Under the pieces are notes generated by a model. The model was not told the DNA's origin, ran no database searches, and saw only the letters and a list, made by a program, of their open reading frames with translations. This document shows, piece by piece, positions 1-64,000 of a stretch of DNA of 64,000 nucleotides (position 1 is its first letter; every line of letters begins with the position of its first letter). Both the position numbers and the translations under genes were made by a program. This stretch comes from Hyphomicrobiales bacterium (GTDB taxonomy: Bacteria > Pseudomonadota > Alphaproteobacteria > Rhizobiales > Beijerinckiaceae), in NCBI GenBank assembly GCA_900470095.1, contig UBZM01000020.1, positions 62,001-126,000 on the forward strand, given 5' to 3'.

Positions 1-2384
1 GAGAAGGTCGGGTGCCGCATCAGGTCCTTGACGCGGTCGAGCGTGCCGGGCTCGGCGATGAGGGCCTGCGCCATCAGCCATTTGTCGAGCACGAGCGGTT
101 CAGCCGCATAGCGCTCTCCGAAGCGCCGGATCAGGGCTTCGCGAGCCTCACCTGGGATCAGCGTCATGGCGGCGAGCGCCGCAAGCCGGTCGGTCAGGTT
201 GTCGGCGGCGCTGAACTGGGTGTCGGCGAGGCGCGCGCTGGTTTCGGGGGCGCCGATGGCGAGCAGTCCCAGGGCTTCGTTGCGCAGTGCCCGTCGCCCG
301 GCTGCCGTGGCATCCGGCGAATAGAGGCTCGTCTCGTCAAGCGCGTCGCGCAGGCTCGAAAGCCGGTCGGCCAGGGCGTTGCCGATCTGCGCCGAGAGCG
401 CGCGGTGGGCCGCATGGATCCTGTCGGGATCGACATCCCGACCGATCTCGCGGGCGATATCCGCAGCGGCGGGCAGGCGCAGCACCTGGGCGGCAAAGGC
501 AGGGTCGGCGAGCGCATGATCGCGCAGGAAGGCGTCGAGCGCGCCGGCGATTTCCGTGGCCTTGTCGGCAAGCCCGGCCGCGCTGAGGGCTCCGCGCCCG
601 GCGCTGGTCAACGCGCGCGTCGCGACCGTTTGGAGCGCCTGCCAGCGATTGAAGGAATCGCTGTCTGCGGAGAACAGGCGCAGAAGATCAGCATCGGCAA
701 GATCGAGTTCGAGTCGTGCCGGGGCTGAAAAGCCGCGCAGCAGGGACGGGATCGGCGCCTCGTCCAGGCCCGTGAAGGTCACTGACAGCGAGGGTTGGTC
801 GAGGACGATGAGGCCGTCGCCCGCATAGGCATTCGAGTTGCTGTGGAGCGGCAGGTCGCCGGCCTTGCCGACGAGGCCGAGCGCGATCGGCAGCGCCACC
901 GGCGCTTTCTGGGGCTGGCCGGGCGTCGGCGGCGTGCTCTGGGCGAGGTCGAGCGTATAGCTCCTGGCGGCGGCATCGTAGCGGCCGGAGGCGACGATCG
1001 TCGGGGTGCCCGCCTGTTCGTACCAGCGAGCGAAATGGCTGAGATCCTGGCCCGAACTCTCGGCGAAACAGGCCAGAAATTCCTCGATCGTCGCGGCAGT
1101 GCCGTCGCAGCGCTCGAAATAGAGATCCATGCCGCGCTTGAAGGCCTCGTCGCCGATCAGGACCTTCAGCATGCGGATCACCTCCGCGCCCTTCTCATAG
1201 ACGGTCGGCGTGTAGAAGTTGTTGATTTCCTTATAGGCGCGCGGCCTGACGGGGTGGGCGAGGGGGCCTGCATCCTCGGAGAACTGGGTTGCGCGCAGGG
1301 TCCGCACATCGGCGATGCGCTTCACCGGGCGGGAGCGCTCGTCGGAGGAGAATTCCTGGTCGCGGAAGACGGTGAGCCCTTCCTTCAGGCATAGCTGAAA
1401 CCAGTCGCGGCAGGTGATGCGGTTGCCGGTCCAGTTGTGAAAATACTCGTGCGCGATGATCGCCTCGATGCTGGCATAATCGCCATCGCTGGCGGTCTGC
1501 GGATCGGCCAGCACATATTTGTCGTTGAAGATGTTGAGGCCCTTGTTCTCCATCGCGCCCATGTTGAAATCCGACACGGCGACGACGTTGAACACGTCGA
1601 GATCATAATTCCGGCCGAAGACGCGCTCGTCCCAGCGCATGCAGCGCACCAGCGAGTCCAGTGCCCAGCCGGCGCGGCTGCTCTTGCCGGGCTCGACATA
1701 GACGGCGAGCTCGACCTTGCGGCCATCGGCGGTGACATAATCCTCGCGGACATGATCGAGCGTGCCGCCGACCAGGGCAAACAGATAGGCGGGCTTGGGA
1801 TGGGGGTCGTGCCAGACCGCGAAATGCCGGTCGGTGCCGGCGACATCCCCGGTCGCGACCCGGTTGCCGTTCGAGAGCAGGACGGGAGCCTCGGCCTTCT
1901 TCGCCTCCAGACGCACGGTGTAAACCGACATCACGTCGGGGCGGTCGAGGAAATAGGTGATCCGCCGGAAGCCATCCGCTTCGCACTGGGTGCAGTAGAC
2001 GTTGGACGAGCGATAGAGCCCCATCAGCTTGGTGTTGGCCGAGGGGTTCAGCACCGTCTCGATCGTGAGGGTGAAGCCGCGCCGCGGTGGCGCGAGCACG
2101 GTCAGCCCCTGCGGCGTGGCGCTGTAGGCCGCCGCGTCCAGCGTGGTTCCATCGAGCTTGAGCGAGACGAGCGTGAGCTCGTCGCCGTCGAGGACGAGTG
2201 CCGATCCCGGCTGGCCTGCCGGATTCGGTCTGAGGCCAAGCTGGGCCCGCACCTTCGTTTCATGCGCCTCGAGAACGAAGTCGAGATCGACCGTATCGAT
2301 CAGCCAGTCGGAGGGACGATAATCCTCGAGACGGATCAGGGGGGTATCTTCGGCGCGCATGGACAACCCTGGCGAAAACGACAT
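1..2384 (-). CDS. pepN: Aminopeptidase N (M1 zinc metallopeptidase), 3' end missing
   Basis: Cytoplasmic zinc aminopeptidase that removes N-terminal residues from peptides. Reading the minus strand from the ATG at 2384 gives an open frame that runs off the left edge of the window. The exopeptidase motif GAMEN is at 1559-1545 (about residue 276). The zinc motif HEYFHNW is at 1451-1431 (about residue 312). Both lie at the spacing usual for gammaproteobacterial-type PepN. About 794 of roughly 870-880 residues are present, so the last part of the C-terminal helical domain is outside the window. An AAGG ribosome site sits 5 nt before the chosen ATG; an in-frame ATG at 2360 is possible. It lies 54 bp downstream of the CDF exporter gene on the same strand and may be co-transcribed with it. 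Confidence 0.95.
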   Translation of the reverse strand, partial: MSFSPGLSMRAEDTPLIRLEDYRPSDWLIDTVDLDFVLEAHETKVRAQLGLRPNPAGQPGSALVLDGDELTLVSLKLDGTTLDAAAYSATPQGLTVLAPPRRGFTLTIETVLNPSANTKLMGLYRSSNVYCTQCEADGFRRITYFLDRPDVMSVYTVRLEAKKAEAPVLLSNGNRVATGDVAGTDRHFAVWHDPHPKPAYLFALVGGTLDHVREDYVTADGRKVELAVYVEPGKSSRAGWALDSLVRCMRWDERVFGRNYDLDVFNVVAVSDFNMGAMENKGLNIFNDKYVLADPQTASDGDYASIEAIIAHEYFHNWTGNRITCRDWFQLCLKEGLTVFRDQEFSSDERSRPVKRIADVRTLRATQFSEDAGPLAHPVRPRAYKEINNFYTPTVYEKGAEVIRMLKVLIGDEAFKRGMDLYFERCDGTAATIEEFLACFAESSGQDLSHFARWYEQAGTPTIVASGRYDAAARSYTLDLAQSTPPTPGQPQKAPVALPIALGLVGKAGDLPLHSNSNAYAGDGLIVLDQPSLSVTFTGLDEAPIPSLLRGFSAPARLELDLADADLLRLFSADSDSFNRWQALQTVATRALTSAGRGALSAAGLADKATEIAGALDAFLRDHALADPAFAAQVLRLPAAADIAREIGRDVDPDRIHAAHRALSAQIGNALADRLSSLRDALDETSLYSPDATAAGRRALRNEALGLLAIGAPETSARLADTQFSAADNLTDRLAALAAMTLIPGEAREALIRRFGERYAAEPLVLDKWLMAQALIAEPGTLDRVKDLMRHPTF

Positions 2385-2438
2385 CTGAGCCTTGTCTGTA
2401 GCCCGAGCCCCCTTCCGCTGAAAGTCCGTGTGCGCTGA

Positions 2439-3875
2439 TCAGGCAGGCTGGCGCAGATGCGCAGGCTCGGCATGGCTGACCAGCCGGCAGACCTGCGGGC
2501 GCGCGATCCGGACGGCGCGCTCGATCGCGTCAACCGCAGCATGGACTGCCGCGACATCGAGCGCCGGATCGACGCGGCAGTGATAGTTCACCACGAGACC
2601 GTTCGGGGTCTGGCGGACGCGGACGCTGTGGATGTCGTGGATCGGGCCGTCGAGTCCCGCGGCCTCCTTGGCAAGCGCCTTGCCGATATCCTCCACCGCG
2701 TCCCAGGCGGCATTGTGGCCCGGCGGCGTGCCGGTTTCCATGGGCTCGATATGGGTCTCGACCTCCGTCTCGCCGCCGAACTCGGCGCGGATCGCGGTCT
2801 CGAGCCGCGTCGCGATCTCATGCGCCTCACCGAGCGGCAGCCGGGAATCGACCTCCATATCGAGGCTGACCGAGAGCCGGTCGCCGATGCTGTGCACCGT
2901 GACGTGATGTACCGGGATCTTGAGCTTGAGCGCGATCAGCAGAACCCGTTCGAGCGCGGTTTCGTCATCGACCTGGATCGGGTTGGCGGTGACGGTGATC
3001 TCGGCCCCTGGCTCGACCTCGCGCAACGCCAGCACGAGCGCGTCCTTGATGGCGACGACGCGGTCGAGCGGGAGCGTGCGCGAGACGCGAATCCCGATCT
3101 CGCCATGGGTCTGGCCGCCCGAGGGCCGAACCTTCAGCCATTCCACGGCGACGACGCCGGGCACAGCCCCGGCTGCGGCGCTCAGGCGCTCGCTCAGCCC
3201 GGCGGGGGCAGCGTCGAGCAATGTGTTGATCGTACGGCGCCCGAGCTTGAAGGCGGAATAGGCCATGAAGGCTGCGATCGCGAAGGCGGCGATCGTGTCG
3301 GCCCGCCCAAAGCCGAACCAGGCGGCGATGAGGCCGACGAGAACCAGGGCCGAGCCGACGAAATCCGCCGAAAAATGAGTTGCCTCGGCGGCCAGGGCCT
3401 CGCTGCCCGTTTCCGCCGCGACCTTGCGCAGCGAGTGCCAGCGGATCGCGTCGACGATCATGGAAAACAGGATGACGCCGAGCACGATGGGCGTGACGGT
3501 AACGGCGTCGACCGTACCGCTCCACAGCCGGCTGATCGCCTCCCAGAGGATCGCGCCGGCCAGCGTAAAGAGGATCGCGGTCTCGACCAGCGCTGCCAAC
3601 GCCTCGACCTTGCCATGACCGTAATGGTGCTCCGCGTCGGCCGGCTTGTCGGCAGCTCGCACAGCGAACCAGGTGAACAGCGTCGAGCCGATATCGATCA
3701 GCCCCTGCAAGGCGTCGGTCAGCAGGGCGAGCGAGCCGGAGAGGATCGCGGCGATGCCCTTGGCTCCGGTCAGCAGGAGCGTCGCCATCACCGACAGCAA
3801 AGCAGCACGCTGCTTGATGCTGGAAATTGTTGCGGCGTCGGGGCGTTTCGTGTCCACGTCTTGCGTTCTCGTCAT
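2439..3875 (-). CDS. Cation diffusion facilitator (CDF) family metal exporter with long C-terminal region
   Basis: Inner-membrane divalent-metal/proton antiporter, 478 aa. The N-terminal about 220 residues hold six membrane segments, with the family motif HYGHGKVEAL after TM2. The TM2 metal-site position that is Asp45 in E. coli YiiP is Gln57 here (QGLID), while Asp61, His167 and Asp171 (THFSAD in TM5) are kept. The cytosolic part is about 250 residues, far longer than the usual 80-90. By eye it splits into about three repeats of the ZT_dimer type (roughly 230-300, 305-380 and 385-470). Substrate cannot be assigned: zinc, iron, manganese or cobalt are all possible, and the Gln site makes plain homology transfer unsafe. 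It is upstream of pepN, which needs zinc. Confidence 0.9.
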   Translation of the reverse strand: MTRTQDVDTKRPDAATISSIKQRAALLSVMATLLLTGAKGIAAILSGSLALLTDALQGLIDIGSTLFTWFAVRAADKPADAEHHYGHGKVEALAALVETAILFTLAGAILWEAISRLWSGTVDAVTVTPIVLGVILFSMIVDAIRWHSLRKVAAETGSEALAAEATHFSADFVGSALVLVGLIAAWFGFGRADTIAAFAIAAFMAYSAFKLGRRTINTLLDAAPAGLSERLSAAAGAVPGVVAVEWLKVRPSGGQTHGEIGIRVSRTLPLDRVVAIKDALVLALREVEPGAEITVTANPIQVDDETALERVLLIALKLKIPVHHVTVHSIGDRLSVSLDMEVDSRLPLGEAHEIATRLETAIRAEFGGETEVETHIEPMETGTPPGHNAAWDAVEDIGKALAKEAAGLDGPIHDIHSVRVRQTPNGLVVNYHCRVDPALDVAAVHAAVDAIERAVRIARPQVCRLVSHAEPAHLRQPA

Positions 3876-3966
3876 GGGCCGCCTCGCGCGCCGCCTCTTG
3901 GAAAGCAGAGCGTCTGGCCCGATTTAGGAGCGAGATCAACCCGGCCGAACAAGGGGAGCCCCAAGC

Positions 3967-4419
3967 ATGCGATATCTCCACACCATGGTGCGTGTCACCG
4001 ATCTCGACGCGTCGCTCGAATTCTACGTGAACACGTTCGGCCTTGTCGAAACCCGCCGCATCGAAAATGAGAAGGGACGCTTCACGCTGGTCTTCCTGGC
4101 TGCGCCCGATGACGCCGCCGACGCCAAGGGCGCCGAAGGCAGCCGCGGCCGCCCCACGCTGGAACTGACCTATAACTGGGACCCGGAATCTTATACCGGC
4201 GGCCGTAATTTCGGTCACCTCGCCTATGAGGTCGACGATATCTACGCGACCTGCGACAAGCTGATGAAGGCGGGCGTCACGATCAACCGCCCTCCGCGCG
4301 ACGGAAACATGGCTTTCGTCCGGTCGCCCGACAACATCTCGATCGAGCTTCTGCAGAAGGGCCCCGCCAAGGCGCCGGCCGAGCCGTGGGCGAGCATGCC
4401 GAATACCGGGGTATGGTAA
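3967..4419 (+). CDS. gloA: Lactoylglutathione lyase (glyoxalase I)
   Basis: Isomerises the methylglyoxal-glutathione hemithioacetal to S-lactoylglutathione in the cytoplasm. The protein is 150 aa, close to the usual length for the single-domain bacterial enzyme. The four metal ligands of the VOC fold are visible: His5 (YLHTMVRV), Glu66 (TLELTYNW), His84 (NFGHLAYEV) and Glu127 (SIELLQK). The short form without the plant/yeast insertions is typically nickel-dependent, which fits a genome investing in nickel enzymes, but the metal is inferred. It is divergent from the CDF gene with a 91-bp gap and is followed by galM on the same strand. Confidence 0.95.
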
Positions 4420-4525
4420 GGACGTAGGCGCCGGGCCCAAACGCCCGGACGTTGAGCGCGGCGATGAAATCGGGCACGAGAGAGCGCGGCTTCGGCCGCG
4501 TTTCCTTGCCGGTGGTGTGATGCCC

Positions 4526-5575
4526 ATGACCAAGCCTGCTCTCGCCGCGACCCTTCAGGACGGCACGCCGATCCACGACATCGTGCTTCGCTCGCCAGGT
4601 GGGGCCGAGGCGCGTGTCATGGACTGGGGTGCGACGCTGCGCGATCTCAGCGTGCCGCTGCCGAGCGGCGAGACGCAGCGTGTCGTACTCGGGCTCGCGG
4701 ATGCGGCCGATTATCCCCAGCACGCCTCGCATATGGGCGCGATCGCCGGACGCTTCGCCAACCGTATCGGCGGCGGGCGCTTCACACTCGACGGCAAGAC
4801 CTATCATTTGCCTCTGAACGAGAACGGCCGGCATTCGCTGCATGGCGGCGGGCAGGGATTTGGCAAGCGGCCCTGGACGATCCTGCATCATGACGTGGCA
4901 AGCGTGACGCTGGCCTTGGTCTCGCCCGACGGCGATGCCGGCTATCCCGGTGCGCTGAACCTCTGGTGTCGCTACAGCTTGGTCGGGGCAGCGACGTTGC
5001 GCATCGAACTCACCGCCACCACCGATGCGCCGACGATCGTCAATCTCGCGCATCACTCCTATTTCAAGCTCGATGATGCTCCCGACATTCTTGACCACGA
5101 GCTGGAGGTCCGCGCCAATCTGATGACGCCGGTCGATGCCGACCTGATCCCGGACGGATCGCTCGCTCCGGTCGCCGGCACGCCCTTCGACTTCCGCAAG
5201 CCGCGCGCGATCGGCTTCACAAACCCCGACGGCACGCGCGTCTGGTTCGATCACGACTATGTCCTGCTTCGCGACCGGTGCGAGCCCAGCGTGCTCGCCG
5301 GGCTGACGCTCGCCCATGCCGCGACCTTGCGCTCGCTGCGCAGCGGGCTCGCCATGCAACTCTGGACGACGGAGCCGGCGCTCCAGGTCTATGACGGCGC
5401 CAAGCTCAACACCTCCGTGGCGGGGCTCGATGGCCAGCCCTATGGTCCAAATGCCGGCATCGCGCTGGAGCCCCAGCACGTGCCGGACTCACCCAATCTG
5501 CCGCATTTTCCCAGGACCGTGCTGCGTCCCGGCGAGGTCTACCGGCAGGTCAGCGAATATCGCTTCAGCGGTTGA
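4526..5575 (+). CDS. galM: Aldose 1-epimerase (mutarotase)
   Basis: Interconverts alpha and beta anomers of aldoses. About 349 aa, normal for the family. Seen in the sequence: GAIAGRFANRI near residue 72 (substrate-binding loop), NLAHHSYFKL near 172 (catalytic His), and the C-terminal GIALEPQHVPDSPN that carries the catalytic Glu. Three starts are close together: GTG 4517, ATG 4520 and ATG 4526. I chose 4526 because the Shine-Dalgarno-like GGTGG then sits about 10 nt upstream, but the evidence is weak. A PfkB-type sugar kinase begins 5 bp after its stop, so the two probably act on the same sugar. Confidence 0.93.
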   Translation: MTKPALAATLQDGTPIHDIVLRSPGGAEARVMDWGATLRDLSVPLPSGETQRVVLGLADAADYPQHASHMGAIAGRFANRIGGGRFTLDGKTYHLPLNENGRHSLHGGGQGFGKRPWTILHHDVASVTLALVSPDGDAGYPGALNLWCRYSLVGAATLRIELTATTDAPTIVNLAHHSYFKLDDAPDILDHELEVRANLMTPVDADLIPDGSLAPVAGTPFDFRKPRAIGFTNPDGTRVWFDHDYVLLRDRCEPSVLAGLTLAHAATLRSLRSGLAMQLWTTEPALQVYDGAKLNTSVAGLDGQPYGPNAGIALEPQHVPDSPNLPHFPRTVLRPGEVYRQVSEYRFSG

Positions 5576-5580
5576 AATCC

Positions 5581-6480
5581 ATGGCAGGCGTCTTCAGTCT
5601 CGGCATCGCAACCCTCGACTATGTCTACAGCGTCGAGACCATGCCGACGCGCGGCGAGAAATACCGCTCACGCGATCTGGCCGTGGTCGGCGGCGGCTGC
5701 GCCGGCAATGCCTCGGTCGCTATTGCGCGGCTGGGTGGTCGATCCTGGCTGGCGACCCGGCTCGCGGACGATCGCGTCGGCGACGAGATCGTGGCTGAGC
5801 TCGGAGGCGAGGGGGTCGATACCCGCTTTGCCTTGCGCGCCGTGGGGCTGCGTTCACCGGTGTCAGCCATTCTTGTCGACGCCGCTGGCGAACGCATGGT
5901 CGTCTCCTATTCCGATCCGGCGATGCCGGAGAGCGCCGACTGGCTCCCGAAAACCCTGCCGGATGGGGCGAAGGCCGTGCTCGCCGACACGCGCTGGGGC
6001 GAAGGAGCGCTCGCGGCCCTGACGCTCGCGCGCCAGGCCGGAGTTCCAGGCCTGCTCGATGGCGACCGCAGGCCGCCGCATCCCGATCTCGTGGCGACCG
6101 CAAGCCATGTCGCCTTCAGCGCCCAGGCGCTGCGGGAGGTCTCGGGGGAGGAGGATCCGCGCCTTGGCCTCGCCCGGATCGCGCAGGGTACAGCGACCTG
6201 GCTTGCCGTCACGCTCGGCAAGGAGGGGGTGCTCTTCATCGAAAATGGCGAAGTCGCGCATGTGCCGGCCTTCGCGATCGAGACCGTCGACACGCTTGGC
6301 GCAGGCGACGTCTGGCATGGGGCCTTTGCGCTGGCGCTGGCCGAGGAACAGGACGAGCGCAGCGCCATCCGCTTCGCCTCGGCGGCCGCTGCGATCAAAT
6401 GCACGCGCTTTGGTGGTCGCGCCGGCGCGCCGACGCGCGGCGAGGTGATGCGCTTCCTGATCGAAACGGGCCCCGGCTGA
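5581..6480 (+). CDS. PfkB-family carbohydrate kinase
   Basis: ATP-dependent sugar kinase of the ribokinase/PfkB fold, 299 aa from the ATG at 5581 (a TTG at 5572 would overlap the galM stop). The N-terminal GGGCAGNASVAIARLGG is the sugar-binding/PfkB signature 1 region. DTLGAGDVWHGAF near residue 240 is signature 2 with the anion hole and catalytic Asp. The overall look recalls the fructose/ketohexose or sulfofructose kinase branch, but the substrate cannot be fixed from sequence. It forms a two-gene unit with galM. The start of ureD follows 89 bp after its stop. Confidence 0.9.
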   Translation: MAGVFSLGIATLDYVYSVETMPTRGEKYRSRDLAVVGGGCAGNASVAIARLGGRSWLATRLADDRVGDEIVAELGGEGVDTRFALRAVGLRSPVSAILVDAAGERMVVSYSDPAMPESADWLPKTLPDGAKAVLADTRWGEGALAALTLARQAGVPGLLDGDRRPPHPDLVATASHVAFSAQALREVSGEEDPRLGLARIAQGTATWLAVTLGKEGVLFIENGEVAHVPAFAIETVDTLGAGDVWHGAFALALAEEQDERSAIRFASAAAAIKCTRFGGRAGAPTRGEVMRFLIETGPG

Positions 6481-6569
6481 AGCGGCGCCCGTGGAACGGG
6501 CATCGCCTGCCTGAAATTTGGGCAGCGCTGACGGCGCCGCCTCTTGCCCGTCGAGGCCGCAGGCGGAGA

Positions 6570-7460
6570 ATGGCTGAAGGTTCATTCGCGCCAGGGCCCT
6601 TGATGTTCGCGCCGCCGCTCCCGCCCTCCGCCGATCCGCTGTTGCCGGCCTATGTCCGGGCCAATGGCGGCGTGCGCCTGCGGCTCGCCAGGATTGGCGA
6701 GGTGACGCGCCGGCTCGAACTCGCGGAGTCCGGCGGCTATCGCGCCCGCTTTCCCGACACGTTTGCTTCAACCTGCGAGGCCGTGCTGATCAACACCGGC
6801 GGTGGCATGGCCGGTGGCGACGCGATGCGGGTCGATGCTGTCATCGAGGCGCAAGCCGAGGCGGTCATCACGACGCAGGCGGCCGAAAAGATCTACCGCA
6901 GCCAGGGCGATGACACGCGGATCGAGACCAGTCTCTCGGTTGCCGCCGGGGCGAGCCTCGCCTGGCTGCCGCAGGAGAGCATCCTGTTCTCGGGCGCTCG
7001 CCTCGCCCGGAATTTGACAATCGATCTTGCCGGTGACGCACGGCTCGTCGCCTGTGAATCGATCGTCTTCGGCCGCACGGCCATGGGCGAGACGATGCAG
7101 CGCGGCGCCATTCGCGACCGCTGGCGCATCCGCCGCGACGGCCACCTCGTTTTCGCCGACGCGCTTCACCTCGATGGCGCGGTCGCCGCCACGCTGGAGC
7201 GGCCTGCCATTGCCGCAGGCGCGCGGGCCGTCGCAACCGTGATCGCCGCCGGCTCGGGACATCTCGCCGGGCTCGATGAGCTCCGTGCGCTGCTTGCCGA
7301 GGATCCCGCCTGTGAGGCAGTCGAGGCCGGGGCCGGGCTTATCTCCGGCCTTCTCGTCATTCGCCTTCTCTCCCGCGATGCCCAGGCGCTCCGTCGCGCC
7401 CTCGTCATGCTGCTTCGGCATGTCACGGGGCGTGCGCTGCCGCGCACATGGTCCACGTGA
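6570..7460 (+). CDS. ureD: Urease accessory protein UreD
   Basis: Scaffold protein that binds the urease apoenzyme and, with UreF and UreG, forms the nickel-insertion complex. It is 296 aa from ATG 6570, which has AGGCGG just upstream. ATG 6603 with an AGGG site is an in-frame alternative. UreD landmarks include LINTGGGMAGGD near residue 72, TTQAAEKIYRS near 100 and WLPQESILF near 130. The open frame extends upstream to 6399 inside the PfkB gene, but that extension has no UreD character. It is the first gene of the urease operon; the next gene begins 10 bp after its stop. Confidence 0.95.
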   Translation: MAEGSFAPGPLMFAPPLPPSADPLLPAYVRANGGVRLRLARIGEVTRRLELAESGGYRARFPDTFASTCEAVLINTGGGMAGGDAMRVDAVIEAQAEAVITTQAAEKIYRSQGDDTRIETSLSVAAGASLAWLPQESILFSGARLARNLTIDLAGDARLVACESIVFGRTAMGETMQRGAIRDRWRIRRDGHLVFADALHLDGAVAATLERPAIAAGARAVATVIAAGSGHLAGLDELRALLAEDPACEAVEAGAGLISGLLVIRLLSRDAQALRRALVMLLRHVTGRALPRTWST

Positions 7461-7470
7461 GGAGAGCACC

Positions 7471-7794
7471 ATGCTGGCGATCCAAGGCCTGAAATGCATT
7501 TATGACACCGGCTCGCGGGGCTGGGCTGTTGAGCTCGCCCTTGCCGGCGAGGGAGAAACCGTCACGCGTCGCTTCGACGTCGACGGGCCCGATGATGCCG
7601 AGATGCTGATCGAGGCCTTCGAGGAATCCACCACGAGCAGCTTCGATCCCGCCACCAGCGAGATCGTATTCGCCTATGAATACGCCGATCTCGACCTCGA
7701 TGAGGACGAGGCGGAAGACGAGGACGACGAAGAGGTCGAGGCCTTGGAAGACGAGTCCGAAGAAGACGAGGAAGACGAGAAGGAAAAGGCATGA
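7471..7794 (+). CDS. Small acidic protein encoded inside the urease operon
   Basis: I do not recognise a named family. The protein is 107 aa from ATG 7471 (GGAGAG upstream). Residues 1-70 look like a compact alpha/beta domain. The last 37 residues are extraordinarily acidic, about 25 Asp or Glu, ending in a short Lys-containing tail. No signal peptide or membrane segment is visible, so it is probably cytoplasmic. It starts 10 bp after ureD, and its stop overlaps the ATG of the fused ureAB gene by 4 bp (ATGA), so it is surely translated with urease subunits. A metal (nickel) buffering role, or a partner for the basic tail of the DUF1003 protein two genes on, is my inference only. Confidence 0.85.
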
Positions 7795-8411
7795 ACCTGA
7801 CGCCGCGCGAAAAGGACAAGCTGCTCGTCGCCATGGCTGCCATGGTGGCGCGGCGAAGGCTGGAGCGCGGCGTCAAGCTCAACTATCCGGAGGCCGTTGC
7901 GCTCATCACCGATTTCGTGGTCGAGGGTGCGCGCGACGGTCGCTCCGTCGCCGAGCTGATGGAGGCCGGCGCCCATGTGATCTCCGCCGACCAGGTCATG
8001 GACGGCATCGCCGAGCTGATCCATGACGTGCAGGTCGAGGCGACTTTTCCCGACGGGACCAAGCTCGTCACCGTGCATGAGCCGATCCGCGGCTCGGCGG
8101 GGCGGTTGAAGCCCGGCGAAGTGACGACGTTGCCCGGCGACCTCATTCTCAATGAAGGTCGCGAGAGCCTGATGCTCGCCGTGGCCAATACCGGTGACCG
8201 GCCGATCCAGATCGGCTCCCACTATCATTTCTTCGAGGCGAATCCCGCGCTCTCCTTTGAACGCGAGAAGGCGAGGGGCTTTCGGCTCGACATTCCCGCG
8301 GGAACGGCGGTGCGCTTCGAGCCCGGTCAGACCCGCGAGGTCAGGCTCGTGGCGCTCGGCGGCAAGCGCGAGGTCTATGGCTTCCGGCAGGAGATCATGG
8401 GTAAGCTCTAG
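7791..8411 (+). CDS. ureAB: Urease gamma-beta fusion subunit
   Basis: Structural urease subunit of 206 aa that joins the gamma (UreA, about residues 1-100) and beta (UreB, about 101-206) chains, which are separate in most proteobacteria. UreA landmarks: [11 protein letters not shown] at the N-terminus and [11 protein letters not shown] near 27. UreB landmarks: GDLILNEGR near 117, [17 protein letters not shown] near 128, and [15 protein letters not shown] near 163. The first residues overlap the upstream acidic protein gene by ATGA. The fusion resembles the Helicobacter small subunit in arrangement. It is separated from ureC by a DUF1003 gene. Confidence 0.97.
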
Positions 8412-8444
8412 CGATATCGATGCCGGTGCGGGGTGAGAGTGCCG

Positions 8445-9272
8445 ATGACGGAAATCGCAGAGAAACCGTCGCAACAACTGGCCGCGAACGGAAAGAAGCG
8501 CGGGACTTGCGCCATTTCTGGCGTCGAGACCAGCCGCAAGAACCTCGTCCCGCTTGCCACGTTGCGCCCTTCGCTGGCCGAGCGCATCCAGTCCGACTTT
8601 CCGCAGCTCACCGAGCAGAGCCTGATCAGCAAGACGGAGCTCGCGCGCTACCGCACGCGCTATGTCGAGGAAATCCTGCGTGAGGAGCATGGCGAGTACA
8701 CGGAGCTCGACCGTGAAGTCGTCGAAAGCATCGCCAAGCAGGACACCATCGCGGCGAATGTCGAGGACGATTTCGAGGAGCATCGCACGGTAGGGCAGCG
8801 CCTCTCCGACGGTCTCGCCGGCTTCGGCGGCTCCTGGGCCTTCCTGATCAGCTTTGGGGTCGTGCTGGCGATCTGGATGATGATCAATGTCGTGGAAGGA
8901 ATGGACAAGGCCTTCGACCCCTATCCCTTCATCCTGCTCAACCTCGTCCTCTCCTGCATCGCCGCGATCCAGGCTCCGATCATCATGATGAGCCAGAAGC
9001 GGCAGGAGCAGAAGGACCGTCTGCGCTCGTTCAACGACTATCAGGTCAACCTCAAGGCCGAACTCGAGATTCGCCATCTGCACGAGAAGATCGACCATCT
9101 GATCACCCGGCAATGGCAGCGCCTGGCCGAGATCCAGCAGGTCCAACTCGAGATGCTGCAGGAGGAGAGCCTGCGCGCTACCCGCCGCCGCAAGCCCGCG
9201 GGTGCAAAGGCCAAGACGAAGCGGCGCGCTGAGGACCGGAAGGCCAAGTCGGAGCCGGATGCATCGGCCTGA
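8445..9272 (+). CDS. DUF1003 membrane protein within the urease operon
   Basis: Predicted inner-membrane protein, 275 aa from ATG 8445 (an in-frame GTG at 8433 is possible). The central block has the DUF1003 look: a conserved [12 protein letters not shown]-type lead-in (here [14 protein letters not shown]), then two membrane segments around residues 125-145 and 160-180, then [21 protein letters not shown] and a coiled helix. The C-terminal 35 residues are strongly basic with many Lys and Arg. The N-terminal part has CAISG and is otherwise soluble. The function of DUF1003 is not established to my knowledge. It sits between ureAB (33 bp upstream) and ureC (41 bp downstream), an unusual interruption of the structural genes. 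Confidence 0.88.
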
Positions 9273-9313
9273 GAATTGCTAACACGTCGCGAGAACCGAC
9301 CAGGGACTTCGAG

Positions 9314-11050
9314 ATGCCCTTTCCCTTTCCGCGCAATGCCTATGCCGCCATGTTCGGCCCCACGACCGGCGACACGGTGCGCCTCGGCGATACCGAGCTC
9401 GTCATCAAGGTCGAGAAGGATTTCACCACCTATGGCGAGGAGGTGAAGTTCGGCGGCGGCAAGGTCATCCGCGACGGCATGGGCCAGAGCCAGGTCAGCA
9501 ATGCCGCCGGTGCGGTCGACACCGTCATCACCAACGCGCTGATCCTCGACCATTGGGGCATCGTCAAGGCCGATATCGGTATCCGCGCCGGGCGCATCTG
9601 CGCCATCGGCAAGGCCGGCAATCCCGATATCCAGGATGGGTTCGGGAACTTCGACCCGTCCGAGACCATCATCGTCGGCCCCGGAACCGAGGTCATCGCC
9701 GGGGAAGGCAAGATCATCACCGCCGGCGGCTTCGACAGCCATATCCACTATATCTGCCCGCAACAGATCGAGGACGCGTTGATGAGCGGCCTCACCACGA
9801 TGCTGGGCGGCGGCACCGGCCCGGCCCATGGCACGCTCGCGACGACCTGCACGCCCGGCCCCTGGCATCTCGGCCAGATGATCAGGGCGGCCGACGCCTT
9901 CCCGATGAACCTCGCCTTTGCCGGCAAGGGCAATGCCGCGCTGCCGGGCGCATTGACGGAGATGATCGAGGCCGGCGCCTGCGCGCTGAAGCTGCATGAA
10001 GACTGGGGCACGACACCGGCCGCGATCGACAACTGCCTCTCCGTCGCCGACGACTACGACATCCAGGTGATGATCCACACCGACACGCTGAACGAGAGCG
10101 GTTTCGTCGAGGACACGATCGCGGCCTTCAAAGGCCGCACCATCCACGCCTTCCACACCGAGGGGGCCGGCGGCGGCCACGCGCCCGACATCATGAAAGT
10201 GGCGGGCCTGCCCAATGTGCTGCCGTCCTCGACCAACCCGACGCGGCCCTTCACAGTCAACACGCTCGACGAGCATCTCGACATGCTCATGGTCTGCCAT
10301 CACCTCTCGCCCTCGATCCCTGAGGATCTCGCCTTCGCCGAAAGTCGCATCCGCAAGGAGACGATCGCGGCCGAGGACATCCTGCACGATCTCGGTGCGC
10401 TCTCGATGATGTCCTCGGATAGCCAGGCCATGGGGCGCATCGGCGAGGTCGTGACCCGGACCTGGCAGACCGCGCACAAGATGAAGGTGCAGCGCGGTCC
10501 GCTGCCGCAGGACGCCGGCACCGGCGCCGATAATTTCCGCGCCAAGCGCTATGTCGCGAAATACACGATCAATCCGGCGATCGCGCATGGCATCTCGCGC
10601 CATATCGGCTCGATCGAGATCGGTAAGCTTGCTGATCTCGTGCTCTGGTCGCCGGCCTTCTTCGGCGCCAAGCCCGATCTCGTCCTAAAGGGCGGCATGA
10701 TCGCGGCAGCGCCCATGGGCGATCCCAACGCCTCGATTCCAACGCCGCAGCCGGTGCATTACCGCCCGATGTTCGGCGCCTTCGGCAAGGCCGTGACCAC
10801 GACATCGCTCGTCTTCGTCTCGCAGGCCGCGATGGCGAACGGCCTCAAGTCCCGCCTCGGTACGGACAAGGAGATGGTCGCGGTCGAGAACACGCGCGGC
10901 GGCATCTCCAAGAAGAGCATGATCCACAACGACGCGACGCCCGACATCCGGATCGATCCAGAAACCTATGCGGTGGTGGCGGATGGCGAGTTGCTGGTTT
11001 GCGAACCTGCGAGCGAGCTGCCGCTGGCGCAGCGCTATTTCCTGTTCTAA
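9314..11050 (+). CDS. ureC: Urease alpha (catalytic) subunit
   Basis: Nickel metallohydrolase that splits urea to ammonia and carbamate. It is 578 aa. All active-site residues are present with a uniform +9 offset from the canonical numbering: His143 and His145 (DSHIHY), Lys226 to be carbamylated (ALKLHEDWG), His255, His281 ([13 protein letters not shown]), Cys328 on the mobile flap (MVCHHLS) and Asp369 (SSDSQAMGR). It should therefore be active once the accessory proteins load nickel. It follows the DUF1003 gene by 41 bp. The following 133 bp before the binding-protein gene hold no obvious terminator, so read-through to ureEFG is plausible. Confidence 0.98.
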
Positions 11051-11183
11051 GCGATTGGCTGTCGCCTTGTGCTGTGGATCGCACGGGGTCGCGCCGCTTC
11101 CGTATTGACTAGCCCACTCGCGCATCCTTTCTTCGTCGGCAAATGAATTTGTCAGGCAGACAAGTTTGCCAGGGAGAGAGCTC

Positions 11184-12224
11184 GTGTCCGGTTTCCGTTT
11201 CGCTCGCCAGGCGTCGTTCTGGTTCGCCAGTGCTGCGCTTCTGGCCTCCTATCAACCCGCCGCGGCGCAGGGGCAGGTCACGGTCTATTGCTCGATTCTC
11301 GAAGAGCAGTGCCGTGAGGGCGCGACGATGTTCGAGCGCGCCACCGGCATCAAGGTCTCGATGGTGCGCAAGAGCACGGGCGAGGTCTATGCGCAGGTCA
11401 AGGCGGAAGCCTCCAATCCGCGTGGCGATGTCTGGTGGGGCGGCCCCGGTGAGCCGCATCTGCAGGCGGCGGAGGAGGGGCTGCTCGACGAGTATCGTTC
11501 GCCCAAGCTCGCCGAGCTGCATGATTGGGCGCAGCGTCATGCCGAGCAGTCGAAATTCCGCACCTCCGGCATTTATCTGGGCGCGCTTGGCGTCGGCTAT
11601 AACACCGAGATGCTGAAGAAGAAGGGCCTGCCCGAGCCGAAATGCTGGGCGGACCTGCTCGACCCGGCCTATCGCGACGAGGTCCAGATTGCCGATCCGA
11701 GCTCGTCCGGCACGGCTTACGTCTTCCTCGCGACCACCGTGCAGCGCCTCGGCGAGGAGAAGGGCTTCGACTATCTCAAGGCCCTGCACAAGAACATCAA
11801 CCAGTACACCAAGTCCGGCATTGCACCGGTCAAGGCGACGGCGCTGGGCGAGACGGCGATCGGCATCGCCTTCATCCACGACATGCTGACGCAGAAGCTT
11901 CAGGGGGCGCCGATCAAGACCGTCGCGCCCTGCGAAGGCACGGGCTACGAGACCGGCTCGGTTTCGATCATCAAGGGCGGCAGGAATGCCGAGGCGGCGC
12001 GCCGTTTCATCGATTTCACGCTCTCGCCCGAGGCGCAGAACATCAACGCCAAGCTCAAGATCAACTCCATCCCGTCGAACAGGAATGCCGAACTCTCTCC
12101 CGACGCGCCAAAGTTCTCGGAGATCAAGCTGATCGACTACGATACGCCGCGCTGGGGCAGCCCGGCCGAGCGCTCGCGACTGCTGAAGAAGTTCGACACC
12201 GAGGTGAAGGCGCTGCCACGGTAA
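11184..12224 (+). CDS. Periplasmic ABC substrate-binding protein (iron/AfuA-like family 1)
   Basis: Secreted binding protein of about 346 aa with a Sec signal peptide ending near AAAQ (residues 1-29). The mature part starts GQVTVYCSILEEQC and has the family-1 iron/thiamine-like pattern, with GVGYNTEMLKKKGLPEPKCW near 142 and FIDFTLSPEAQN near 280. I chose GTG 11184 because AGGGAGAG lies at optimal spacing; a TTG at 11166 is in frame. No ABC permease or ATPase gene is nearby, so it is an orphan inside the urease operon between ureC and ureE. The ligand is unknown; urea or nickel cannot be claimed, since it does not resemble UrtA or NikA. Confidence 0.88.
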   Translation: MSGFRFARQASFWFASAALLASYQPAAAQGQVTVYCSILEEQCREGATMFERATGIKVSMVRKSTGEVYAQVKAEASNPRGDVWWGGPGEPHLQAAEEGLLDEYRSPKLAELHDWAQRHAEQSKFRTSGIYLGALGVGYNTEMLKKKGLPEPKCWADLLDPAYRDEVQIADPSSSGTAYVFLATTVQRLGEEKGFDYLKALHKNINQYTKSGIAPVKATALGETAIGIAFIHDMLTQKLQGAPIKTVAPCEGTGYETGSVSIIKGGRNAEAARRFIDFTLSPEAQNINAKLKINSIPSNRNAELSPDAPKFSEIKLIDYDTPRWGSPAERSRLLKKFDTEVKALPR

Positions 12225-12389
12225 GGGCGGCGAAATCCGGCTCCTCACCTTCGCGGGCGCATCCCGCGCATCCGGACCCTCTGCGCCATTCTGCTGCAGT
12301 GGGCGCGGCGGCTGCATCCAGCCGCCCGAAACAGGCGTATTCCCCCTGGGCGCGTGAAGCGCCCCTCAGGCAAGAGAGGAGAACGCGGT

Positions 12390-12698
12390 ATGTCGGATCC
12401 GGTTATCGTCATAGCGCGGGCGCGCATCCGCCCCGAAACCCGCGCAGCCTTTGTCGCTGCGGCGCAGGACTGCATCGCCGCGACACGTCGCGAACATGGC
12501 TGTCTCGCCTATGACATGCATGAGAGCATTACGGAGCCCGGATATTTCGTGTCGGTGGAGAGCTGGGAGCAGCGCGAGCATATCGACCGCCACCTGCAGC
12601 AGCCGCATCTTCAGGCGTTCCTTGAGATCGCGGGGGCTTGCGTCACGACGCCTCCGGTGATCGAAGTGGTCGAGCCGCGATCGGTCGATCGCCTCTGA
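12390..12698 (+). CDS. Antibiotic biosynthesis monooxygenase (ABM) domain protein
   Basis: Small dimeric alpha/beta-barrel protein of 102 aa, YgiN-like. The pattern IVIARARIRPETRAAFV, HGCLAYDMHES and FVSVESWEQREHIDRHL is typical of quinol or small-aromatic monooxygenases and related heme-degrading folds. A strong ribosome site AGAGAGGAGAA sits 7 nt before ATG 12390, which decides the start over an in-frame upstream ATG at 12354. It lies in the urease operon 27 bp before ureE; no role in urea use is known for this family. It may simply be a passenger. Confidence 0.88.
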   Translation: MSDPVIVIARARIRPETRAAFVAAAQDCIAATRREHGCLAYDMHESITEPGYFVSVESWEQREHIDRHLQQPHLQAFLEIAGACVTTPPVIEVVEPRSVDRL

Positions 12699-12724
12699 TC
12701 CATTTCGTTGTCACGGGTACCATC

Positions 12725-13525
12725 ATGCTGCGCGCCACCTCCGTCGTCCGCAAGGCCGCGGTCAAGCAGGACAAGGTCGTTGAGACCCTGACGCTCGACC
12801 ATGAGGACCGCAATCGCCGCCGCATCGCGCTGAAGGGCGATGGCGGGCGCGAGATTCTGCTCGATCTCGACAAGCCGACGGTTCTGAATGACGGCGATGC
12901 CGTGAAGCTCGAAGACGGCAGCCTGGTCCTGATCAGGGCCGCTGTGCAGAGCCTGCTCGAAGTGCGGGCCGAGAACCCGCTGCGGCTGATGCGCGTCGCC
13001 TGGCATATCGGCAACCGGCACACACCGGCGGAGATCACGGCGGACGCCATCTATATCGAGAACGACCATGTGCTGGCCGAGATGGTCCGTGGCCAGGGCT
13101 GTGCCATGAGCGTGGTCGAGCGTCCGTTCCAGCCCGAGCGCGGCGCCTATGATCACGGTCACGCCCACGACCATGAACACAGCCATGATCACGATCACGC
13201 GCATGACGCGTCCTGCGGCTGCGGGCACGATCACGGCCACGCTCATCACGACAAGGGGCACGCTCACGCCGGCCATGATCATGCTCATGATCACCATGGT
13301 CACGACCACCATGAGAACAAGCGTGATGATCACGCGAACCACGCCCATGCGCATGCCCACGCCGATGCCGATGCCCATGCCCATGCCCATGCCCATGCGC
13401 ATGCCCACGGCGCGGATTGCGGCTGTGGACACGACCACAGCCATGGCGATCATGATCATAAGCATGACCACGGCCACCATCATGGCGCCGAACACGCGCA
13501 TAAGGGTCACAAACACGACCACTGA
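12725..13525 (+). CDS. ureE: Urease accessory protein UreE with very long histidine-rich tail
   Basis: Nickel metallochaperone that delivers nickel to UreG/UreC. It is 266 aa, where most UreE proteins are 150-180. Residues 1-140 hold the peptide-binding and metal-binding domains; the dimer-interface nickel ligand is His99 in IGNRHTP. From about residue 143 to the end the chain is a tail with about 50 His in roughly 124 residues, alternating with Asp, Gly and Ala, and carrying two copies of a CGCGHDH motif. The tail could bind many nickel ions, acting as storage as well as delivery. The DNA under it contains a run of CATGCC-type hexamers. It begins 27 bp after the ABM gene; ureF follows after 6 bp. 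Confidence 0.96.
   Translation: MLRATSVVRKAAVKQDKVVETLTLDHEDRNRRRIALKGDGGREILLDLDKPTVLNDGDAVKLEDGSLVLIRAAVQSLLEVRAENPLRLMRVAWHIGNRHTPAEITADAIYIENDHVLAEMVRGQGCAMSVVERPFQPERGAYDHGHAHDHEHSHDHDHAHDASCGCGHDHGHAHHDKGHAHAGHDHAHDHHGHDHHENKRDDHANHAHAHAHADADAHAHAHAHAHAHGADCGCGHDHSHGDHDHKHDHGHHHGAEHAHKGHKHDH
13345..13408 (+). repeat. CATGCC-type hexanucleotide repeat within ureE
   Basis: A stretch of near-perfect tandem hexamers (CATGCC with CATGCG, GATGCC and CACGCC variants) that codes for alternating His-Ala in the UreE tail. Because the unit is 6 bp, gain or loss by slippage keeps the reading frame and changes only tail length. Boundaries are approximate. Confidence 0.8.
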
Positions 13526-13531
13526 GGGCTG

Positions 13532-14209
13532 ATGTCGCACGCCCATCTGCCGTTGATGGTCTGGCTTTCGCCGTCCTTCCCGGTCGGTGCCTTTGCCTAT
13601 TCGCATGGGCTGGAATGGGCCTTCGAGGCCGGCGACCTCACCAATGCCGACACGCTTCGCGACTGGCTCGATGCGCTGGTCGGCCACGGCTCGCTGCATA
13701 ACGATCTCGTCCTGTTCAGATGCGCCTACAACGCGCTCGGGGCTGGCGACGAGGCGGCGCTGAGCGAGGTGGCCGAACTGGCCCTGGCGCTGGCGAACTC
13801 CGCGGAGCGGCGGCTGGAAACGATGACGCAGGGCAATGCGTTTATCGCGGCCGTTCGTGCCGCCTGGCCCTGCGCGGCATTTGATCGGCTGCGCGCTGCC
13901 TGGGGGGGAGACATCGCCTATCCCATCGCGGTCGCCGCTGCCGCAAGCGGCCATGACGTGCCGCTGCGCCCGGCGCTGGAAGCCTACAGCCTCGCCTTCG
14001 TCGCCAATCTGGTTTCGGCCTCGGTCAGGCTCGGCATCGTCGGCCAGACCGACGGGCAGAGGATCACGGCTGGGCTGGTGCCGTCCTTGCATGCGGCTGC
14101 CACGCGCGCGGAAACCGCGACACTTGCTGATCTCGGCGGCTGCGCGCTGCGCTCGGACCTCGCGTCCCTGCGCCACGAAACCCAGTATTCGAGGCTGTTC
14201 CGCTCATGA
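13532..14209 (+). CDS. ureF: Urease accessory protein UreF
   Basis: All-alpha accessory protein that bridges UreD and UreG in the urease activation complex. It is 225 aa, the usual length. Seen: [19 protein letters not shown] near residue 12, which is the family hallmark, and [12 protein letters not shown] near 95. The start ATG is 6 bp after the ureE stop. Its stop overlaps the ureG ATG by 4 bp (ATGA), so UreF and UreG synthesis is coupled. Confidence 0.96.
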
Positions 14210-14838
14210 TCCGCTCTCCCCACGGCCCCTTGCGCGTCGGCATCGGCGGCCCGGTCGGTTCCGGCAAGACCGCCCTGATGGAGGTGCTCTGCAAGCGCAT
14301 GCGCGATCGTTATGATCTCTGCGCCATCACCAATGACATCTACACCAAGGAAGATGCGCGTCTCCTGACCGTCGCAGGGGCTCTTCCCGAGGAGCGCATC
14401 ATGGGCGTCGAGACCGGCGGCTGCCCGCATACCGCCATCCGCGAGGATTGTTCGATCAACCTCGCCGCGGTCGAGGAAATGCGCGGCAAGTTTCCCGGGC
14501 TCGACCTGATCCTGATCGAGTCCGGTGGGGACAATCTGGCGGCGACCTTCTCGCCCGAACTCGCCGATCTGACGATCTACGTGATCGATGTCGCCGCCGG
14601 CGAGAAGATCCCGCGCAAGGGCGGCCCTGGCATCACCCGTTCGGACCTGCTCGTCATCAACAAGACCGATCTCGCTCCGCATGTTGGCGCGGATCTTGCT
14701 GTGATGGACCGGGACTCAAGGACCATGCGGGGCAAGCGGCCCTTCGTCTTCACCAATACGAGGGAGGGCGAGGGCGTCGATGCGGTGGTGGATTTCATCG
14801 AGACCGTGGGCGGCCTGAAAGCGAGCGCCGGGGGATAG
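14206..14838 (+). CDS. ureG: Urease accessory GTPase UreG
   Basis: GTPase that powers nickel insertion into urease. It is 210 aa. The P-loop [11 protein letters not shown] is at residues 14-24. The metal-binding CPH motif lies in [13 protein letters not shown] near residue 70. [17 protein letters not shown] near 105 is the invariant switch segment, and VINKTDLA near 150 is the guanine-specificity motif. Unlike many UreG proteins it has no N-terminal His stretch, since that role is carried by the UreE tail. It overlaps ureF by 4 bp, and a HupE/UreJ gene begins 11 bp downstream. Confidence 0.97.
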
Positions 14839-14849
14839 GGGAGGCGAAC

Positions 14850-15428
14850 ATGCTGACGCGGTTGACGGGCGCCCTGGCGTCGCTCGTGACGATGATGGCG
14901 GCGCCCGCCCTTGCCCATACCGCAGTGGGCTCCGTCGATGGTCTCGTTCAGGGGCTGCAGCATCCGCTCACCGGGTTGGATCATGTGCTGGCGATGATCG
15001 CGGTCGGCCTCTGGGCCGGGCTCATCGGTGGCAGGGCGCGCATCGCGTATCCCGTCGCCTTCGTCTCGGCCATGGCGCTGGCCGGGCTCTGGGCCATGGC
15101 CGGCGGACAGCTTCCAGGCGCGGAGGTCGGCATTGCCTTTTCTGTCGTCATCCTCGGGCTTGCCATCGCGCTCAATCTCTCGCCTCCGCTCGCCGCCGGT
15201 GCCCTGGTCTGCGGGGTCTTCGCGATCTTCCATGGCTTTGCCCATGGTGCCGAGCTGCCGGAGGATGCCAGCGGTGTGAGCTATGCGATCGGCTTTGTGA
15301 TCGCGACATCGGCTCTGCATGGAGTAGGCTTGCTTCTTGCGAGCCAGCTTGCGGTGCGGATGCCGCAGCTTGCCCGCATCGCCGGTGGCGGTCTCATTCT
15401 GGCAGGTGTCGCAATCCTGTCGGGCTGA
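14850..15428 (+). CDS. ureJ: HupE/UreJ family protein, probable nickel permease
   Basis: Small inner-membrane protein (192 aa) of the HupE/UreJ family, thought to import nickel for urease or hydrogenase. A signal-like segment ends near PALAHT (the His is conserved as the mature start). Five to six further membrane segments follow. Family motifs HPLTGLDHVLAM near 41, FHGFAHGAELP near 129 and SALHGVGLLL near 155 supply conserved His residues. A GGGGAGGCG ribosome site precedes ATG 14850. It is the last gene of the urease operon. Transport activity is inferred from the family and position. Confidence 0.93.
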   Translation: MLTRLTGALASLVTMMAAPALAHTAVGSVDGLVQGLQHPLTGLDHVLAMIAVGLWAGLIGGRARIAYPVAFVSAMALAGLWAMAGGQLPGAEVGIAFSVVILGLAIALNLSPPLAAGALVCGVFAIFHGFAHGAELPEDASGVSYAIGFVIATSALHGVGLLLASQLAVRMPQLARIAGGGLILAGVAILSG

Positions 15429-15467
15429 GTGCGGGCCTTCCCCTCAATGCGTTAGGCGTCGTGGCTC

Positions 15468-16052
15468 ATGACACCTGCGTTGAAAATTCTGATCGTCGAT
15501 GCCAACCCGGTCCGGGGTGCCATTCTCGATGAGGGCTTCCGCGAAGCGGGCTTTACCGACCTCGTCCGAATCGGCGCGACGCATGGGCAAGTCACTGTCA
15601 TCGAGGCCCATGACCCCGATGTGGTCGTGATCGATCTCGTGAATCCCGGCCATAATGCACTCGCCGAGATGCTTCTGGTCAGCCGGCGCCCGAAGCGGCC
15701 GATCAGCGCGTTCGTCGAACCGGTGGATGCGGCCTTGATCGAGGCTGCTGTTGAGGCAGGGGTCGCGGTCTATGTCGTCGACGGGCTGAAGTGGGAGGCC
15801 CTTGAGCCAATCCTCCAGACCTGCATCAGTCGCTTCAGCGCCGCCTCGAAGCTGCGTGAGGGGCTGGACGAGGTGCGGTCGCAGCGCGACGATCGCGCGC
15901 TGATCGATCGTGCGAAGGGGATCGTCATGCACCTCAAGGGGCTCCCCGAAGCGGAAGCCTATGCCCTGATGCGCCGCACCGCGATGAACGAGAAGCGCAA
16001 GCTGGTCGACATCGCCCGTTCCATCATCACCGCGGCGGAGGTGTTGAAATGA
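15468..16052 (+). CDS. nasT: NasT-like ANTAR-domain response regulator
   Basis: RNA-binding antiterminator of 194 aa. The N-terminal pseudo-receiver (ALKILIVDANPVRGAILDEG, then VVVIDLVNPG near residue 52) resembles NasT. The C-terminal ANTAR helices (DRAKGIVMHLKGLPEAEAY, residues 144-162, then MNEKRKLVDIA) would bind hairpin pairs in nitrate/nitrite assimilation leaders. In related genomes this gene is commonly followed by a nitrate-type ABC binding protein and nitrite/nitrate reductase genes. Here only a decayed remnant follows, with the same ATGA overlap. No nasS partner is in the window, so its targets must be elsewhere. Confidence 0.9.
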   Translation: MTPALKILIVDANPVRGAILDEGFREAGFTDLVRIGATHGQVTVIEAHDPDVVVIDLVNPGHNALAEMLLVSRRPKRPISAFVEPVDAALIEAAVEAGVAVYVVDGLKWEALEPILQTCISRFSAASKLREGLDEVRSQRDDRALIDRAKGIVMHLKGLPEAEAYALMRRTAMNEKRKLVDIARSIITAAEVLK

Positions 16053-16197
16053 CCCCGCACCGGTGCGTCGGCGATCTGCCCCTGGCCGATGCCGCCATTT
16101 GCTGACCGTTCCGGCCGATGCCGGCTTTGCGGAAGGCGGCTCGGTCGATGACGCTGTCGCCCGTCTCGGTACCTTGAACAGGGGGGCGCCATCCTGA
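16049..16197 (+). pseudogene. Degraded 5' remnant of a NrtA/CmpA-type nitrate-binding protein gene
   Basis: An ATG overlapping the nasT stop (ATGA) opens 18 codons, MTPHRCVGDLPLADAAIC, then TGA at 16103. One frame over, the text continues LLTVPADAGFAEGG. Joined, the two pieces read as the typical start of a NrtA/CmpA-family binding protein (pattern IGFxPLxDAAxLxVAADxGFAxxEG). A second shift near 16145 restores a GAT-ACG-CTG-like stretch. The rest of the gene (about 1.1 kb) is absent. Recognition is from memory of the family and the conserved nasT context; the match is short. Confidence 0.5.
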
Positions 16198-16273
16198 TCG
16201 GCCCGCGCCCGTCATTCCGCTGTCATGATGGCCCGTCAAGCGCGCTCTCCCAAGGGCTGCGGCGGAGGCGGGC

Positions 16274-17416
16274 GTGTCACTTCATATCACGGGCGGAACA
16301 GTTATGACCGCCGCGCTCACCCGTGCCGATCTCGTCACCGACGGATCGTGCATCGCCGCCCTCGATGCGTCCCCTCCTGCCGGCGCCTTGCACCTGGATG
16401 CCGCCGGCCTCCTCGTCTTGCCGGGCATGGTCGATTGTCATGGCGATGCCTTCGAGCGGCACATCATGCCGCGACCGCGGGTGTCCTTCGACATCGATCT
16501 CGCCCTGCGCGACGCCGATCGCGCCATGCTGAGTTGCGGCATCACCACGGCCTTCCACGGTGTGACCTGGTCCTGGGAACCCGGTCTGCGCGGAGCCGGC
16601 AATGCGCGGCGCCTGATCGACGCGATCGCGCGGCTCGCGCCGGAGCTCGGGGCCGATACGCGATTCCATTTACGCCACGAGACCTTCAACCTCGATGCCG
16701 AGGCCGAGATCATCGAGTGGCTGCAGGCGGGGCGCGTCGGAGTACTGGCCTTCAACGACCATACCGGCGGCATCCTCAAGGAGACGACCCGGCCGGACAA
16801 GGTCGCCAAGATGGTCGAGCGCACCGGCCTCTCGCATGCGGACTTCATGGCGCTGGCGCAGAACGTCCATGACCGCGGTAACGACGTGCCGGGATCGGTC
16901 GCGCGGCTGGCGAAAATCTCGCTGGCCGCCGGCATTCCGACGCTCTCGCATGACGACATGAGCCCGGACATGCGGCGCTGGTATCGCTCGCTCGGCGTGA
17001 CCGTGACGGAATTCCCGATGGATGAGGCGACGGCACGTGAGGCTGTCGCGCATGGCGAGGCGACGGTGTTCGGCGCGCCCAATGTCGTGCGCGGCGGTTC
17101 GCATACCGGCTGCCCGGCAGCGGAGGACATGGTCGGCAAGCGGCTCTGCACCATCCTGGCGTCGGATTACTACTACCCGGCGCTGCTGCTGGCGCCCTTC
17201 ATGCTGGCGCGCAGCGGCACGGCGAGCTTTCCCGACGCCTGGAAGCTGGTCTCGCAGGCCCCGGCCGATGCCCTTGGCCTGATCGATCGCGGCGTCATCG
17301 CGCCCGGCAGGCGGGCGGATCTGATCATCGTCGAGGACGCGCCGCAGCCGCGCGTCGTTGCAACGATCGCTGGCGGCAAGCTGGTGCAGCTCGCCGACCA
17401 GCGTCTTCTGGCCTGA
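16274..17416 (+). CDS. phnM: Alpha-D-ribose 1-methylphosphonate 5-triphosphate diphosphatase (PhnM-like amidohydrolase)
   Basis: Amidohydrolase-fold enzyme of the C-P lyase pathway that removes pyrophosphate from ribosyl-phosphonate triphosphate. It is 380 aa from GTG 16274. Seen: LLVLPGMVDCHGDAFERH near residue 46 (metal site; PhnM uses CHGDxxER instead of HxH), CGITTAFHGVTWSWE near 88, RHETFN near 134, FNDHTGG near 159, SHDDMSPDM near 225 and a closing GRRADLIIVED. It stands alone: no other phn genes are visible, so it may serve another substrate or complete a set encoded elsewhere. It converges with uxuA. Confidence 0.85.
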   Translation: MSLHITGGTVMTAALTRADLVTDGSCIAALDASPPAGALHLDAAGLLVLPGMVDCHGDAFERHIMPRPRVSFDIDLALRDADRAMLSCGITTAFHGVTWSWEPGLRGAGNARRLIDAIARLAPELGADTRFHLRHETFNLDAEAEIIEWLQAGRVGVLAFNDHTGGILKETTRPDKVAKMVERTGLSHADFMALAQNVHDRGNDVPGSVARLAKISLAAGIPTLSHDDMSPDMRRWYRSLGVTVTEFPMDEATAREAVAHGEATVFGAPNVVRGGSHTGCPAAEDMVGKRLCTILASDYYYPALLLAPFMLARSGTASFPDAWKLVSQAPADALGLIDRGVIAPGRRADLIIVEDAPQPRVVATIAGGKLVQLADQRLLA

Positions 17417-17435
17417 GTAGCGTCTTGCGGCCTGA

Positions 17436-18632
17436 TCAGGCGTCGTAGCCGCGCAGGCTGGTCAGGGCGGTCATCACGCCGCGCAGCTCTGCCAGACCGC
17501 GCAGGCGACCGACGGCTGGGTAGCCCGGGAAACTGCCCTTGCCGACATCGTCGAGCAGTTCATGACCGTGATCGGGCCGCATCGGGATGCGCCAATGGCG
17601 CCAGCCGGCGGCCTTGCGGCGCTGCTCCTCGGCCATAAGCACATCGACCAGTGCCACCATGTCGGTGTCGCCGCCGAGATGCTCAGCCTCCATGAAGGAA
17701 CCGTCCGGATCCTTGGCGACATTGCGCAGATGCGCGAACCAGATCCGGTCGGCGAAGCGCCGGGCGATTCTGGGTACGTCGTTCTTTGGGTTGGCCCCCA
17801 GCGAGCCCGAGCACAGCGTCAGGCCATTGGAGGGGCTGTCGACGGCACCGAGGATGAAGGCGATGTCGCTCTCCTCCGAGCAGATGCGCGGCAGGCCGAA
17901 GAGCGGGCGCGGCGGATCGTCAGGGTGGATGCACATGCGGATCCCGACCTCTTCCGCGGTCGGGATCACCGCCTCGAGAAACCGCTTCAGATTGGCGCGC
18001 AACCCGTCATGGCTCATCTCATGGTAGCGCGCGAGCATGCGCTTCAGGCCGGGCACGTCATAGCGGTCATAGGCGCCGGGCAGCCCGGCCATGATATTGG
18101 CGAGCAGGCGGGCACGATCGGCCTCGGTCGACCGTTCGAACCAGGCCTTGGCCCGGTCCATCACCTCGGCCGAATGGCCGTCGGCAGCGCCGGGACGCTC
18201 CAGCATGAAATGGTCGAAGGCGACATATTCATGCAGGTTGAAGCGCAGCGCCGTGCCGCCGCCGGGCAGGGGGCAGGCGAGTTCGGTGCGGGTCCAGTCG
18301 AGAACCGGCATGAAGTTGTAGCAGACCACCTCGATGCCGCAGGCGGCGAGATTGCGCAGCGACTGGCGATAATTGACGAAGATCGCCTCGAGATCGCCTT
18401 CGCCGATCTTGACGCTTTCATGAATCGGCAGGCTCTCGACCACGGACCAGCGCAGGCCGAGGCTCTTATCCTTCTCGATGATCGCCTTGCGCGCCTCGAT
18501 CTCCTCGACGCTCCAGACGACGCCATAGGGAATCTGATGCAGCGCGTTGACGATGCCTTGCGCGCCCGCCTGCCGTGCCTGGGCGAGCGTCACCACATCG
18601 TCCGGCCCGAACCAGCGCCAGGTTTGTTCCAT
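17436..18632 (-). CDS. uxuA: Mannonate dehydratase
   Basis: Dehydrates D-mannonate to 2-keto-3-deoxygluconate in hexuronate breakdown. It is 398 aa from ATG 18632 (AAGGAA upstream), a normal length; a longer open frame to 18758 has no family character. Landmarks: TWRWFGPDDVV at the N-terminus, VVESLPIHESVKIG near 68, YNFMPVLDWTRTEL near 110, CIHPDDPPRPLFGLPRI near 230 (metal site His/Asp), SLGANPKND near 277 and MRPDHGHELLDD near 348 (metal site). A GntR/FCD regulator follows 61 bp upstream on the same strand and is probably its local regulator. Confidence 0.95.
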   Translation of the reverse strand: MEQTWRWFGPDDVVTLAQARQAGAQGIVNALHQIPYGVVWSVEEIEARKAIIEKDKSLGLRWSVVESLPIHESVKIGEGDLEAIFVNYRQSLRNLAACGIEVVCYNFMPVLDWTRTELACPLPGGGTALRFNLHEYVAFDHFMLERPGAADGHSAEVMDRAKAWFERSTEADRARLLANIMAGLPGAYDRYDVPGLKRMLARYHEMSHDGLRANLKRFLEAVIPTAEEVGIRMCIHPDDPPRPLFGLPRICSEESDIAFILGAVDSPSNGLTLCSGSLGANPKNDVPRIARRFADRIWFAHLRNVAKDPDGSFMEAEHLGGDTDMVALVDVLMAEEQRRKAAGWRHWRIPMRPDHGHELLDDVGKGSFPGYPAVGRLRGLAELRGVMTALTSLRGYDA

Positions 18633-18693
18633 CGTCGCGTTCCTTCTTAAGTCGTTTCTTGTTGGTGATGCAGAGAATGCGGCCGCCTCAGAC

Positions 18694-19386
18694 CTAGCGG
18701 ATCGGCGTGTTCGCGACGAAGGCGTCGACGTGTTTGTGTGCGATCGCCTCGATGGCATCGAACACTGTGCGCAGATGCGCCCGCATCGCCTTCTCGGCGC
18801 CGATCTCGTCGCCGGCGCTGACTTTTGCGGCGATCTCGCGATGCTGGTCCATGATCATGCCGGGCCAGGACGCAGCTTCGAGCGACAGGCAGCGCACACG
18901 GTCCAGCTGCGCCTTGACGCCTTCGATCAGCCCCCAGACCGAGGGGTGGCCTGAGAGCCGCGAAAGCTCGGCATGGAAGGCCTCGTCGGCACGGAAGAAG
19001 TTGACGCGATCGCCCACTGCGAGCGCCTGTTCCTGCTGTGCGATCAGCCGTTCCAGCGCGGCGCGCCCGGCATCGTCGATCCGCTGCGCGGCCAGCGTGA
19101 CAGTGCGGCATTCCAGGGTTTCGCGCACGAATTGGCTGTCATAGACTGCCGCCAGATCGATCGGCGCGACGAAGGTACCGACCTGCGGCACGACCACCAG
19201 GAAACCTTCGTCGACCAGTCGCTTGAAGGCCTCGCGCACGGGCGTGCGGCTGACCCCGAACTGGACGGCCATCCGCGCTTCCGACATCGCCTCGCCCGGC
19301 AGGAGCACCGCGTTGAGGATGTCGTCCCGCAAGGCGCGGTGAATCTGGTCTGTGCTTTGTCGTGCCGCTGCGCTGCCCATTGCCAA
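18694..19386 (-). CDS. GntR-family transcriptional regulator, FCD (FadR-like) subfamily
   Basis: DNA-binding repressor/activator of 230 aa. The N-terminal winged helix shows FGVSRTPVREAFKRLVDEGF at about residues 43-62. The C-terminal all-helical FCD ligand domain carries FHAELSRLSGH near 137 and DQHREIAAKVSAGD near 182 with metal-binding His. The ATG at 19386 or 19380 may be used. A perfect 12-bp palindrome lies 12 bp upstream, between this gene and the divergent ABC importer operon. The effector could be a sugar acid such as mannonate, by analogy with UxuR, but that is inference. Confidence 0.93.
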   Translation of the reverse strand: MAMGSAAARQSTDQIHRALRDDILNAVLLPGEAMSEARMAVQFGVSRTPVREAFKRLVDEGFLVVVPQVGTFVAPIDLAAVYDSQFVRETLECRTVTLAAQRIDDAGRAALERLIAQQEQALAVGDRVNFFRADEAFHAELSRLSGHPSVWGLIEGVKAQLDRVRCLSLEAASWPGMIMDQHREIAAKVSAGDEIGAEKAMRAHLRTVFDAIEAIAHKHVDAFVANTPIR

Positions 19387-19397
19387 GCTCTAGTCCA

Positions 19398-19409
19398 CTA
19401 GTATACTAG
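19398..19409. promoter_or_regulatory. Perfect palindrome CTAGTATACTAG, probable GntR operator
   Basis: A 12-bp perfect inverted repeat immediately upstream of the FCD regulator start (19386) and 106 bp upstream of the divergent ABC binding-protein gene (19515). A third CTAG lies at 19389-19392 just outside, so the site is part of a CTAG-rich cluster. CTAG is scarce in most proteobacterial DNA, so the cluster stands out. Placement between the two transcription units suits an autoregulated operator. Confidence 0.65.
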
Positions 19410-19514
19410 GATACCGGGCAATCCGAGGCGACGTCAATGTGAACTTCGCCGAGGCTGATGCCGAAAGGTGTCTAAGAATCCAAAAGCGGTAAATCCGTAC
19501 CGAAGGGAGAAGTC

Positions 19515-20708
19515 ATGGTCCAGGACAGCATCAATCGGCGCATATTTCTGGGTGGTGTCGCGGGTCTCGCGGGTGCCGCGGCCTATGCGCCGGGCGCCTT
19601 CGCGCAGCAGCTCAAGTTGCCGACCTCACCGGTCGCGCTTTCCGTCGTCGATGTCGCCGGCAATCTGGCGCTGACGCAGAAGGCGATCGAGAATTATCGC
19701 AAGGCCAAGCCGAATTTGGTCTCGCGCATCACCTTCACCAAGGCGCCCGCGCCGGAACTTCCGGGTAAGCTGAAGGCGCAGCAGGAAGCAAACCGCGTCG
19801 ATATCGACATGGTGCTGACCGGCACCGATGCGCTTTCCGCCGGTGTCGACCAGAAGCTCTGGACGCCGCTGCTGCCGCAGCTCGCAGGCTCGCTGCCGAA
19901 GCTCGACGAGATCTATCTCGAAGGCGCCGCCAAGATGCAGGGCCTCGCGAGCGGGCAGGGCGTCGTCGTGACCTATTATCCGTCCGGCCCACTGCTCGAA
20001 TACATGCCCGACAAGGTCAAGAAGGTGCCGACAACGGCCGAGGAGCTGCTCGCCTATACCCGCGAGAACAAGAACCGCTTCTTCTACGCGCGCCCGGCCA
20101 ATTCCGGTCCCGGCCGGACCTGGATCATGGGCCTGCCCTATATCCTCGGGGATTCGAACCCCAAGGATCCGGTGAAGGGCTGGGACAAGACCTGGGCCTA
20201 TCTCAAGGCGTTGGGCGAGAATATCGAGTACTACCCGGCCGGCACCGGTGCGGTGATGAAGGAACTCGGCGAGGGTTCCCGCGACATGACCGTCACGACC
20301 ACGGGCTGGGACATCAACCCGCGCGTGCTCGGCGTCGTGCCGAAGGAGGCCAAGATCGGCGCGCTCAAGGGTTTCCATTGGGTCACCGACGCGCACTACA
20401 TGTGCATCCCGAAGGGCGTCTCGGACGAGAAGCTCGCGGTGCTGCTCGACCTGATGAGCTTCCTGCTCACCAAGGAGCAGCAGGCCTACACCTATGATGA
20501 AGGCTATTTCTATCCCGGTCCGGCCGTGAAGGGTGTGACGCTCGACATGGCGCCCGCCGAGAGCCAGGCGGCGATCAAGGAATTCGGCCGCCCCGAATAT
20601 GAGAAGCTCATCGCCGAGGCGCCGCTCGAGACGCCGCTCGACCCGGACCAGATGGTGATTGCCTTCCGTCGCTGGGACGAGGAAGTCGCCGGCGCCAAGC
20701 GCAAGTGA
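19515..20708 (+). CDS. ABC transporter substrate-binding protein, Tat-exported
   Basis: Periplasmic binding protein of 397 aa, the first gene of a complete importer operon. The N-terminus INRRIFLGGVAGLAGAAAY has a twin-arginine signal with cleavage near AFAQ. The mature protein belongs to extracellular solute-binding family 1 (spermidine/putrescine or phosphonate-type clusters): DIDMVLTGTDAL near 97, WTPLLPQLAGSLPKL near 115 and WVTDAHYMCIPKGVSDE near 288. Ligand unknown. The ribosome site AGGGAGAAG is strong. A stable hairpin separates it from the ATPase gene, as expected where the binding protein is made in excess. Confidence 0.93.
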   Translation: MVQDSINRRIFLGGVAGLAGAAAYAPGAFAQQLKLPTSPVALSVVDVAGNLALTQKAIENYRKAKPNLVSRITFTKAPAPELPGKLKAQQEANRVDIDMVLTGTDALSAGVDQKLWTPLLPQLAGSLPKLDEIYLEGAAKMQGLASGQGVVVTYYPSGPLLEYMPDKVKKVPTTAEELLAYTRENKNRFFYARPANSGPGRTWIMGLPYILGDSNPKDPVKGWDKTWAYLKALGENIEYYPAGTGAVMKELGEGSRDMTVTTTGWDINPRVLGVVPKEAKIGALKGFHWVTDAHYMCIPKGVSDEKLAVLLDLMSFLLTKEQQAYTYDEGYFYPGPAVKGVTLDMAPAESQAAIKEFGRPEYEKLIAEAPLETPLDPDQMVIAFRRWDEEVAGAKRK

Positions 20709-20727
20709 ACGAAACCCGCTAACGACA

Positions 20728-20751
20728 GCGAGCCGGTTCCTGCCGGCTCGC
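20728..20751 (+). terminator. Intercistronic hairpin after the ABC binding-protein gene
   Basis: Perfect 9-bp stem GCGAGCCGG / CCGGCTCGC with a 6-nt loop, 19 bp after the binding-protein stop and 57 bp before the ATPase start. No T-run follows, so it probably protects the upstream mRNA end or attenuates rather than fully terminates. Confidence 0.6.
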
Positions 20752-20808
20752 TTCGCCGTCACATTTCCTGACAGAACCCATCAGCCGCTTTCCAAAGACG
20801 TGACCTAA

Positions 20809-21882
20809 ATGACGATTCACGCTGCGAACTTCCGCGAGCTGCGGCTCGACAATCTGAGCCGCGACTTCGGCACTCACAACGCCGTCAAGGACGTGTCGCT
20901 GACGATCAAGAAGGGCGAGTTCATCGCGCTTCTCGGTCCGTCGGGCTGCGGCAAGTCGACGACGCTGAACCTGATCGCGGGCCTGCTGCCAGCGACGGGC
21001 GGCGGCATCTGGCTCGACGATCGGCGCATCGACCCGCTGCGGCCCGAGGAGCGCGGCTTCGGCATGGTGTTCCAGAATTACGCCCTCTTCCCGCATATGA
21101 GCGTGAAGCGGAATATCGGCTTCGGTCTGAAGATGCGCGGCGTCCAGAAATCCGAGATCGAGCGGCGCGTCGGCGAGGCCGCAGCGCTGGTCCGGTTGCA
21201 GGGGCAGACCGAGAAACTGCCTGGCCAGCTTTCCGGCGGGCAGCAGCAGCGTGTCGCCATCGCCCGGGCCATCGTCGTCGAGCCGCCGCTCGTGCTGATG
21301 GACGAGCCCCTCTCGAACCTTGACGCCAAGCTGCGTCTCGAGATGCGCGCCGAGATCCGCCGCATCCACAATACGCTGGGCGCAACCACGATCTACGTCA
21401 CGCATGATCAGGAAGAGGCCTTGTCGCTGGCCGACCGCATTGTCGTGATGCGTGACGGCCAGGTCCGTCAGGTCGGCGGGCCGGAAGACCTGTTCTCCCG
21501 CCCCGACCATCTCGATGTCGCCGAGTTCATGGGCTTCCGCAACAAGGTCGCTGGCCGCGTCGCCTCCGTCGAGGGCGAGCATGCGACCGTCACCGTCGGC
21601 GATGCCAAGGTCGTCGGGCGGGTGCGCGGCACGGTGGCCCCTGGTGGGCAGGCCTGGCTTGCGATCCGGCCGGAGGACCTTCACCCCGCAGCTGCGGGAG
21701 GCGCGGGCCTCAAGGCGTCGGTCGTCTCGACCGAGTTCCGTGGCCGCGAATTCGTCGGCTTCTCCCGCATGGCGGATGGAACCGATCTCTCCTTCCTGGC
21801 ACATGACCGCATCGCGCCGGGTGGCGAGGTCACGCTGGCTGCAGATCCCGATCGCGTCCTGGTTTTCGGGGGGGCGGCGTGA
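20809..21882 (+). CDS. ABC transporter ATP-binding protein (PotA/UgpC-like)
   Basis: Cytoplasmic ATPase of the importer, 357 aa. Walker A GPSGCGKST at about residues 43-51, Q-loop VFQNYALFPHM near 88, signature LSGGQQQR near 143, Walker B LVLMDEPLSNLDAK near 163 and H-loop VTHDQEEA near 200. The C-terminal about 120 residues form the TOBE-type regulatory domain found in sugar and polyamine importers. Its last 4 bp overlap the GTG start of the first permease. Confidence 0.95.
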   Translation: MTIHAANFRELRLDNLSRDFGTHNAVKDVSLTIKKGEFIALLGPSGCGKSTTLNLIAGLLPATGGGIWLDDRRIDPLRPEERGFGMVFQNYALFPHMSVKRNIGFGLKMRGVQKSEIERRVGEAAALVRLQGQTEKLPGQLSGGQQQRVAIARAIVVEPPLVLMDEPLSNLDAKLRLEMRAEIRRIHNTLGATTIYVTHDQEEALSLADRIVVMRDGQVRQVGGPEDLFSRPDHLDVAEFMGFRNKVAGRVASVEGEHATVTVGDAKVVGRVRGTVAPGGQAWLAIRPEDLHPAAAGGAGLKASVVSTEFRGREFVGFSRMADGTDLSFLAHDRIAPGGEVTLAADPDRVLVFGGAA

Positions 21883-22766
21883 GCGCGACCACATCCATTC
21901 CCCTCAGCCAGAGGCTCGCCGCACGCGGCATCGATTCTCTGACCCTGCTGGTTCTGCCAGCGGTGTTCTTCCTCCTGGCGCTGTTCATCTACCCGTTCCT
22001 CTATGGGCTCGTGCTCTCCTTCACGCCCAAGACCGGGCCGATGCTGGCGAACTACACGCGCTTCTTCTCGGATTCCTTCCTGTACGGCACGATCGCGACG
22101 ACGCTCTGGCTGGCACTGCCGGTCACGATCGTGACGCTTCTGCTGGCGATCCCGATCGCCTTCCGGGTCCGGATGATGAAGCATCAGCGCTTGCTGACCA
22201 CGATCCTCGTGATTCCGATCACGCTCGGGACGGTTCTCGTCGCGCAGGGCCTGTTGAATTATCTTGGCCCCCAGGGCTGGTTCAACCGCACCCTGCTCAC
22301 GCTTGGGCTGATCTCGACTCCGGTGAAGCTCCTGCATAATTACTGGGGCGTCTGCATTTCTCTCGTCATTACCGGCTTCCCCTTCACCTTCCTGCTGACC
22401 CTGTCCTACCTCTCTGGCGTCGATCCGGCGCTCGAGCAGGCGGGCGCGACGCTGGGCGCCGGGCCGTGGGAACGGTTCAAGCACATCCTGCTGCCGCTCC
22501 TGCTGCCGGGTCTGGCGATCACCTTCTGCCTCAGCTTCGTGCAGGCCTTTTCGGTCTTTCCCTCGGCGGTCTTGCTGGGCGCGCCGGCAGGGCCGACGCG
22601 CGTCATCTCGATCGCGGCCTATCAGGCTGCCTTCGAGGAGTATGATTATTCGATGGCATCCGCTGTCGCGATGATCATGGGTGTGGTGCAGCTCAGCATC
22701 GTCGTCGTCGTGCTGGCCGCGCGCGGCATGCTCTACCGTGGCCCCGCCGGCGGCGGGAAGGGCTGA
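21879..22766 (+). CDS. ABC transporter permease 1
   Basis: Inner-membrane permease of 295 aa with six predicted helices. It is of the PotB type, with a long helix near residues 22-47 and the EAA-like ATPase-contact loop ALEQAGATLGAGPWERFKHILLP near 186-208. It starts with GTG overlapping the ATPase stop. Its partner permease begins 4 bp after its stop, so the two are translationally linked. Confidence 0.92.
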   Translation: MSATTSIPLSQRLAARGIDSLTLLVLPAVFFLLALFIYPFLYGLVLSFTPKTGPMLANYTRFFSDSFLYGTIATTLWLALPVTIVTLLLAIPIAFRVRMMKHQRLLTTILVIPITLGTVLVAQGLLNYLGPQGWFNRTLLTLGLISTPVKLLHNYWGVCISLVITGFPFTFLLTLSYLSGVDPALEQAGATLGAGPWERFKHILLPLLLPGLAITFCLSFVQAFSVFPSAVLLGAPAGPTRVISIAAYQAAFEEYDYSMASAVAMIMGVVQLSIVVVVLAARGMLYRGPAGGGKG

Positions 22767-22770
22767 GATC

Positions 22771-23601
22771 ATGGTCAAGGATACCCGCCTCTCCAGCAAG
22801 CTCTGGGCTGCCGCCAACTGGACGCTCATCGGCTTCTTCATCCTCAACCTCGGCGCGATGATCGCGACGGTGGTGACGAGTTCCTTCGCGACCCGCTGGC
22901 TTGGCACATGGCTGCCAGCCGGCTGGACCACGCGCTGGTATTCGGCCGCCTGGAGCGAATTCCAGCTCTCCGATGTGCTGAGCGTCACCTTCCAGATCGT
23001 CTTCTTGGTCGTGTTTCTTTCGGGCCTGCTCGGCGTGCCGGCCGCCTATGCGCTGGCGCGGCGGGATTTCCCGGGCAAGAAGCTCGTCATGCTGCTGTTC
23101 CTTCTGCCCCTGCTGGTGCCGCCGATCACGTTCGGCATCCCGCTCGCGACGGTGCTCTACAAACTCGGTCTTGCCGGCGGCATGTCGGGTGTCGTGCTCG
23201 CCAATCTGGTGCCGACGGTTCCCTTCGTCATCCTGGTGATGATCCCGTTTATCGAGCAGATCGACACCAAGATCGAGGCGGCCGCCCGGGTCTTCGGGGC
23301 GAACACCTTCAAGCTCTTCATTCACGTCCTGCTGCCCCTGCTGATGCCGGGCATTCTGGCCGCGTTGCTGCTGGTGCTGGTCAGGACGATCGCGATGTTC
23401 GAGCTGACCTTCCTGACCGCTGGTCCGACCAGTCAGACGCTCGTCGTCGCACTCTATTATGCGGTCTTCGCCGCAGGCGTGCGTGCCGTGCAGTCGATCG
23501 ATGCCATGGCGGTGATCTACATGATCACGACGCTGATCTGGCTGGTGATCGCACTGCGCTTCGTCAACCCGACGCAGATCGTCGCCCGGGCCAAGAAGTA
23601 G
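22771..23601 (+). CDS. ABC transporter permease 2
   Basis: Second inner-membrane permease, 276 aa, PotC-like. Six helices, with the coupling loop IEAAARVFGANTFKLFIHVLLP near residues 168-189. The ATG at 22771 is chosen because an earlier frame extension runs inside permease 1. It is followed after 18 bp by a strong UUCG hairpin, which closes the operon. Confidence 0.92.
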   Translation: MVKDTRLSSKLWAAANWTLIGFFILNLGAMIATVVTSSFATRWLGTWLPAGWTTRWYSAAWSEFQLSDVLSVTFQIVFLVVFLSGLLGVPAAYALARRDFPGKKLVMLLFLLPLLVPPITFGIPLATVLYKLGLAGGMSGVVLANLVPTVPFVILVMIPFIEQIDTKIEAAARVFGANTFKLFIHVLLPLLMPGILAALLLVLVRTIAMFELTFLTAGPTSQTLVVALYYAVFAAGVRAVQSIDAMAVIYMITTLIWLVIALRFVNPTQIVARAKK

Positions 23602-23619
23602 GACGCCAACACTGAAAAC

Positions 23620-23641
23620 CCGGCCGCCTTCGGGCGGCCGG
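23620..23641 (+). terminator. Terminator hairpin of the ABC importer operon
   Basis: Perfect 9-bp GC stem CCGGCCGCC / GGCGGCCGG closed by a stable TTCG tetraloop, 18 bp after permease 2. No T-run follows, so it may need Rho or act mainly as an mRNA end stabiliser. Confidence 0.75.
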
Positions 23642-23673
23642 CCCCTGCGACGTATGGGCATGGCGACATCCAC

Positions 23674-23685
23674 CATACCGGTATG
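23674..23685. promoter_or_regulatory. Perfect palindrome CATACCGGTATG, probable operator of the downstream GntR gene
   Basis: A 12-bp perfect inverted repeat 16 bp upstream of the second FCD regulator start (23702). The T-A-C-x-x-G-T-A core fits FadR-subfamily operators. It differs from the palindrome at 19398, so the two regulators probably recognise different sites. Confidence 0.6.
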
Positions 23686-23701
23686 CTAGATAGACCAACG
23701 G

Positions 23702-24451
23702 ATGGGGGATGAGCGGGACGCTCTGCCCATGACGATGGAACCCAGCCTCCGCCTTAAGGATCCGATCGCTCCGCAATTGGTTTCGTCCTTGCGGCAGGCG
23801 ATTATCGCCACGCAGCTCAGGCCCGGCGAGGCGCTCTCCGAAAAGGATATCGCCGGCCGCTTCGGCGTCAGCCGCCAGCCGGTTCGCGAGGCCTTCATCA
23901 AACTCTCCGAAGCCGGTCTCGTGCAGGTCCTGCCGAGCCGCGGCACCTATGTGATGAAAGTTTCGATGCGGGCGATCGCCAATGCCCGCTTCGTGCGGGA
24001 GGCGGTGGAATGCGCGATTGCGCGTGCAGCCAGCGCCTTGATCACCAAGGACGACGTGATGCGGCTGCGTTGGCTGATCGAGCGTCAGCGCGAGGCGTCT
24101 GCCCTTTCCGATCGCGCTGCCTTTGCCGTGCTCGACGAGAATTTCCACCAGACCCTCGCCGAGATCGTCGATTGCGACTACGCCGCCCGCATCGTCGAAG
24201 GTGCTCGCGCCCAGACTGACCGCGTCCGCTACCTGTCGCTTCCCGGCGCCTCGCCGGTTCCGTTGCTCGTTGCGCAGCACGCTGCGATCCTCGACGCCAT
24301 CGAGGCTGGAGACGCCGACGGAGCCGAATGCGAGATGCGCAGGCACTTGCGCGAGATCCTCAACGCCTTGCCCCGGATCGCGCAGAATTATCCGGAGCTG
24401 TTCGAGGACGAAGTCATGCCGGCACATACGCAGGTGCTGCACAGGCCCTGA
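23702..24451 (+). CDS. GntR-family transcriptional regulator, FCD subfamily (second)
   Basis: DNA-binding regulator of 249 aa. Winged helix with FGVSRQPVREAFIKLSEAGLV at about residues 54-74 and an FCD domain with DENFHQTLAEIVDC near 143 and VAQHAAILDAIEAGD near 190. An in-frame ATG at 23729 is an alternative start. It lies directly after the ABC importer operon, with its own palindrome upstream. It may regulate the importer, or sugar-acid genes elsewhere. Confidence 0.92.
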   Translation: MGDERDALPMTMEPSLRLKDPIAPQLVSSLRQAIIATQLRPGEALSEKDIAGRFGVSRQPVREAFIKLSEAGLVQVLPSRGTYVMKVSMRAIANARFVREAVECAIARAASALITKDDVMRLRWLIERQREASALSDRAAFAVLDENFHQTLAEIVDCDYAARIVEGARAQTDRVRYLSLPGASPVPLLVAQHAAILDAIEAGDADGAECEMRRHLREILNALPRIAQNYPELFEDEVMPAHTQVLHRP

Positions 24452-24525
24452 TCGGTGCGCTCGGGGCGCGGGAAACGCCCGAGACTCGCGCCGATCGATC
24501 CAGCAACGAGATGGGGGATCGTCCA

Positions 24526-25416
24526 ATGGTGCGCAGCCAGACCACCCGAAATATGGCGCGGCCAGTGCAGGCTGATCCCGAGGCATTGCTGTCGGAGAAA
24601 GTGACCCTGACCAGGGAGCGGGAAACGCTGCTCATCACCCTCTACGCCAAGGGGGAAGAAAGCCGCCTGCGAGATTCCCTGCTGCATGATCGCTTCGCCG
24701 CGAGCGCGGTCCGCCGGATCGATTATGACTTCCGGAAACTGGGCGTCAGCCGGGACGACATGATCGCCCTGGCGATGCGGGCGCATATTTTCGACGGCTG
24801 GACCAGCGATTTCATCATGCGGCACCCCGATGCGACGGTGCTGCATCTCGGCTGCGGCCTCGACAGCCGGGTCTTCCGGATCGATCCGCCCACGGGCGTT
24901 CGCTGGTTCGATCTGGACTATCCGGAGGTCGTCGCTCTGCGCCGGCGTCTCTATCCGGAAAGACACGGTTACACCCTGATCGGCTCCCCGGTGACGGAGC
25001 CGGGCTGGCTCGACGGCGTGCCTTCGGGCCGGCCGACGATGATCGTCGCAGAAGGGCTGCTCATGTATCTCCGGCCTGATGCCGTGCCACGGCTGATCAA
25101 GCGGCTGGTTGCGCATTTCGGGCATGGCGAACTGGCTTTCGACGCGTTCAGCCCGCTCGGACTTTGGCTTGTCAGCCATCATCGCTCGGTCCGGGCGACG
25201 GGCGCAAAGTTGCTGTGGAGCATCGACGAGCCCCAAGAGCTTGAAGACCGTATTCCCGGGTTGAAACTCAGAAATGATCTGACCGCCTATGATCCACGCG
25301 GCTATGATCCCGCCCAGATCGCCCGGATGTCCTGGCCCGCCCGCCTGACGGTCCTTTTCCTCTCCGCATGTCCGCCGCTCGGACGCATGGGCCGGCTGCT
25401 GCGCTACCAGTTCTGA
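24526..25416 (+). CDS. Class I SAM-dependent methyltransferase, leucine carboxyl methyltransferase/TcmP-like
   Basis: Predicted cytoplasmic methyltransferase, about 296 aa. The SAM site is VLHLGCGLDSRVFRID near residue 103, followed by WFDLDYPEVVALRRRL near 124. Both are typical of the LCM/PPM1 fold used by TcmP-like O-methyltransferases in bacteria. MIVAEGLLMYL near 172 is the post-motif strand. I chose ATG 24526 for its GGGGGAT site at good spacing; ATG 24511 is in frame. Substrate unknown. It stands 74 bp after the GntR gene, with no obvious partner. Confidence 0.85.
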   Translation: MVRSQTTRNMARPVQADPEALLSEKVTLTRERETLLITLYAKGEESRLRDSLLHDRFAASAVRRIDYDFRKLGVSRDDMIALAMRAHIFDGWTSDFIMRHPDATVLHLGCGLDSRVFRIDPPTGVRWFDLDYPEVVALRRRLYPERHGYTLIGSPVTEPGWLDGVPSGRPTMIVAEGLLMYLRPDAVPRLIKRLVAHFGHGELAFDAFSPLGLWLVSHHRSVRATGAKLLWSIDEPQELEDRIPGLKLRNDLTAYDPRGYDPAQIARMSWPARLTVLFLSACPPLGRMGRLLRYQF

Positions 25417-25526
25417 GCGCGGCAGATCGCCGGGCTGAATCCCATGCGCAAAACCGGTCGAAAATCGCCTGGTTTCGCGTATAAGGACGCGCGAAGCTCA
25501 ACACGCGCCGCCCATGTCCGGATAAA

Positions 25527-26525
25527 ATGCAGCACTATCAGTCATATCGATTTTCCGTCGCGCCCATGATGGATTGGACGGACCGGCATTGCCGCGTCAT
25601 CCATCGCCTGATGTCGCGTCGGGCGCGGCTCTATACCGAGATGGTGACGGCGCAGGCGGTGATCCGCGGCGACCGGCAGCGTCTGATCGGCTTCGATGCG
25701 ATGGAACAGCCTGTTGCCCTGCAGCTTGGCGGCAATGATCCGGCCCTGTTGGCGGAGGCCGCGAAGATAGGGGCCGATTTCGGCTATGACGAGATCAATC
25801 TGAATTGCGGCTGCCCGTCCGACCGCGTGCAGGGCGGCGCCTTTGGCGCCTGCCTGATGCGCGAGCCCGCGCTCGTCGGTGACTGCGTCGCGGCGATGAA
25901 GGCAGCGGTTTCCGTCGCCGTCACCGTCAAATGCCGCATCGGCGTCGATGATCAGGATCCGGAAGCCGCGCTCGATGCTTTGACCGCCAGCGTGCGCGCC
26001 GCCGGCGTCGATGCTCTCGTCGTGCATGCCCGAAAGGCCTGGCTGCAGGGATTGTCGCCGAAGGAAAATCGCGAAATCCCGCCGCTCGATTATGAGCGCG
26101 CCTATCGTCTGAAGGCGGCCAATCCGGACCTGATCGTGGCGATCAATGGCGGCATCCGCGCTCCCACGGAATGGCCGGCTCACTTGGCGCATCTCGACGG
26201 CGTGATGATCGGCCGCGAGGCCTATCAAAATCCCGAGGTGCTGCTGCAGGTCGATCCGCTGCTCTTTGGCGAGGCGGCTCCGGTTGACGATGCCTTCGCC
26301 ATGCTGGAGGCGCTCGAACCACATATCGCCTCGCATCTGGAAAAGGGTGGCCGGCTGCATGCCTTCACCCGTCATCTGGTCGGGCTGTTCCCGGGCCGCC
26401 GGGGTGCGCGCCAGTTCCGCCGCCATCTCGCCGAGCATTGCGTCGGGAGCGAAGCGGGGCTTGCGGATTTGCGTGCCGCGATCGCCCATGTCTCGCGCTA
26501 CGAAGAGGCGGCTGCCGCTGCATAG
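25527..26525 (+). CDS. dusA: tRNA-dihydrouridine(20/20a) synthase
   Basis: FMN enzyme that reduces uridine 20/20a in the tRNA D-loop. It is 332 aa. Seen: VAPMMDWTDRHCRVIHRLM at residues 11-29 (the DusA-specific start), DEINLNCGCPSDRVQGGAFG near 88 with catalytic Cys96, VKCRIGVDD near 135, VHARKAWLQGLSPKENRE near 170 and INGGI near 212 for FMN phosphate binding. A thioesterase gene follows after 9 bp and a cupin gene after that. Confidence 0.96.
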   Translation: MQHYQSYRFSVAPMMDWTDRHCRVIHRLMSRRARLYTEMVTAQAVIRGDRQRLIGFDAMEQPVALQLGGNDPALLAEAAKIGADFGYDEINLNCGCPSDRVQGGAFGACLMREPALVGDCVAAMKAAVSVAVTVKCRIGVDDQDPEAALDALTASVRAAGVDALVVHARKAWLQGLSPKENREIPPLDYERAYRLKAANPDLIVAINGGIRAPTEWPAHLAHLDGVMIGREAYQNPEVLLQVDPLLFGEAAPVDDAFAMLEALEPHIASHLEKGGRLHAFTRHLVGLFPGRRGARQFRRHLAEHCVGSEAGLADLRAAIAHVSRYEEAAAAA

Positions 26526-26534
26526 GAGCTTGCC

Positions 26535-26996
26535 ATGACTGTGTCCGACCAGTCGCCTTCAGATGCGGATGTGGTCAGGCGCATCGAGGCAAGCTTCGGC
26601 AAGCAGGCCTTCATGACGACGATCGGCGCGCGCCTGACCCGGGTCGCGCCCGGCGAGGTCGAGATCGAGCTACCGGTCTCGGCCCATCTCACCCAGCAGC
26701 ACGGCTTCGTCCATGCCGGAGCGGTCGCCACCATCGCCGATTCCGCCGCAGGCTATGCAGCGCTGACGATGATGCCGCCAGGCACCGGCATCCTCACTGC
26801 CGAGTTCAAGATCAACCTCCTTGCGCCCGCTGCCGGCGAACGGCTGTTGGCGAAGGGCAGGGTGGTCAAGGCCGGCCGCACTTTGACGCTTGCCACGGCC
26901 GAGGTCTTCGCGCTGAAGGGCGGCGCGGCCAGGCTCTGCGCGATGATGATGGCGACCTGCATGACCATTGCCGGTCGCGACGGCGTATCCGACTGA
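26535..26996 (+). CDS. PaaI-family thioesterase (hotdog fold)
   Basis: Probable acyl-CoA thioesterase of 153 aa. The hotdog signature HGFVHAGAVATIADSAAGYAA is at about residues 56-76, with the catalytic Asp/Ser in IADSA. The N-terminus SFGKQAFMTTIGARLTRV and VEIELPVSAHLTQQHG are typical of the PaaI branch. It is downstream of dusA in the same direction; the frame of the next cupin gene begins right after its stop. Substrate not predictable. Confidence 0.92.
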   Translation: MTVSDQSPSDADVVRRIEASFGKQAFMTTIGARLTRVAPGEVEIELPVSAHLTQQHGFVHAGAVATIADSAAGYAALTMMPPGTGILTAEFKINLLAPAAGERLLAKGRVVKAGRTLTLATAEVFALKGGAARLCAMMMATCMTIAGRDGVSD

Positions 26997-27029
26997 ATGC
27001 CGGCTCCCACTGGGGAAGAAAGCAGCGCC

Positions 27030-27413
27030 ATGGATATCCTCGATCACACCACTCAGCCGCAGGAACACTGGCGCGACGGGGTGAGGACGCTGATGCGCGT
27101 TTCGGCACGGGTCGAGAGCCGGCAACTCTGCATCTTCGAGCAATATTGCGAGCCCGGCCTAGGCGCGCCGATGCATCTCCATGCCGTCGAGGAGGTGCTC
27201 GAAGTGATCGCGGGCACGGCTGAGATCTCCCTGCGCAACGAGACCAGGACCGTGACGGCCAATCAGTCGGTGCTGATTCCGGCAGGTGCCCGCCATGGCT
27301 TCAGGAATGTCGGCACCGGGGTCCTGCATGTGCGCGCCACCCTGGCCGCCTCCATCTTTGAAGCGTCCTATGACGATCGCAACGAACTGTCCCGGCGCTA
27401 TGTGCCGGATTGA
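27030..27413 (+). CDS. Cupin-domain protein
   Basis: Small single-cupin protein, 127 aa from ATG 27030; ATG 26997 directly abutting the thioesterase stop is in frame but lacks a ribosome site. Cupin motif 1 appears as GAPMHLHAVEEVLEVIAG near residues 45-62 (His, His, Glu metal ligands), motif 2 as PAGARHGFRNVG near 86. No catalytic partner domain. Possibly an isomerase, a dioxygenase-like protein or a sensor; function unknown. Last gene of the dusA group. Confidence 0.88.
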   Translation: MDILDHTTQPQEHWRDGVRTLMRVSARVESRQLCIFEQYCEPGLGAPMHLHAVEEVLEVIAGTAEISLRNETRTVTANQSVLIPAGARHGFRNVGTGVLHVRATLAASIFEASYDDRNELSRRYVPD

Positions 27414-27623
27414 GTGCGATGGCGTGGCGCTGGATGAAGCACTCGCCTCGGAACGGCGTGTAGGGAAAGCCGAAGTCCCTGGCAGTCGCGGCTTCCCGTT
27501 TTCCCGTTGAGGCCGCGACGCAATAATGCGGCGAAGGCAGGGGGGCGGACCTAACGCCCGTTGGTGTCGCGCTCGTCCCCATGATGGGACGGCGCCTTCG
27601 ACAGTGTCTTCTCGTGGATCAGC

Positions 27624-28091
27624 TCATTGGGGGCGGCGGAACAGCATCACCCAGTTGGTTTCCCAGCTCTGTCCATCGTCATAGGAAAAGGCCTGGCTCC
27701 ACTGAGGCGTGGCGGTCTCGGTCCCCGTCCATTCAAACCGGACGCGTATCGGACGAACGCCATCGAGATCGTCCCCTTCGAAGACGCCTTTGCCATCCGT
27801 GAAACGGCCGAAGACGGGCGGCTGCATCGCCCCGTCGCTCGAGTTGATCCAGTAGATCGCCCACTGGTCCTGGGCGGGGTCGTAGAGGCGCAGGGACATC
27901 CCCTTGAAGCCGCGGTCGGTGAAGTCGGTCTCATCGATCGAAACGGTCCCGCCCATCAGCAATTGCGCGTCTGTTCGGGTCTCGAACTGATCCCATTCGC
28001 CCGATCCGACGCCGCGCGCCCTGAGCTTGCGATGACTGACGCGCCACTCACCGTGGTTGAAGTCGAATCCGTTGCGGGAAGTCGCGCTCAT
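27624..28091 (-). CDS. Conserved hypothetical protein, DUF1579/heme-binding-barrel-like
   Basis: 155 aa, soluble and Trp-rich. The pattern FDFNHGEWRVSHRKLRAR, then ETRTDAQLLMGGTVSIDE and LYDPAQDQWAIYWINS, resembles the beta-barrel proteins that describe 'how much a value changed' (DUF1579 and similar lipocalin-like folds). No signal peptide. I chose ATG 28091 (AAAGGCG upstream), not the longer frame to 28157. Function unknown. It converges with the cupin gene across a 210-bp gap with no clear terminator. Confidence 0.75.
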   Translation of the reverse strand: MSATSRNGFDFNHGEWRVSHRKLRARGVGSGEWDQFETRTDAQLLMGGTVSIDETDFTDRGFKGMSLRLYDPAQDQWAIYWINSSDGAMQPPVFGRFTDGKGVFEGDDLDGVRPIRVRFEWTGTETATPQWSQAFSYDDGQSWETNWVMLFRRPQ

Positions 28092-28487
28092 CGTACAACG
28101 CCTTTCTTTGCGCGGCGCGGGGTCGTCCCGGGCGGCGGTTCGGGAGTTGGGAGTCATCGTGGACGCTCAGCGTCTGCGAAGACTCATAATGGAGAGCGCA
28201 GCCGCAGGCTGTCAGCAGGATTCCGGTGAACACGCCCGTCGAGGCGAAATCCGCCGCAGCGAAAGCGGCCGGGGAGGTGCTGGCTGCCTCGCCTTTCATG
28301 CTCCGCGGTTCGTGAGGTCTATGCCGTTCGGATCTTGGCTCAGCGCGTGCCCCATTTTGGACAGCTGCCGACACGAACCGACACAATTGCGATCGCTCTT
28401 TGCAATCGCGGCAAATGTCGGTTTTCCGTCCTTTCCCCTTGGGTCACACGCTTGACGTAGCCCGCGCCGACTCCTAAACTTAACTCA
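28092..28487. other. 396-bp intergenic region between the DUF1579-like gene and the ArsR-SRPBCC pair
   Basis: No convincing gene. It holds a direct repeat CCGACAC-GAA-CCGACAC near 28368-28384, a long imperfect inverted repeat (28376-28423) and, at its right end, the ArsR operator-like repeat. A short minus-strand frame at 28204-28386 has poor coding character. Confidence 0.6.
28376..28423. repeat. Imperfect inverted repeat with perfect AACCGACA / TGTCGGTT ends
   Basis: Outer arms of 8 bp (28376-28383 and 28416-28423) match perfectly; inner parts TTGCGAT and ATCGCGGCAA are partly complementary. It could be a regulator-binding site for the divergent genes, or a hairpin. Function unknown. Confidence 0.45.
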
Positions 28488-28496
28488 ATGGTTAAG
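28479..28496. promoter_or_regulatory. ArsR operator-like inverted repeat overlapping the start codon
   Basis: CTTAAC-N6-GTTAAG with perfect 6-bp arms. The ATG start codon of the ArsR gene (28488) lies in the spacer. Such AT-rich repeats over the start are common for ArsR regulators paired with SRPBCC proteins and suggest autorepression. Confidence 0.65.
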
Positions 28497-28874
28497 TATC
28501 AAGAGCCGTCGCTCGACCGCACCTTTGCCGCTTTGGCCGATCCGACGCGGCGGGCGCTTCTGGCGCGGCTCGAGGTGGTAGATTCCGTCTCGGTCAGTGA
28601 TTTGGCGCGACCCTTTCCGGTCACGCTGCCGGCCATCATGAAGCATCTCGACGTGCTGTCGGATGCCGGACTGATCACGCGGGAAAAGACAGGCCGCACG
28701 GTATCATGCCGCCTGAACGCCGCACCGATGGAGGAAGCTATGGGGTGGCTGCGCCGCTACGAGCGCTTCTGGCGCGAAAGGCTCGATGCGCTCGAGGCCT
28801 ATTTCAACCGCCCGCGCAAGGATCGGGAGCCTGATCGCGGCGCTCCACCACGCAAGACCAGCGACAAGACCTGA
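28488..28874 (+). CDS. ArsR-family winged-helix regulator (SRPBCC-associated)
   Basis: 128 aa. The N-terminus LDRTFAALADPTRRALLARL is the ArsR signature, followed by LPAIMKHLDVLSDAGLITREKTGR, the recognition helix and wing, near residues 42-65. No Cys metal site is visible, so it is of the non-metal type that regulates a downstream AHSA1/SRPBCC gene. The SRPBCC gene begins 21 bp after its stop. Its operator appears to overlap its own start. Confidence 0.93.
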   Translation: MVKYQEPSLDRTFAALADPTRRALLARLEVVDSVSVSDLARPFPVTLPAIMKHLDVLSDAGLITREKTGRTVSCRLNAAPMEEAMGWLRRYERFWRERLDALEAYFNRPRKDREPDRGAPPRKTSDKT

Positions 28875-28895
28875 TCGATCGACCGGAGGATAGTC

Positions 28896-29336
28896 ATGGA
28901 CAAGAAGGTCGAGACCGCGCCCAGCCTGACGATGAAGCGGCGGCTCAATGCGACGCCGGCCGAGGTCTACCGCGCCTGGACGCAACCGGAACTGCTCGCA
29001 CGCTGGTTCGGGCCGGAGAACGTCCGGGCCGAGAAGGCGGAGATCGATGCGCGCGTCGGCGGCTATTATCGCATCTCGATGCGCGGCAGCGACGGTGAAT
29101 TGCATCAGGTGTCCGGCGAGTATCACGAGGTCGTCGAGAATGAGCGCCTCGTCTTCAGCTGGGCCTGGATCTCGACGCCGGAGCGCGTCTCGCGCGTGAC
29201 GGTGACGCTCAAGCCGGACGGGGATGTCACCATCCTGACGCTGCTTCACGAACAGTTCTACGACGAGGCTGCTGCGGGCCGCCATGTCCATGGCTGGACG
29301 GGGTCGCTGGTCAAGCTGGAGCAGCTCTTCTCCTGA
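28896..29336 (+). CDS. SRPBCC (AHSA1-like) domain protein
   Basis: 146 aa, helix-grip fold. Seen: TMKRRLNATPAEVYRAWTQPE at the N-terminus, LARWFGPENV near 35, GGYYRISM near 56, and the C-terminal HEQFYDEAAAGRHVHGWTGSL. The family binds hydrophobic ligands in a deep pocket; the exact ligand is unknown. It is in operon with the ArsR regulator and 61 bp before a DHA2 drug-efflux gene, which may belong to the same response. Confidence 0.92.
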   Translation: MDKKVETAPSLTMKRRLNATPAEVYRAWTQPELLARWFGPENVRAEKAEIDARVGGYYRISMRGSDGELHQVSGEYHEVVENERLVFSWAWISTPERVSRVTVTLKPDGDVTILTLLHEQFYDEAAAGRHVHGWTGSLVKLEQLFS

Positions 29337-29397
29337 CAGAGACGGGCGAGTTCAAGGGACATTATTGTCAAAGGGCGGCAACGCCCCCGGAGCCTTC

Positions 29398-30975
29398 ATG
29401 ACGATGCATGATCAAGCCCCTCAGGCCGGTCGGCGCGAATGGATCGGCCTTGCCGTCATCGCTCTGCCCTGCCTGCTCTATTCGATGGATCTGACGGTCC
29501 TGAATCTCGCTGTGCCCCAGCTCAGCGCAGAGCTCAGGCCCAGCGCCTCGCAGCTGCTCTGGATCGTCGATATCTACGGCTTCATGATCGCCGGCTGCCT
29601 GATCACCATGGGCACGCTCGGAGACCGGATCGGCCGGCGCCGGCTTCTGCTGATCGGTGCTGCGGCGTTCGGCCTCGCATCGATCCTGGCAGCCTTTGCC
29701 CATAGCGCCGGCACGCTGATTGCGGCGCGCGCTATATTGGGGGTGGCGGGGGCGACGCTCGCGCCCTCGACGCTCTCGCTGATCCGCAACATGTTCCTCG
29801 ATCCCCGCCAGCGGACCGCGGCCATCGGCATCTGGATCGCCAGCTTCTCGGCGGGCGGCGCGATCGGCCCGCTGGTCGGCGGCATCATGCTCGAGCATTT
29901 CTGGTGGGGCTCGGTCTTCCTGATCAATGTGCCGGTGATGGTGCTGCTGCTCGTGCTCGGCCCCATGCTGCTCCCGGAGTTCCGCGACCCGAATGCCGGC
30001 AGGCTTGATTTCGTAAGTGCTGCCATGTCGCTCGTTTCGGTGCTGGCCGTCATCTACGGGTTGAAGCGGATCGCCGAGGCTGGCCTGGGCTGGCTGCCCG
30101 TCACGGCGATACTGGCCGGGATGGCGCTCGCCGGTCTCTTCCTGGGCCGACAGGCCCGCCTGGCCGAGCCGTTGGTCGATCTGACGCTGTTCCGCTCCAG
30201 GGCCTTCAGCGCTTCGCTGACGGTCAACATCCTCGGCTTCTTCATCGCCTTCAGCAGCTTCCTCTTCACCGGCCAGTATCTGCAGCTCGTTCTGGGAATG
30301 AAGCCGCTGGAGGCCGGGCTCTGGTCGCTGCCATCTGCGCTTGGCTTCATTCTGGGATCGATCTTCGCGCCCCGTATCCTCGGCAGCGCAAGCCCTGCGC
30401 ATGTCATGGCAGGCGGCTTTGCGCTGACCGCCCTGGGCTTTTCGACACTGGCCGGGATCAGCCATGTCGAAGGCCCGATGATCATTGTCATCGGCACGGT
30501 GCTGCTCTCGCTGGGCCTGGCACCGATCGTCACCCTGACGACGGATCTCGTGGTCGGCAGCGTTCCGCCCGAGCGCGCCGGAACTGCGTCGGGCCTGTCC
30601 GAAACGAGCGCGGAATTCGGCGGCGCTCTCGGCATCGCCATCCTCGGAAGCGTGTTGACGGCGCTATACCGCTATCAGATGGGCCTGGCCGTGCCGTCTG
30701 GCGTGCCGCCGGAAGCTGCCGCTGCTGCGCGCGATACGCTCGGTGGCGCGCTGACCATCGCAAAGGAGGTCGCAGGGACGACTGGGGCCGATCTGCTCGC
30801 GACGGCGCGTGTGGCCTTCACACGTTCCTTCGCCATCACGGCCGGGCTCTGTTCGGCGATTGCGGTCCTTGCCGGTCTCTTCGCGGTCGTGATGCTGCGT
30901 GGCGTCGGCGGTGGACCGGATCAGAATGGCGAGGCCAGCGGTGCGGACGCCGCGCCTGCGCCGGTTGCGCGCTAG
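29398..30975 (+). CDS. MFS drug efflux transporter, DHA2 (EmrB/QacA/SmvA) family
   Basis: 14-helix proton-driven exporter, 525 aa. Seen: LYSMDLTVLNLAVPQL near residue 29 (TM1 with the conserved Asp), GDRIGRRRLLLIG near 80 (motif A), and ILGVAGATLAPSTLSLIRNMF near 113 (motif C). The extended frame to 29284 overlaps the SRPBCC gene and is not used. Its closest look is to SmvA, a methyl viologen/quaternary amine exporter. Probably controlled together with the ArsR-SRPBCC pair. Its stop lies within a strong hairpin. Confidence 0.93.
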   Translation: MTMHDQAPQAGRREWIGLAVIALPCLLYSMDLTVLNLAVPQLSAELRPSASQLLWIVDIYGFMIAGCLITMGTLGDRIGRRRLLLIGAAAFGLASILAAFAHSAGTLIAARAILGVAGATLAPSTLSLIRNMFLDPRQRTAAIGIWIASFSAGGAIGPLVGGIMLEHFWWGSVFLINVPVMVLLLVLGPMLLPEFRDPNAGRLDFVSAAMSLVSVLAVIYGLKRIAEAGLGWLPVTAILAGMALAGLFLGRQARLAEPLVDLTLFRSRAFSASLTVNILGFFIAFSSFLFTGQYLQLVLGMKPLEAGLWSLPSALGFILGSIFAPRILGSASPAHVMAGGFALTALGFSTLAGISHVEGPMIIVIGTVLLSLGLAPIVTLTTDLVVGSVPPERAGTASGLSETSAEFGGALGIAILGSVLTALYRYQMGLAVPSGVPPEAAAAARDTLGGALTIAKEVAGTTGADLLATARVAFTRSFAITAGLCSAIAVLAGLFAVVMLRGVGGGPDQNGEASGADAAPAPVAR

Positions 30976-30996
30976 CCGCGGCTAAGCGGCTAGCGC
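30969..30996. terminator. Bidirectional terminator hairpin between MFS and SMP-30 genes
   Basis: Perfect 11-bp stem GCGCTAGCCGC / GCGGCTAGCGC with a 6-nt loop, between two convergent genes. The left arm includes the TAG stop of the MFS gene (30973-30975). No T-run on either side. Confidence 0.7.
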
Positions 30997-31010
30997 TACA
31001 TGGCGAAGGC

Positions 31011-32237
31011 TCAGCCCGGCCCGGCGCCCTGCGTGTTGACATAGACCGCGTAGATCGACTGGCTCGCCGCCATGAACAGGCGGTTTCGCTTCGGCCCGCC
31101 GAAGCAGATATTGCCGCAGACCTCCGGCAAGCGGATACGGCCGATCAGCTTGCCCGCCGGGTTGAACACCTGCACGCCGTTATAGCCGACGGCGCGGCCG
31201 GCATTGCTCGAGACCCAGAGATTGCCGTCGACATCGCTACGTATCCCGTCGGGCCCGCATTTCACGCCGTCGAGCATGCAGTCGGAGAACAGCTTCTGGT
31301 TGCCGAGCTTGTTGTCGGCGCCGACATCGAAGACATGCAGGTCGCCCTTGCCGCCGGGGCCGGTATCACCCGGCCCCTTTCCGGTCGAGACAACGTAGAG
31401 CTTCTTGAAATCAGGCGAGAAGCAGAGCCCGTTCGGGTCCGGCACCTGCTCCTCGGTGACGACGCGGTCGATGCGGCCGGACGGGTCGATGCGATAGCAG
31501 TTCGTCGGCAGTTCGCGCTTGGCCGTGCCAATGCCGGCGATCTGGCCGAGCCGCGGATTGAGCCGCCCGCTCGTGTTGCTCGGACCTCCGGCGGCGTCCG
31601 GCGCGCCCTCGTAGAGCTGGCCGCCATAGGGCGGATCGGTGAACCAGTAGCTGCCGTCGGGATGGGCAACGATGTCATTGGGCGAATTCAGCTTCTTGCC
31701 CTCGAAATTGTCGGCGAGCACAGTTGCCGACCCGTCGAGCTCATAGCGCACGATACGGCGGTTCAGGTGCTCGCAGGAGAGCTGGCGGCCCTGGAAGTCG
31801 AAGCTATTGCCATTGCTGTTGCCTGACGGTGTGCGGAAGATGCTGACCCGCCCATCATCCTCCAGCCAGCGCAATTGCCGGTTGTTGGGGATGTCGCTCC
31901 AGACCAGATAGCGACCCTGCGCGTTCCAGGCCGGTCCTTCGGCCCAGAGTGCGCCGGTCCAGAGCCGCTGGATCGCGCTGTTGGGCTGGGCATAGTTGTT
32001 GAAGACCGGGTCGATCGCGAGGATGTCGGGATCGGTGAAATAGGTCGTCGGGGCGCCGTTGCGGCTGAAATCCCGGGGAGGGCTGGTAATCGTGCTGGGC
32101 GGTCCGATCGGGCCGGGCGGGGCCTGCGCGAGGGCCGGGTTCGTCGCCATGGCGAGCGCTCCGGTTCCCATCGCAGCGATGAGATGTCTCCGTGAGAGCT
32201 CCGGGCGTTGCTGCGTGTCGGTCAGTTGATCTGTCAT
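31011..32237 (-). CDS. SMP-30/gluconolactonase-like protein, Tat-exported
   Basis: Periplasmic six-bladed beta-propeller lactonase-type protein, 408 aa. The N-terminus ELSRRHLIAAMGTGALAM is a twin-arginine signal with cleavage near PALAQ. Blade motifs: WAEGPAWNAQGRYLVWSDI near 96 (metal Glu), LNSPNDIVAHPDGSYWFTDPPYG near 185 (metal Asn), VPDPNGLCFSPDFKKLYV near 265 and CGPDGIRSDVDGNLWVSS near 330 (metal Asp). GGGAGG lies just upstream of the ATG. Substrate is likely a sugar lactone or another ester, not determinable here. Confidence 0.92.
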   Translation of the reverse strand: MTDQLTDTQQRPELSRRHLIAAMGTGALAMATNPALAQAPPGPIGPPSTITSPPRDFSRNGAPTTYFTDPDILAIDPVFNNYAQPNSAIQRLWTGALWAEGPAWNAQGRYLVWSDIPNNRQLRWLEDDGRVSIFRTPSGNSNGNSFDFQGRQLSCEHLNRRIVRYELDGSATVLADNFEGKKLNSPNDIVAHPDGSYWFTDPPYGGQLYEGAPDAAGGPSNTSGRLNPRLGQIAGIGTAKRELPTNCYRIDPSGRIDRVVTEEQVPDPNGLCFSPDFKKLYVVSTGKGPGDTGPGGKGDLHVFDVGADNKLGNQKLFSDCMLDGVKCGPDGIRSDVDGNLWVSSNAGRAVGYNGVQVFNPAGKLIGRIRLPEVCGNICFGGPKRNRLFMAASQSIYAVYVNTQGAGPG

Positions 32238-32549
32238 CTTTAACCTCCCTGAGTGGCCTTTGATGAGATATCCCCCCGATCCTGTGGCCTTCGTCTCCGT
32301 GCGAATATTGTCCTTTCCTGTCAGATCCGACTTAAGGCCGGACTCAGCACTGCAACGCTGCAGCAACCGGCCGAGCCTCCGCCGTTTGTGAGCGGGATTG
32401 CAGCAACGGCATGGACAGGCAGTCCCCTGCGCGCCCCGGGCCATACAATCACCGAAACGGCCGCAGACATAGCGGCCTTGCCGCGCAAGCCTTGCCCCGG
32501 CGCGCAAAATCGCCCAGAGGTGGCCGCCCGCCGCCAACGGAACGTTTCG
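32238..32549. other. 312-bp divergent intergenic region
   Basis: Between the SMP-30 and TSUP genes. It should carry both promoters. I see no clear consensus boxes, repeat or small gene. GC content is similar to the flanks. Confidence 0.5.
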
Positions 32550-33383
32550 ATGATTGCTGGAATCCCCTTGGGCGATCTCGCCTTTCTTGCCGTGTCGCTG
32601 GTTCTGGCCGGTGCGGTCACCGGTGTTCTCGCCGGGCTTTTCGGTGTCGGCGGCGGCGCGGTCATCGTGCCGATCCTCTACGAAGTCTTCCGTGTCATCG
32701 GCGTGCCGGAGGAGGTGCGCATGCCGCTTTGCGTCGGCACCTCGCTCGCGATCATCATCCCGACCTCTATCCGTTCCTTCAACGCCCACCGGGCCAAGGG
32801 CCTGGTTGATCTCGACATTCTCAAGGTCTGGGCGGTCCCTGTCGTGCTCGGTGTCATGGGCGGCAGCTATATCGCGCGCTATGCGCCGCCCGACCTGTTC
32901 AAGATCATCTTCGTGCTGGTCGCCGTGGTGAGCGCGATCCGCCTGCTCTTCGCCTCGGACCGCTGGAAGCTCGGCGACGACATGCCGGGCAAGGGGCTGA
33001 TGACCGTCTATGGCGGCATCATCGGCGTGCTCTCTGCGCTGATGGGCATTGGCGGCGGTCAGCTCTCCAGCCTGTTCATGACCTTCTATGGCCGGCCGAT
33101 CCATCAGGCGGTGGCGACCTCCTCAGGCCTCGGCGTGCTGATCTCGATCCCGGGAGCGCTCGGCTATATCTATGCCGGCTGGCCGAAGATGGACGTTCTG
33201 CCGCCGCTCTCGCTCGGTTACGTCTCCTTCATCGGCTTCCTGCTCTTCATCCCGACCAGCATCTGGACGGCCCCGATCGGAGCGCGGCTGGCGCATCGGC
33301 TCTCCAAGCGCAAGCTGGAGGTTGTCTTCGGCATCTTCCTGCTCTTCGTCGCGAGCCGCTTCATCTGGTCGCTGCTGTTCTGA
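32550..33383 (+). CDS. TSUP (TauE/SafE) family sulfite/organosulfur exporter
   Basis: Inner-membrane protein of 277 aa with about eight helices. It shows the internal duplication of the family: GVLAGLFGVGGGAVIVPIL near residue 24 and GVLSALMGIGGGQLSSLFM near 155. Family members move sulfite, sulfoacetate or related anions. An earlier frame start at 32253 lies in non-coding DNA. Divergent from the SMP-30 gene with a 312-bp gap that shows no gene. Confidence 0.93.
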   Translation: MIAGIPLGDLAFLAVSLVLAGAVTGVLAGLFGVGGGAVIVPILYEVFRVIGVPEEVRMPLCVGTSLAIIIPTSIRSFNAHRAKGLVDLDILKVWAVPVVLGVMGGSYIARYAPPDLFKIIFVLVAVVSAIRLLFASDRWKLGDDMPGKGLMTVYGGIIGVLSALMGIGGGQLSSLFMTFYGRPIHQAVATSSGLGVLISIPGALGYIYAGWPKMDVLPPLSLGYVSFIGFLLFIPTSIWTAPIGARLAHRLSKRKLEVVFGIFLLFVASRFIWSLLF

Positions 33384-33419
33384 TCCATCCAATAATGTGC
33401 ATGCGGGACGAGAACGCGC

Positions 33420-33896
33420 ATGGTCACGACCCGACTGGCGACACCGGCTGACCATCCCGGGCTGATGGCCGTGTTCGTGGAGATGCAGGGCCACTACGCG
33501 GTGCCCTGTCCGACGCCCGAGGCCATTCTGGCAGGGCTTCGCGATCGCCCCGCCGGCACCGACATCCTGCTGGCGCTGGAGCACGGCACGATCACCGGCT
33601 TCGCCGCCGTCGCTTCGATCTATCCCGGGCCAGGCCTCCAGCCTGGCTTCTTCCTCAAGGAGCTCTATGTCACCGCGTCCGCGCGCGGCAGCGGTTCGGG
33701 GAAGGCGCTGATGCGTGGGCTGGCGCGGCTGGCGCTCGAACGCGGCTTCCGGCGCATCGACTGGACAGCGGCGCGTGACGATCTTGGCCTGAGGGGCTTC
33801 TACGAGGCGCTCGGGGCTGCGCCGCATCCCGACAAGATCTTCTATCGGCTGACCGGCGATGCCTTGCAGCGCCTGGGGAGCGAAGCCGAGGTTTAA
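33420..33896 (+). CDS. GNAT-family N-acetyltransferase
   Basis: 158 aa, single GNAT domain. Acetyl-CoA site appears as LYVTASARGSGSGKALMRGLA near residues 83-103 (V-x-x-x-x-R-G-x-G-x-G/A-like). The C-terminus RRIDWTAARDDLGLRGFYEALGA matches motif B. Acceptor unknown. Its stop overlaps the 3' end of the convergent DUF1289 gene by 4 bp. Confidence 0.92.
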   Translation: MVTTRLATPADHPGLMAVFVEMQGHYAVPCPTPEAILAGLRDRPAGTDILLALEHGTITGFAAVASIYPGPGLQPGFFLKELYVTASARGSGSGKALMRGLARLALERGFRRIDWTAARDDLGLRGFYEALGAAPHPDKIFYRLTGDALQRLGSEAEV

Positions 33897-34087
33897 TGCC
33901 TCGGCGGCCCCGGCCTATCTGGAGGGATCTTGCGGCGCGGTAGCTCGGCCATGATGGCCAGGCGCTCGGCCTCGCTCAGCCGCGACCAGTCGGCGATCTC
34001 CTGAAGCGTTCGCAGGCAGCCTTCGCAGAGCCCCGATCGAGGGTCGATGACGCAGATCAGCACGCAAGGGCTGGAGACGCCACTCAT
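33893..34087 (-). CDS. DUF1289 domain protein
   Basis: 64-aa protein with Cys8, Cys12, Cys21 and Cys24 (SPCVLICVIDPRSGLCEGC), the hallmark of DUF1289, then a W-S-R-L-S-E helix. The cysteine pattern suggests a metal or iron-sulfur site; function is not established. Its ATG overlaps the cobS stop by 4 bp (ATGA), so it is co-translated with cobS. Confidence 0.88.
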   Translation of the reverse strand: MSGVSSPCVLICVIDPRSGLCEGCLRTLQEIADWSRLSEAERLAIMAELPRRKIPPDRPGPPRH

Positions 34088-34938
34088 TGCCAGGCTGACC
34101 CCAGCGCGAAGGCAACGCCGCAGGTGAGCGCGATCTCGGCGAGCTGCTGCGCGGCGCCCAGAATGTCGCCGGTCTGACCGCCGATCAGGCGGCGGGCGAG
34201 CCGGGCGAGCCCCGCAAGGACGAGCACCGAGAGCGCCAGCCCAAGCGCAAGGCCTGTACCCGGCAACCCGGCGGCGAATGTTCCTGCGACGGCGAATGCG
34301 ACCGCCAGCGCCAGCGCCGTCCAGGCTGTTGCGCCGGTCGGCTGGCCCACCGCGGCCGAGGCGCCGGATCTTCGGGCAGGAGGCTCGGTGGCGAGCAGAT
34401 AGAGCGCCGTGGCGCGCGACCATGGCGCCGCAATCAGCAGCGCTGCTGCTGCAGCCAGAGGTCCGAGTGCCTGGAGAATGGCCGCGAGTGCCGTCACCCG
34501 CAATAGCAGGGAGAGCGCCAGCGCCATCGCTCCGAAGGTGCCGACGCGGCTGTCCTTCATGATCTCCAGCCGTCGTTCCGGGGTATGCCCTCCGAACAGC
34601 CCGTCGGCCGTGTCGGCGAGGCCGTCCTCGTGGAAAGCGCCCGTCGTCAGTGCCGCGACCGTGACGGCAAGCGCGGCCGCCAGCGGCGGGCTGATGCCGG
34701 CCGCACCAGCAGCCAGGAGGACAAGCGTCGCGGGCAAGGCGATGACGAGCGCAGCCAGCGGCACGGCGCGCGGCACCAGCCTGAAATCCGGCAGGCCATG
34801 CGCCGAATCCTCGCCGGGCAGGCGAGGCACCGGGAGGCGCGAATAGAAGCGGATGCAGATTGCGGTCGCGATCAGCCAGCCCGGCCAGTGCGGCCGCCCG
34901 GTTGGAATATCCGAGATGTCGGGAGGGGCGTCGGCCAT
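34084..34938 (-). CDS. cobS: Adenosylcobinamide-GDP ribazoletransferase (cobalamin-5'-phosphate synthase)
   Basis: Inner-membrane enzyme that joins adenosylcobinamide-GDP to alpha-ribazole in the last step of cobalamin synthesis. It is 284 aa with several helices. Seen: ICIRFYSRLPVPR near residue 27, TTGAFHEDGLADTADGLFGG near 98 (conserved His-Glu-Asp motif, metal/active site) and LEIMKDSRVGTFGAMAL near 122. It is divergent from cobT, whose product makes the alpha-ribazole phosphate. No cobalamin riboswitch is visible in the 111-bp gap. Confidence 0.96.
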   Translation of the reverse strand: MADAPPDISDIPTGRPHWPGWLIATAICIRFYSRLPVPRLPGEDSAHGLPDFRLVPRAVPLAALVIALPATLVLLAAGAAGISPPLAAALAVTVAALTTGAFHEDGLADTADGLFGGHTPERRLEIMKDSRVGTFGAMALALSLLLRVTALAAILQALGPLAAAAALLIAAPWSRATALYLLATEPPARRSGASAAVGQPTGATAWTALALAVAFAVAGTFAAGLPGTGLALGLALSVLVLAGLARLARRLIGGQTGDILGAAQQLAEIALTCGVAFALGSAWQ

Positions 34939-35049
34939 GCGGTCTCGGTATCCTCGATTGTCATCCGCCGCCCAAGCCTATAGCAGCAGCGGCAACCCGG
35001 CGGCCACGCCGCATCACGCCCGATTCCATCTTTCGCGAGACATCCAGCG

Positions 35050-36069
35050 ATGCCCGCTTCCGGTCTTCCCTTCGACGATATCCGCAGCCTCGTCGCCAGC
35101 ATGCCCGGCCCCGATATGGGTGCCGCCAATGCCGTGCGGGCCCGGGACAAGGAACTCACCAAGCCGGCCGGCAGCCTCGGCCGTATGGAGGAGATCGCCG
35201 AATGGCTCGCAGCCTGGCAGGGCAAGGCGCCTCCGCGCGTCGACCGGCCGCTGGTCTGTGTCTTCGCCGGGAATCACGGCGTCGTGGCGCAGGGCGTCTC
35301 GGCCTATCCGCAGGCGGTGACGCGCCAGATGCTGGAGAATTTTGCCGCCGGCGGTGCTGCGATCAACCAGATCTGCGCGGCCTTCGATCTCGGCTTCAAG
35401 GTCTTTGACCTCGCGCTTGACCTGCCGACCGGCGATTTCACGCAAGGCGATGCGCTCGACGAGAAGGCCTGCGTCGCGACCATGGCCTTCGGCATGGAGG
35501 CGCTCGCCGGCGGGGCCGATCTGCTTTGCCTCGGCGAGATGGGCATCGGAAACACCACGTCGGCGGCTGCGATCTACGCAGCGCTCTATGGCGGGGGCGC
35601 TGCGATGTGGTGCGGGCGCGGCACGGGCGTCGATGATGATGGCCTCAAGCGCAAGATTGCTGCTGTCGAAGCGGGCCTCGCATTCCACGCCGCACACCTG
35701 AACGACCCGTTGGAAGTCCTGCGCCGCCTTGGCGGGCGCGAGATCGCGGCGATTTGCGGCGCGATCATCGCCGCCCGGCTGCAGCGCATCCCGGTGATCC
35801 TGGACGGCTATGTCGTCACCGCCGCTGCTGCGATCCTGCACGCCATCGAGCCGTCCTCGATCGACCACTGCCTCGCCGGTCATCTCTCAGCCGAAGGCGC
35901 CCATCGCGAAGCGCTGCTCCGGCTCGGCAAGCAGCCGCTGCTGGCGCTCGACATGCGGCTCGGCGAGGGTACGGGCGCGGCGCTTGCGGCAAGCCTCGTC
36001 AAGGCCGCCGCCGCCATCCATTCCGGCATGGCGACCTTCGATCAGGCCCAGGTCTCGAAGAAGGACTGA
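35050..36069 (+). CDS. cobT: Nicotinate-nucleotide-dimethylbenzimidazole phosphoribosyltransferase
   Basis: Makes alpha-ribazole 5'-phosphate, the lower-ligand precursor of cobalamin. It is 339 aa. Seen: KPAGSLGRMEEIAEWLA near residue 38, FAGNHGVVAQGVSAYP near 74, GEMGIGNTTSAAAI near 163, and LGEGTGAALA near 304, which carries the catalytic Glu (about residue 306). It is divergent from cobS. An MHS-type symporter gene converges after 104 bp. Confidence 0.96.
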   Translation: MPASGLPFDDIRSLVASMPGPDMGAANAVRARDKELTKPAGSLGRMEEIAEWLAAWQGKAPPRVDRPLVCVFAGNHGVVAQGVSAYPQAVTRQMLENFAAGGAAINQICAAFDLGFKVFDLALDLPTGDFTQGDALDEKACVATMAFGMEALAGGADLLCLGEMGIGNTTSAAAIYAALYGGGAAMWCGRGTGVDDDGLKRKIAAVEAGLAFHAAHLNDPLEVLRRLGGREIAAICGAIIAARLQRIPVILDGYVVTAAAAILHAIEPSSIDHCLAGHLSAEGAHREALLRLGKQPLLALDMRLGEGTGAALAASLVKAAAAIHSGMATFDQAQVSKKD

Positions 36070-36173
36070 ACCTGCGAGAGCCTGACGGCAGTGTTGCTCA
36101 CAATGCTCGTCTCGAACTCAGGCTTTCACGCGTCGGGCAGGACCCCGGCAGCCCCCGCAGATGCGCGACCTCG

Positions 36174-37502
36174 TCAGGTTGCGGCTTTCGTCTCGAAGGG
36201 CTCCCAGATACTGATCTGGCGCGTTTCCGGCATCAGGAAGAGGCAGAGCACGAAGCACACGGCCGGAACGGCGATCGGGTAGATCAGCGCATAGCCGACG
36301 CTCCCGGTCGCCGCGAAAGCTGCCGACGTGATGAATGGCACCAATCCGCCGCCCCAGCCATTTCCGATGTGATAGGGGACCGATACCGACGTGTATCGGA
36401 TCCTGGCGGGGAAGTACTCGGCGAGGAAAGCCCCGACCGGCCCGTACACCATCCCGACATAGCAAACGAGGATGAAGATGATGAAGATCGCGGTCGGATA
36501 GTGGACGCTGCCGGGTCGCGTGACCGTTCCCAGCCACAGATAGAGCGGATAGTACGTGATCGCGGCGAGCAGCATGCCGCCCAGGATCACTGGCTTGCGG
36601 CCGATGATGTCGGACAGCCAGCCAAAGAAGATCATGCTCGGGGCTGCGAGGAGCAGCGCTGCTCCCACGATGTAGGACGAGGTCAGCGGGTCCAGCTTTG
36701 AAACCTGCTGCAGGAAGTACAACGCCCAGAACTGGCCACTGTACCAGACCACACCTTGTCCGATCAGCACGAGGGTGGCGATCCCGACATATTTGATGTT
36801 GGAGCTGAGGAAGGCTTCCTTCCAGGGGTTCCGGGTCATCTGCCCCCTGGCCTTGATCGCCTCGAAGATCGGCGTCTCCTGGAGCTGGAGCCGGATGTAG
36901 ATCGCGACGGCGACCAGAAGGAAGGAAATCAGGAACGGAACGCGCCATGCCCATGCGTTGAAGGTGGCCTCGCCGAAATAGGTGCGCGTCGCGATGATCA
37001 CCATGAGCGATGCCACGATCCCGAGCGTCGGGGATGTCTGCAGCCAGCCGGTATAGTAGCCGCGGCGCGCGTCCGGGACATGCTCGGCGACATAGGTGAT
37101 GGCGCCGCCATACTCACCGCCCAGGCACAGTCCCTGGATGATCCGCAAACCGAAGAGAATGAATGCGGCAGTCAGACCGATGGAGTCGTAGGTCGGGATC
37201 AACCCGATCGCCCCGGTGCCCAGCCCCATTCCACTGAGCGTCACGAGGAAGGTGTATTTGCGGCCGATCCGATCGCCCATCCAACCAAAGAGGAATGCTC
37301 CAAGCGGACGGATCAGGAATCCGGCGGTAAACAGCGCGATCGTGCTCAATAATGCCGCGACCGGATGACTCTGTTCGAAGAACTTGACCGACAGAATAGC
37401 GGCCAGGCTGCCGAATATGTAGAAGTCATACCATTCGATGACGTTCCCCACCGATGCAGCGACGATCACGCGGCGGAAATCACTCGGGATCTGGACGGGC
37501 AT
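36174..37502 (-). CDS. MFS transporter, metabolite:H+ symporter (MHS) family
   Basis: 12-helix importer of 442 aa in the ProP/KgtP/ShiA branch. The N-terminus FRRVIVAASVGNVIEWYDFYIFG, GAFLFGWMGDRIGRK near residue 87 and RIIQGLCLGGEYGGAITYVAEH near 140 are characteristic. Ligand could be an organic acid, osmolyte or aromatic acid; context does not say. It stands alone. Its promoter should lie in the 438-bp region upstream. Confidence 0.93.
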   Translation of the reverse strand: MPVQIPSDFRRVIVAASVGNVIEWYDFYIFGSLAAILSVKFFEQSHPVAALLSTIALFTAGFLIRPLGAFLFGWMGDRIGRKYTFLVTLSGMGLGTGAIGLIPTYDSIGLTAAFILFGLRIIQGLCLGGEYGGAITYVAEHVPDARRGYYTGWLQTSPTLGIVASLMVIIATRTYFGEATFNAWAWRVPFLISFLLVAVAIYIRLQLQETPIFEAIKARGQMTRNPWKEAFLSSNIKYVGIATLVLIGQGVVWYSGQFWALYFLQQVSKLDPLTSSYIVGAALLLAAPSMIFFGWLSDIIGRKPVILGGMLLAAITYYPLYLWLGTVTRPGSVHYPTAIFIIFILVCYVGMVYGPVGAFLAEYFPARIRYTSVSVPYHIGNGWGGGLVPFITSAAFAATGSVGYALIYPIAVPAVCFVLCLFLMPETRQISIWEPFETKAAT

Positions 37503-37940
37503 GACGCCCTCCCTTTACTTCACGGCACGTCCTCGGAGGTTCCACGCTTGGTGGCTCGCAATGCGAAATCCGCGTGCGACAGCCGTGGGGTGCCGTCAGG
37601 GGCGCTTGCCATGTGGAGTTCCGAACCGCTTGAGGGGAGCTCCAACCGCCTAGGGCGCCGCGAGCCGTCATTCCCTCCTACTCGCCGTGAAACAAGGGCG
37701 TAGATGTCATTATAATCCCGAATCGGTGGTTCCGGTTATCAATTTTCCGTTTGAAACCAACTGAGTGAGCGGTGACCCAAGAATTGCTGAAGGCTTCAAA
37801 GTGATCGGTTCGGCTAATCGTCACGATTGTGCTGGCAGGCTTCCAGATACGCCGCGACACTTGCTCCGGGCCGTTTCAACGACCTCTTTCCGTCCAAGGT
37901 GGAACGACGCTCCGGCGAGCGCATCTCGTGAGCGCAATTC
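37503..37940. other. 438-bp intergenic region, locally AT-rich
   Basis: Between the start of the MHS symporter gene (minus) and the 3' end of the histidine kinase gene (minus). No gene. The middle (about 37690-37860) is clearly richer in A and T than the rest of the window and contains ATTATAAT at 37709-37716, which reads TATAAT on either strand, a plausible -10 box. No matched -35 box at correct spacing. Confidence 0.55.
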
Positions 37941-39458
37941 CTAAGCCGCCGATCGTGCCGGCTCGGGCAGCGCCGCAAGCGTGTCCATCACGCGCTCCGG
38001 CGGCAGGGTGATCGTCACCTCGGTGCCGGCGCGCGGCCTGGACTTCAGGTGGAAGCCGCCATTGTGGAGATCGAGCAGGCCCTTCACGATCGGCAGCCCG
38101 AGGCCGGAGCCCTGTTCGGCGGTCTTGATGGCGAGCGAACCGCGCCCGAAGGTCTGCAGCACGATCGGGATTTCATCCTCGGGAATGCCTGGTCCGGTGT
38201 CCGTGACCGAGACATACTGTCCGCCATTGGCCGTCCAGCCGACCTTGATGGTGATGTCGCCGCCCTGCGGCGTGAACTTGATCGCGTTGGACAGGATGTT
38301 GAGCACCGCCTGCCGGATCGCGCGCTCATCCGCCCAGACCTTGGGCAGATCGGGCTCGGCCGCCTCGCGGATCGTTTGCCCCTTGGCCTTGGCGCGCAGC
38401 TTCAGCATGTGTCGGCATTCGTCGACCACGCCGGCCAGGCTGAGGGCCTCCTCGTTCAGCGCGTATTTGCCCGCCTCGATCCGCGAGAGGTCGAGAATCT
38501 CGTTGATCAGGTTGAGCAGATGCTGGCCGGAACCGTGGATGTCGCCTGAATATTCCTTGTAGGCCGGGTTGGCGTGAACGCCGAAGATCTCGTTCTTCAT
38601 CACCTCGGAGAAGCCGAGAATGGCATTGAGCGGCGTCCGCAGCTCATGGCTCATCGTGGCGAGGAAGCGGGATTTGGCGAGGTTGGCCTCTTCGGCCTTG
38701 CGGCGCGCCTCGTCGGAATTCGCGGTCGCAGTCTCAAGCTCGGCGATCAGCGCATCCTTCTCGGCGCGGAACTCGATGGTTGCGACCGAACTCGAATAGA
38801 GCCGGTGGGCGAGGAAGATGAAGAAGAGCTGGGCGGAGGCCGCCATCAGCGCCATGGTGATGCTGTCGATGTCGGAGCGGCCCCAGAAGAACAGCGTGAT
38901 GCCGAGCGTCACCGGCCCCAGTCCGGAATAGACCGCGAGCGGGATCGTCGCCGCCAGCATCACGGTCAGGGCGCTGACGACGAGCAGCGTCGTCATCACG
39001 AAGACCTTGGCGCCCGGCCCATCGACCTGCGCGAACAGGACGAGGATCAGGGTCCAGGACAGGCCATGAAAGGCTTCCGCGGCCGGCAGCAGACGGCGCC
39101 AGCGCCGAATGTTCACCTCGCCGGCCGGCTGCGCCAGGAAGCGGCGGCAGAGCAGGACCATGACGGCCGAGGCAAGGATGACGACGCCGAGCCAGGTGGT
39201 GACCTGGTAAGCCGGGACCCAGAGGCAAGCGGCGGTCGCGATGCACACTGCCAAGACCAGCGCGCCAACCGAGCCGTGCATCCGGTACTGGGCGAAGACC
39301 CGCAGCAATTCGTAGTCGAAGGCGCGTTCGAGGCCGGTCGTCGAGGTTAGCCGCTCGCGCACGGACTTGACCTCGCGCGTGACGAGCTTGCGCCGCGCCA
39401 ACGCCGTCGGGTCGGGACCGCGCCCTCGCTGGATCTGTTCGGCCGTCACTTCCGCCAT
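37941..39458 (-). CDS. Membrane histidine kinase, PleC/PdhS-like
   Basis: Sensor kinase of 505 aa. The N-terminal 60 residues are cytoplasmic, followed by about six membrane helices (roughly 65-220) with no large periplasmic domain. A coiled linker leads to the H-box FLATMSHELRTPLNAILGFSEVM with His271. The catalytic domain has N-box NILSNAIKFTPQGG, G1 DTGPGIPEDE and G2 GSGLGLPIVKG. The H-box is of the PleC/DivJ/PdhS type. No response regulator gene is adjacent, so it is an orphan. The stimulus is unknown; a membrane-embedded sensor is likely. Confidence 0.93.
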   Translation of the reverse strand: MAEVTAEQIQRGRGPDPTALARRKLVTREVKSVRERLTSTTGLERAFDYELLRVFAQYRMHGSVGALVLAVCIATAACLWVPAYQVTTWLGVVILASAVMVLLCRRFLAQPAGEVNIRRWRRLLPAAEAFHGLSWTLILVLFAQVDGPGAKVFVMTTLLVVSALTVMLAATIPLAVYSGLGPVTLGITLFFWGRSDIDSITMALMAASAQLFFIFLAHRLYSSSVATIEFRAEKDALIAELETATANSDEARRKAEEANLAKSRFLATMSHELRTPLNAILGFSEVMKNEIFGVHANPAYKEYSGDIHGSGQHLLNLINEILDLSRIEAGKYALNEEALSLAGVVDECRHMLKLRAKAKGQTIREAAEPDLPKVWADERAIRQAVLNILSNAIKFTPQGGDITIKVGWTANGGQYVSVTDTGPGIPEDEIPIVLQTFGRGSLAIKTAEQGSGLGLPIVKGLLDLHNGGFHLKSRPRAGTEVTITLPPERVMDTLAALPEPARSAA

Positions 39459-39543
39459 AATCGGAACGCATGTACCTCTTCCGGCGGCAGACCCTGCACG
39501 CCCGGCTCGCCATTATGGTCTCGAAATCGTTAAGCTCTTACTG

Positions 39544-40095
39544 ATGGCGCGCTTCGGATTCGGACGATCTCGATATGGACCCTTCGGTTGGCGCCGCGTC
39601 AGCCGCCCGGTCGATTTGGTCGTCGCACTTGGGCTGCTCGGGCTGCTGGCGATTGCCGGCGCCGTCCTGCAATACAAGCTTGGCCCCGCCCGCATGCTTG
39701 TGGGCGCCGCCCAAGCCATCGATGGCGATTCGCTGCGGCTGAATGGCGAGGAGCTCAGGCTCGAAGGCATCGATGCGCCGGAATTCCGCCAGATCTGTCG
39801 CGACAGCGCGGACAGGGACGTGGATTGCGGCCGGGCCGCCCGCCGCGCTCTGCTGTCGCTGATCGGGCGCGGTCTCGTCACCTGCGATATCGGCCGGGTC
39901 GATCGCTACGGCCGGGGTCTGGCACGCTGCAGGCAGGGCGAGACGGACATCAACGCCGCGATGGTGAGGCAGGGCCACGCGGTGGCCTATGGCGATTATC
40001 GCAGCGAGGAGAACGAGGCGCGGGCCGCCGGTCGCGGCATCTGGGCGCTGCAGTTCGAGCGACCGGAGGCGTGGCGCAAGGCTCACCCACGGTAG
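39544..40095 (+). CDS. Membrane-anchored thermonuclease-family protein (SNase-like)
   Basis: 183 aa. One N-terminal membrane helix (VDLVVALGLLGLLAIAGAVL, about residues 23-42) anchors a staphylococcal-nuclease-like OB fold: AIDGDSLRLNGEELRLEGIDAPE near 59, CGRAARRALLSLIG near 95 and DRYGRGLARC near 118. The catalytic Arg/Glu set is partly visible (RLEGIDAPE, DRYGR), but activity is uncertain; many such proteins in this group keep the fold only. Divergent from the histidine kinase (85 bp). Confidence 0.88.
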   Translation: MARFGFGRSRYGPFGWRRVSRPVDLVVALGLLGLLAIAGAVLQYKLGPARMLVGAAQAIDGDSLRLNGEELRLEGIDAPEFRQICRDSADRDVDCGRAARRALLSLIGRGLVTCDIGRVDRYGRGLARCRQGETDINAAMVRQGHAVAYGDYRSEENEARAAGRGIWALQFERPEAWRKAHPR

Positions 40096-40191
40096 CGAGC
40101 ATGGCTGCGGCATCACGAATGGGTTTGAAATGGTTGACCGCCGGACCTCCGCCATGGTCGGGTTCGCACGCGGTTTCCGATGAGGTCGACG

Positions 40192-40803
40192 ATGAAGCTC
40201 TATGATGGCGGGCGCGCGCCCAATCCGCGGCGGGTCCGCATCTTCTTCGCAGAGAAGGGGGTTCCGCTGCCGGAGCTCGTGCCGGTGGATATTACCCGGA
40301 AGGAACACCTCACGCCCGAATTCGCCCGCATCAACCCACTGAAGCGCCTGCCGGTGCTGATGCTCGACGATGGAACGGCGCTCGCCGAGACGATTGCGAT
40401 CTGCCGCTATCTCGAAAGCCTGCATCCGCAACCCATGCTCTTCGGCGGGGACGCCAAGGAACAGGCGCAGATCGAGATGTGGAACCGGCGCGTCGAGCTG
40501 GGCCTGTTCACCAGTGTCATGTCCGTCTTCCGGCACAGCCACCCCTCCATGGCCGAGCTCGAACATCAGGTTCCGGAATGGGCGGAGGCCAGCCGTGAGC
40601 AGATCGATGACCACCTTCTCATCATGGAGCTCCAGCTCGCCGGCAATCGTTTCCTGTCCGGGGATCAGTTCACGGTGGCCGATATCACCGGAGGCATCGC
40701 CGTCGACTTCATGAAGCCGTCCCGGGTTCGGCTGCCGGAGGAGTGCGTCAATATCCGCCGGTGGCATGACGAAGTGTCAGCGCGGCCAAGCTGGAAGGCC
40801 TGA
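40192..40803 (+). CDS. Glutathione S-transferase
   Basis: 203 aa, cytosolic GST fold. Thioredoxin-like N-terminal domain with MKLYDGGRAPNPRRVRIFF and the cis-Pro NPLKRLPVLMLDDGTALAET near residue 48; helical C-terminal domain with FTVADITGGIAVDF near 162 (N-capping box). ATG 40192 with GAGG upstream is preferred to ATG 40180. Its stop shares one base with the next start (TGATG), making it the first gene of a tight four-gene group. Confidence 0.92.
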   Translation: MKLYDGGRAPNPRRVRIFFAEKGVPLPELVPVDITRKEHLTPEFARINPLKRLPVLMLDDGTALAETIAICRYLESLHPQPMLFGGDAKEQAQIEMWNRRVELGLFTSVMSVFRHSHPSMAELEHQVPEWAEASREQIDDHLLIMELQLAGNRFLSGDQFTVADITGGIAVDFMKPSRVRLPEECVNIRRWHDEVSARPSWKA

Positions 40804-41270
40804 TGCGACGGGTTTTCGCCGTTCTGGCGCTGCTGGTGCTGGTCCAGCCGTCCCTCGCAGCCGAACGGCTGAACGGCGAGGCGATCAAGCGAGCCTTCGA
40901 GGGCAACACGGTGAGCGGCCGCTACACCAATGGCGGGTTCTTCACCGAGTATCATGAGCCGGATGGCCGCGCGCTCGGCCATAATGGCTGGCAGCCGAAC
41001 AAGGATGCTTGCTGGATCACGAAGGAGGATCAGGTCTGCTACTACTATGGCCCTCCCAGCGACCGCACCGTGCATTGCTTCACGGTCGAGCTGACGGATC
41101 GGCTCTATGTCCTGCGCAATGTCTCGAACGGGCAGATCAATGCTCTCGCGACCGTCGAGCCCGGCAATCCCCGCGGGCATTCCGACAAGGGCGAGCCCTG
41201 GTATTGCGACGGCCTGATCTCCAAGGCACCTGACGTGCCGATGTCGCGCCGCAGGCTTGCCTCGCGATGA
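40803..41270 (+). CDS. Secreted four-cysteine protein, DUF995-like (copy 1)
   Basis: 155 aa. The first 19 residues are a Sec signal peptide ending SLAA. The mature domain begins ERLNGEAIKRAFEGNTVSGRY and has four Cys at conserved places (DACW, QVCYYY, HCFTVE, WYCDGL), which suits two disulfides in the periplasm. The pattern recalls the DUF995 beta-sheet domain; no function is known to me. It overlaps the GST stop (TGATG) and its close paralogue downstream (ATGA). Confidence 0.85.
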   Translation: MRRVFAVLALLVLVQPSLAAERLNGEAIKRAFEGNTVSGRYTNGGFFTEYHEPDGRALGHNGWQPNKDACWITKEDQVCYYYGPPSDRTVHCFTVELTDRLYVLRNVSNGQINALATVEPGNPRGHSDKGEPWYCDGLISKAPDVPMSRRRLASR

Positions 41271-41737
41271 TGCGTTTGCTGCTCCTTGCGGCCGCACTCG
41301 TGCTTCAGGTCGCCGCCAATTGTCCAGTGCAGGCTGCGGAGCGCCTCAACGGCGAGGACATCCGCCGCATTTTCGAAGGCAATACGGTCAGCGGCCGCTA
41401 CAATAACGGCATGCCGTTCAGCGAGTACCATCACGCCGACGGCCGGGCGAGCGGACATAACCGACATGTGCCGAACCGCGACGCCTGCTGGACGACCACG
41501 CCGGACGCGGTCTGCTATTACTACGGACCGCCCGAGCAGCGCCGCACCTTTTGCTTCACGGTCGAGCGCAGTGGAGGCCTCTATGTCCTGCGCAACCGGC
41601 CGAGCGGTCGCATCAATGGCGTCGCCACGATTGAGCCGGGGGACCCGCATGGCTATGCGACCAGCGCCAAGGTCTGGACCTGCGACGGCCTGATTTCGCA
41701 GCGGCGCGGGGCGCCTTCCCGCGTGGCGGCGCGATGA
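41267..41737 (+). CDS. Secreted four-cysteine protein, DUF995-like (copy 2)
   Basis: 156 aa, a tandem paralogue of the previous protein. Signal peptide residues 1-23 end VQAA. The mature part ERLNGEDIRRIFEGNTVSGRY keeps the four cysteines (DACW, AVCYYY, FCFTVE, WTCDGL) and the CYYYGPP block; identity to copy 1 is over half by eye. One extra Cys (ANCP) lies within the signal peptide. It overlaps copy 1 and the next gene by 4 bp each. Confidence 0.85.
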   Translation: MMRLLLLAAALVLQVAANCPVQAAERLNGEDIRRIFEGNTVSGRYNNGMPFSEYHHADGRASGHNRHVPNRDACWTTTPDAVCYYYGPPEQRRTFCFTVERSGGLYVLRNRPSGRINGVATIEPGDPHGYATSAKVWTCDGLISQRRGAPSRVAAR

Positions 41738-42387
41738 AGCCGGATCGGGAGCGCGCGCCGGAAACGCTCGCCTCGGTGCTGCAGGAGCTGGCCGCCTGTC
41801 GCATCTGTCGCGACGAACCGTGTTTCCAGCCGCCGCTTCCGCACGAGCCGCGCCCGGTGATCCAGGCCTCGTCGACGGCCAGGCTTTGCATCGCAGGCCA
41901 GGCGCCCGGCACCCGCGTCCACGCCAGCGGCAAACCGTTCACCGATCCGTCCGGTGTCCGGTTGCGGCAATGGCTCGGGCTCGACGAAGCGGCGTTTTAC
42001 GATGCGGCCAGAGTCGCGGTCGTGCCGATGGGCCATTGCTTCCCGGGGCTCGACGCGCAGGGCGGGGATCTGCCGCCGCGCCGCGAATGCGCGCCGATCT
42101 GGCGCACGCGCGTGCTTGCCGCGATGCCGCAGATCGAACTCGTGCTCGCCATCGGCCGCTATGCGCAGGCCTGGCATCTCGGCGCGAAGGCGGGCGCCAA
42201 CCTCTCCGCCACGGTCGCGGATTGGCGCGCGATCCTGGCGGAGCCGCGCCGTCCGCGCGTGCTGCCGCTGCCGCATCCCTCCTGGCGCAACAATGCCTGG
42301 CTGAAGCGCAATCTCTGGTTCGAAGCAGAGCTTCTGCCGGTGTTGCGCGAGGAGGTAGCGCGGCTGTTGAGGCCTACTGCACCGTGA
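41734..42387 (+). CDS. Uracil-DNA glycosylase-superfamily protein
   Basis: 217 aa. Motif 1 IAGQAPGTRVHASGKPFTDPSG is at about residues 53-74 and motif 3 LPHPSWRNN near 183, both of the UDG fold. The N-terminal CRICRDEPC (Cys22, 25, 30) hints at a metal site, but the four-cysteine iron-sulfur spacing of family 4/5 enzymes is not clearly met. Active-site identity is thus uncertain: it may be a glycosylase or a fold relative. It is translationally linked to the two secreted proteins. Its 3' end overlaps the convergent small gene by 14 bp. Confidence 0.85.
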   Translation: MKPDRERAPETLASVLQELAACRICRDEPCFQPPLPHEPRPVIQASSTARLCIAGQAPGTRVHASGKPFTDPSGVRLRQWLGLDEAAFYDAARVAVVPMGHCFPGLDAQGGDLPPRRECAPIWRTRVLAAMPQIELVLAIGRYAQAWHLGAKAGANLSATVADWRAILAEPRRPRVLPLPHPSWRNNAWLKRNLWFEAELLPVLREEVARLLRPTAP

Positions 42388-42760
42388 TCACATAGGTGTA
42401 GTCGGTCCTGACATCGGTGCGGCCGTTATGGAGGAAGGTGGAAATGACCACTTGATCCGTGCCGCGGAATCCGGGCTGCGACCGATAGTAGATGCCGAAG
42501 CCTCTAAAACTCTGGCCAAGACAGTGCGAGGATCGGTTCGTGACCTTGAACGTGTTCAGGCGAAACTCCACGTTTCCATGGCGCGCGGCTTGGGCGATGA
42601 CGGGCTGCAGGCTCATTGCCTGGCAGGTTTGACTGCTTATCGAACCGTTCCGGCCAATCATCCGTTCGACGCCACTCTTTACGTTGACGTTGACTGCGCT
42701 CGCGTCAGCTACCATGGCCAGCAGCAATCCTGCTGCCAGCCCCAATCTCGCAACGGCCAT
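42374..42760 (-). CDS. Small secreted protein of unknown function
   Basis: 128 aa. A Sec signal peptide (AVARLGLAAGLLLAMVADAS, cleaved near ASA) precedes a 105-aa mature domain with two Cys (QTCQAM and SHCLGQ), an RGFGIYYRSQPGFRG block and a threonine/tyrosine-rich C-terminal strand. Not recognised. The longer frame to 43258 overlaps the dehydrogenase gene and is not used. Its 3' end overlaps the UDG-like gene by 14 bp, tail to tail. Confidence 0.75.
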   Translation of the reverse strand: MAVARLGLAAGLLLAMVADASAVNVNVKSGVERMIGRNGSISSQTCQAMSLQPVIAQAARHGNVEFRLNTFKVTNRSSHCLGQSFRGFGIYYRSQPGFRGTDQVVISTFLHNGRTDVRTDYTYVITVQ

Positions 42761-42801
42761 TCTGTATCCCCCCGGGGAGTGTTCCCCAGGGTCAGGATGC
42801 A

Positions 42802-43668
42802 CTAATCCTCGAGACGCGCAATCAGGCTGGACGTATCCCAGCGCTTGCCGCCCATCTTCTGGACTTCGGCATAGAACTGGTCGACCAGCGCGGTGACCGG
42901 GAGCTGGGCCCCGTTGCGGCGCGCCTCCTCGAGCACGATGTCGAGGTCCTTGCGCATCCAGTCGACGGCGAAGCCGAAGTCGAATTTCCCGGCATTCATC
43001 GTCTTGCCGCGGTTCTCCATCTGCCACGAGCCGGCGGCACCCTTGGAGATCACCTCCAGCATGGACTCGACATCGAGGCCGGCGCGCTTGGCGAAATGGA
43101 TGCCTTCGGACAGCCCCTGCACCAGTCCGGCGATGCAGATCTGGTTGACCATCTTGGTGAGCTGGCCAGAGCCGGCCGGGCCCATCAGCTTGCACATCCG
43201 CGCGAAGGCGCCGATCACCGGCTCGACCCGGGCATAGGTCTGTGGAGCGCCGCCGCACATCACGGTCAGCACGCCGTTCTCGGCGCCGGCCTGACCGCCG
43301 GAGACCGGCGCATCGATGAAGCCGAAGCCGCCGGCCTTCGCGGCCGCGTCGAGCTCGCGGGCAACGCCAGCGGAGGCCGTGGTGTGGTCGACGAAGACAG
43401 CGCCCTTCGCCATGCCCGCGAAGGCTCCTGCTTCGCTGGTGGTCACCGAGCGCAGATCGTCGTCATTGCCGACGCAGGCGAAGACGATCTCCTGGCCCCT
43501 GGCCGCCTCGGCCGGTGTCGGGGCAGATGTGCCGCCATGCTGCGCCACCCAGGCCTGGGCCTTGGCCGCGTTGCGGTTATAGACGGTGACGTCGTGGCCC
43601 TTGGCCTTGAGATGACCGGCCATGGGGTAGCCCATGACGCCGAGACCGATGAAGGCAACCTTAGCCAT
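42802..43668 (-). CDS. NAD(P)-dependent beta-hydroxyacid dehydrogenase (GarR/MmsB-like)
   Basis: 288 aa. Rossmann motif FIGLGVMGYPMAGHLKAKGH at residues 6-25, substrate signature FIDAPVSGGQAGAENGVLTVMCGG near 120, and GSGQLTKMVNQICIAGLVQGLSEG near 166 with the catalytic Lys. It covers 2-hydroxy-3-oxopropionate reductase, 3-hydroxyisobutyrate dehydrogenase and similar enzymes; which one is not decidable here. Confidence 0.93.
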   Translation of the reverse strand: MAKVAFIGLGVMGYPMAGHLKAKGHDVTVYNRNAAKAQAWVAQHGGTSAPTPAEAARGQEIVFACVGNDDDLRSVTTSEAGAFAGMAKGAVFVDHTTASAGVARELDAAAKAGGFGFIDAPVSGGQAGAENGVLTVMCGGAPQTYARVEPVIGAFARMCKLMGPAGSGQLTKMVNQICIAGLVQGLSEGIHFAKRAGLDVESMLEVISKGAAGSWQMENRGKTMNAGKFDFGFAVDWMRKDLDIVLEEARRNGAQLPVTALVDQFYAEVQKMGGKRWDTSSLIARLED

Positions 43669-43780
43669 GTTCCGCTCCGCTGATAGGTTCTGGTTTCGCT
43701 TCGGCCTGTAGCGCGCGCAACCCACCGGGGGAAGTCGCGTGCACGCCAAGGCATTTTGTCGGGGATGGAGAGCGCGCCCC

Positions 43781-44497
43781 TCAGCGCAGCGCCATATGCC
43801 GCGTCAGCCTGAGTTCGAGCCGGTCCCAGACCCGCCGGATCACCTCGACCAGGAGAAGATAGATCAGCGCGGCGTAGAGATAGATCGTGAGATCGAAGGA
43901 CCGGGCGAAGGCGAGCCTCGTTGCCCCCATCAGGTCGAACAGCGTGACGAGCGAGGCGATTGCGCTGGCCTTGATCATCACGATCAGCTCGTTGCCGAGT
44001 GGCCTGAGCGCCAGGATCATCGCTTGGGGCATGATTACAAGGCGCAAGGTCGACCAGCGATGCAGCCCGAGCGCCATGGCGCCTTCGAACTGGCCGCGCG
44101 GGATCGACTGGATCGCGCCGCGCAGGATTTCGGCCTGATAGGCGGCCGTGTTCACGGTGAAGGTCAGCAGCGCGCAGTAGAACGGCTCGCGGAAGAACCA
44201 CCACAGGCCGACATCCTGCCAGAACAGCCGGAACTGGCCGAGGCCGTAATAGACCAGGAAGAGCTGGCACAGCAGCGGCGTGCCGCGGAAGAAGGTGGTG
44301 TAGCCGTTGATCGCGGCCTTGGCCCAGCGCGGCCCGTAAAGCCGTGCGATGGCGAGCCCGAGTGCCAGCACAAAGCCGATCGCGACCGAAATCACGACAA
44401 GCTCGAAAGTCACCCACAGGCCGCTCGCCATCCGGCAGCCGTAATTTTGGAAAACCTCGCTGCCGAAGAGATAGCCCGGATATTCGCACCAGCTCAT
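43781..44497 (-). CDS. Polar/basic amino-acid ABC transporter permease (HisM-like)
   Basis: 238 aa inner-membrane permease. Helices near residues 27-50, 95-115 and 185-220. The family block TPLLCQLFLVYYGLGQ near 72 and the coupling loop FEGAMALGLHRWSTLRLVIMPQA near 136-158 are visible. The first codons overlap the partner permease by 4 bp. Last gene of the importer operon; no ATPase gene is in the cluster, so the ATPase must be encoded elsewhere. Confidence 0.92.
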   Translation of the reverse strand: MSWCEYPGYLFGSEVFQNYGCRMASGLWVTFELVVISVAIGFVLALGLAIARLYGPRWAKAAINGYTTFFRGTPLLCQLFLVYYGLGQFRLFWQDVGLWWFFREPFYCALLTFTVNTAAYQAEILRGAIQSIPRGQFEGAMALGLHRWSTLRLVIMPQAMILALRPLGNELIVMIKASAIASLVTLFDLMGATRLAFARSFDLTIYLYAALIYLLLVEVIRRVWDRLELRLTRHMALR

Positions 44498-45222
44498 CGC
44501 GTCGCTCCACCGAAGGCAGCAAAGCCGCGATTGGCACGGATCTCGAGACGCCCGACGCCCCAGGCCGAGATCAGCGAGAAGAACAGATAGATCAGCATCG
44601 CCGCACCGAAGAACAGGAACGGTTCCTTGGTCGCGACATTGGCGCGGGTGGTGATGAACATGATGTCGGGCAGGGTGATGACCGAGACCAGCGAGGTCTC
44701 CTTCAGCAGCACCATCCAGTTATTGCCCAAGCCGGGCAGCGCCACCCGGATGAGCTGGGGGAACACCACGAGGCGGAAAGCCTGCCCCTTGCTCAGGCCG
44801 AGCGCGGCGGCTGCCTCGCGCTGACCCTTCTGGATCGAGTTGAGCGCACCGACCCAGACCTCGCTGGAGAAGGCGGAGAGCACCACGCCGAGCGCCACCA
44901 TGCCGGCGACGAAGGGGGGCATGCTGAAATTGCCGGGCAGGCCGAGCGAGACCCAGGCCTTCTGCAGCACGATCTGGATGCCGAAATAGATGATATAGAG
45001 CGTCAGAAGCTCGGGCACGCCGCGGAACACGGTCGTGTAGACCGTGGCCAGCCAGCGCAGAACGATGTTCTCGGAACGCTTGCCGAGCGCGACGATCAGG
45101 CCCAGCAGCAGGCCGAAAGGCAGGGTTGCCAGCGCGATTGCGATGGTGATCCCGGCGCCCTGGAGCAGGGCGAGGCCCCAGCCGCCGTCGCCGAAACCGA
45201 GCAGTGCGAGTTTGTCGAACAT
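44494..45222 (-). CDS. Polar/basic amino-acid ABC transporter permease (HisQ-like)
   Basis: 242 aa. GVPELLTLYIIYFGIQ near residue 68 and the coupling loop REAAAALGLSKGQAFRLVVFPQL near 136-158 are typical. The ATG at 45222 is preferred over the frame start at 45273, which would lie in the intergenic DNA. The binding-protein gene is 80 bp upstream. Confidence 0.92.
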   Translation of the reverse strand: MFDKLALLGFGDGGWGLALLQGAGITIAIALATLPFGLLLGLIVALGKRSENIVLRWLATVYTTVFRGVPELLTLYIIYFGIQIVLQKAWVSLGLPGNFSMPPFVAGMVALGVVLSAFSSEVWVGALNSIQKGQREAAAALGLSKGQAFRLVVFPQLIRVALPGLGNNWMVLLKETSLVSVITLPDIMFITTRANVATKEPFLFFGAAMLIYLFFSLISAWGVGRLEIRANRGFAAFGGATR

Positions 45223-45302
45223 GGATAAGCCGGCGAGGGGAGGGAAATGGACCACCGCCGGCGCGCAAGGCACGCCGACGGGGTTCGGTCAGCCGGCTAT
45301 TG

Positions 45303-46079
45303 TCACAGGATAGGGAACTTGAACCACTTGTCCTGGATCTTCTTGTGCGAGCCGTCGGCGATCGACTCGGCAATCGCCTTGTCCCACATCGCTTTCAGCT
45401 CAACATCGGCCTTGCGCACCGCGCCGGCCGTGCCGGGGCCATGGATGGTGGCGTCACGCGGAACGTCTGCCGCCTTCTTGCAGCAATCCTTGCCCTTGCC
45501 ATTGAGGAAATCCTCGAGCGAGAGCGAGTCGGCGATGATGTAGTCGAGCCGCCCATTGGCCAGGTCGAGATTCGCCTCTTCCTGGGTCGGATACAGGCGG
45601 ATGGTCGAATCCTTGTAGAACTTCTCGAGGAAGTTGGCGTGGATGGTCGAGCCCTGCGTGCCGATGGCCTTGCCCTTCAGCGCAGCCGGCGAGATGTCGC
45701 TTCCAGCCGACTTGGCACTGATCGCCCAGATCGGGGTCTTGGTATAGACCGCGGTGAAATCGACCTGCTTCTTGCGCTCATCGGTGGCGTTCATGCCGGC
45801 GATGATGATGTCGTATTTATTGGCGAGCAGCGCCGGGATGATGCCGTCCCAGTCCTGGACCACCCAGGTGCATTTCACCTTCATCTTCTCGCAAAGCATG
45901 TTGGCGTAGTCGATCTCGAAGCCTTCGAGTTCCTTCTTGGCGTTGAGATTGTTGAAGGGGGGATAGGCGCCTTCGGTGCCGATCCGGATCTCCTTCCACT
46001 CCTTTGCCTGGGCCAGGACGCCAGTGGCGCCGGCAGCCGTCAGCACAGCGGCGGCGATCAAACGAACGAAACCTTTCAT
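45303..46079 (-). CDS. Amino-acid ABC transporter substrate-binding protein (HisJ/ArgT/NocT-like)
   Basis: Periplasmic binding protein of 258 aa. Signal peptide about 23 residues (ATGVLAQA). Mature part: IRIGTEGAYPPFNNLN near 31, LEGFEIDYANMLCEKM near 51, WDGIIPALLANKYDIIIAGM near 77 (ligand-loop region), and LANGRLDYIIADSL near 172. The set resembles lysine/arginine/ornithine/histidine or opine binders. GGGAGG precedes the ATG. The next gene upstream is an ornithine aminotransferase, so arginine or ornithine is the best guess. Confidence 0.93.
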   Translation of the reverse strand: MKGFVRLIAAAVLTAAGATGVLAQAKEWKEIRIGTEGAYPPFNNLNAKKELEGFEIDYANMLCEKMKVKCTWVVQDWDGIIPALLANKYDIIIAGMNATDERKKQVDFTAVYTKTPIWAISAKSAGSDISPAALKGKAIGTQGSTIHANFLEKFYKDSTIRLYPTQEEANLDLANGRLDYIIADSLSLEDFLNGKGKDCCKKAADVPRDATIHGPGTAGAVRKADVELKAMWDKAIAESIADGSHKKIQDKWFKFPIL

Positions 46080-46299
46080 GGTACCTCCCACAGGTTTGAC
46101 CGGCCGGGCGTTTCGAGTTCCCGTGTCCGGCTTGTGCTTACAGATTGTGCGATCCTGTGCCCTGCCCGCAAGTGGGGGCATGCAGCTTTTCTGAGCGAAG
46201 CCGCTTAAAGGGAGGGCAGCACAAAACACTGATTTTATTGATTGTTTATGCCCCTGCCTGATTCCGCGCGGATTGTGCCTGCGCGCTTCGACACCGTAC

Positions 46300-47520
46300 T
46301 CAGGCCGCGCTGGCCCTGCGCTGTCCGCCAAACGCTGCAAAGACTGCCTCGCAGCGGCCGAGTCCCCAGTCCAGTTCCGCCCGGCTGATCGTCAGCGGCG
46401 GGGCGAATCGGATGACCGTCTCGTGCGTTTCCTTGGTCAGCACGCCGGCGCTGGCCAGTGCCTTGACGAGCGCCTTGGCGGAACCCACTGCCGGATCGAT
46501 ATCGACGCCGATCCATAGGCCGGCTCCCCGGACGTCGCGCGCGATACCGCGGGTCATCGCGGCAAGGCGCTGCTTCATGTGAGCGCCCTGTTCGGCAGAG
46601 CGCTGCACCAGCCGCTCTTCCTCGATGATCTTGAGCGACTCCAGCCCGATCGCCGCGGCGAGCGCGTTGCCCCCGAAGGTCGAGCCATGCGAGCCGGGCT
46701 CGAACAGGCGCATGACATCCCGAGAGGCAAGGAAGGCCGAGACGGGATAGACACCGCCGCCCAGCGCCTTGCCGACGATCAGGCCGTCCGCTCGGATGCC
46801 CTCATGCTGATGCGCGAACCAGCGCCCGGTGCGTCCGAGCCCGGACTGGATCTCGTCGAGGATCAGCAGGATGTTGTGGTGGTCGCAGAGTTCGCGCAAC
46901 CGCTTGAGATAGCCCGCCGGCGGCATGACGATGCCCGCCTCTCCCTGGATCGGCTCGATCATGATGGCGGCGGTGCGGGGCGTGATCGCCGCCTCGACGG
47001 CCGCAGAATCCCCGAAGGGCGCCGTCACGAAGCCCGGTGCGAAGGGGCCAAAACCGTCGCGATAGCTGTCCTCGGAGGAGAACCCGACGATCGTCGTGGT
47101 GCGCCCGTGGAAATTGCCGGCGGCGACGATGATCTCGGCCTGATCCCTGGCGATATCCTTGACCCGGTAGCCCCAACGCCGTGCCGTCTTGATTGCGGTT
47201 TCGACTGCCTCGGCGCCGGTGTTCATCGGCAGCGCCATGTCCTGGCCCGATACGGCGCAGAGCTTCTCGAGGAACGGGCCGAGCGGCTCGCAGTGGAAGG
47301 CCCGGCTCGTCACCGCGAGCTTGCGCGCCTGTTCGCTCAGGACCTTGAGAATGCGTGGGTGACCGTGGCCCAGGCTGACGGCCGAATAGCCGCTCATCAT
47401 GTCGAGCCGCTTCACCCCGGAGGTATCGGTCAGCCAGACACCCTCGCCATGTGAGAGCATGATCGGCAGTGGCGCGTAATTTGCGGCACAGACCTGCTGC
47501 TCGAGCGCGATTGCATCCAT
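46300..47520 (-). CDS. rocD: Ornithine--oxo-acid aminotransferase
   Basis: PLP enzyme that converts ornithine and 2-oxoglutarate to glutamate semialdehyde and glutamate. It is 406 aa. Seen: YSAVSLGHGHPRI near residue 45, NTGAEAVETAIKTARRWGY near 100, NFHGRTTTIVGFSS near 136, LILDEIQSGLGRTG with Asp222, and the PLP lysine Lys251 in LIVGKALGGGVYPVSA. It is upstream of the amino-acid importer on the same strand (220-bp gap). A perfect 12-bp inverted repeat lies 76 bp upstream of its start. Confidence 0.95.
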   Translation of the reverse strand: MDAIALEQQVCAANYAPLPIMLSHGEGVWLTDTSGVKRLDMMSGYSAVSLGHGHPRILKVLSEQARKLAVTSRAFHCEPLGPFLEKLCAVSGQDMALPMNTGAEAVETAIKTARRWGYRVKDIARDQAEIIVAAGNFHGRTTTIVGFSSEDSYRDGFGPFAPGFVTAPFGDSAAVEAAITPRTAAIMIEPIQGEAGIVMPPAGYLKRLRELCDHHNILLILDEIQSGLGRTGRWFAHQHEGIRADGLIVGKALGGGVYPVSAFLASRDVMRLFEPGSHGSTFGGNALAAAIGLESLKIIEEERLVQRSAEQGAHMKQRLAAMTRGIARDVRGAGLWIGVDIDPAVGSAKALVKALASAGVLTKETHETVIRFAPPLTISRAELDWGLGRCEAVFAAFGGQRRASAA

Positions 47521-47596
47521 GGTCGTTCTCCCTCGTTCCAGCGAGGGTAAATCTGCCGAGACGACCGGTTAGTGTTGGAATCAGCTCCATCGGCGG

Positions 47597-47626
47597 CCGA
47601 TTCTGTCGAGTGGGCGACAGAATCGG
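47597..47626. promoter_or_regulatory. Perfect 12-bp inverted repeat upstream of rocD
   Basis: CCGATTCTGTCG and CGACAGAATCGG separated by 6 nt. It lies between the small membrane protein gene (ends 47652) and rocD (starts 47520), both on the minus strand. It could be a terminator stem for the former, but no T-run follows on the minus strand, so an operator for rocD is at least as likely. Confidence 0.6.
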
Positions 47627-47651
47627 ACATGTCAGTGCCGGATCGACGTGG

Positions 47652-47870
47652 CTAGGCCGTGCCACGACGCGCGATCGGTATCACGAGATAGACCATGCCG
47701 AGCACCATGGGCGGCACCGCGAGTGCGGTGACCGACCAGGTCGACCAGCCGGCGGTCAGGGGGGCAAGCAGGGTCAGCAGGGCGTTGATGAGGAGATAGG
47801 CGCCGACCATGAGCGTGCCCAGGAAGCGGAGCCTGCCGAGGAGGCCGGGGAGTGATGACGATTGAGACAT
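47652..47870 (-). CDS. Small two-helix membrane protein
   Basis: 72 aa from ATG 47870 (GGAGAAG upstream). Two predicted membrane helices (about residues 15-35 and 43-65), the rest short loops; ends with a short basic tail. Not recognised. It is divergent from a TetR gene over 74 bp that carry a palindromic operator, so it is the likely target of that regulator. Confidence 0.75.
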   Translation of the reverse strand: MSQSSSLPGLLGRLRFLGTLMVGAYLLINALLTLLAPLTAGWSTWSVTALAVPPMVLGMVYLVIPIARRGTA

Positions 47871-47884
47871 GATCTTCTCCAAAA

Positions 47885-47901
47885 CGAAACGTACCGTTTC
47901 G
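47885..47901. promoter_or_regulatory. TetR operator CGAAACG-TAC-CGTTTCG
   Basis: Inverted repeat with perfect 7-bp arms between the divergent TetR gene and the small membrane protein gene. A second half-site CCGTTTCGTT lies at 47921-47930. Arrangement is typical for a TetR regulator controlling itself and a divergent neighbour. Confidence 0.7.
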
Positions 47902-47944
47902 ATATATTGATATGCACGCCCCGTTTCGTTATGCAAGAGGTCGG

Positions 47945-48574
47945 ATGACAGAAGGAACTGCGTCGTCACTCATGAGCGGGATCGATCAGCCCACGCCACG
48001 GCGCGCCTCGATTGGAGCCAGGCGCAGTCCGGCTTCGGAGGCTGCGATTCTCGCCGCCGCGCGCGCCGTGCTGGCCGAAGGGGGCTATGCGGGCTTCTCG
48101 ATCGACGCCGTCTCCCGGCGCGCCGGTGCAGGCAAGCCGACGATCTATCGGTGGTGGAAGACGCGGGCAGATCTGCTCATGGACGTCTATGACGCCGAGA
48201 AGGCGGCTATGCTGACGCAGCCGATGACCGGGGACCTGACGGGCGATCTGGTTGCCTATACCGAGGGGCTCTGGGACTTCTGGTCAGCAACGCCGTCTGG
48301 CCGGACCTTTCGCGCCCTCATCGCCGAAGCGCAATCGAACAGCGCCGCTCTCGACGCCCTGCGCCTGAAATTCCTGCCGAAGCGGACACTGCATCTGAGC
48401 AAGCTCTTCACCGCTGCGGCCGGGCGAGGCGAGATTGCCGAAAGCGAGATCGAGACGCGGCTTGCGCTCTATATCGGCTTCAACTGGTACTATGTCCTGA
48501 CCGACCGCCTCGACGAGGGGCGGGCGGCAATTCCGGCGGCCATGCGTCTGATCGCAGCGCCAGCGTCCCGCTGA
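47945..48574 (+). CDS. TetR-family transcriptional regulator
   Basis: 209 aa. The N-terminal helix-turn-helix is ILAAARAVLAEGGYAGFSIDAVSRRAGAGKPTIYRWW at about residues 35-71 (typical TetR signature, with KPTIYRWW). C-terminal ligand domain resembles the TetR_C_11-like type (FRALIAEAQSN, YIGFNWYYVLTDRLDEG). ATG 47945 with AGAGG upstream is preferred to 47912, which would place the start inside the operator region. Confidence 0.93.
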   Translation: MTEGTASSLMSGIDQPTPRRASIGARRSPASEAAILAAARAVLAEGGYAGFSIDAVSRRAGAGKPTIYRWWKTRADLLMDVYDAEKAAMLTQPMTGDLTGDLVAYTEGLWDFWSATPSGRTFRALIAEAQSNSAALDALRLKFLPKRTLHLSKLFTAAAGRGEIAESEIETRLALYIGFNWYYVLTDRLDEGRAAIPAAMRLIAAPASR

Positions 48575-48603
48575 TGGGGCTTGGCAGGGGCTTATTGGAG
48601 AAG

Positions 48604-49848
48604 CTACTCGCCCGGGACGAGCGCTACCCTGCCTGCCTTGCTCATCTGCATGTCCCACAGCGTCAGCAGCCAGATCGCGAAACCGCCGAGCGCCAGCGCG
48701 CTGCCGACCCAGCCGGTCGAGGTCCAGCCATAGCCCCCGGCAATCGCCATCCCGGCGAGCAGGGGCCCCAGCGCATTGGCGAGGTTGAAGGCGCTGTGGT
48801 TCAGCGCGGCAGCAAGGGTTTGCGCGTCCTCCGCGACATCCATCAGCCGGGTTTGCAGAGGCGTGCCAAGGCCGCCGCCGCAGCCGATCATGAAGACCAC
48901 GATCGAGACGGTCCAGATATTGCCGGCGGCGAGTGGGAACAGGGCGAGCGAGGCGGCGCTCCAGAGCAGGATGCCGCCGACCGACGGCATCAGGGCCCTG
49001 TCTGCAGCCCAGGCACTGACGAGAGTGCCCACAGTCATGCCGAGCCCGAAGATGGCGAGCACGACAGGCACCATGCCGGGCGCGACCTGCGTGACCTCCA
49101 TGAGCGTCGAGGCGACATAGGTGTAGACCGCGAACATGCCGCCGAAGCCGATCGCGCCGATCGCCAGCGTCAGCCAGACCTGCCGGTGCCGAAGCGCGCC
49201 GAGTTCGCGCAGCGGGCTCGCCCCGGGCTGCGGCCTGTCCTTCGGCGCGAAGGCCGCGACCAGAATGACGGTGAGGAGAGCCAGCGCCGCAACGACGCCA
49301 AAGCCCCAGCGCCAGCCGAGCGCGAGGCCCAGCCAGTTGGCGAGAGGCACGCCGAGAATGGTGGAGATCGTCAGCCCCAGCATGACGCGGGCGACCGCCT
49401 GCGACCGCCGGTTCGTCGGCACCAATGAGGCGGCAACCAGGGCTGCGACGCCGAAATAGGCGCCATGCGGCAGGCCGCTCAGAAAGCGGAAGACGAGCAT
49501 CCAGCCATAGGTGGGAGCAAGCGCGCTCAAGCCGTTGGTGATGGCGAAGGCCGCCATCAGTCCGATCAGCAGCGTCCGCCGCGAGAGTTTGGCCGCGAGC
49601 ACTGCAATCACGGGGGCACCGGCGACGACGCCGAGCGCGTAGGCGCTGATGACGTGCCCGGCCGTCGGCCCGTCGACGCCGAGGCCGACCGAGAAATAGG
49701 GCAGCAGGCTCATCACCGCGAATTCGGCCGTCCCGATGGCGAAGCCACCCATCGCCAATGCGAACAAAACGAGGCTGGTGCGTTGTGCCGGTGCGGCAAG
49801 CGATCCTGTTGCGCGCGCGACAGCCGCTCCCGTGCTGGAGGAGGTCAT
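48604..49848 (-). CDS. MFS efflux transporter, DHA1 (AraJ/YdhP-like) family
   Basis: 12-helix exporter of 414 aa. Seen: LFALAMGGFAIGTAEFAVMSLLP near residue 27, YALGVVAGAPVIAVLAAKLSRR near 67 (motif A region) and RFLSGLPHGAYFGVAALVAASLV near 117. The conserved GTAEF is typical of the sugar-efflux/YdhP-like branch. ATG 49848 chosen (GGAGG-like upstream in reverse); the frame extension to 49977 has no transporter character. It converges with the TetR gene. Confidence 0.9.
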   Translation of the reverse strand: MTSSSTGAAVARATGSLAAPAQRTSLVLFALAMGGFAIGTAEFAVMSLLPYFSVGLGVDGPTAGHVISAYALGVVAGAPVIAVLAAKLSRRTLLIGLMAAFAITNGLSALAPTYGWMLVFRFLSGLPHGAYFGVAALVAASLVPTNRRSQAVARVMLGLTISTILGVPLANWLGLALGWRWGFGVVAALALLTVILVAAFAPKDRPQPGASPLRELGALRHRQVWLTLAIGAIGFGGMFAVYTYVASTLMEVTQVAPGMVPVVLAIFGLGMTVGTLVSAWAADRALMPSVGGILLWSAASLALFPLAAGNIWTVSIVVFMIGCGGGLGTPLQTRLMDVAEDAQTLAAALNHSAFNLANALGPLLAGMAIAGGYGWTSTGWVGSALALGGFAIWLLTLWDMQMSKAGRVALVPGE

Positions 49849-50007
49849 GGAATTCGTCCGGATGATGAAGGCGTTATGCTGCGGCGCGGTGTTCGCGCTG
49901 CGCTGCAATATATTGTCTCTGACATGCGCTCGGCGCAAGAGCCTAAGGGCCCAATCTCGCTTGGGGCAGGGCGCCATGAGTTCAGGGCATGGCGCCCGCC
50001 GCGCTGC

Positions 50008-50493
50008 TTATTGCTCCGCCAGGGGGTATCCGTCGAAGTCCTTCAGCGCCTTCAATGCGAAGGTGGTGGCGATCTTGGCCACGCCGAGCTGCGCATCGGC
50101 CAGCCAGGTCCCGGTCAATTCCTCATATTCCGCCAGTGAATCCGCGACGATGCGGGCAAGATAATCCGCCTCGCCGCTGACCACCTGCACCTCGACCACG
50201 TCGGGGCAGGCCCTCAAGACCTTCTCGACCCGCTCGCGCCGCCCGACCGAGTGGTCGCGCAGCGAGATCTGAGCGAAGGCGACGATGGCGTGGCCGGCGA
50301 TCTCCGGCGACAGCCTCGCGCCATAGCCGAGAATCAACCCTGAGGCCTCGAGCTTGCGCACGCGCTCGAGGCAGGGCCGGGCGGACAAACCGACCCGCTC
50401 CGAGAGCGCCTGATTGGTGATGCGGCCCTCCGCGCGCAGGATCGTGACGATCCTGCGGTCGATCGCGTCGAGCTGGACGGCCTTGCGTTTCAC
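50008..50493 (-). CDS. Lrp/AsnC-family transcriptional regulator
   Basis: 161 aa from GTG 50493. N-terminal HTH: LDAIDRRIVTILRAEGRITNQALSERVGLSARPCLERVRKLEASGLI is at about residues 8-54, split by usual loops. The RAM domain follows, with VEVQVVSGEADYLARIV near 107. The GTG start overlaps the ureohydrolase stop by 4 bp, so the regulator is co-translated with the enzyme it probably controls. The amino-acid effector is likely arginine, ornithine or another basic compound (inference). Confidence 0.93.
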   Translation of the reverse strand: MKRKAVQLDAIDRRIVTILRAEGRITNQALSERVGLSARPCLERVRKLEASGLILGYGARLSPEIAGHAIVAFAQISLRDHSVGRRERVEKVLRACPDVVEVQVVSGEADYLARIVADSLAEYEELTGTWLADAQLGVAKIATTFALKALKDFDGYPLAEQ

Positions 50494-51542
50494 GGCCTGC
50501 CCTTGCCGGCCGCGCGCGCCTCGGCGATCAGGCAGAGTTCGGCGAACAGGACCTGCGCCGCGCATTGGGCAGTGTTAGAGGTCGCGTCATATTGCGGCGC
50601 GACTTCAACCACGTCAGCCGCGACGATATCGCGGCCTTTGAGACCGCGCAGGATCGCAAGGGCCTCGCGCGGCGTCAGTCCGCCGACCTCGGGCGTGCCG
50701 GTGCCGGGCGCGAACGCCGGGTCGAGCGAATCGACATCGAAGGAGACATAGGTCGGCCCGTCGCCGATCACGGCAAGTGCCTTTGCGATCACCGCATCGA
50801 GCCCCATGCGGTCGACTTCGTCGGCATGGATCACGGTCATGCCGGATTCGTAGGAGAACTCCCAGAGATACTCGGCGCCGCCGCGGATGCCGATCTGGAT
50901 GACGCGCTCGGGATCGAGCACACCATCGAGCACGGCCTGCCGGAACGGCCCGCCATGATGGAATTTCGAGCCTTCATAGGGCCCGGACGTGTCGCAATGC
51001 GCGTCGATATGGACCATGCCGACCGGGCGTCTTTCGCCGACGGCCTTGAGGATCGGATAGGTGATCGAATGGTCGCCACCGACCGCAAGCGTCGAGACGC
51101 CGGCCTGCACGATCGTCTTGAAGGTCGCTTCGATATCTTCGTGGCAGCTCTCGAGCGAATAGCGCGAGCGGAAGGGCACGTCGCCGATATCGGCAACCTT
51201 GAGCTGGCCGAAGGGCGCCATGCCGGTGACGTGATCCATCGGCCCCATGCGCTCGACGGCGCGGACCGCGCGCGGCCCCAGCCGCGTGCCGGCGCGGTTC
51301 GTGACGCCGAGATCCATCGGCAGGCCAATGATCGCGACGTCGAGCCCGCCGAGATCGGGCTTGCTCAGCGCGTCGGGCTGGTAGGGCGCGCTGATGAAGG
51401 TCGCAACGTCGGAGAAGGGCCATTTCCGACGGTCGCCCTTGAACTGGTCGGCAGCGACCTTGGCGAAGCGCGGGTCGTGGATGTCGCCCCCGCTCGCGCC
51501 GGCATAGCGGGCTCTCAGCCTGGCGAGTTTGTCCTGATCCAT
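50490..51542 (-). CDS. speB: Agmatinase/arginase-family ureohydrolase
   Basis: Manganese enzyme of 350 aa that releases urea from agmatine or a related guanidino compound. Metal motifs: GGDHSITYP near residue 151, MVHIDAHCDT near 174 and VSFDVDSLDPAFAPGTGTPEVGGL near 265. The longer N-terminus (about 60 residues before DVAIIGLP) is usual for guanidinobutyrase- and guanidinopropionase-like members, so the substrate may be guanidinobutyrate rather than agmatine. ATG 51542 is chosen; the frame to 51842 is non-coding. It is in operon with the Lrp gene. Released urea would feed the urease in this window. Confidence 0.9.
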   Translation of the reverse strand: MDQDKLARLRARYAGASGGDIHDPRFAKVAADQFKGDRRKWPFSDVATFISAPYQPDALSKPDLGGLDVAIIGLPMDLGVTNRAGTRLGPRAVRAVERMGPMDHVTGMAPFGQLKVADIGDVPFRSRYSLESCHEDIEATFKTIVQAGVSTLAVGGDHSITYPILKAVGERRPVGMVHIDAHCDTSGPYEGSKFHHGGPFRQAVLDGVLDPERVIQIGIRGGAEYLWEFSYESGMTVIHADEVDRMGLDAVIAKALAVIGDGPTYVSFDVDSLDPAFAPGTGTPEVGGLTPREALAILRGLKGRDIVAADVVEVAPQYDATSNTAQCAAQVLFAELCLIAEARAAGKGRP

Positions 51543-52954
<1,412 letters not shown>

Positions 52955-52999
52955 ATTCGACGACATCCGGCCGAGATCTTCTCGGTCGAGATCAACGCG

Positions 53000-53027
53000 A
53001 AAGCCCGGCGCAAGCCGGGCTTTTTCT
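53000..53027 (+). terminator. Intrinsic terminator after TRAP binding protein 1
   Basis: Perfect 10-bp stem AAAGCCCGGC / GCCGGGCTTT with a GCAA tetraloop and a T-rich tract (53021-53029). Confidence 0.9.
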
Positions 53028-53137
53028 TTGGTCGTTCGCACGAGATCGGCTTTCCCTTGGGGACAGGCTGACCGGTTTTGTTCGCCGGAACTCGGTTTCC
53101 TCTGCGACGAAAGTACTATCCTGCGTAAAATGCATAG

Positions 53138-54340
<1,203 letters not shown>

Positions 54341-54384
54341 AGAGAGCGACCCGCCGGGAAACCGGCGAACTCGATCCCTGTCGG

Positions 54385-54410
54385 ACCCCGGCCGCGAGGC
54401 CGGGGTTTTT
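54385..54410 (+). terminator. Intrinsic terminator after TRAP binding protein 2
   Basis: Perfect 8-bp stem CCCCGGCC / GGCCGGGG with GCGA tetraloop and five T residues. Confidence 0.9.
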
Positions 54411-54531
54411 CGCCTGCGCTGGGCATGCCGCCGGACCGGCAGCCGGCCATTGCATTGCCGCGCTTGCGGGCTAGACTCAGGGCTGGTTACGCCTTGCGCG
54501 CGTTTGCGCATCTGTTCGGGAAGTCTTGCGA

Positions 54532-54912
54532 ATGCCGCGTCTGATTGTCGGTCTGCTCGCCGTGTTCGCTGCAACGGTCCCCGCCGCGGCTCAGTCGATC
54601 GGCGAGCCCCTCCCTGGCCGCGGCGCCCCGTCGGCCAAGTTGCCTGCACCCAAGCTGGACAAGGCGACGCGTCCCTGCCCGGAATACGGCCCCGGCTATG
54701 TCAGGGTCGATGGTTCTTCGTTCTGCGTGCGCGCGGGCGGCTCGGTTCGGGCCGAATTCGGCAAGCGCTCCGATAATCGCTATGGCTCTGCGGTCGGTGC
54801 CACGGCCCAGCTCGAGGCGCGCGGCGAGTCCACCCTCGGGCCGGTGCGTGCGATCGTCCGCGGTAAGGTTCAATCCGATCGCGGCTTGCTGGGCGACAGC
54901 TTCTATCGCTGA
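54532..54912 (+). CDS. Short secreted protein resembling the N-terminus of a Porin_2 porin
   Basis: 126 aa. Signal peptide to about residue 21 (PAAAQ). A middle block CPEYGPGYVRVDGSSFCVRAGGSVRAEFG matches the start of Hyphomicrobiales porins (C-x-x-Y-G-x-G-Y-x-x-x-x-G-x-x-x-C-x-R), split here at residue 20 limits by its two cysteines at about 49 and 66. A short strand region follows and the protein ends at residue 126, while true porins run to 350-500. It could be a truncated porin or a genuine short class; the frame is intact and has its own terminator. Confidence 0.75.
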   Translation: MPRLIVGLLAVFAATVPAAAQSIGEPLPGRGAPSAKLPAPKLDKATRPCPEYGPGYVRVDGSSFCVRAGGSVRAEFGKRSDNRYGSAVGATAQLEARGESTLGPVRAIVRGKVQSDRGLLGDSFYR

Positions 54913-54938
54913 TCCCAAGGGATGCCATTCAGACGTGA

Positions 54939-54966
54939 AAAAGGCGGGGATCGCTCCCCGCCTTTT
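54939..54966. terminator. Bidirectional intrinsic terminator
   Basis: Stem AAAAGGCGGGG / CCCCGCCTTTT (11 bp) with a 6-nt loop, between the short porin-like gene (+) and dctM (-). A-run and T-run flank the stem, so it can act in both directions. Confidence 0.9.
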
Positions 54967-54986
54967 CTGTTTCCGGTGACCGGCGC

Positions 54987-56774
54987 CTATTTGAGATTGA
55001 GCGTCGGCGGGGCGTTGAGGTCGAGGCCCGGCATGCTGCCGCCTCCGCCCAGCCCCGGGATTTGGATTGAGTCGAACTGCTTGTCGATCGACTTCTGGTC
55101 GAGCTGAATGGCGGATGCCTTGTAGTGCATCACCATCTTCGGGAAGATGATGACGAGCGCCACCATGATGCACTGGATCACCACGAAGGGCACGGCGCCC
55201 CAATAGATCTGGCCGGTGGTGACGGGCTCCATCTGCAGGCCGGTGACCTTGTCCTTGTACCGGTGCTTTGGCGCGACCGAGCGCAGGAAGAACAGCGCAA
55301 AGCCGAAGGGCGGGTGCATGAAGCTCGTCTGCATGTTCACACCCAGGATGACGCCGAACCAGATCAGATCGATGCCGAGCTTCTCGGCCGCGGGGCCGAG
55401 CAGCGGCACCACGATGAAGGCCAGCTCGAAGAAATCGAGGAAGAAGGCCAGCAGGAAGACCATCACGTTGACGACGATCAGGAAGCCGGTCGCACCGCCG
55501 GGCAGCCCGACCAGCAGATGCTCGACCCAGACATGGCCGTTGACGCCGTAGAAGGTCAGCGAGAACACGCGCGCGCCGACCAGGATGAAGAGCACGAAGG
55601 CCGAGAGCTTGGCCGTCGACTCCGTCGCCTGCTTCAGCAACTCGAAGGAGAGGCGCCGCTTGCTGAAGGCGAGCAGGATCGCGCCCGCCGCGCCCATCGC
55701 TCCGCCTTCGGTCGGTGTCGCGACACCGATGAAGATCGTGCCGAGCACGAGGAAGATCAGCGCCAGCGGTGGCACCATCACGAAGATGACCTGCTCGGTC
55801 ATCCGCGACAGCAATTTGAGACCCAGCATCTTGTTGATCAGCGCGATGACCAGCGAGACGCCAACCATGATCGACATCGTCAGCACGACGAAATCGGCGC
55901 CGGCATCGACCTTGGTGTAGAGCTTCATATAGGCGTAGGCGACGCAGAAGGAGAGGATCGCGACGACCAGCAGCGAGAACCGGCGTGTCTTGCCGTCGGC
56001 ATCGCGCAGGGTCTGTGCCTCCGGCGGCAGGCCGGGCGCACGCTTCGGGTAGACGATGGTGACAAGGAAGACGTAACCGGCGTAGAGCGCGGCGAGGACG
56101 AGGCCCGGGATGAAGGCACCCTCATACATGTCGCCGACGGAGCGGCCGAGCTGGTCGGCGAGCACGATCAGAACCAGCGAAGGCGGGATGATCTGCGCCA
56201 GTGTTCCAGACGCCGCGATCACGCCTGAGGCGAGTCGGCGATCATAGCCGTAGCGCAGCATGATCGGCAGCGAGATCAGGCCCATCGAGATGACCGAGGC
56301 GGCAACCACGCCGGTCGTGGCGGCGAGCAGCGCGCCGACGAAGATCACGGCATAGGCGAGGCCGCCACGGACGGGACCGAAGAGCTGGCCGATCGTGTCG
56401 AGCAGGTCTTCCGCCATGCCCGAGCGCTCGAGCACCAATCCCATGAAGGTGAAGAAGGGAATGGCGAGCAGCACGTCATTGTTCATCGTGCCGTAGATGC
56501 GCTCCGGCAGCGCCTGCAGGAAGTTCTCCTGGAACATGCCGAGCTCGATGCCGACCAGCGCGAAGAGCAGCCCGTTGGCGGCAAGCGCGAAGGCTACGGG
56601 ATAGCCCAGCAGGAGGAAGAGCACGAGGGCGGCGAACATTACCGGCGCCATGTTGACGCGCAGAAAATCGCCGATCCCGGCGGCATGGGCGTCACCCATA
56701 TGCAGGCTGAGGAAGGCGGTCAGGGTGAGCGCGAGCAACAGCCCGGCGGCGCGCGCGAAGCGGGAAGCGGTCAT
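54987..56774 (-). CDS. dctM: TRAP transporter large permease, DctM/FcbT3 type
   Basis: Main membrane subunit of a sodium-dependent TRAP importer, 595 aa, about 12-14 helices. Seen: FFTFMGLVLERSGMAEDLL near residue 105, GALLAATTGVVAASVISMGLISLPIM near 141, AASGTLAQIIPPSLVLIVLADQLGRSVGDMYEGAFIPG near 180 (broken here by loops) and MHPPFGFALFFLRSVAP near 500. The long C-terminal tail ends in a Gly/Pro-rich stretch. GTG 56807 (overlapping dctQ by GTGA) is an in-frame alternative start. It belongs with the FcbT1-like binders on the opposite strand. Confidence 0.94.
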   Translation of the reverse strand: MTASRFARAAGLLLALTLTAFLSLHMGDAHAAGIGDFLRVNMAPVMFAALVLFLLLGYPVAFALAANGLLFALVGIELGMFQENFLQALPERIYGTMNNDVLLAIPFFTFMGLVLERSGMAEDLLDTIGQLFGPVRGGLAYAVIFVGALLAATTGVVAASVISMGLISLPIMLRYGYDRRLASGVIAASGTLAQIIPPSLVLIVLADQLGRSVGDMYEGAFIPGLVLAALYAGYVFLVTIVYPKRAPGLPPEAQTLRDADGKTRRFSLLVVAILSFCVAYAYMKLYTKVDAGADFVVLTMSIMVGVSLVIALINKMLGLKLLSRMTEQVIFVMVPPLALIFLVLGTIFIGVATPTEGGAMGAAGAILLAFSKRRLSFELLKQATESTAKLSAFVLFILVGARVFSLTFYGVNGHVWVEHLLVGLPGGATGFLIVVNVMVFLLAFFLDFFELAFIVVPLLGPAAEKLGIDLIWFGVILGVNMQTSFMHPPFGFALFFLRSVAPKHRYKDKVTGLQMEPVTTGQIYWGAVPFVVIQCIMVALVIIFPKMVMHYKASAIQLDQKSIDKQFDSIQIPGLGGGGSMPGLDLNAPPTLNLK

Positions 56775-56803
56775 CGGCGGTTTCCGGAGTTCTTCTGGGT
56801 TGC

Positions 56804-57403
56804 TCACGAAGCCAGGCCCTGGGCCTTGGCTTGATCCAGCAGGCGTTGCGCTTCTGCTTCCGCCGCGGCTGCGTGGCCGCGCAACGTCTCTTCGTCCTCC
56901 AGGAGGCCGCGCATGATCGCGATCTGCTTGATGACTTCCGAGATGCCCTGGCAGAACAGCATGAAGAAGCCAATGATCAGGAGCCCCTTGGCGGGCCATT
57001 GCGGCAGGCCGCCGGCCGAGAGCGACTGCTCGTTGACCGCGTAGGAGCGCCAGAAGAACGGCCAGGAATGGTAGATCATCAGTGCGCAGAACGGCAGCAG
57101 GAACAGGAGATGCCCGAGCAGGTCGATCCATTGCTGAACGCGCTTCGGCAGCTGGCTGTTCAGGATGTCGATGCGGATATGCTCTTTCACCTGCAGCGTC
57201 CAGGATGCGCACATCAGGAAGACGGCGCCGAACAGCATCCATTGCAGCTCGAGCCAGGCATTCGACGACATATTGAAGATCTTGCGCACGATCGCGTTTA
57301 CCGTCGCGACAATGACGGCCAGCAGGATCAGCCAGGCAACTTTCTTGCCGATCTGACCGTTGATCGCGTCGATGATGCGGCTGACCTTGAGAAGTCCCTG
57401 CAC
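56804..57403 (-). CDS. dctQ: TRAP transporter small permease, DctQ-like
   Basis: 199 aa with four helices. Seen: AWLILLAVIVATVNAIVRK near residue 24, WLELQWMLFGAVFLMCASWTL near 50 (the conserved E-x-x-x-x-x-F-G region) and HIRIDILNSQLPKRVQQWIDL near 75, the family hallmark. The C-terminal 30 residues are a charged, Ala-rich helix with many Glu and Gln. It is immediately upstream of dctM. A tandem 11-bp repeat lies 48 bp upstream of its start. Confidence 0.93.
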   Translation of the reverse strand: MQGLLKVSRIIDAINGQIGKKVAWLILLAVIVATVNAIVRKIFNMSSNAWLELQWMLFGAVFLMCASWTLQVKEHIRIDILNSQLPKRVQQWIDLLGHLLFLLPFCALMIYHSWPFFWRSYAVNEQSLSAGGLPQWPAKGLLIIGFFMLFCQGISEVIKQIAIMRGLLEDEETLRGHAAAAEAEAQRLLDQAKAQGLAS

Positions 57404-57451
57404 ACCCGCTCTCCCAGATTATGAATGCACGCGGCGCATGAGGGCCATGTC

Positions 57452-57473
57452 GCGCTGGTTATGCGCTGGTTAT
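57452..57473. repeat. Tandem 11-bp direct repeat upstream of dctQ
   Basis: GCGCTGGTTAT twice with no spacer (minus strand ATAACCAGCGC twice). One helical turn per unit suits a regulator binding side by side on one face of the DNA. Confidence 0.6.
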
Positions 57474-57521
57474 ACGAAGGTCTGGAGCAGCACAAGATTA
57501 CGCAGGGCGACGGGTTGAGGA

Positions 57522-58712
57522 TCAGCTGTGTCGCCGGAAGCTGCTGAAACGCAAGGAAAATAGCCCGATCGCCATCATCAGCCACATCGTCGCGATCAGG
57601 GACTGCGGCCAAAGTATGACAAGCCAACTGATCACGATCGTCGCCAGCGCGCCGACACCGAGCTGGATGGCTCCCATCAATCCGGCTGCGGAGCCCGCAA
57701 GCTCGGGTTTGGCGGAGAGCGCTGCAGCGGCCGCCCCGGGAATTGTCAGCCCATTGCCGACCGAGCTGATCGCCAGCGGCAGGAAGAGGGTCAGCGGCGT
57801 CCAGTAATCGCTCATCGCGAACAGCATCGCGATGCTCATCATCACGACAGAAATGATCAGGCCAGTCCGCACCAGCGGAGCAGCCCCGCGCCTGACCGCG
57901 AGCCGCGACATTGCGAAGTTCCCGACCATGTAGCCGAACGCGCTCAGGATGAAGTAGGCGCCATAGACATCCGAGCCCCGGCCCATCGTCTCGACAACGA
58001 TGAAAGGGGCACCGGCGACAAAGGCGAAGAACGCTGCCGATGTCATCGAAAGCGCGATGACATTGACGATGAACTCCCGGTCGAGCGCCAGGAGCGGGAA
58101 GGAGCGGAAGACGCCGAGCAGCGATGTCCTGACGCCGACATTCGGAGCGGTTTCCGGCAACCGGGCTGCCGTCAGCAGGAGAACGAGCACGCCGGCTGCG
58201 GTCATCGCCCAGAAAATCATCCGCCAGCCGAACCAGGTTTCGATATGGCCGCCGAGATAGGGCGCGATCATCGGCGCCACCACCATGACCATGGTGACGC
58301 TGGCGATTTGGCTCGCCGCCTCGTCGCGATGGGCGCTGTCGCGAATGATGGCACGGGCGAGCGCGAAGGTCGTACCGGCACCTGCGCCCTCCAGCACGCG
58401 CGCCGCCAGCAGGACTTCGGTGGTGGGGGCCAATGCTCCGAGGATCGAGCCGAGAATGAAGACGATGATTCCGGCATTGACGCAGGGGCGCCGCCCGAAG
58501 CGGTCGGAGAGGGGGCCGATCAGCAACTGGATCAGCGCGACCGAGACGAGGTACAGCGTGAGCGTGAGCTGGATCGTCGCGTAGTTCGTGCCGAAATGGC
58601 GCGCCACGGCCGGTGTCGCAGGCGCGAGAAGGTTGAGGGCGATCGGCTGCAGGGTCGAGATCGCGACGAGGACGAGCAGGGCGGGCTTCGCTGCGACAGG
58701 CTGGCCGCTCAT
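57522..58712 (-). CDS. MFS drug-resistance transporter, Bcr/CflA family
   Basis: 12-helix exporter of 396 aa. Seen: LIQLLIGPLSDRFGRRPCVNAG near residue 56 (motif A), RVLEGAGAGTTFALARAIIRD near 108 (the Bcr family R-x-x-Q/E-G block) and APMIAPYLGGHIETWFGWR near 152. Its ATG overlaps the stop of the EamA transporter gene by 4 bp, so the two exporters are translated together. Confidence 0.94.
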   Translation of the reverse strand: MSGQPVAAKPALLVLVAISTLQPIALNLLAPATPAVARHFGTNYATIQLTLTLYLVSVALIQLLIGPLSDRFGRRPCVNAGIIVFILGSILGALAPTTEVLLAARVLEGAGAGTTFALARAIIRDSAHRDEAASQIASVTMVMVVAPMIAPYLGGHIETWFGWRMIFWAMTAAGVLVLLLTAARLPETAPNVGVRTSLLGVFRSFPLLALDREFIVNVIALSMTSAAFFAFVAGAPFIVVETMGRGSDVYGAYFILSAFGYMVGNFAMSRLAVRRGAAPLVRTGLIISVVMMSIAMLFAMSDYWTPLTLFLPLAISSVGNGLTIPGAAAAALSAKPELAGSAAGLMGAIQLGVGALATIVISWLVILWPQSLIATMWLMMAIGLFSLRFSSFRRHS

Positions 58713-59611
58713 GACGGCGTGCCGCCCTCGATCTTCAGCTTGGCGCTGGGAGCGACGCGCTGGCGATGCAGGGTGTAGAGGCCGCTGCCGGCGATCAGCG
58801 CGATGCCGGTCACGGCCCAGGCGTCGGGAACCTCACCCCAGAGCAGGTATCCGATCAGCACCGCGAAGGCGACGCCGGAATAGCGGTAGCCGGTGACGAC
58901 CCCGACATCGGTGTTCCGGAAGGCGTTGACGATGCAGAAGCTACCGAGCGAAACCAGCACGGCCGCGCCGCCGACATAGAGGGTCTCGATGCGGCGGATC
59001 GGCACCCAGGTTTCGAAGAAGCCGAGGGTGAATGCGGATAGTCCGACAATGATCGTTGCGGTGAGCGAGATCACCGTCGAGGGAACGTGGTTGCCGATCC
59101 TGCGGGTGACGAGATCACGGATCGCGGCCAATATGGCGCTGACGAGTGCCGTGATCGCGGCGATGTTCATGTGCTCGGGCGTCGGCCGGATGACCACCAG
59201 CACGCCGATGAAGCCAACCATGACGGCGACGGTCCGGCGCCAGCCGACCTTCTCGATGCCGAGCACCACCGCGAGCACGAGGATGATGAGCGGGGAGGCC
59301 ATCAGGATCGCGGTGATGTTCCCGAGCGGGAGCTTGGCCAGCGACCAGATGAAGATCAGGGCGATCGCGGCCTCGATCATCCCGCGCAGCAGCAGCAGCG
59401 GCCTGAACATTTCGCCGAGCTTGCGCGCCTCGCCCATGAACCAGACCATCGCGAGGGCTGTCGTCACCGCAAAGGCGGCCCGCAGCGAGATTGCCTGCCC
59501 GACGGGGTAGGCTTCGCGTGCCAGCTTCATGAGCGCGTCGTTGCAGGTGAAGAGAAGCATCGCCAGCAGCATGGCGATGATTCCGCGACGATTTTCGGCT
59601 GAACTGGCCAA
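58709..59611 (-). CDS. EamA/DMT-family transporter
   Basis: 300 aa, ten helices in two EamA repeats. Seen: FTCNDALMKLAREAYPVGQAISLRA near residue 21 split by the first loop, LAKLPLGNITAILMASPLIILVLAVV near 99, and the second repeat YRYSGVAFAVLIGYLLWGEVPDAW near 245. Substrate unknown; family members export amino acids or metabolites. It is followed by the Bcr/CflA gene in the same operon and preceded at 63 bp by solA on the same strand. Confidence 0.93.
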   Translation of the reverse strand: MASSAENRRGIIAMLLAMLLFTCNDALMKLAREAYPVGQAISLRAAFAVTTALAMVWFMGEARKLGEMFRPLLLLRGMIEAAIALIFIWSLAKLPLGNITAILMASPLIILVLAVVLGIEKVGWRRTVAVMVGFIGVLVVIRPTPEHMNIAAITALVSAILAAIRDLVTRRIGNHVPSTVISLTATIIVGLSAFTLGFFETWVPIRRIETLYVGGAAVLVSLGSFCIVNAFRNTDVGVVTGYRYSGVAFAVLIGYLLWGEVPDAWAVTGIALIAGSGLYTLHRQRVAPSAKLKIEGGTPS

Positions 59612-59674
59612 GGCAAGGTCCTGGTGGCGTCGAGAGACCGTCGCGCAGGCGTTCTGCGCCGGGCTCGCGGCGGC

Positions 59675-60817
59675 TCACGCTTCCGGAAAGCGGCTGAGCG
59701 AGAAGGGTTTGAGATCGAAAGCGGATTGGCCGGTGGTGGAGAGGTCGGCGAGGATTTCGCCGATGGCGCTGGCGAATTTGTAGCCATGGCCGGAACAGGC
59801 GGATGCGAACACGGCCTGCGGCACGCCCGGCACGGCGTCGATCACGAAATCCTCGTCCGGCGTCACGGTGTAGACGCAACCCTTCAGGCTGAGCGGTTCT
59901 CCGGCGGCATCGGGCAGGTAGCGGGCCAGGCAATCGCGGATCAGCGCCACCTGGCGCGGGCTCGGTGTGCGGTCCGGCTCGCGCGGATCCATCGGCTCGC
60001 GCCCGAAATGCGGGCCGCCGAGCTTGAAGCCCGGATGCTCGTAGAGCGGAAAGCCGTAGAAGGTGCCTTCCTCGACACTGAGGATGAAAACGGGGAAGGC
60101 GCCAGGGCGATACAGCTCCGGCCGCCGCGTCGTGAACCAGCCGATCGCCTGCCGCACGGTCGAGACATTCGCGACCAGCGCCGGGACGGCGTCGGCGATC
60201 CAGCCGCCGGAGGTGATCACCAGCCGGCCAGCGGAATAGGTGCCTCGCTCTGTGCGCACGACCACGCCGCCTTGCGCGGTCGGTGCCCAGTCGAGCAGCG
60301 GCTCATTGGTCCGGATCTCGGCGCCGCGCGATTGGGCGAGGCCGACATGGGCATAGATCGCCTTCTCGGAGGCGACGAACCCGCCATCGGTCTGCCAGAG
60401 ACCGACATGTCCAGCCGGCAGCTGAAAGCCAGGGAAACGGCGCGCGATCTCCGGGCCCGAGAGCACCTCATGCGTCAACCCGTGGTCGAGGCAGGAGCGC
60501 AGCGAGGACTCGACCGGCCCGGCACCTTCGGGGGCGAGATCGAGCGAACCGGTGACGTGCAGCAACTGCATACCCGCTTCCGCGCCGGTCTCGGACCAGA
60601 GCTGATGCGCGCGCCGGACGATCGGCACGTAATGCGAGCCTTCGAAATAGGCGAGGCGGATGATCCGCGTCATGCCATGTGACGAGCCCATCGCATGGCC
60701 GAGGTCGAAGCGCTCGAGGCCAAGGACCTTCAGTCCGCGCCGCGCGAGATGCCAGCAGGCGGCGGAGCCCATGGCACCGACACCGGCAACGATCACGTCG
60801 TAGCTATGACTGGTCAT
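59675..60817 (-). CDS. solA: SolA-like oxidase (N-methyltryptophan/monomeric sarcosine oxidase family)
   Basis: Flavoprotein amine oxidase of 380 aa. FAD motif VIVAGVGAMGSAACWHLARRG at residues 8-28, SSHGMTRIIRLAY near 45 (FAD/active-site Arg) and Cys314 in LKGCVYTVTPDEDFVID, the residue that binds FAD covalently in the family. Product may be formaldehyde plus a primary amine. It lies upstream of two exporter genes on the same strand, with only 63 bp between. Exact substrate is uncertain. Confidence 0.92.
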   Translation of the reverse strand: MTSHSYDVIVAGVGAMGSAACWHLARRGLKVLGLERFDLGHAMGSSHGMTRIIRLAYFEGSHYVPIVRRAHQLWSETGAEAGMQLLHVTGSLDLAPEGAGPVESSLRSCLDHGLTHEVLSGPEIARRFPGFQLPAGHVGLWQTDGGFVASEKAIYAHVGLAQSRGAEIRTNEPLLDWAPTAQGGVVVRTERGTYSAGRLVITSGGWIADAVPALVANVSTVRQAIGWFTTRRPELYRPGAFPVFILSVEEGTFYGFPLYEHPGFKLGGPHFGREPMDPREPDRTPSPRQVALIRDCLARYLPDAAGEPLSLKGCVYTVTPDEDFVIDAVPGVPQAVFASACSGHGYKFASAIGEILADLSTTGQSAFDLKPFSLSRFPEA

Positions 60818-61029
60818 GGGCTGGCCTGGGGGAGGGCGATGCGGATGACCAGAGCTTTAGCTGCAGCCTCGCATCGGGTCCATGCCGGTCCGGGACGGCG
60901 AATCCCGCTTCCGGCGCATGGCCTTTCGCGTTTTCGAGCTTTCCCTGGGGCAAGTCGCGGCTTCGGGAGAAGCTTTGTTAACATTGCCCGACCATAAAGG
61001 TTCGACTTTGCGCTGTCCGGGATTGGCTG

Positions 61030-62802
61030 ATGTTTCGCGAAAGGGTCCGGCGCTGGTTGGGCACCCAAGACCGTACGGTTGCAGCCGGGCCTGTCGTTAC
61101 AGCTGATCCTGCCTCACCGGCAGAGGCGCTTGAACTTCCCGATCCGCTTGACGATGCCTCGATCCGCGAAGCCGTCAATGCGCTGGAGCAGGATGTCGTT
61201 GCCGCCCTGCGGCGCCTCACCGGGCGCCTGTATGAGGCAGAGCACACCTCGAGCCAGGCCGAGGGTGGCTCGATCGGCATCCACAGGCGCACCGGCGATC
61301 TGAGGCAGGCGGCCGAGACGGCCAGCATGAATTCGAGCGCGCTCGCGACCGCCACCCAGCAGGTCTCTGACGCGGCCGAGCAGGTCGGCAGCTCGATGAA
61401 CGGCGCGCGCGACATGCTGGAGGCCGCGGCCATGCGGGCCGGCGAGGCGACGCAGATGATGACCGGCCTCGCCACCGCCACGGTCGAGATCCGCAGCATC
61501 GTCGATTCCATTGCCGAGATCGCGCGCCAGACCAACCTGCTCGCCTTGAATGCGACCATCGAAGCGGCGCGCGCCGGCGAGGCCGGCCGCGGCTTCGGCG
61601 TCGTTGCCCAGGAAGTGAAGGCGCTCTCCATCGAGGTGCGTGACGCGGTCGATCATATCCGCAACCGGGTCGATCGGTTGACCCAGACGGCCCAGGGGTC
61701 GGCTGCGATCGTCACCGACGCGCTGCAGATGGTCCGGGATGTCAATCCGGTGATCGCGGCCATCGGCAGCGCCTCGCATGAGCAGGCAGCGGCGGCCGCG
61801 GAACTCTCGCGCAGCGCCGACGAGACGGCCCGCTTCATCGATACGGTCTCCCGGCAGGTCGGCGAGATCGACGAAATGGCTCTGGGCGCGGCGGCTCGCA
61901 GTGCCGAGGCGCGCGCCGCCATGTCGGATGGCGCAAGGCAGGCCGAAGGGCTGATGGGGCGTTTCGTCCCGTTGCTCCGGCACACGGTCTTCGCCGACCG
62001 CCGCCAGCATGACAGGTTCCCTGCCGAGTATCCGGTCGAGGGACGCTTCGGCGCCAAGACCTTCAGCGCGCAGACGATCGACCTCGGGCTGGGGGGAACG
62101 CTGCTGCTCGCTCAATCCGATCCCGGCATCCGCCCAGGCACGGGCGGGACGATCGCCATCGGCGGCTTGCCGCCATTGGCCTGCCGCCTGATGGCGTCGA
62201 GCCAGCTCGGTCTGCACGTCGCCTTCGGCGAAGCGACGGTCAGGGAGCATGAGCCCCTGCGCCGTCTTCTCGACGAAATCGAAGAATCCTATCGGCCACT
62301 GATCGAACGCGCGCAGCTTTTCGCGGTGCGCCTGGGCACTCTCTTCGAGCAGGCGCTGCGGGACGGGACACTGTCGGAAGCCCAGCTCTTCGACGTCAAC
62401 TACCTGCCCGTGCCGGAAACCGAGCCACAGCAATACACGAACAGCGCGTTGCCGGCCCTCGAGGCGCTGCTGCCGCCGGTGCTTGCCGAGCAACTGGCGG
62501 GTGATCCGCGTCTGGTCTTTGCCCTGCCGATCGATCGCAACGGCTATATTCCGGTGCATCATCCCGAATTCGCCCATCCGCAGCGCAAGGGGGATCCAGC
62601 CTGGAATGCGCCGCATAGCCGCAACCGCCGCATGTTCCACGATCGCGCCGGCATCATGTCGGCCCGCTCGGTGCGCCCCTTCCTCGTTCAGTCCTACCGG
62701 CGCGACATGGGCGACGTTACTCAGCTCATGCGCGAGGTCGATGCGCCGCTCCGTGTGAACGGTCGCCATTGGGGCGGCGTGCGGATGGCCTACCGGATGT
62801 AA
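61030..62802 (+). CDS. Soluble methyl-accepting chemotaxis-type protein with PilZ and C-terminal sensor-like domain
   Basis: 590 aa with no signal peptide or membrane helix. Residues 50-310 form a long coiled coil with the MCP signalling tip [20 protein letters not shown] and [18 protein letters not shown] (161-200). Residues 322-410 resemble a PilZ domain with RQHDR (325-329) and DLGLGG (351-356), so c-di-GMP binding is possible. The last 90 residues (about 500-590) show [28 protein letters not shown] and [12 protein letters not shown], a pattern known from the ligand domain of many MCPs. The sensor follows the signalling domain, the reverse of the usual order. Probably cytoplasmic. Confidence 0.88.
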
Positions 62803-62928
62803 GCAGGCCATTGCGCCTCCGTGACGGGCCGGGGCGATCTGAAGGCGAATGCGTCCTCTGCATGCTCGTCCTTGCGCCGGGCCGTCGGATCGCCGAAAGA
62901 GCTCGGCCGTGAATGGAAGAGCACCGGC

Positions 62929-63462
62929 ATGCCGCCGCCCATCAAAGTCGAACTGCACCCCCATGATCCCCATTGGTCCAAACTCGCGGAGCGTGAGGCA
63001 GAACGTCTCGCTGAGGCCATCGGGCCATACCTGCTCATCGTTCATCACGTCGGTTCGACAGCCATCCCGGCCATTCACGCCAAGCCGATTCTGGACCTGA
63101 TCCCCGTCGTCACGAGCCTTGCGGCGCTGGACGCCCGGCAAGGCGAGCTGGAAACGCGCGGCTACGAATGGTGGGGAGAGCTTGGCTTGGCCGGCCGGCG
63201 CTACCTCACGAAATCCGATGAGGAAACCGGACGGAGGCTCGTCCAGCTCCATTGCTACCCTGAAGGCTGCTCAGAGATCACCCGGCATCTGGTGTTCCGC
63301 GATTATCTCCGCGCACATCCCGACATCGCAGCCGCTTATGATCGCGTGAAGGCGGATTGCCGGAGCCGGCATCCCGACGACTCCCATGCCTACGGTGACT
63401 GCAAGGATACGTGGATCAGGCAGGCGGAGGCGGATGCCCTCGCGTGGCATCAAAGCCACTGA
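62929..63462 (+). CDS. GrpB/UPF0157 nucleotidyltransferase-fold protein
   Basis: 177 aa. Seen: HVGSTAIPAIHAKPILDLIPVV near residue 40 (H-x-G-S-T-x-x-x-G-x-x-A-K-P-x-x-D, the GrpB core, with Ala for Gly) and HLVFRDYLRAHPDIAAAYDRVK near 125. The family has a minimal nucleotidyltransferase fold; function is unclear. ATG 62929 with GGAAGAG upstream is chosen over the frame start at 62821. Confidence 0.93.
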   Translation: MPPPIKVELHPHDPHWSKLAEREAERLAEAIGPYLLIVHHVGSTAIPAIHAKPILDLIPVVTSLAALDARQGELETRGYEWWGELGLAGRRYLTKSDEETGRRLVQLHCYPEGCSEITRHLVFRDYLRAHPDIAAAYDRVKADCRSRHPDDSHAYGDCKDTWIRQAEADALAWHQSH

Positions 63463-63530
63463 GCCTGGAGATGTCTTCGGGACCAGTCGGCCCGGCCTGA
63501 GCGGCACGGGCCGGCCTCAGCAAGGCCCTC

Positions 63531-63755
63531 TCAGAAGCTGACCCTGACCTGGGCCTGGCCGCCGAGGCGGTTCGTGTTGCCGGAGAGTTCGCCGTCGAGG
63601 CGGGCGCCGAGCGTCACGGCGGGGCTGAGTTTGAGGTCGAGCCCGGCGGCAAGCAGCGCGCTGTTGCGGGCGGGCCTGGCGCCCTCGATCGCAAATCCCG
63701 AACCGGTCAGGCCGGCACTCGAGGCGGAGAGGCCGGCATCGCGCTGGTCGTAATG
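63531..63755 (-). pseudogene. C-terminal remnant of an autotransporter beta-barrel protein
   Basis: 75 codons in an open minus-strand frame with no start codon: HYDQRDAGLSASSAG, then GLDLKLSPAVTLGARLDGEL and SGNTNRLGGQAQVRVSF followed by TGA. Alternating strands, the Y-D-Q-R and S-G-N-T patterns and the terminal Phe are those of autotransporter barrels. The rest of the gene is missing; upstream DNA is moaA, with its stop 2 bp away. It is a scrap left by a deletion or rearrangement. Confidence 0.75.
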
Positions 63756-63757
63756 CG

Positions 63758-64000
63758 CTAGCCCCCTGTCACGCTCATATGGCGCCCGACGGCTGGGCGG
63801 GCATGCCTGCGGTCGATGACGAAGTCATGGCCCTTCGGCTTGCGCGAGATCGCCTCGTCCATGGCGCGGTAGAGCAGGGCGTCGTCGCTGGACGCGCGCA
63901 CGGCCGCGCGCAGATCGGCGGCGTCCTCCTGGCCAAGGCACATATAGAGCGTGCCGGTGCAGGTCAGGCGCACACGGTTGCAGCTTTCGCAGAAATTATG
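63758..64000 (-). CDS. moaA: GTP 3',8-cyclase MoaA, C-terminal part
   Basis: Radical SAM enzyme of molybdenum cofactor synthesis; only the last 80 residues are inside the window. The first codons at the right edge read [19 protein letters not shown], which holds two of the three C-terminal iron-sulfur cysteines (C-x-x-C, then C after 13 residues: C-E-S-C and LTC). The end is [13 protein letters not shown], the conserved GG tail needed for function. The stop is at 63758-63760. Confidence 0.95.

Follow-up and report, generated by a model that had tools for sequence, protein, structure and literature searches.

A small acidic protein encoded between ureD and ureAB in Bosea is retained at loci without urease genes

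Urease operons of rhizobia are interrupted by unknown open reading frames (ORFs) located between the ure genes, and bacterial SSB combines a small β-barrel with a C-terminal tail that is both disordered and acidic. A comparable arrangement is described for Hfq, an Sm barrel with an acidic, disordered C-terminal domain (PMC5606850). Among proteins linked to urease itself are Hpn and Hpn-2 of Helicobacter, two small proteins that bind nickel; Hpn is reported to sequester the metal and to contact UreA (PMC4671568). The acidic protein analysed in this study, which is encoded between ureD and a fused ureAB gene, resembles each of these systems in part. Like Hpn and Hpn-2, it is small, lineage-restricted and urease-linked; however, the Hpn proteins are His-rich, whereas the acidic protein has no His in the copy from the window (the 64-kb stretch of DNA analysed here) and only 4 His or Cys among the 1758 tail residues of 46 orthologues. 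Two further differences from Hpn and Hpn-2 are its predicted folded core and its persistence in the absence of urease. It shares with UreE a location at the same locus and a charged low-complexity tail, and UreE is kept beside its gene in all 21 urease-free loci, but no family match connects the two proteins, and the nickel motif of UreE tracks urease while the columns of the acidic core do not. The predicted order of a small β-barrel and a disordered acidic tail is that of Hfq and SSB, although no sequence match or significant fold match to them was obtained and the core of the acidic protein is itself acidic. Finally, as in the interrupted rhizobial operons, an unrelated ORF is here interleaved with ure genes in Hyphomicrobiales, yet no convincing relative of the protein outside its genus was found among 397 genomes of the order.

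In the window, the gene for the acidic protein occupies positions 7471..7794 of the forward strand (ATG at 7471, TGA ending at 7794) and encodes 107 amino acids with one Cys, no His and a net charge of -34. On the same strand it is preceded by ureD (6570..7460; Pfam) and followed by ureAB, which encodes the fused gamma and beta subunits (7791..8411; Pfam and NCBIfam). A Shine-Dalgarno-like AGGAGAG (7460..7466), whose first base is also the final base of the ureD stop codon (7458-7460), ends 4 nt upstream of the ATG; the same motif precedes the gene in 43 of 46 orthologues, and the remaining three have AGGAGTT, AGGAGAA or AGGAGAC instead. The stop codon overlaps the ureAB start codon within an ATGA (7791..7794), an arrangement present at 25 of 25 loci with urease genes and at none of the 21 loci without them, where there is no ureAB. 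The coordinates thus agree with the original prediction of a 107-aa ORF that lies between ureD and ureAB and ends in an ATGA overlap.

The remainder of the forward-strand cluster comprises a gene for a DUF1003 protein with a basic tail (8445..9272; Pfam) located between ureAB and ureC, ureC itself (9314..11050; Pfam and NCBIfam), a gene for a solute-binding protein (11166..12224; Pfam) and ureE, which encodes a His-rich tail and a GNRH motif (12725..13525; Pfam and NCBIfam); UreF was confirmed through Pfam and UreG through both Pfam and NCBIfam. The complete order at the locus is a CDF cation-efflux transporter (opposite strand), a glyoxalase-family protein, galM (aldose epimerase), a pfkB-family kinase, ureD, the acidic gene, ureAB, DUF1003, ureC, the solute-binding protein, an ABM-domain protein, ureE, ureF, ureG, ureJ, an ANTAR protein, an amidohydrolase and uxuA (opposite strand). 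The solute-binding protein, between ureC and ureE, resembles 2-aminoethylphosphonate binders (TIGR03261, below the cut-off), and no permease or ATPase gene was found among the scanned genes of the locus. At L112 (genome G046), a very close relative of the window, DUF1003 is absent from the locus, and none was found in the whole genome.

The acidic protein consists of two parts. Its conserved 72-aa core (7471..7686) is predicted to form three strands, a helix and two strands with a pLDDT of about 93-95 (AlphaFold mean pLDDT of 93 for the core alone), and the acidic tail (7687..7791) is predicted to be disordered, with a pLDDT of about 50. Eleven core residues (M1, I4, K8, C9, Y11, W18, R34, A49, F50, D59 and E64) are invariant in 27 aligned members, so that K8-C9-x-Y11 stands among the invariant positions, and the core carries a net charge of -11. 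The order of three strands, helix and two strands is in agreement with an OB arrangement; however, the best Foldseek matches had E values of 0.06 and 0.13, short of the 0.001 threshold, and the best VIA scores were Z 5.8 and 5.5, a level at which the tool warns of a merely common arrangement. The weak structural matches at Z 5.8 or below include PH-like, OB-like and other domains, and since none of the fold matches exceeded this value, no fold name is claimed for the core. A disordered, acidic C-terminal tail like those of SSB and Hfq is a feature that the acidic protein is predicted to share.

The acidity of the tail is both extreme and conserved. The last 37 residues contain exactly 25 Asp or Glu, the number that had been estimated as about 25, and this count is reached only by the acidic frame among the 353 six-frame ORFs of at least 60 aa in the window; the binomial probability of 25 in 37, given a combined Asp and Glu frequency of 0.102 and with residues treated as independent, is 8e-17. 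Elsewhere in the window, the highest count among 67 coding-like ORFs was 9, and in 40 related loci 32 of 617 ORFs had 18 or more Asp or Glu in their last 37 residues, all of them copies of the acidic gene, which the ORF picker behind these two sets had skipped in the window and in 8 of the 40 loci. Tail length ranges from 30 to 46 residues across 46 orthologues, with 53-71% Asp or Glu, and every one of the 46 tails has one to three Lys or Arg within its final eight residues; several of the aligned rows stop short of the tail end. This conservation rules out a chance tail, a slippage artefact or a wrongly assigned start. Because His and Cys are nearly absent (4 among 1758 tail residues), a classical nickel site in the tail is unlikely, and the nickel buffer proposed in the original prediction is correspondingly improbable in that form; any buffering would have to be acidic and of low affinity, through weak, multivalent attraction of cations to Asp and Glu.

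The genome of the window belongs to a genus identified through named relatives as Bosea. A search with a profile of the core found the acidic protein in 57 of its 67 genomes; the ten genomes lacking it are small (3.2-4.5 Mb). At the level of the family, matches were obtained in 11 of 199 genomes, of which two (G529 and G513) belong to two other genera, and a scan of a collection of named genomes yielded 40 loci, nearly all labelled Bosea or Hyphomicrobiales. In G529, the gene is again located between ureD and ureAB with the ATGA overlap. In G513, which is 86% complete, it adjoins a gene for a PLP enzyme of Cys/Met metabolism, and neither a urease gamma subunit nor UreG was found there. Profile searches of the order (397 genomes) and the class (385 genomes) gave no convincing match beyond the genus: four rows at E 0.004-0.01 were taken as chance, being short pieces of longer frames, and in a first search of the order, in which 174 of 397 genomes gave a row at E 1 or better, only the three rows from the genus were strong, and the others (E 0.002 and worse) were ascribed to chance.

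Reference libraries were similarly silent on the acidic protein. There was no match in NCBIfam and nothing over the cut-off in Pfam, including the known urease accessory families (UreD/E/F/G/H/J); a sequence search of the PDB gave a best row at E 0.27, and a profile search of the PDB gave none. A match to NOA36 (E 0.026, residues 8-104) covered mostly the tail and fell below its own cut-off, and neither phrog_11968 of PHROGs (E 0.26) nor four Pfam rows (E 0.05-0.25, each in one or two of 21 members) could be used. No paper on the acidic protein was present among the matches listed in a search of open-licence literature. The acidic protein is a real family, undescribed in the libraries searched, whose build of a small barrel and a disordered acidic tail is of a known kind. 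It had been called conserved-looking and unlike any described urease accessory protein, and both descriptions hold: the first in view of its presence in 57 of the 67 Bosea genomes and a core dN/dS of about 0.18, the second for Pfam, NCBIfam, the PDB and the literature searched.

The association of the gene with urease is incomplete in both directions. UreD is encoded within 2 kb of the acidic gene in 35 of the 57 genomes, elsewhere in 19 and nowhere in three (G018, G052 and G455), so the gene does not adjoin ureD in 22 of 57. In G018 and G052, both listed as 100% complete, no UreD, gamma subunit, UreG or over-cut-off Urease_alpha was found (a single alpha row in G018 scored 21.9 bits, below the cut-off of 23), and the acidic gene is kept in both. 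Occurrence is thus not confined to genomes with urease, as G018, G052 and G513 contain the protein and no urease gamma or UreG was found in any of the three. Conversely, UreD is present in nine of the ten genomes of the genus that lack the acidic protein, and at 11 further ureD-ureA junctions in the genus the two genes lie 8-31 nt apart without a gene of this kind between them. Bosea thus has ureases that are not accompanied by the acidic protein, and the protein in turn does not depend on a urease. The original prediction of a tie to urease held insofar as the ATGA overlap with ureAB is found wherever urease was seen at the site (25 of 25 loci, and also L164 of another genus), but a role in working for urease is not supported, since homologues occur outside urease operons, the outcome that had been named as refuting it, in 22 of the 57 Bosea genomes with the gene; in the loci examined, these occupy the same chromosomal site and are not scattered. 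The third genome without UreD, G455, encodes divergent ureAB (47%) and ureC (62%) at L169 (around 6846-9337) and gave no UreD or UreG matches; judged by its genes, this urease-like enzyme may be matured differently or may be inactive.

How the urease-free loci arose was considered in a comparison of 46 loci, 40 from the scan of the genome collection and 6 more, with the window itself not included. Because the acidic gene was the means of collecting these loci, its own occurrence is built into the sample, which is not the case for DUF1003 and UreE in the urease-free group. By tblastn at 1e-20, 25 loci carry urease genes and 21 do not (L113, L124, L125, L136, L138-L140, L143-L146, L148-L151, L094-L097, L100 and L102). 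The genes ureD, ureAB and ureC are gone from all 21, and pfkB (21/21), DUF1003 (21/21), the solute-binding protein (19/21), UreE (21/21) and the CDF-glyoxalase flank (recognised in 21/21) are retained. Immediately upstream of the acidic gene, each of the 21 loci also preserves a scrap of the 3' end of ureD, 35-94 nt long and 71-93% identical, with E values from 1e-23 to 4e-4 (weakest in L139, L140 and L143, at 1e-4 to 4e-4). These scraps show that urease was lost, and they rule out the gain of urease by a previously urease-free locus. At L113, scraps of ureG and a ureJ remain as well.

The loss was likely not a single event. When the scraps were compared with three ureD sources only (the window, L118 and L141), all four from the B. 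lupini clade were closest to L118 of that same clade, and the other 17 were closest to L141 in 14 cases and to L118 in 3. The presence of urease changes five times on the tree of the flank (built by a quick method) and on the tree of the acidic gene, with three of the changes forced by well-supported branches. The alternative of one loss that was then passed on by transfer of the locus was rejected, as both trees keep two separate groups. Together, these sequence comparisons suggest that urease was likely lost in at least two lineages, and the removal of ureD, ureAB and ureC with the sparing of the acidic gene and DUF1003 would have required several separate deletions.

The acidic protein is under the same purifying selection with and without urease. 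The median pairwise dN/dS of the core, calculated over pairs that are not independent, is 0.179 for the 21 urease-free loci (193 pairs) and 0.180 for the 25 loci with urease (290 pairs), and the cores of L148 (G018) and L150 (G052) gave 0.134 and 0.118 against the other urease-free loci. In the B. lupini clade, cores from the two kinds of locus are 96-100% identical with no column separating them; no core column separates them over all 46 loci either, and column 17 does so in the comparison within the other clade.

In UreE, by comparison, the loss of urease is accompanied by a change of motif. GNRH is present in 20 of 20 readable loci with urease (L114, L116, L126, L127 and L128, whose stretches end before the expected ureE, were left out) and likewise in each of 8 further UreE proteins; no UreE motif was seen in L165, L166, L167, L169 and L176, which are stretches with other urease genes. 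In the 21 urease-free loci, the motif is instead GGHH (17), GGNH (3) or GGRH (1), and the His-rich tail is kept, with 35-46 His after the motif. UreE in four of these loci was missed by tblastn and found through ORFs and a motif scan. A UreE homologue is also kept at L148 (G018) and L150 (G052), in genomes in which no UreD, gamma subunit or UreG was found. The last His of the motif would be equivalent to His96 of Klebsiella UreE. A review describes this Klebsiella residue as conserved and important for urease activation (PMC7055735). It seems that UreE of the urease-free loci kept its metal ligand and shed a constraint related to urease, and that the acidic protein underwent no such shift.

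Trees of UreE, built without L124, L143, L146 and L149, depend on this motif. With the motif included, the 17 urease-free UreE rows used group together (87/99) across both lineages, whereas masking of the motif returns the B. lupini group to its own sisters (100/95.9). In AU tests, a single clade of these urease-free UreE proteins was not rejected (p-AU 0.29), and a constraint holding the other urease-free group with L141 and L137 was mildly disfavoured (p-AU 0.041). Convergence of the UreE motif in two lineages is likely on balance, although the tree with the motif included counts against two independent changes.

Several explanations of the acidic protein can be weighed against these observations. 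It could be a urease accessory protein that binds UreD-UreAB or buffers nickel, and that serves a second urease where its own site has none. Such a role would agree with the ATGA that joins the gene to ureAB at all 25 loci with urease, with the acidic gene in the same slot at L164 of another genus and with the presence of UreD elsewhere in 19 of the 22 genomes without an adjoining UreD, and because of these 19 genomes, service to a second urease is directly opposed only by G018 and G052, which keep the gene under selection and in which no urease genes were found. However, nine genomes of the genus have UreD and lack the protein, the 11 other ureD-ureA junctions lack the gene, and no core column tracks urease over the 46 loci although the UreE motif does; we thus consider an accessory role unlikely. 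An equally unlikely reading is that the protein is a small-barrel regulator unrelated to metals, whose core binds nucleic acid or protein and whose tail auto-inhibits or competes, as in Hfq and SSB. A confidently predicted small β-rich domain with a disordered acidic tail, together with several OB-fold and PH-like domains among the weak structural matches, would fit this function, but the core charge of -11 is unlike that of most nucleic-acid binders, and those matches reached a VIA Z of at most 5.8 with none by Foldseek at E 0.001 or better.

A slightly less probable alternative than either of these is that the acidic tail acts as an electrostatic partner that binds the basic C-terminal tail of DUF1003. 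The two DUF1003 tails read (the window and L095) are rich in Lys and Arg, and DUF1003 is encoded at 21 of 21 urease-free loci; it is nonetheless found at only 14 of 25 loci with urease and is thus missing from 11, and three of 15 genomes checked (G046, G513 and G529) contain the acidic protein with no DUF1003 match in the genome. DUF1003, which had been suggested as a partner, is consequently not an obligate one. The reading of the ORF as a translational leader or neutral passenger that only couples ribosomes into ureAB, for which the 25 of 25 ATGA overlaps could again be cited, is already contradicted by an equal dN/dS and an intact tail in 21 loci without ureAB, as well as by the confident predicted fold, and we give it almost no weight.

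We instead favour, with a probability of roughly 0.55, a lineage-restricted and probably cytosolic protein with a function of its own, which is co-translated with ureAB in Bosea and is no dedicated urease accessory protein. Its independence from urease is the firmest part of this reading and is very probable, even though the constant overlap with ureAB, seen at 25 of 25 loci with urease, counts against it by arguing for some benefit of co-expression. According to this model, the acidic protein came to lie inside the Bosea urease operon, where it would be co-translated with ureAB; ureD, ureAB and ureC were then deleted around its gene, which persisted under the same purifying selection; such deletion most probably took place in two or more lineages. 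The folded 72-aa small-barrel core would bind a partner, and the disordered tail would work by charge, as an electrostatic arm that attracts cations or gates access of the partner. The setting could be the handling of metal ions, first beside urease and later without it, because a His-rich UreE with an altered nickel motif and DUF1003 both stay in 21 of 21 urease-free loci; this setting is a tentative suggestion. A little more speculative still is the possibility that the acidic protein, DUF1003 and UreE with its GG[HNR]H motif make up a unit for metal handling that remained after the enzyme's genes had been deleted from between its members in at least two Bosea lineages. In such a unit, UreE would have changed alike each time and the acidic protein would found a new class of acidic, small-barrel metallochaperone partner.

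Operon position and translational overlap are routinely taken as functional ties, and the acidic gene is a warning against such guilt by association. Its locus amounts to a natural deletion experiment, most probably run in two or more lineages: the genes on either side were lost, and the protein was equally constrained afterwards. The motif switch in UreE (21 of 21 urease-free loci against 0 of 20 readable loci with urease) points to residues that may serve delivery to urease and not metal binding, and it raises the question, testable in urease-free strains, of what metal role a leftover UreE and its acidic neighbour have when there is no urease to load. A further arrangement was observed at L172-L175 (genomes G014, G005, G024 and G030), where a urease-less locus coexists with a second, distant urease cluster; in these second clusters, ureE, ureG and ureF are located on the opposite strand to ureD-ureAB-ureC.
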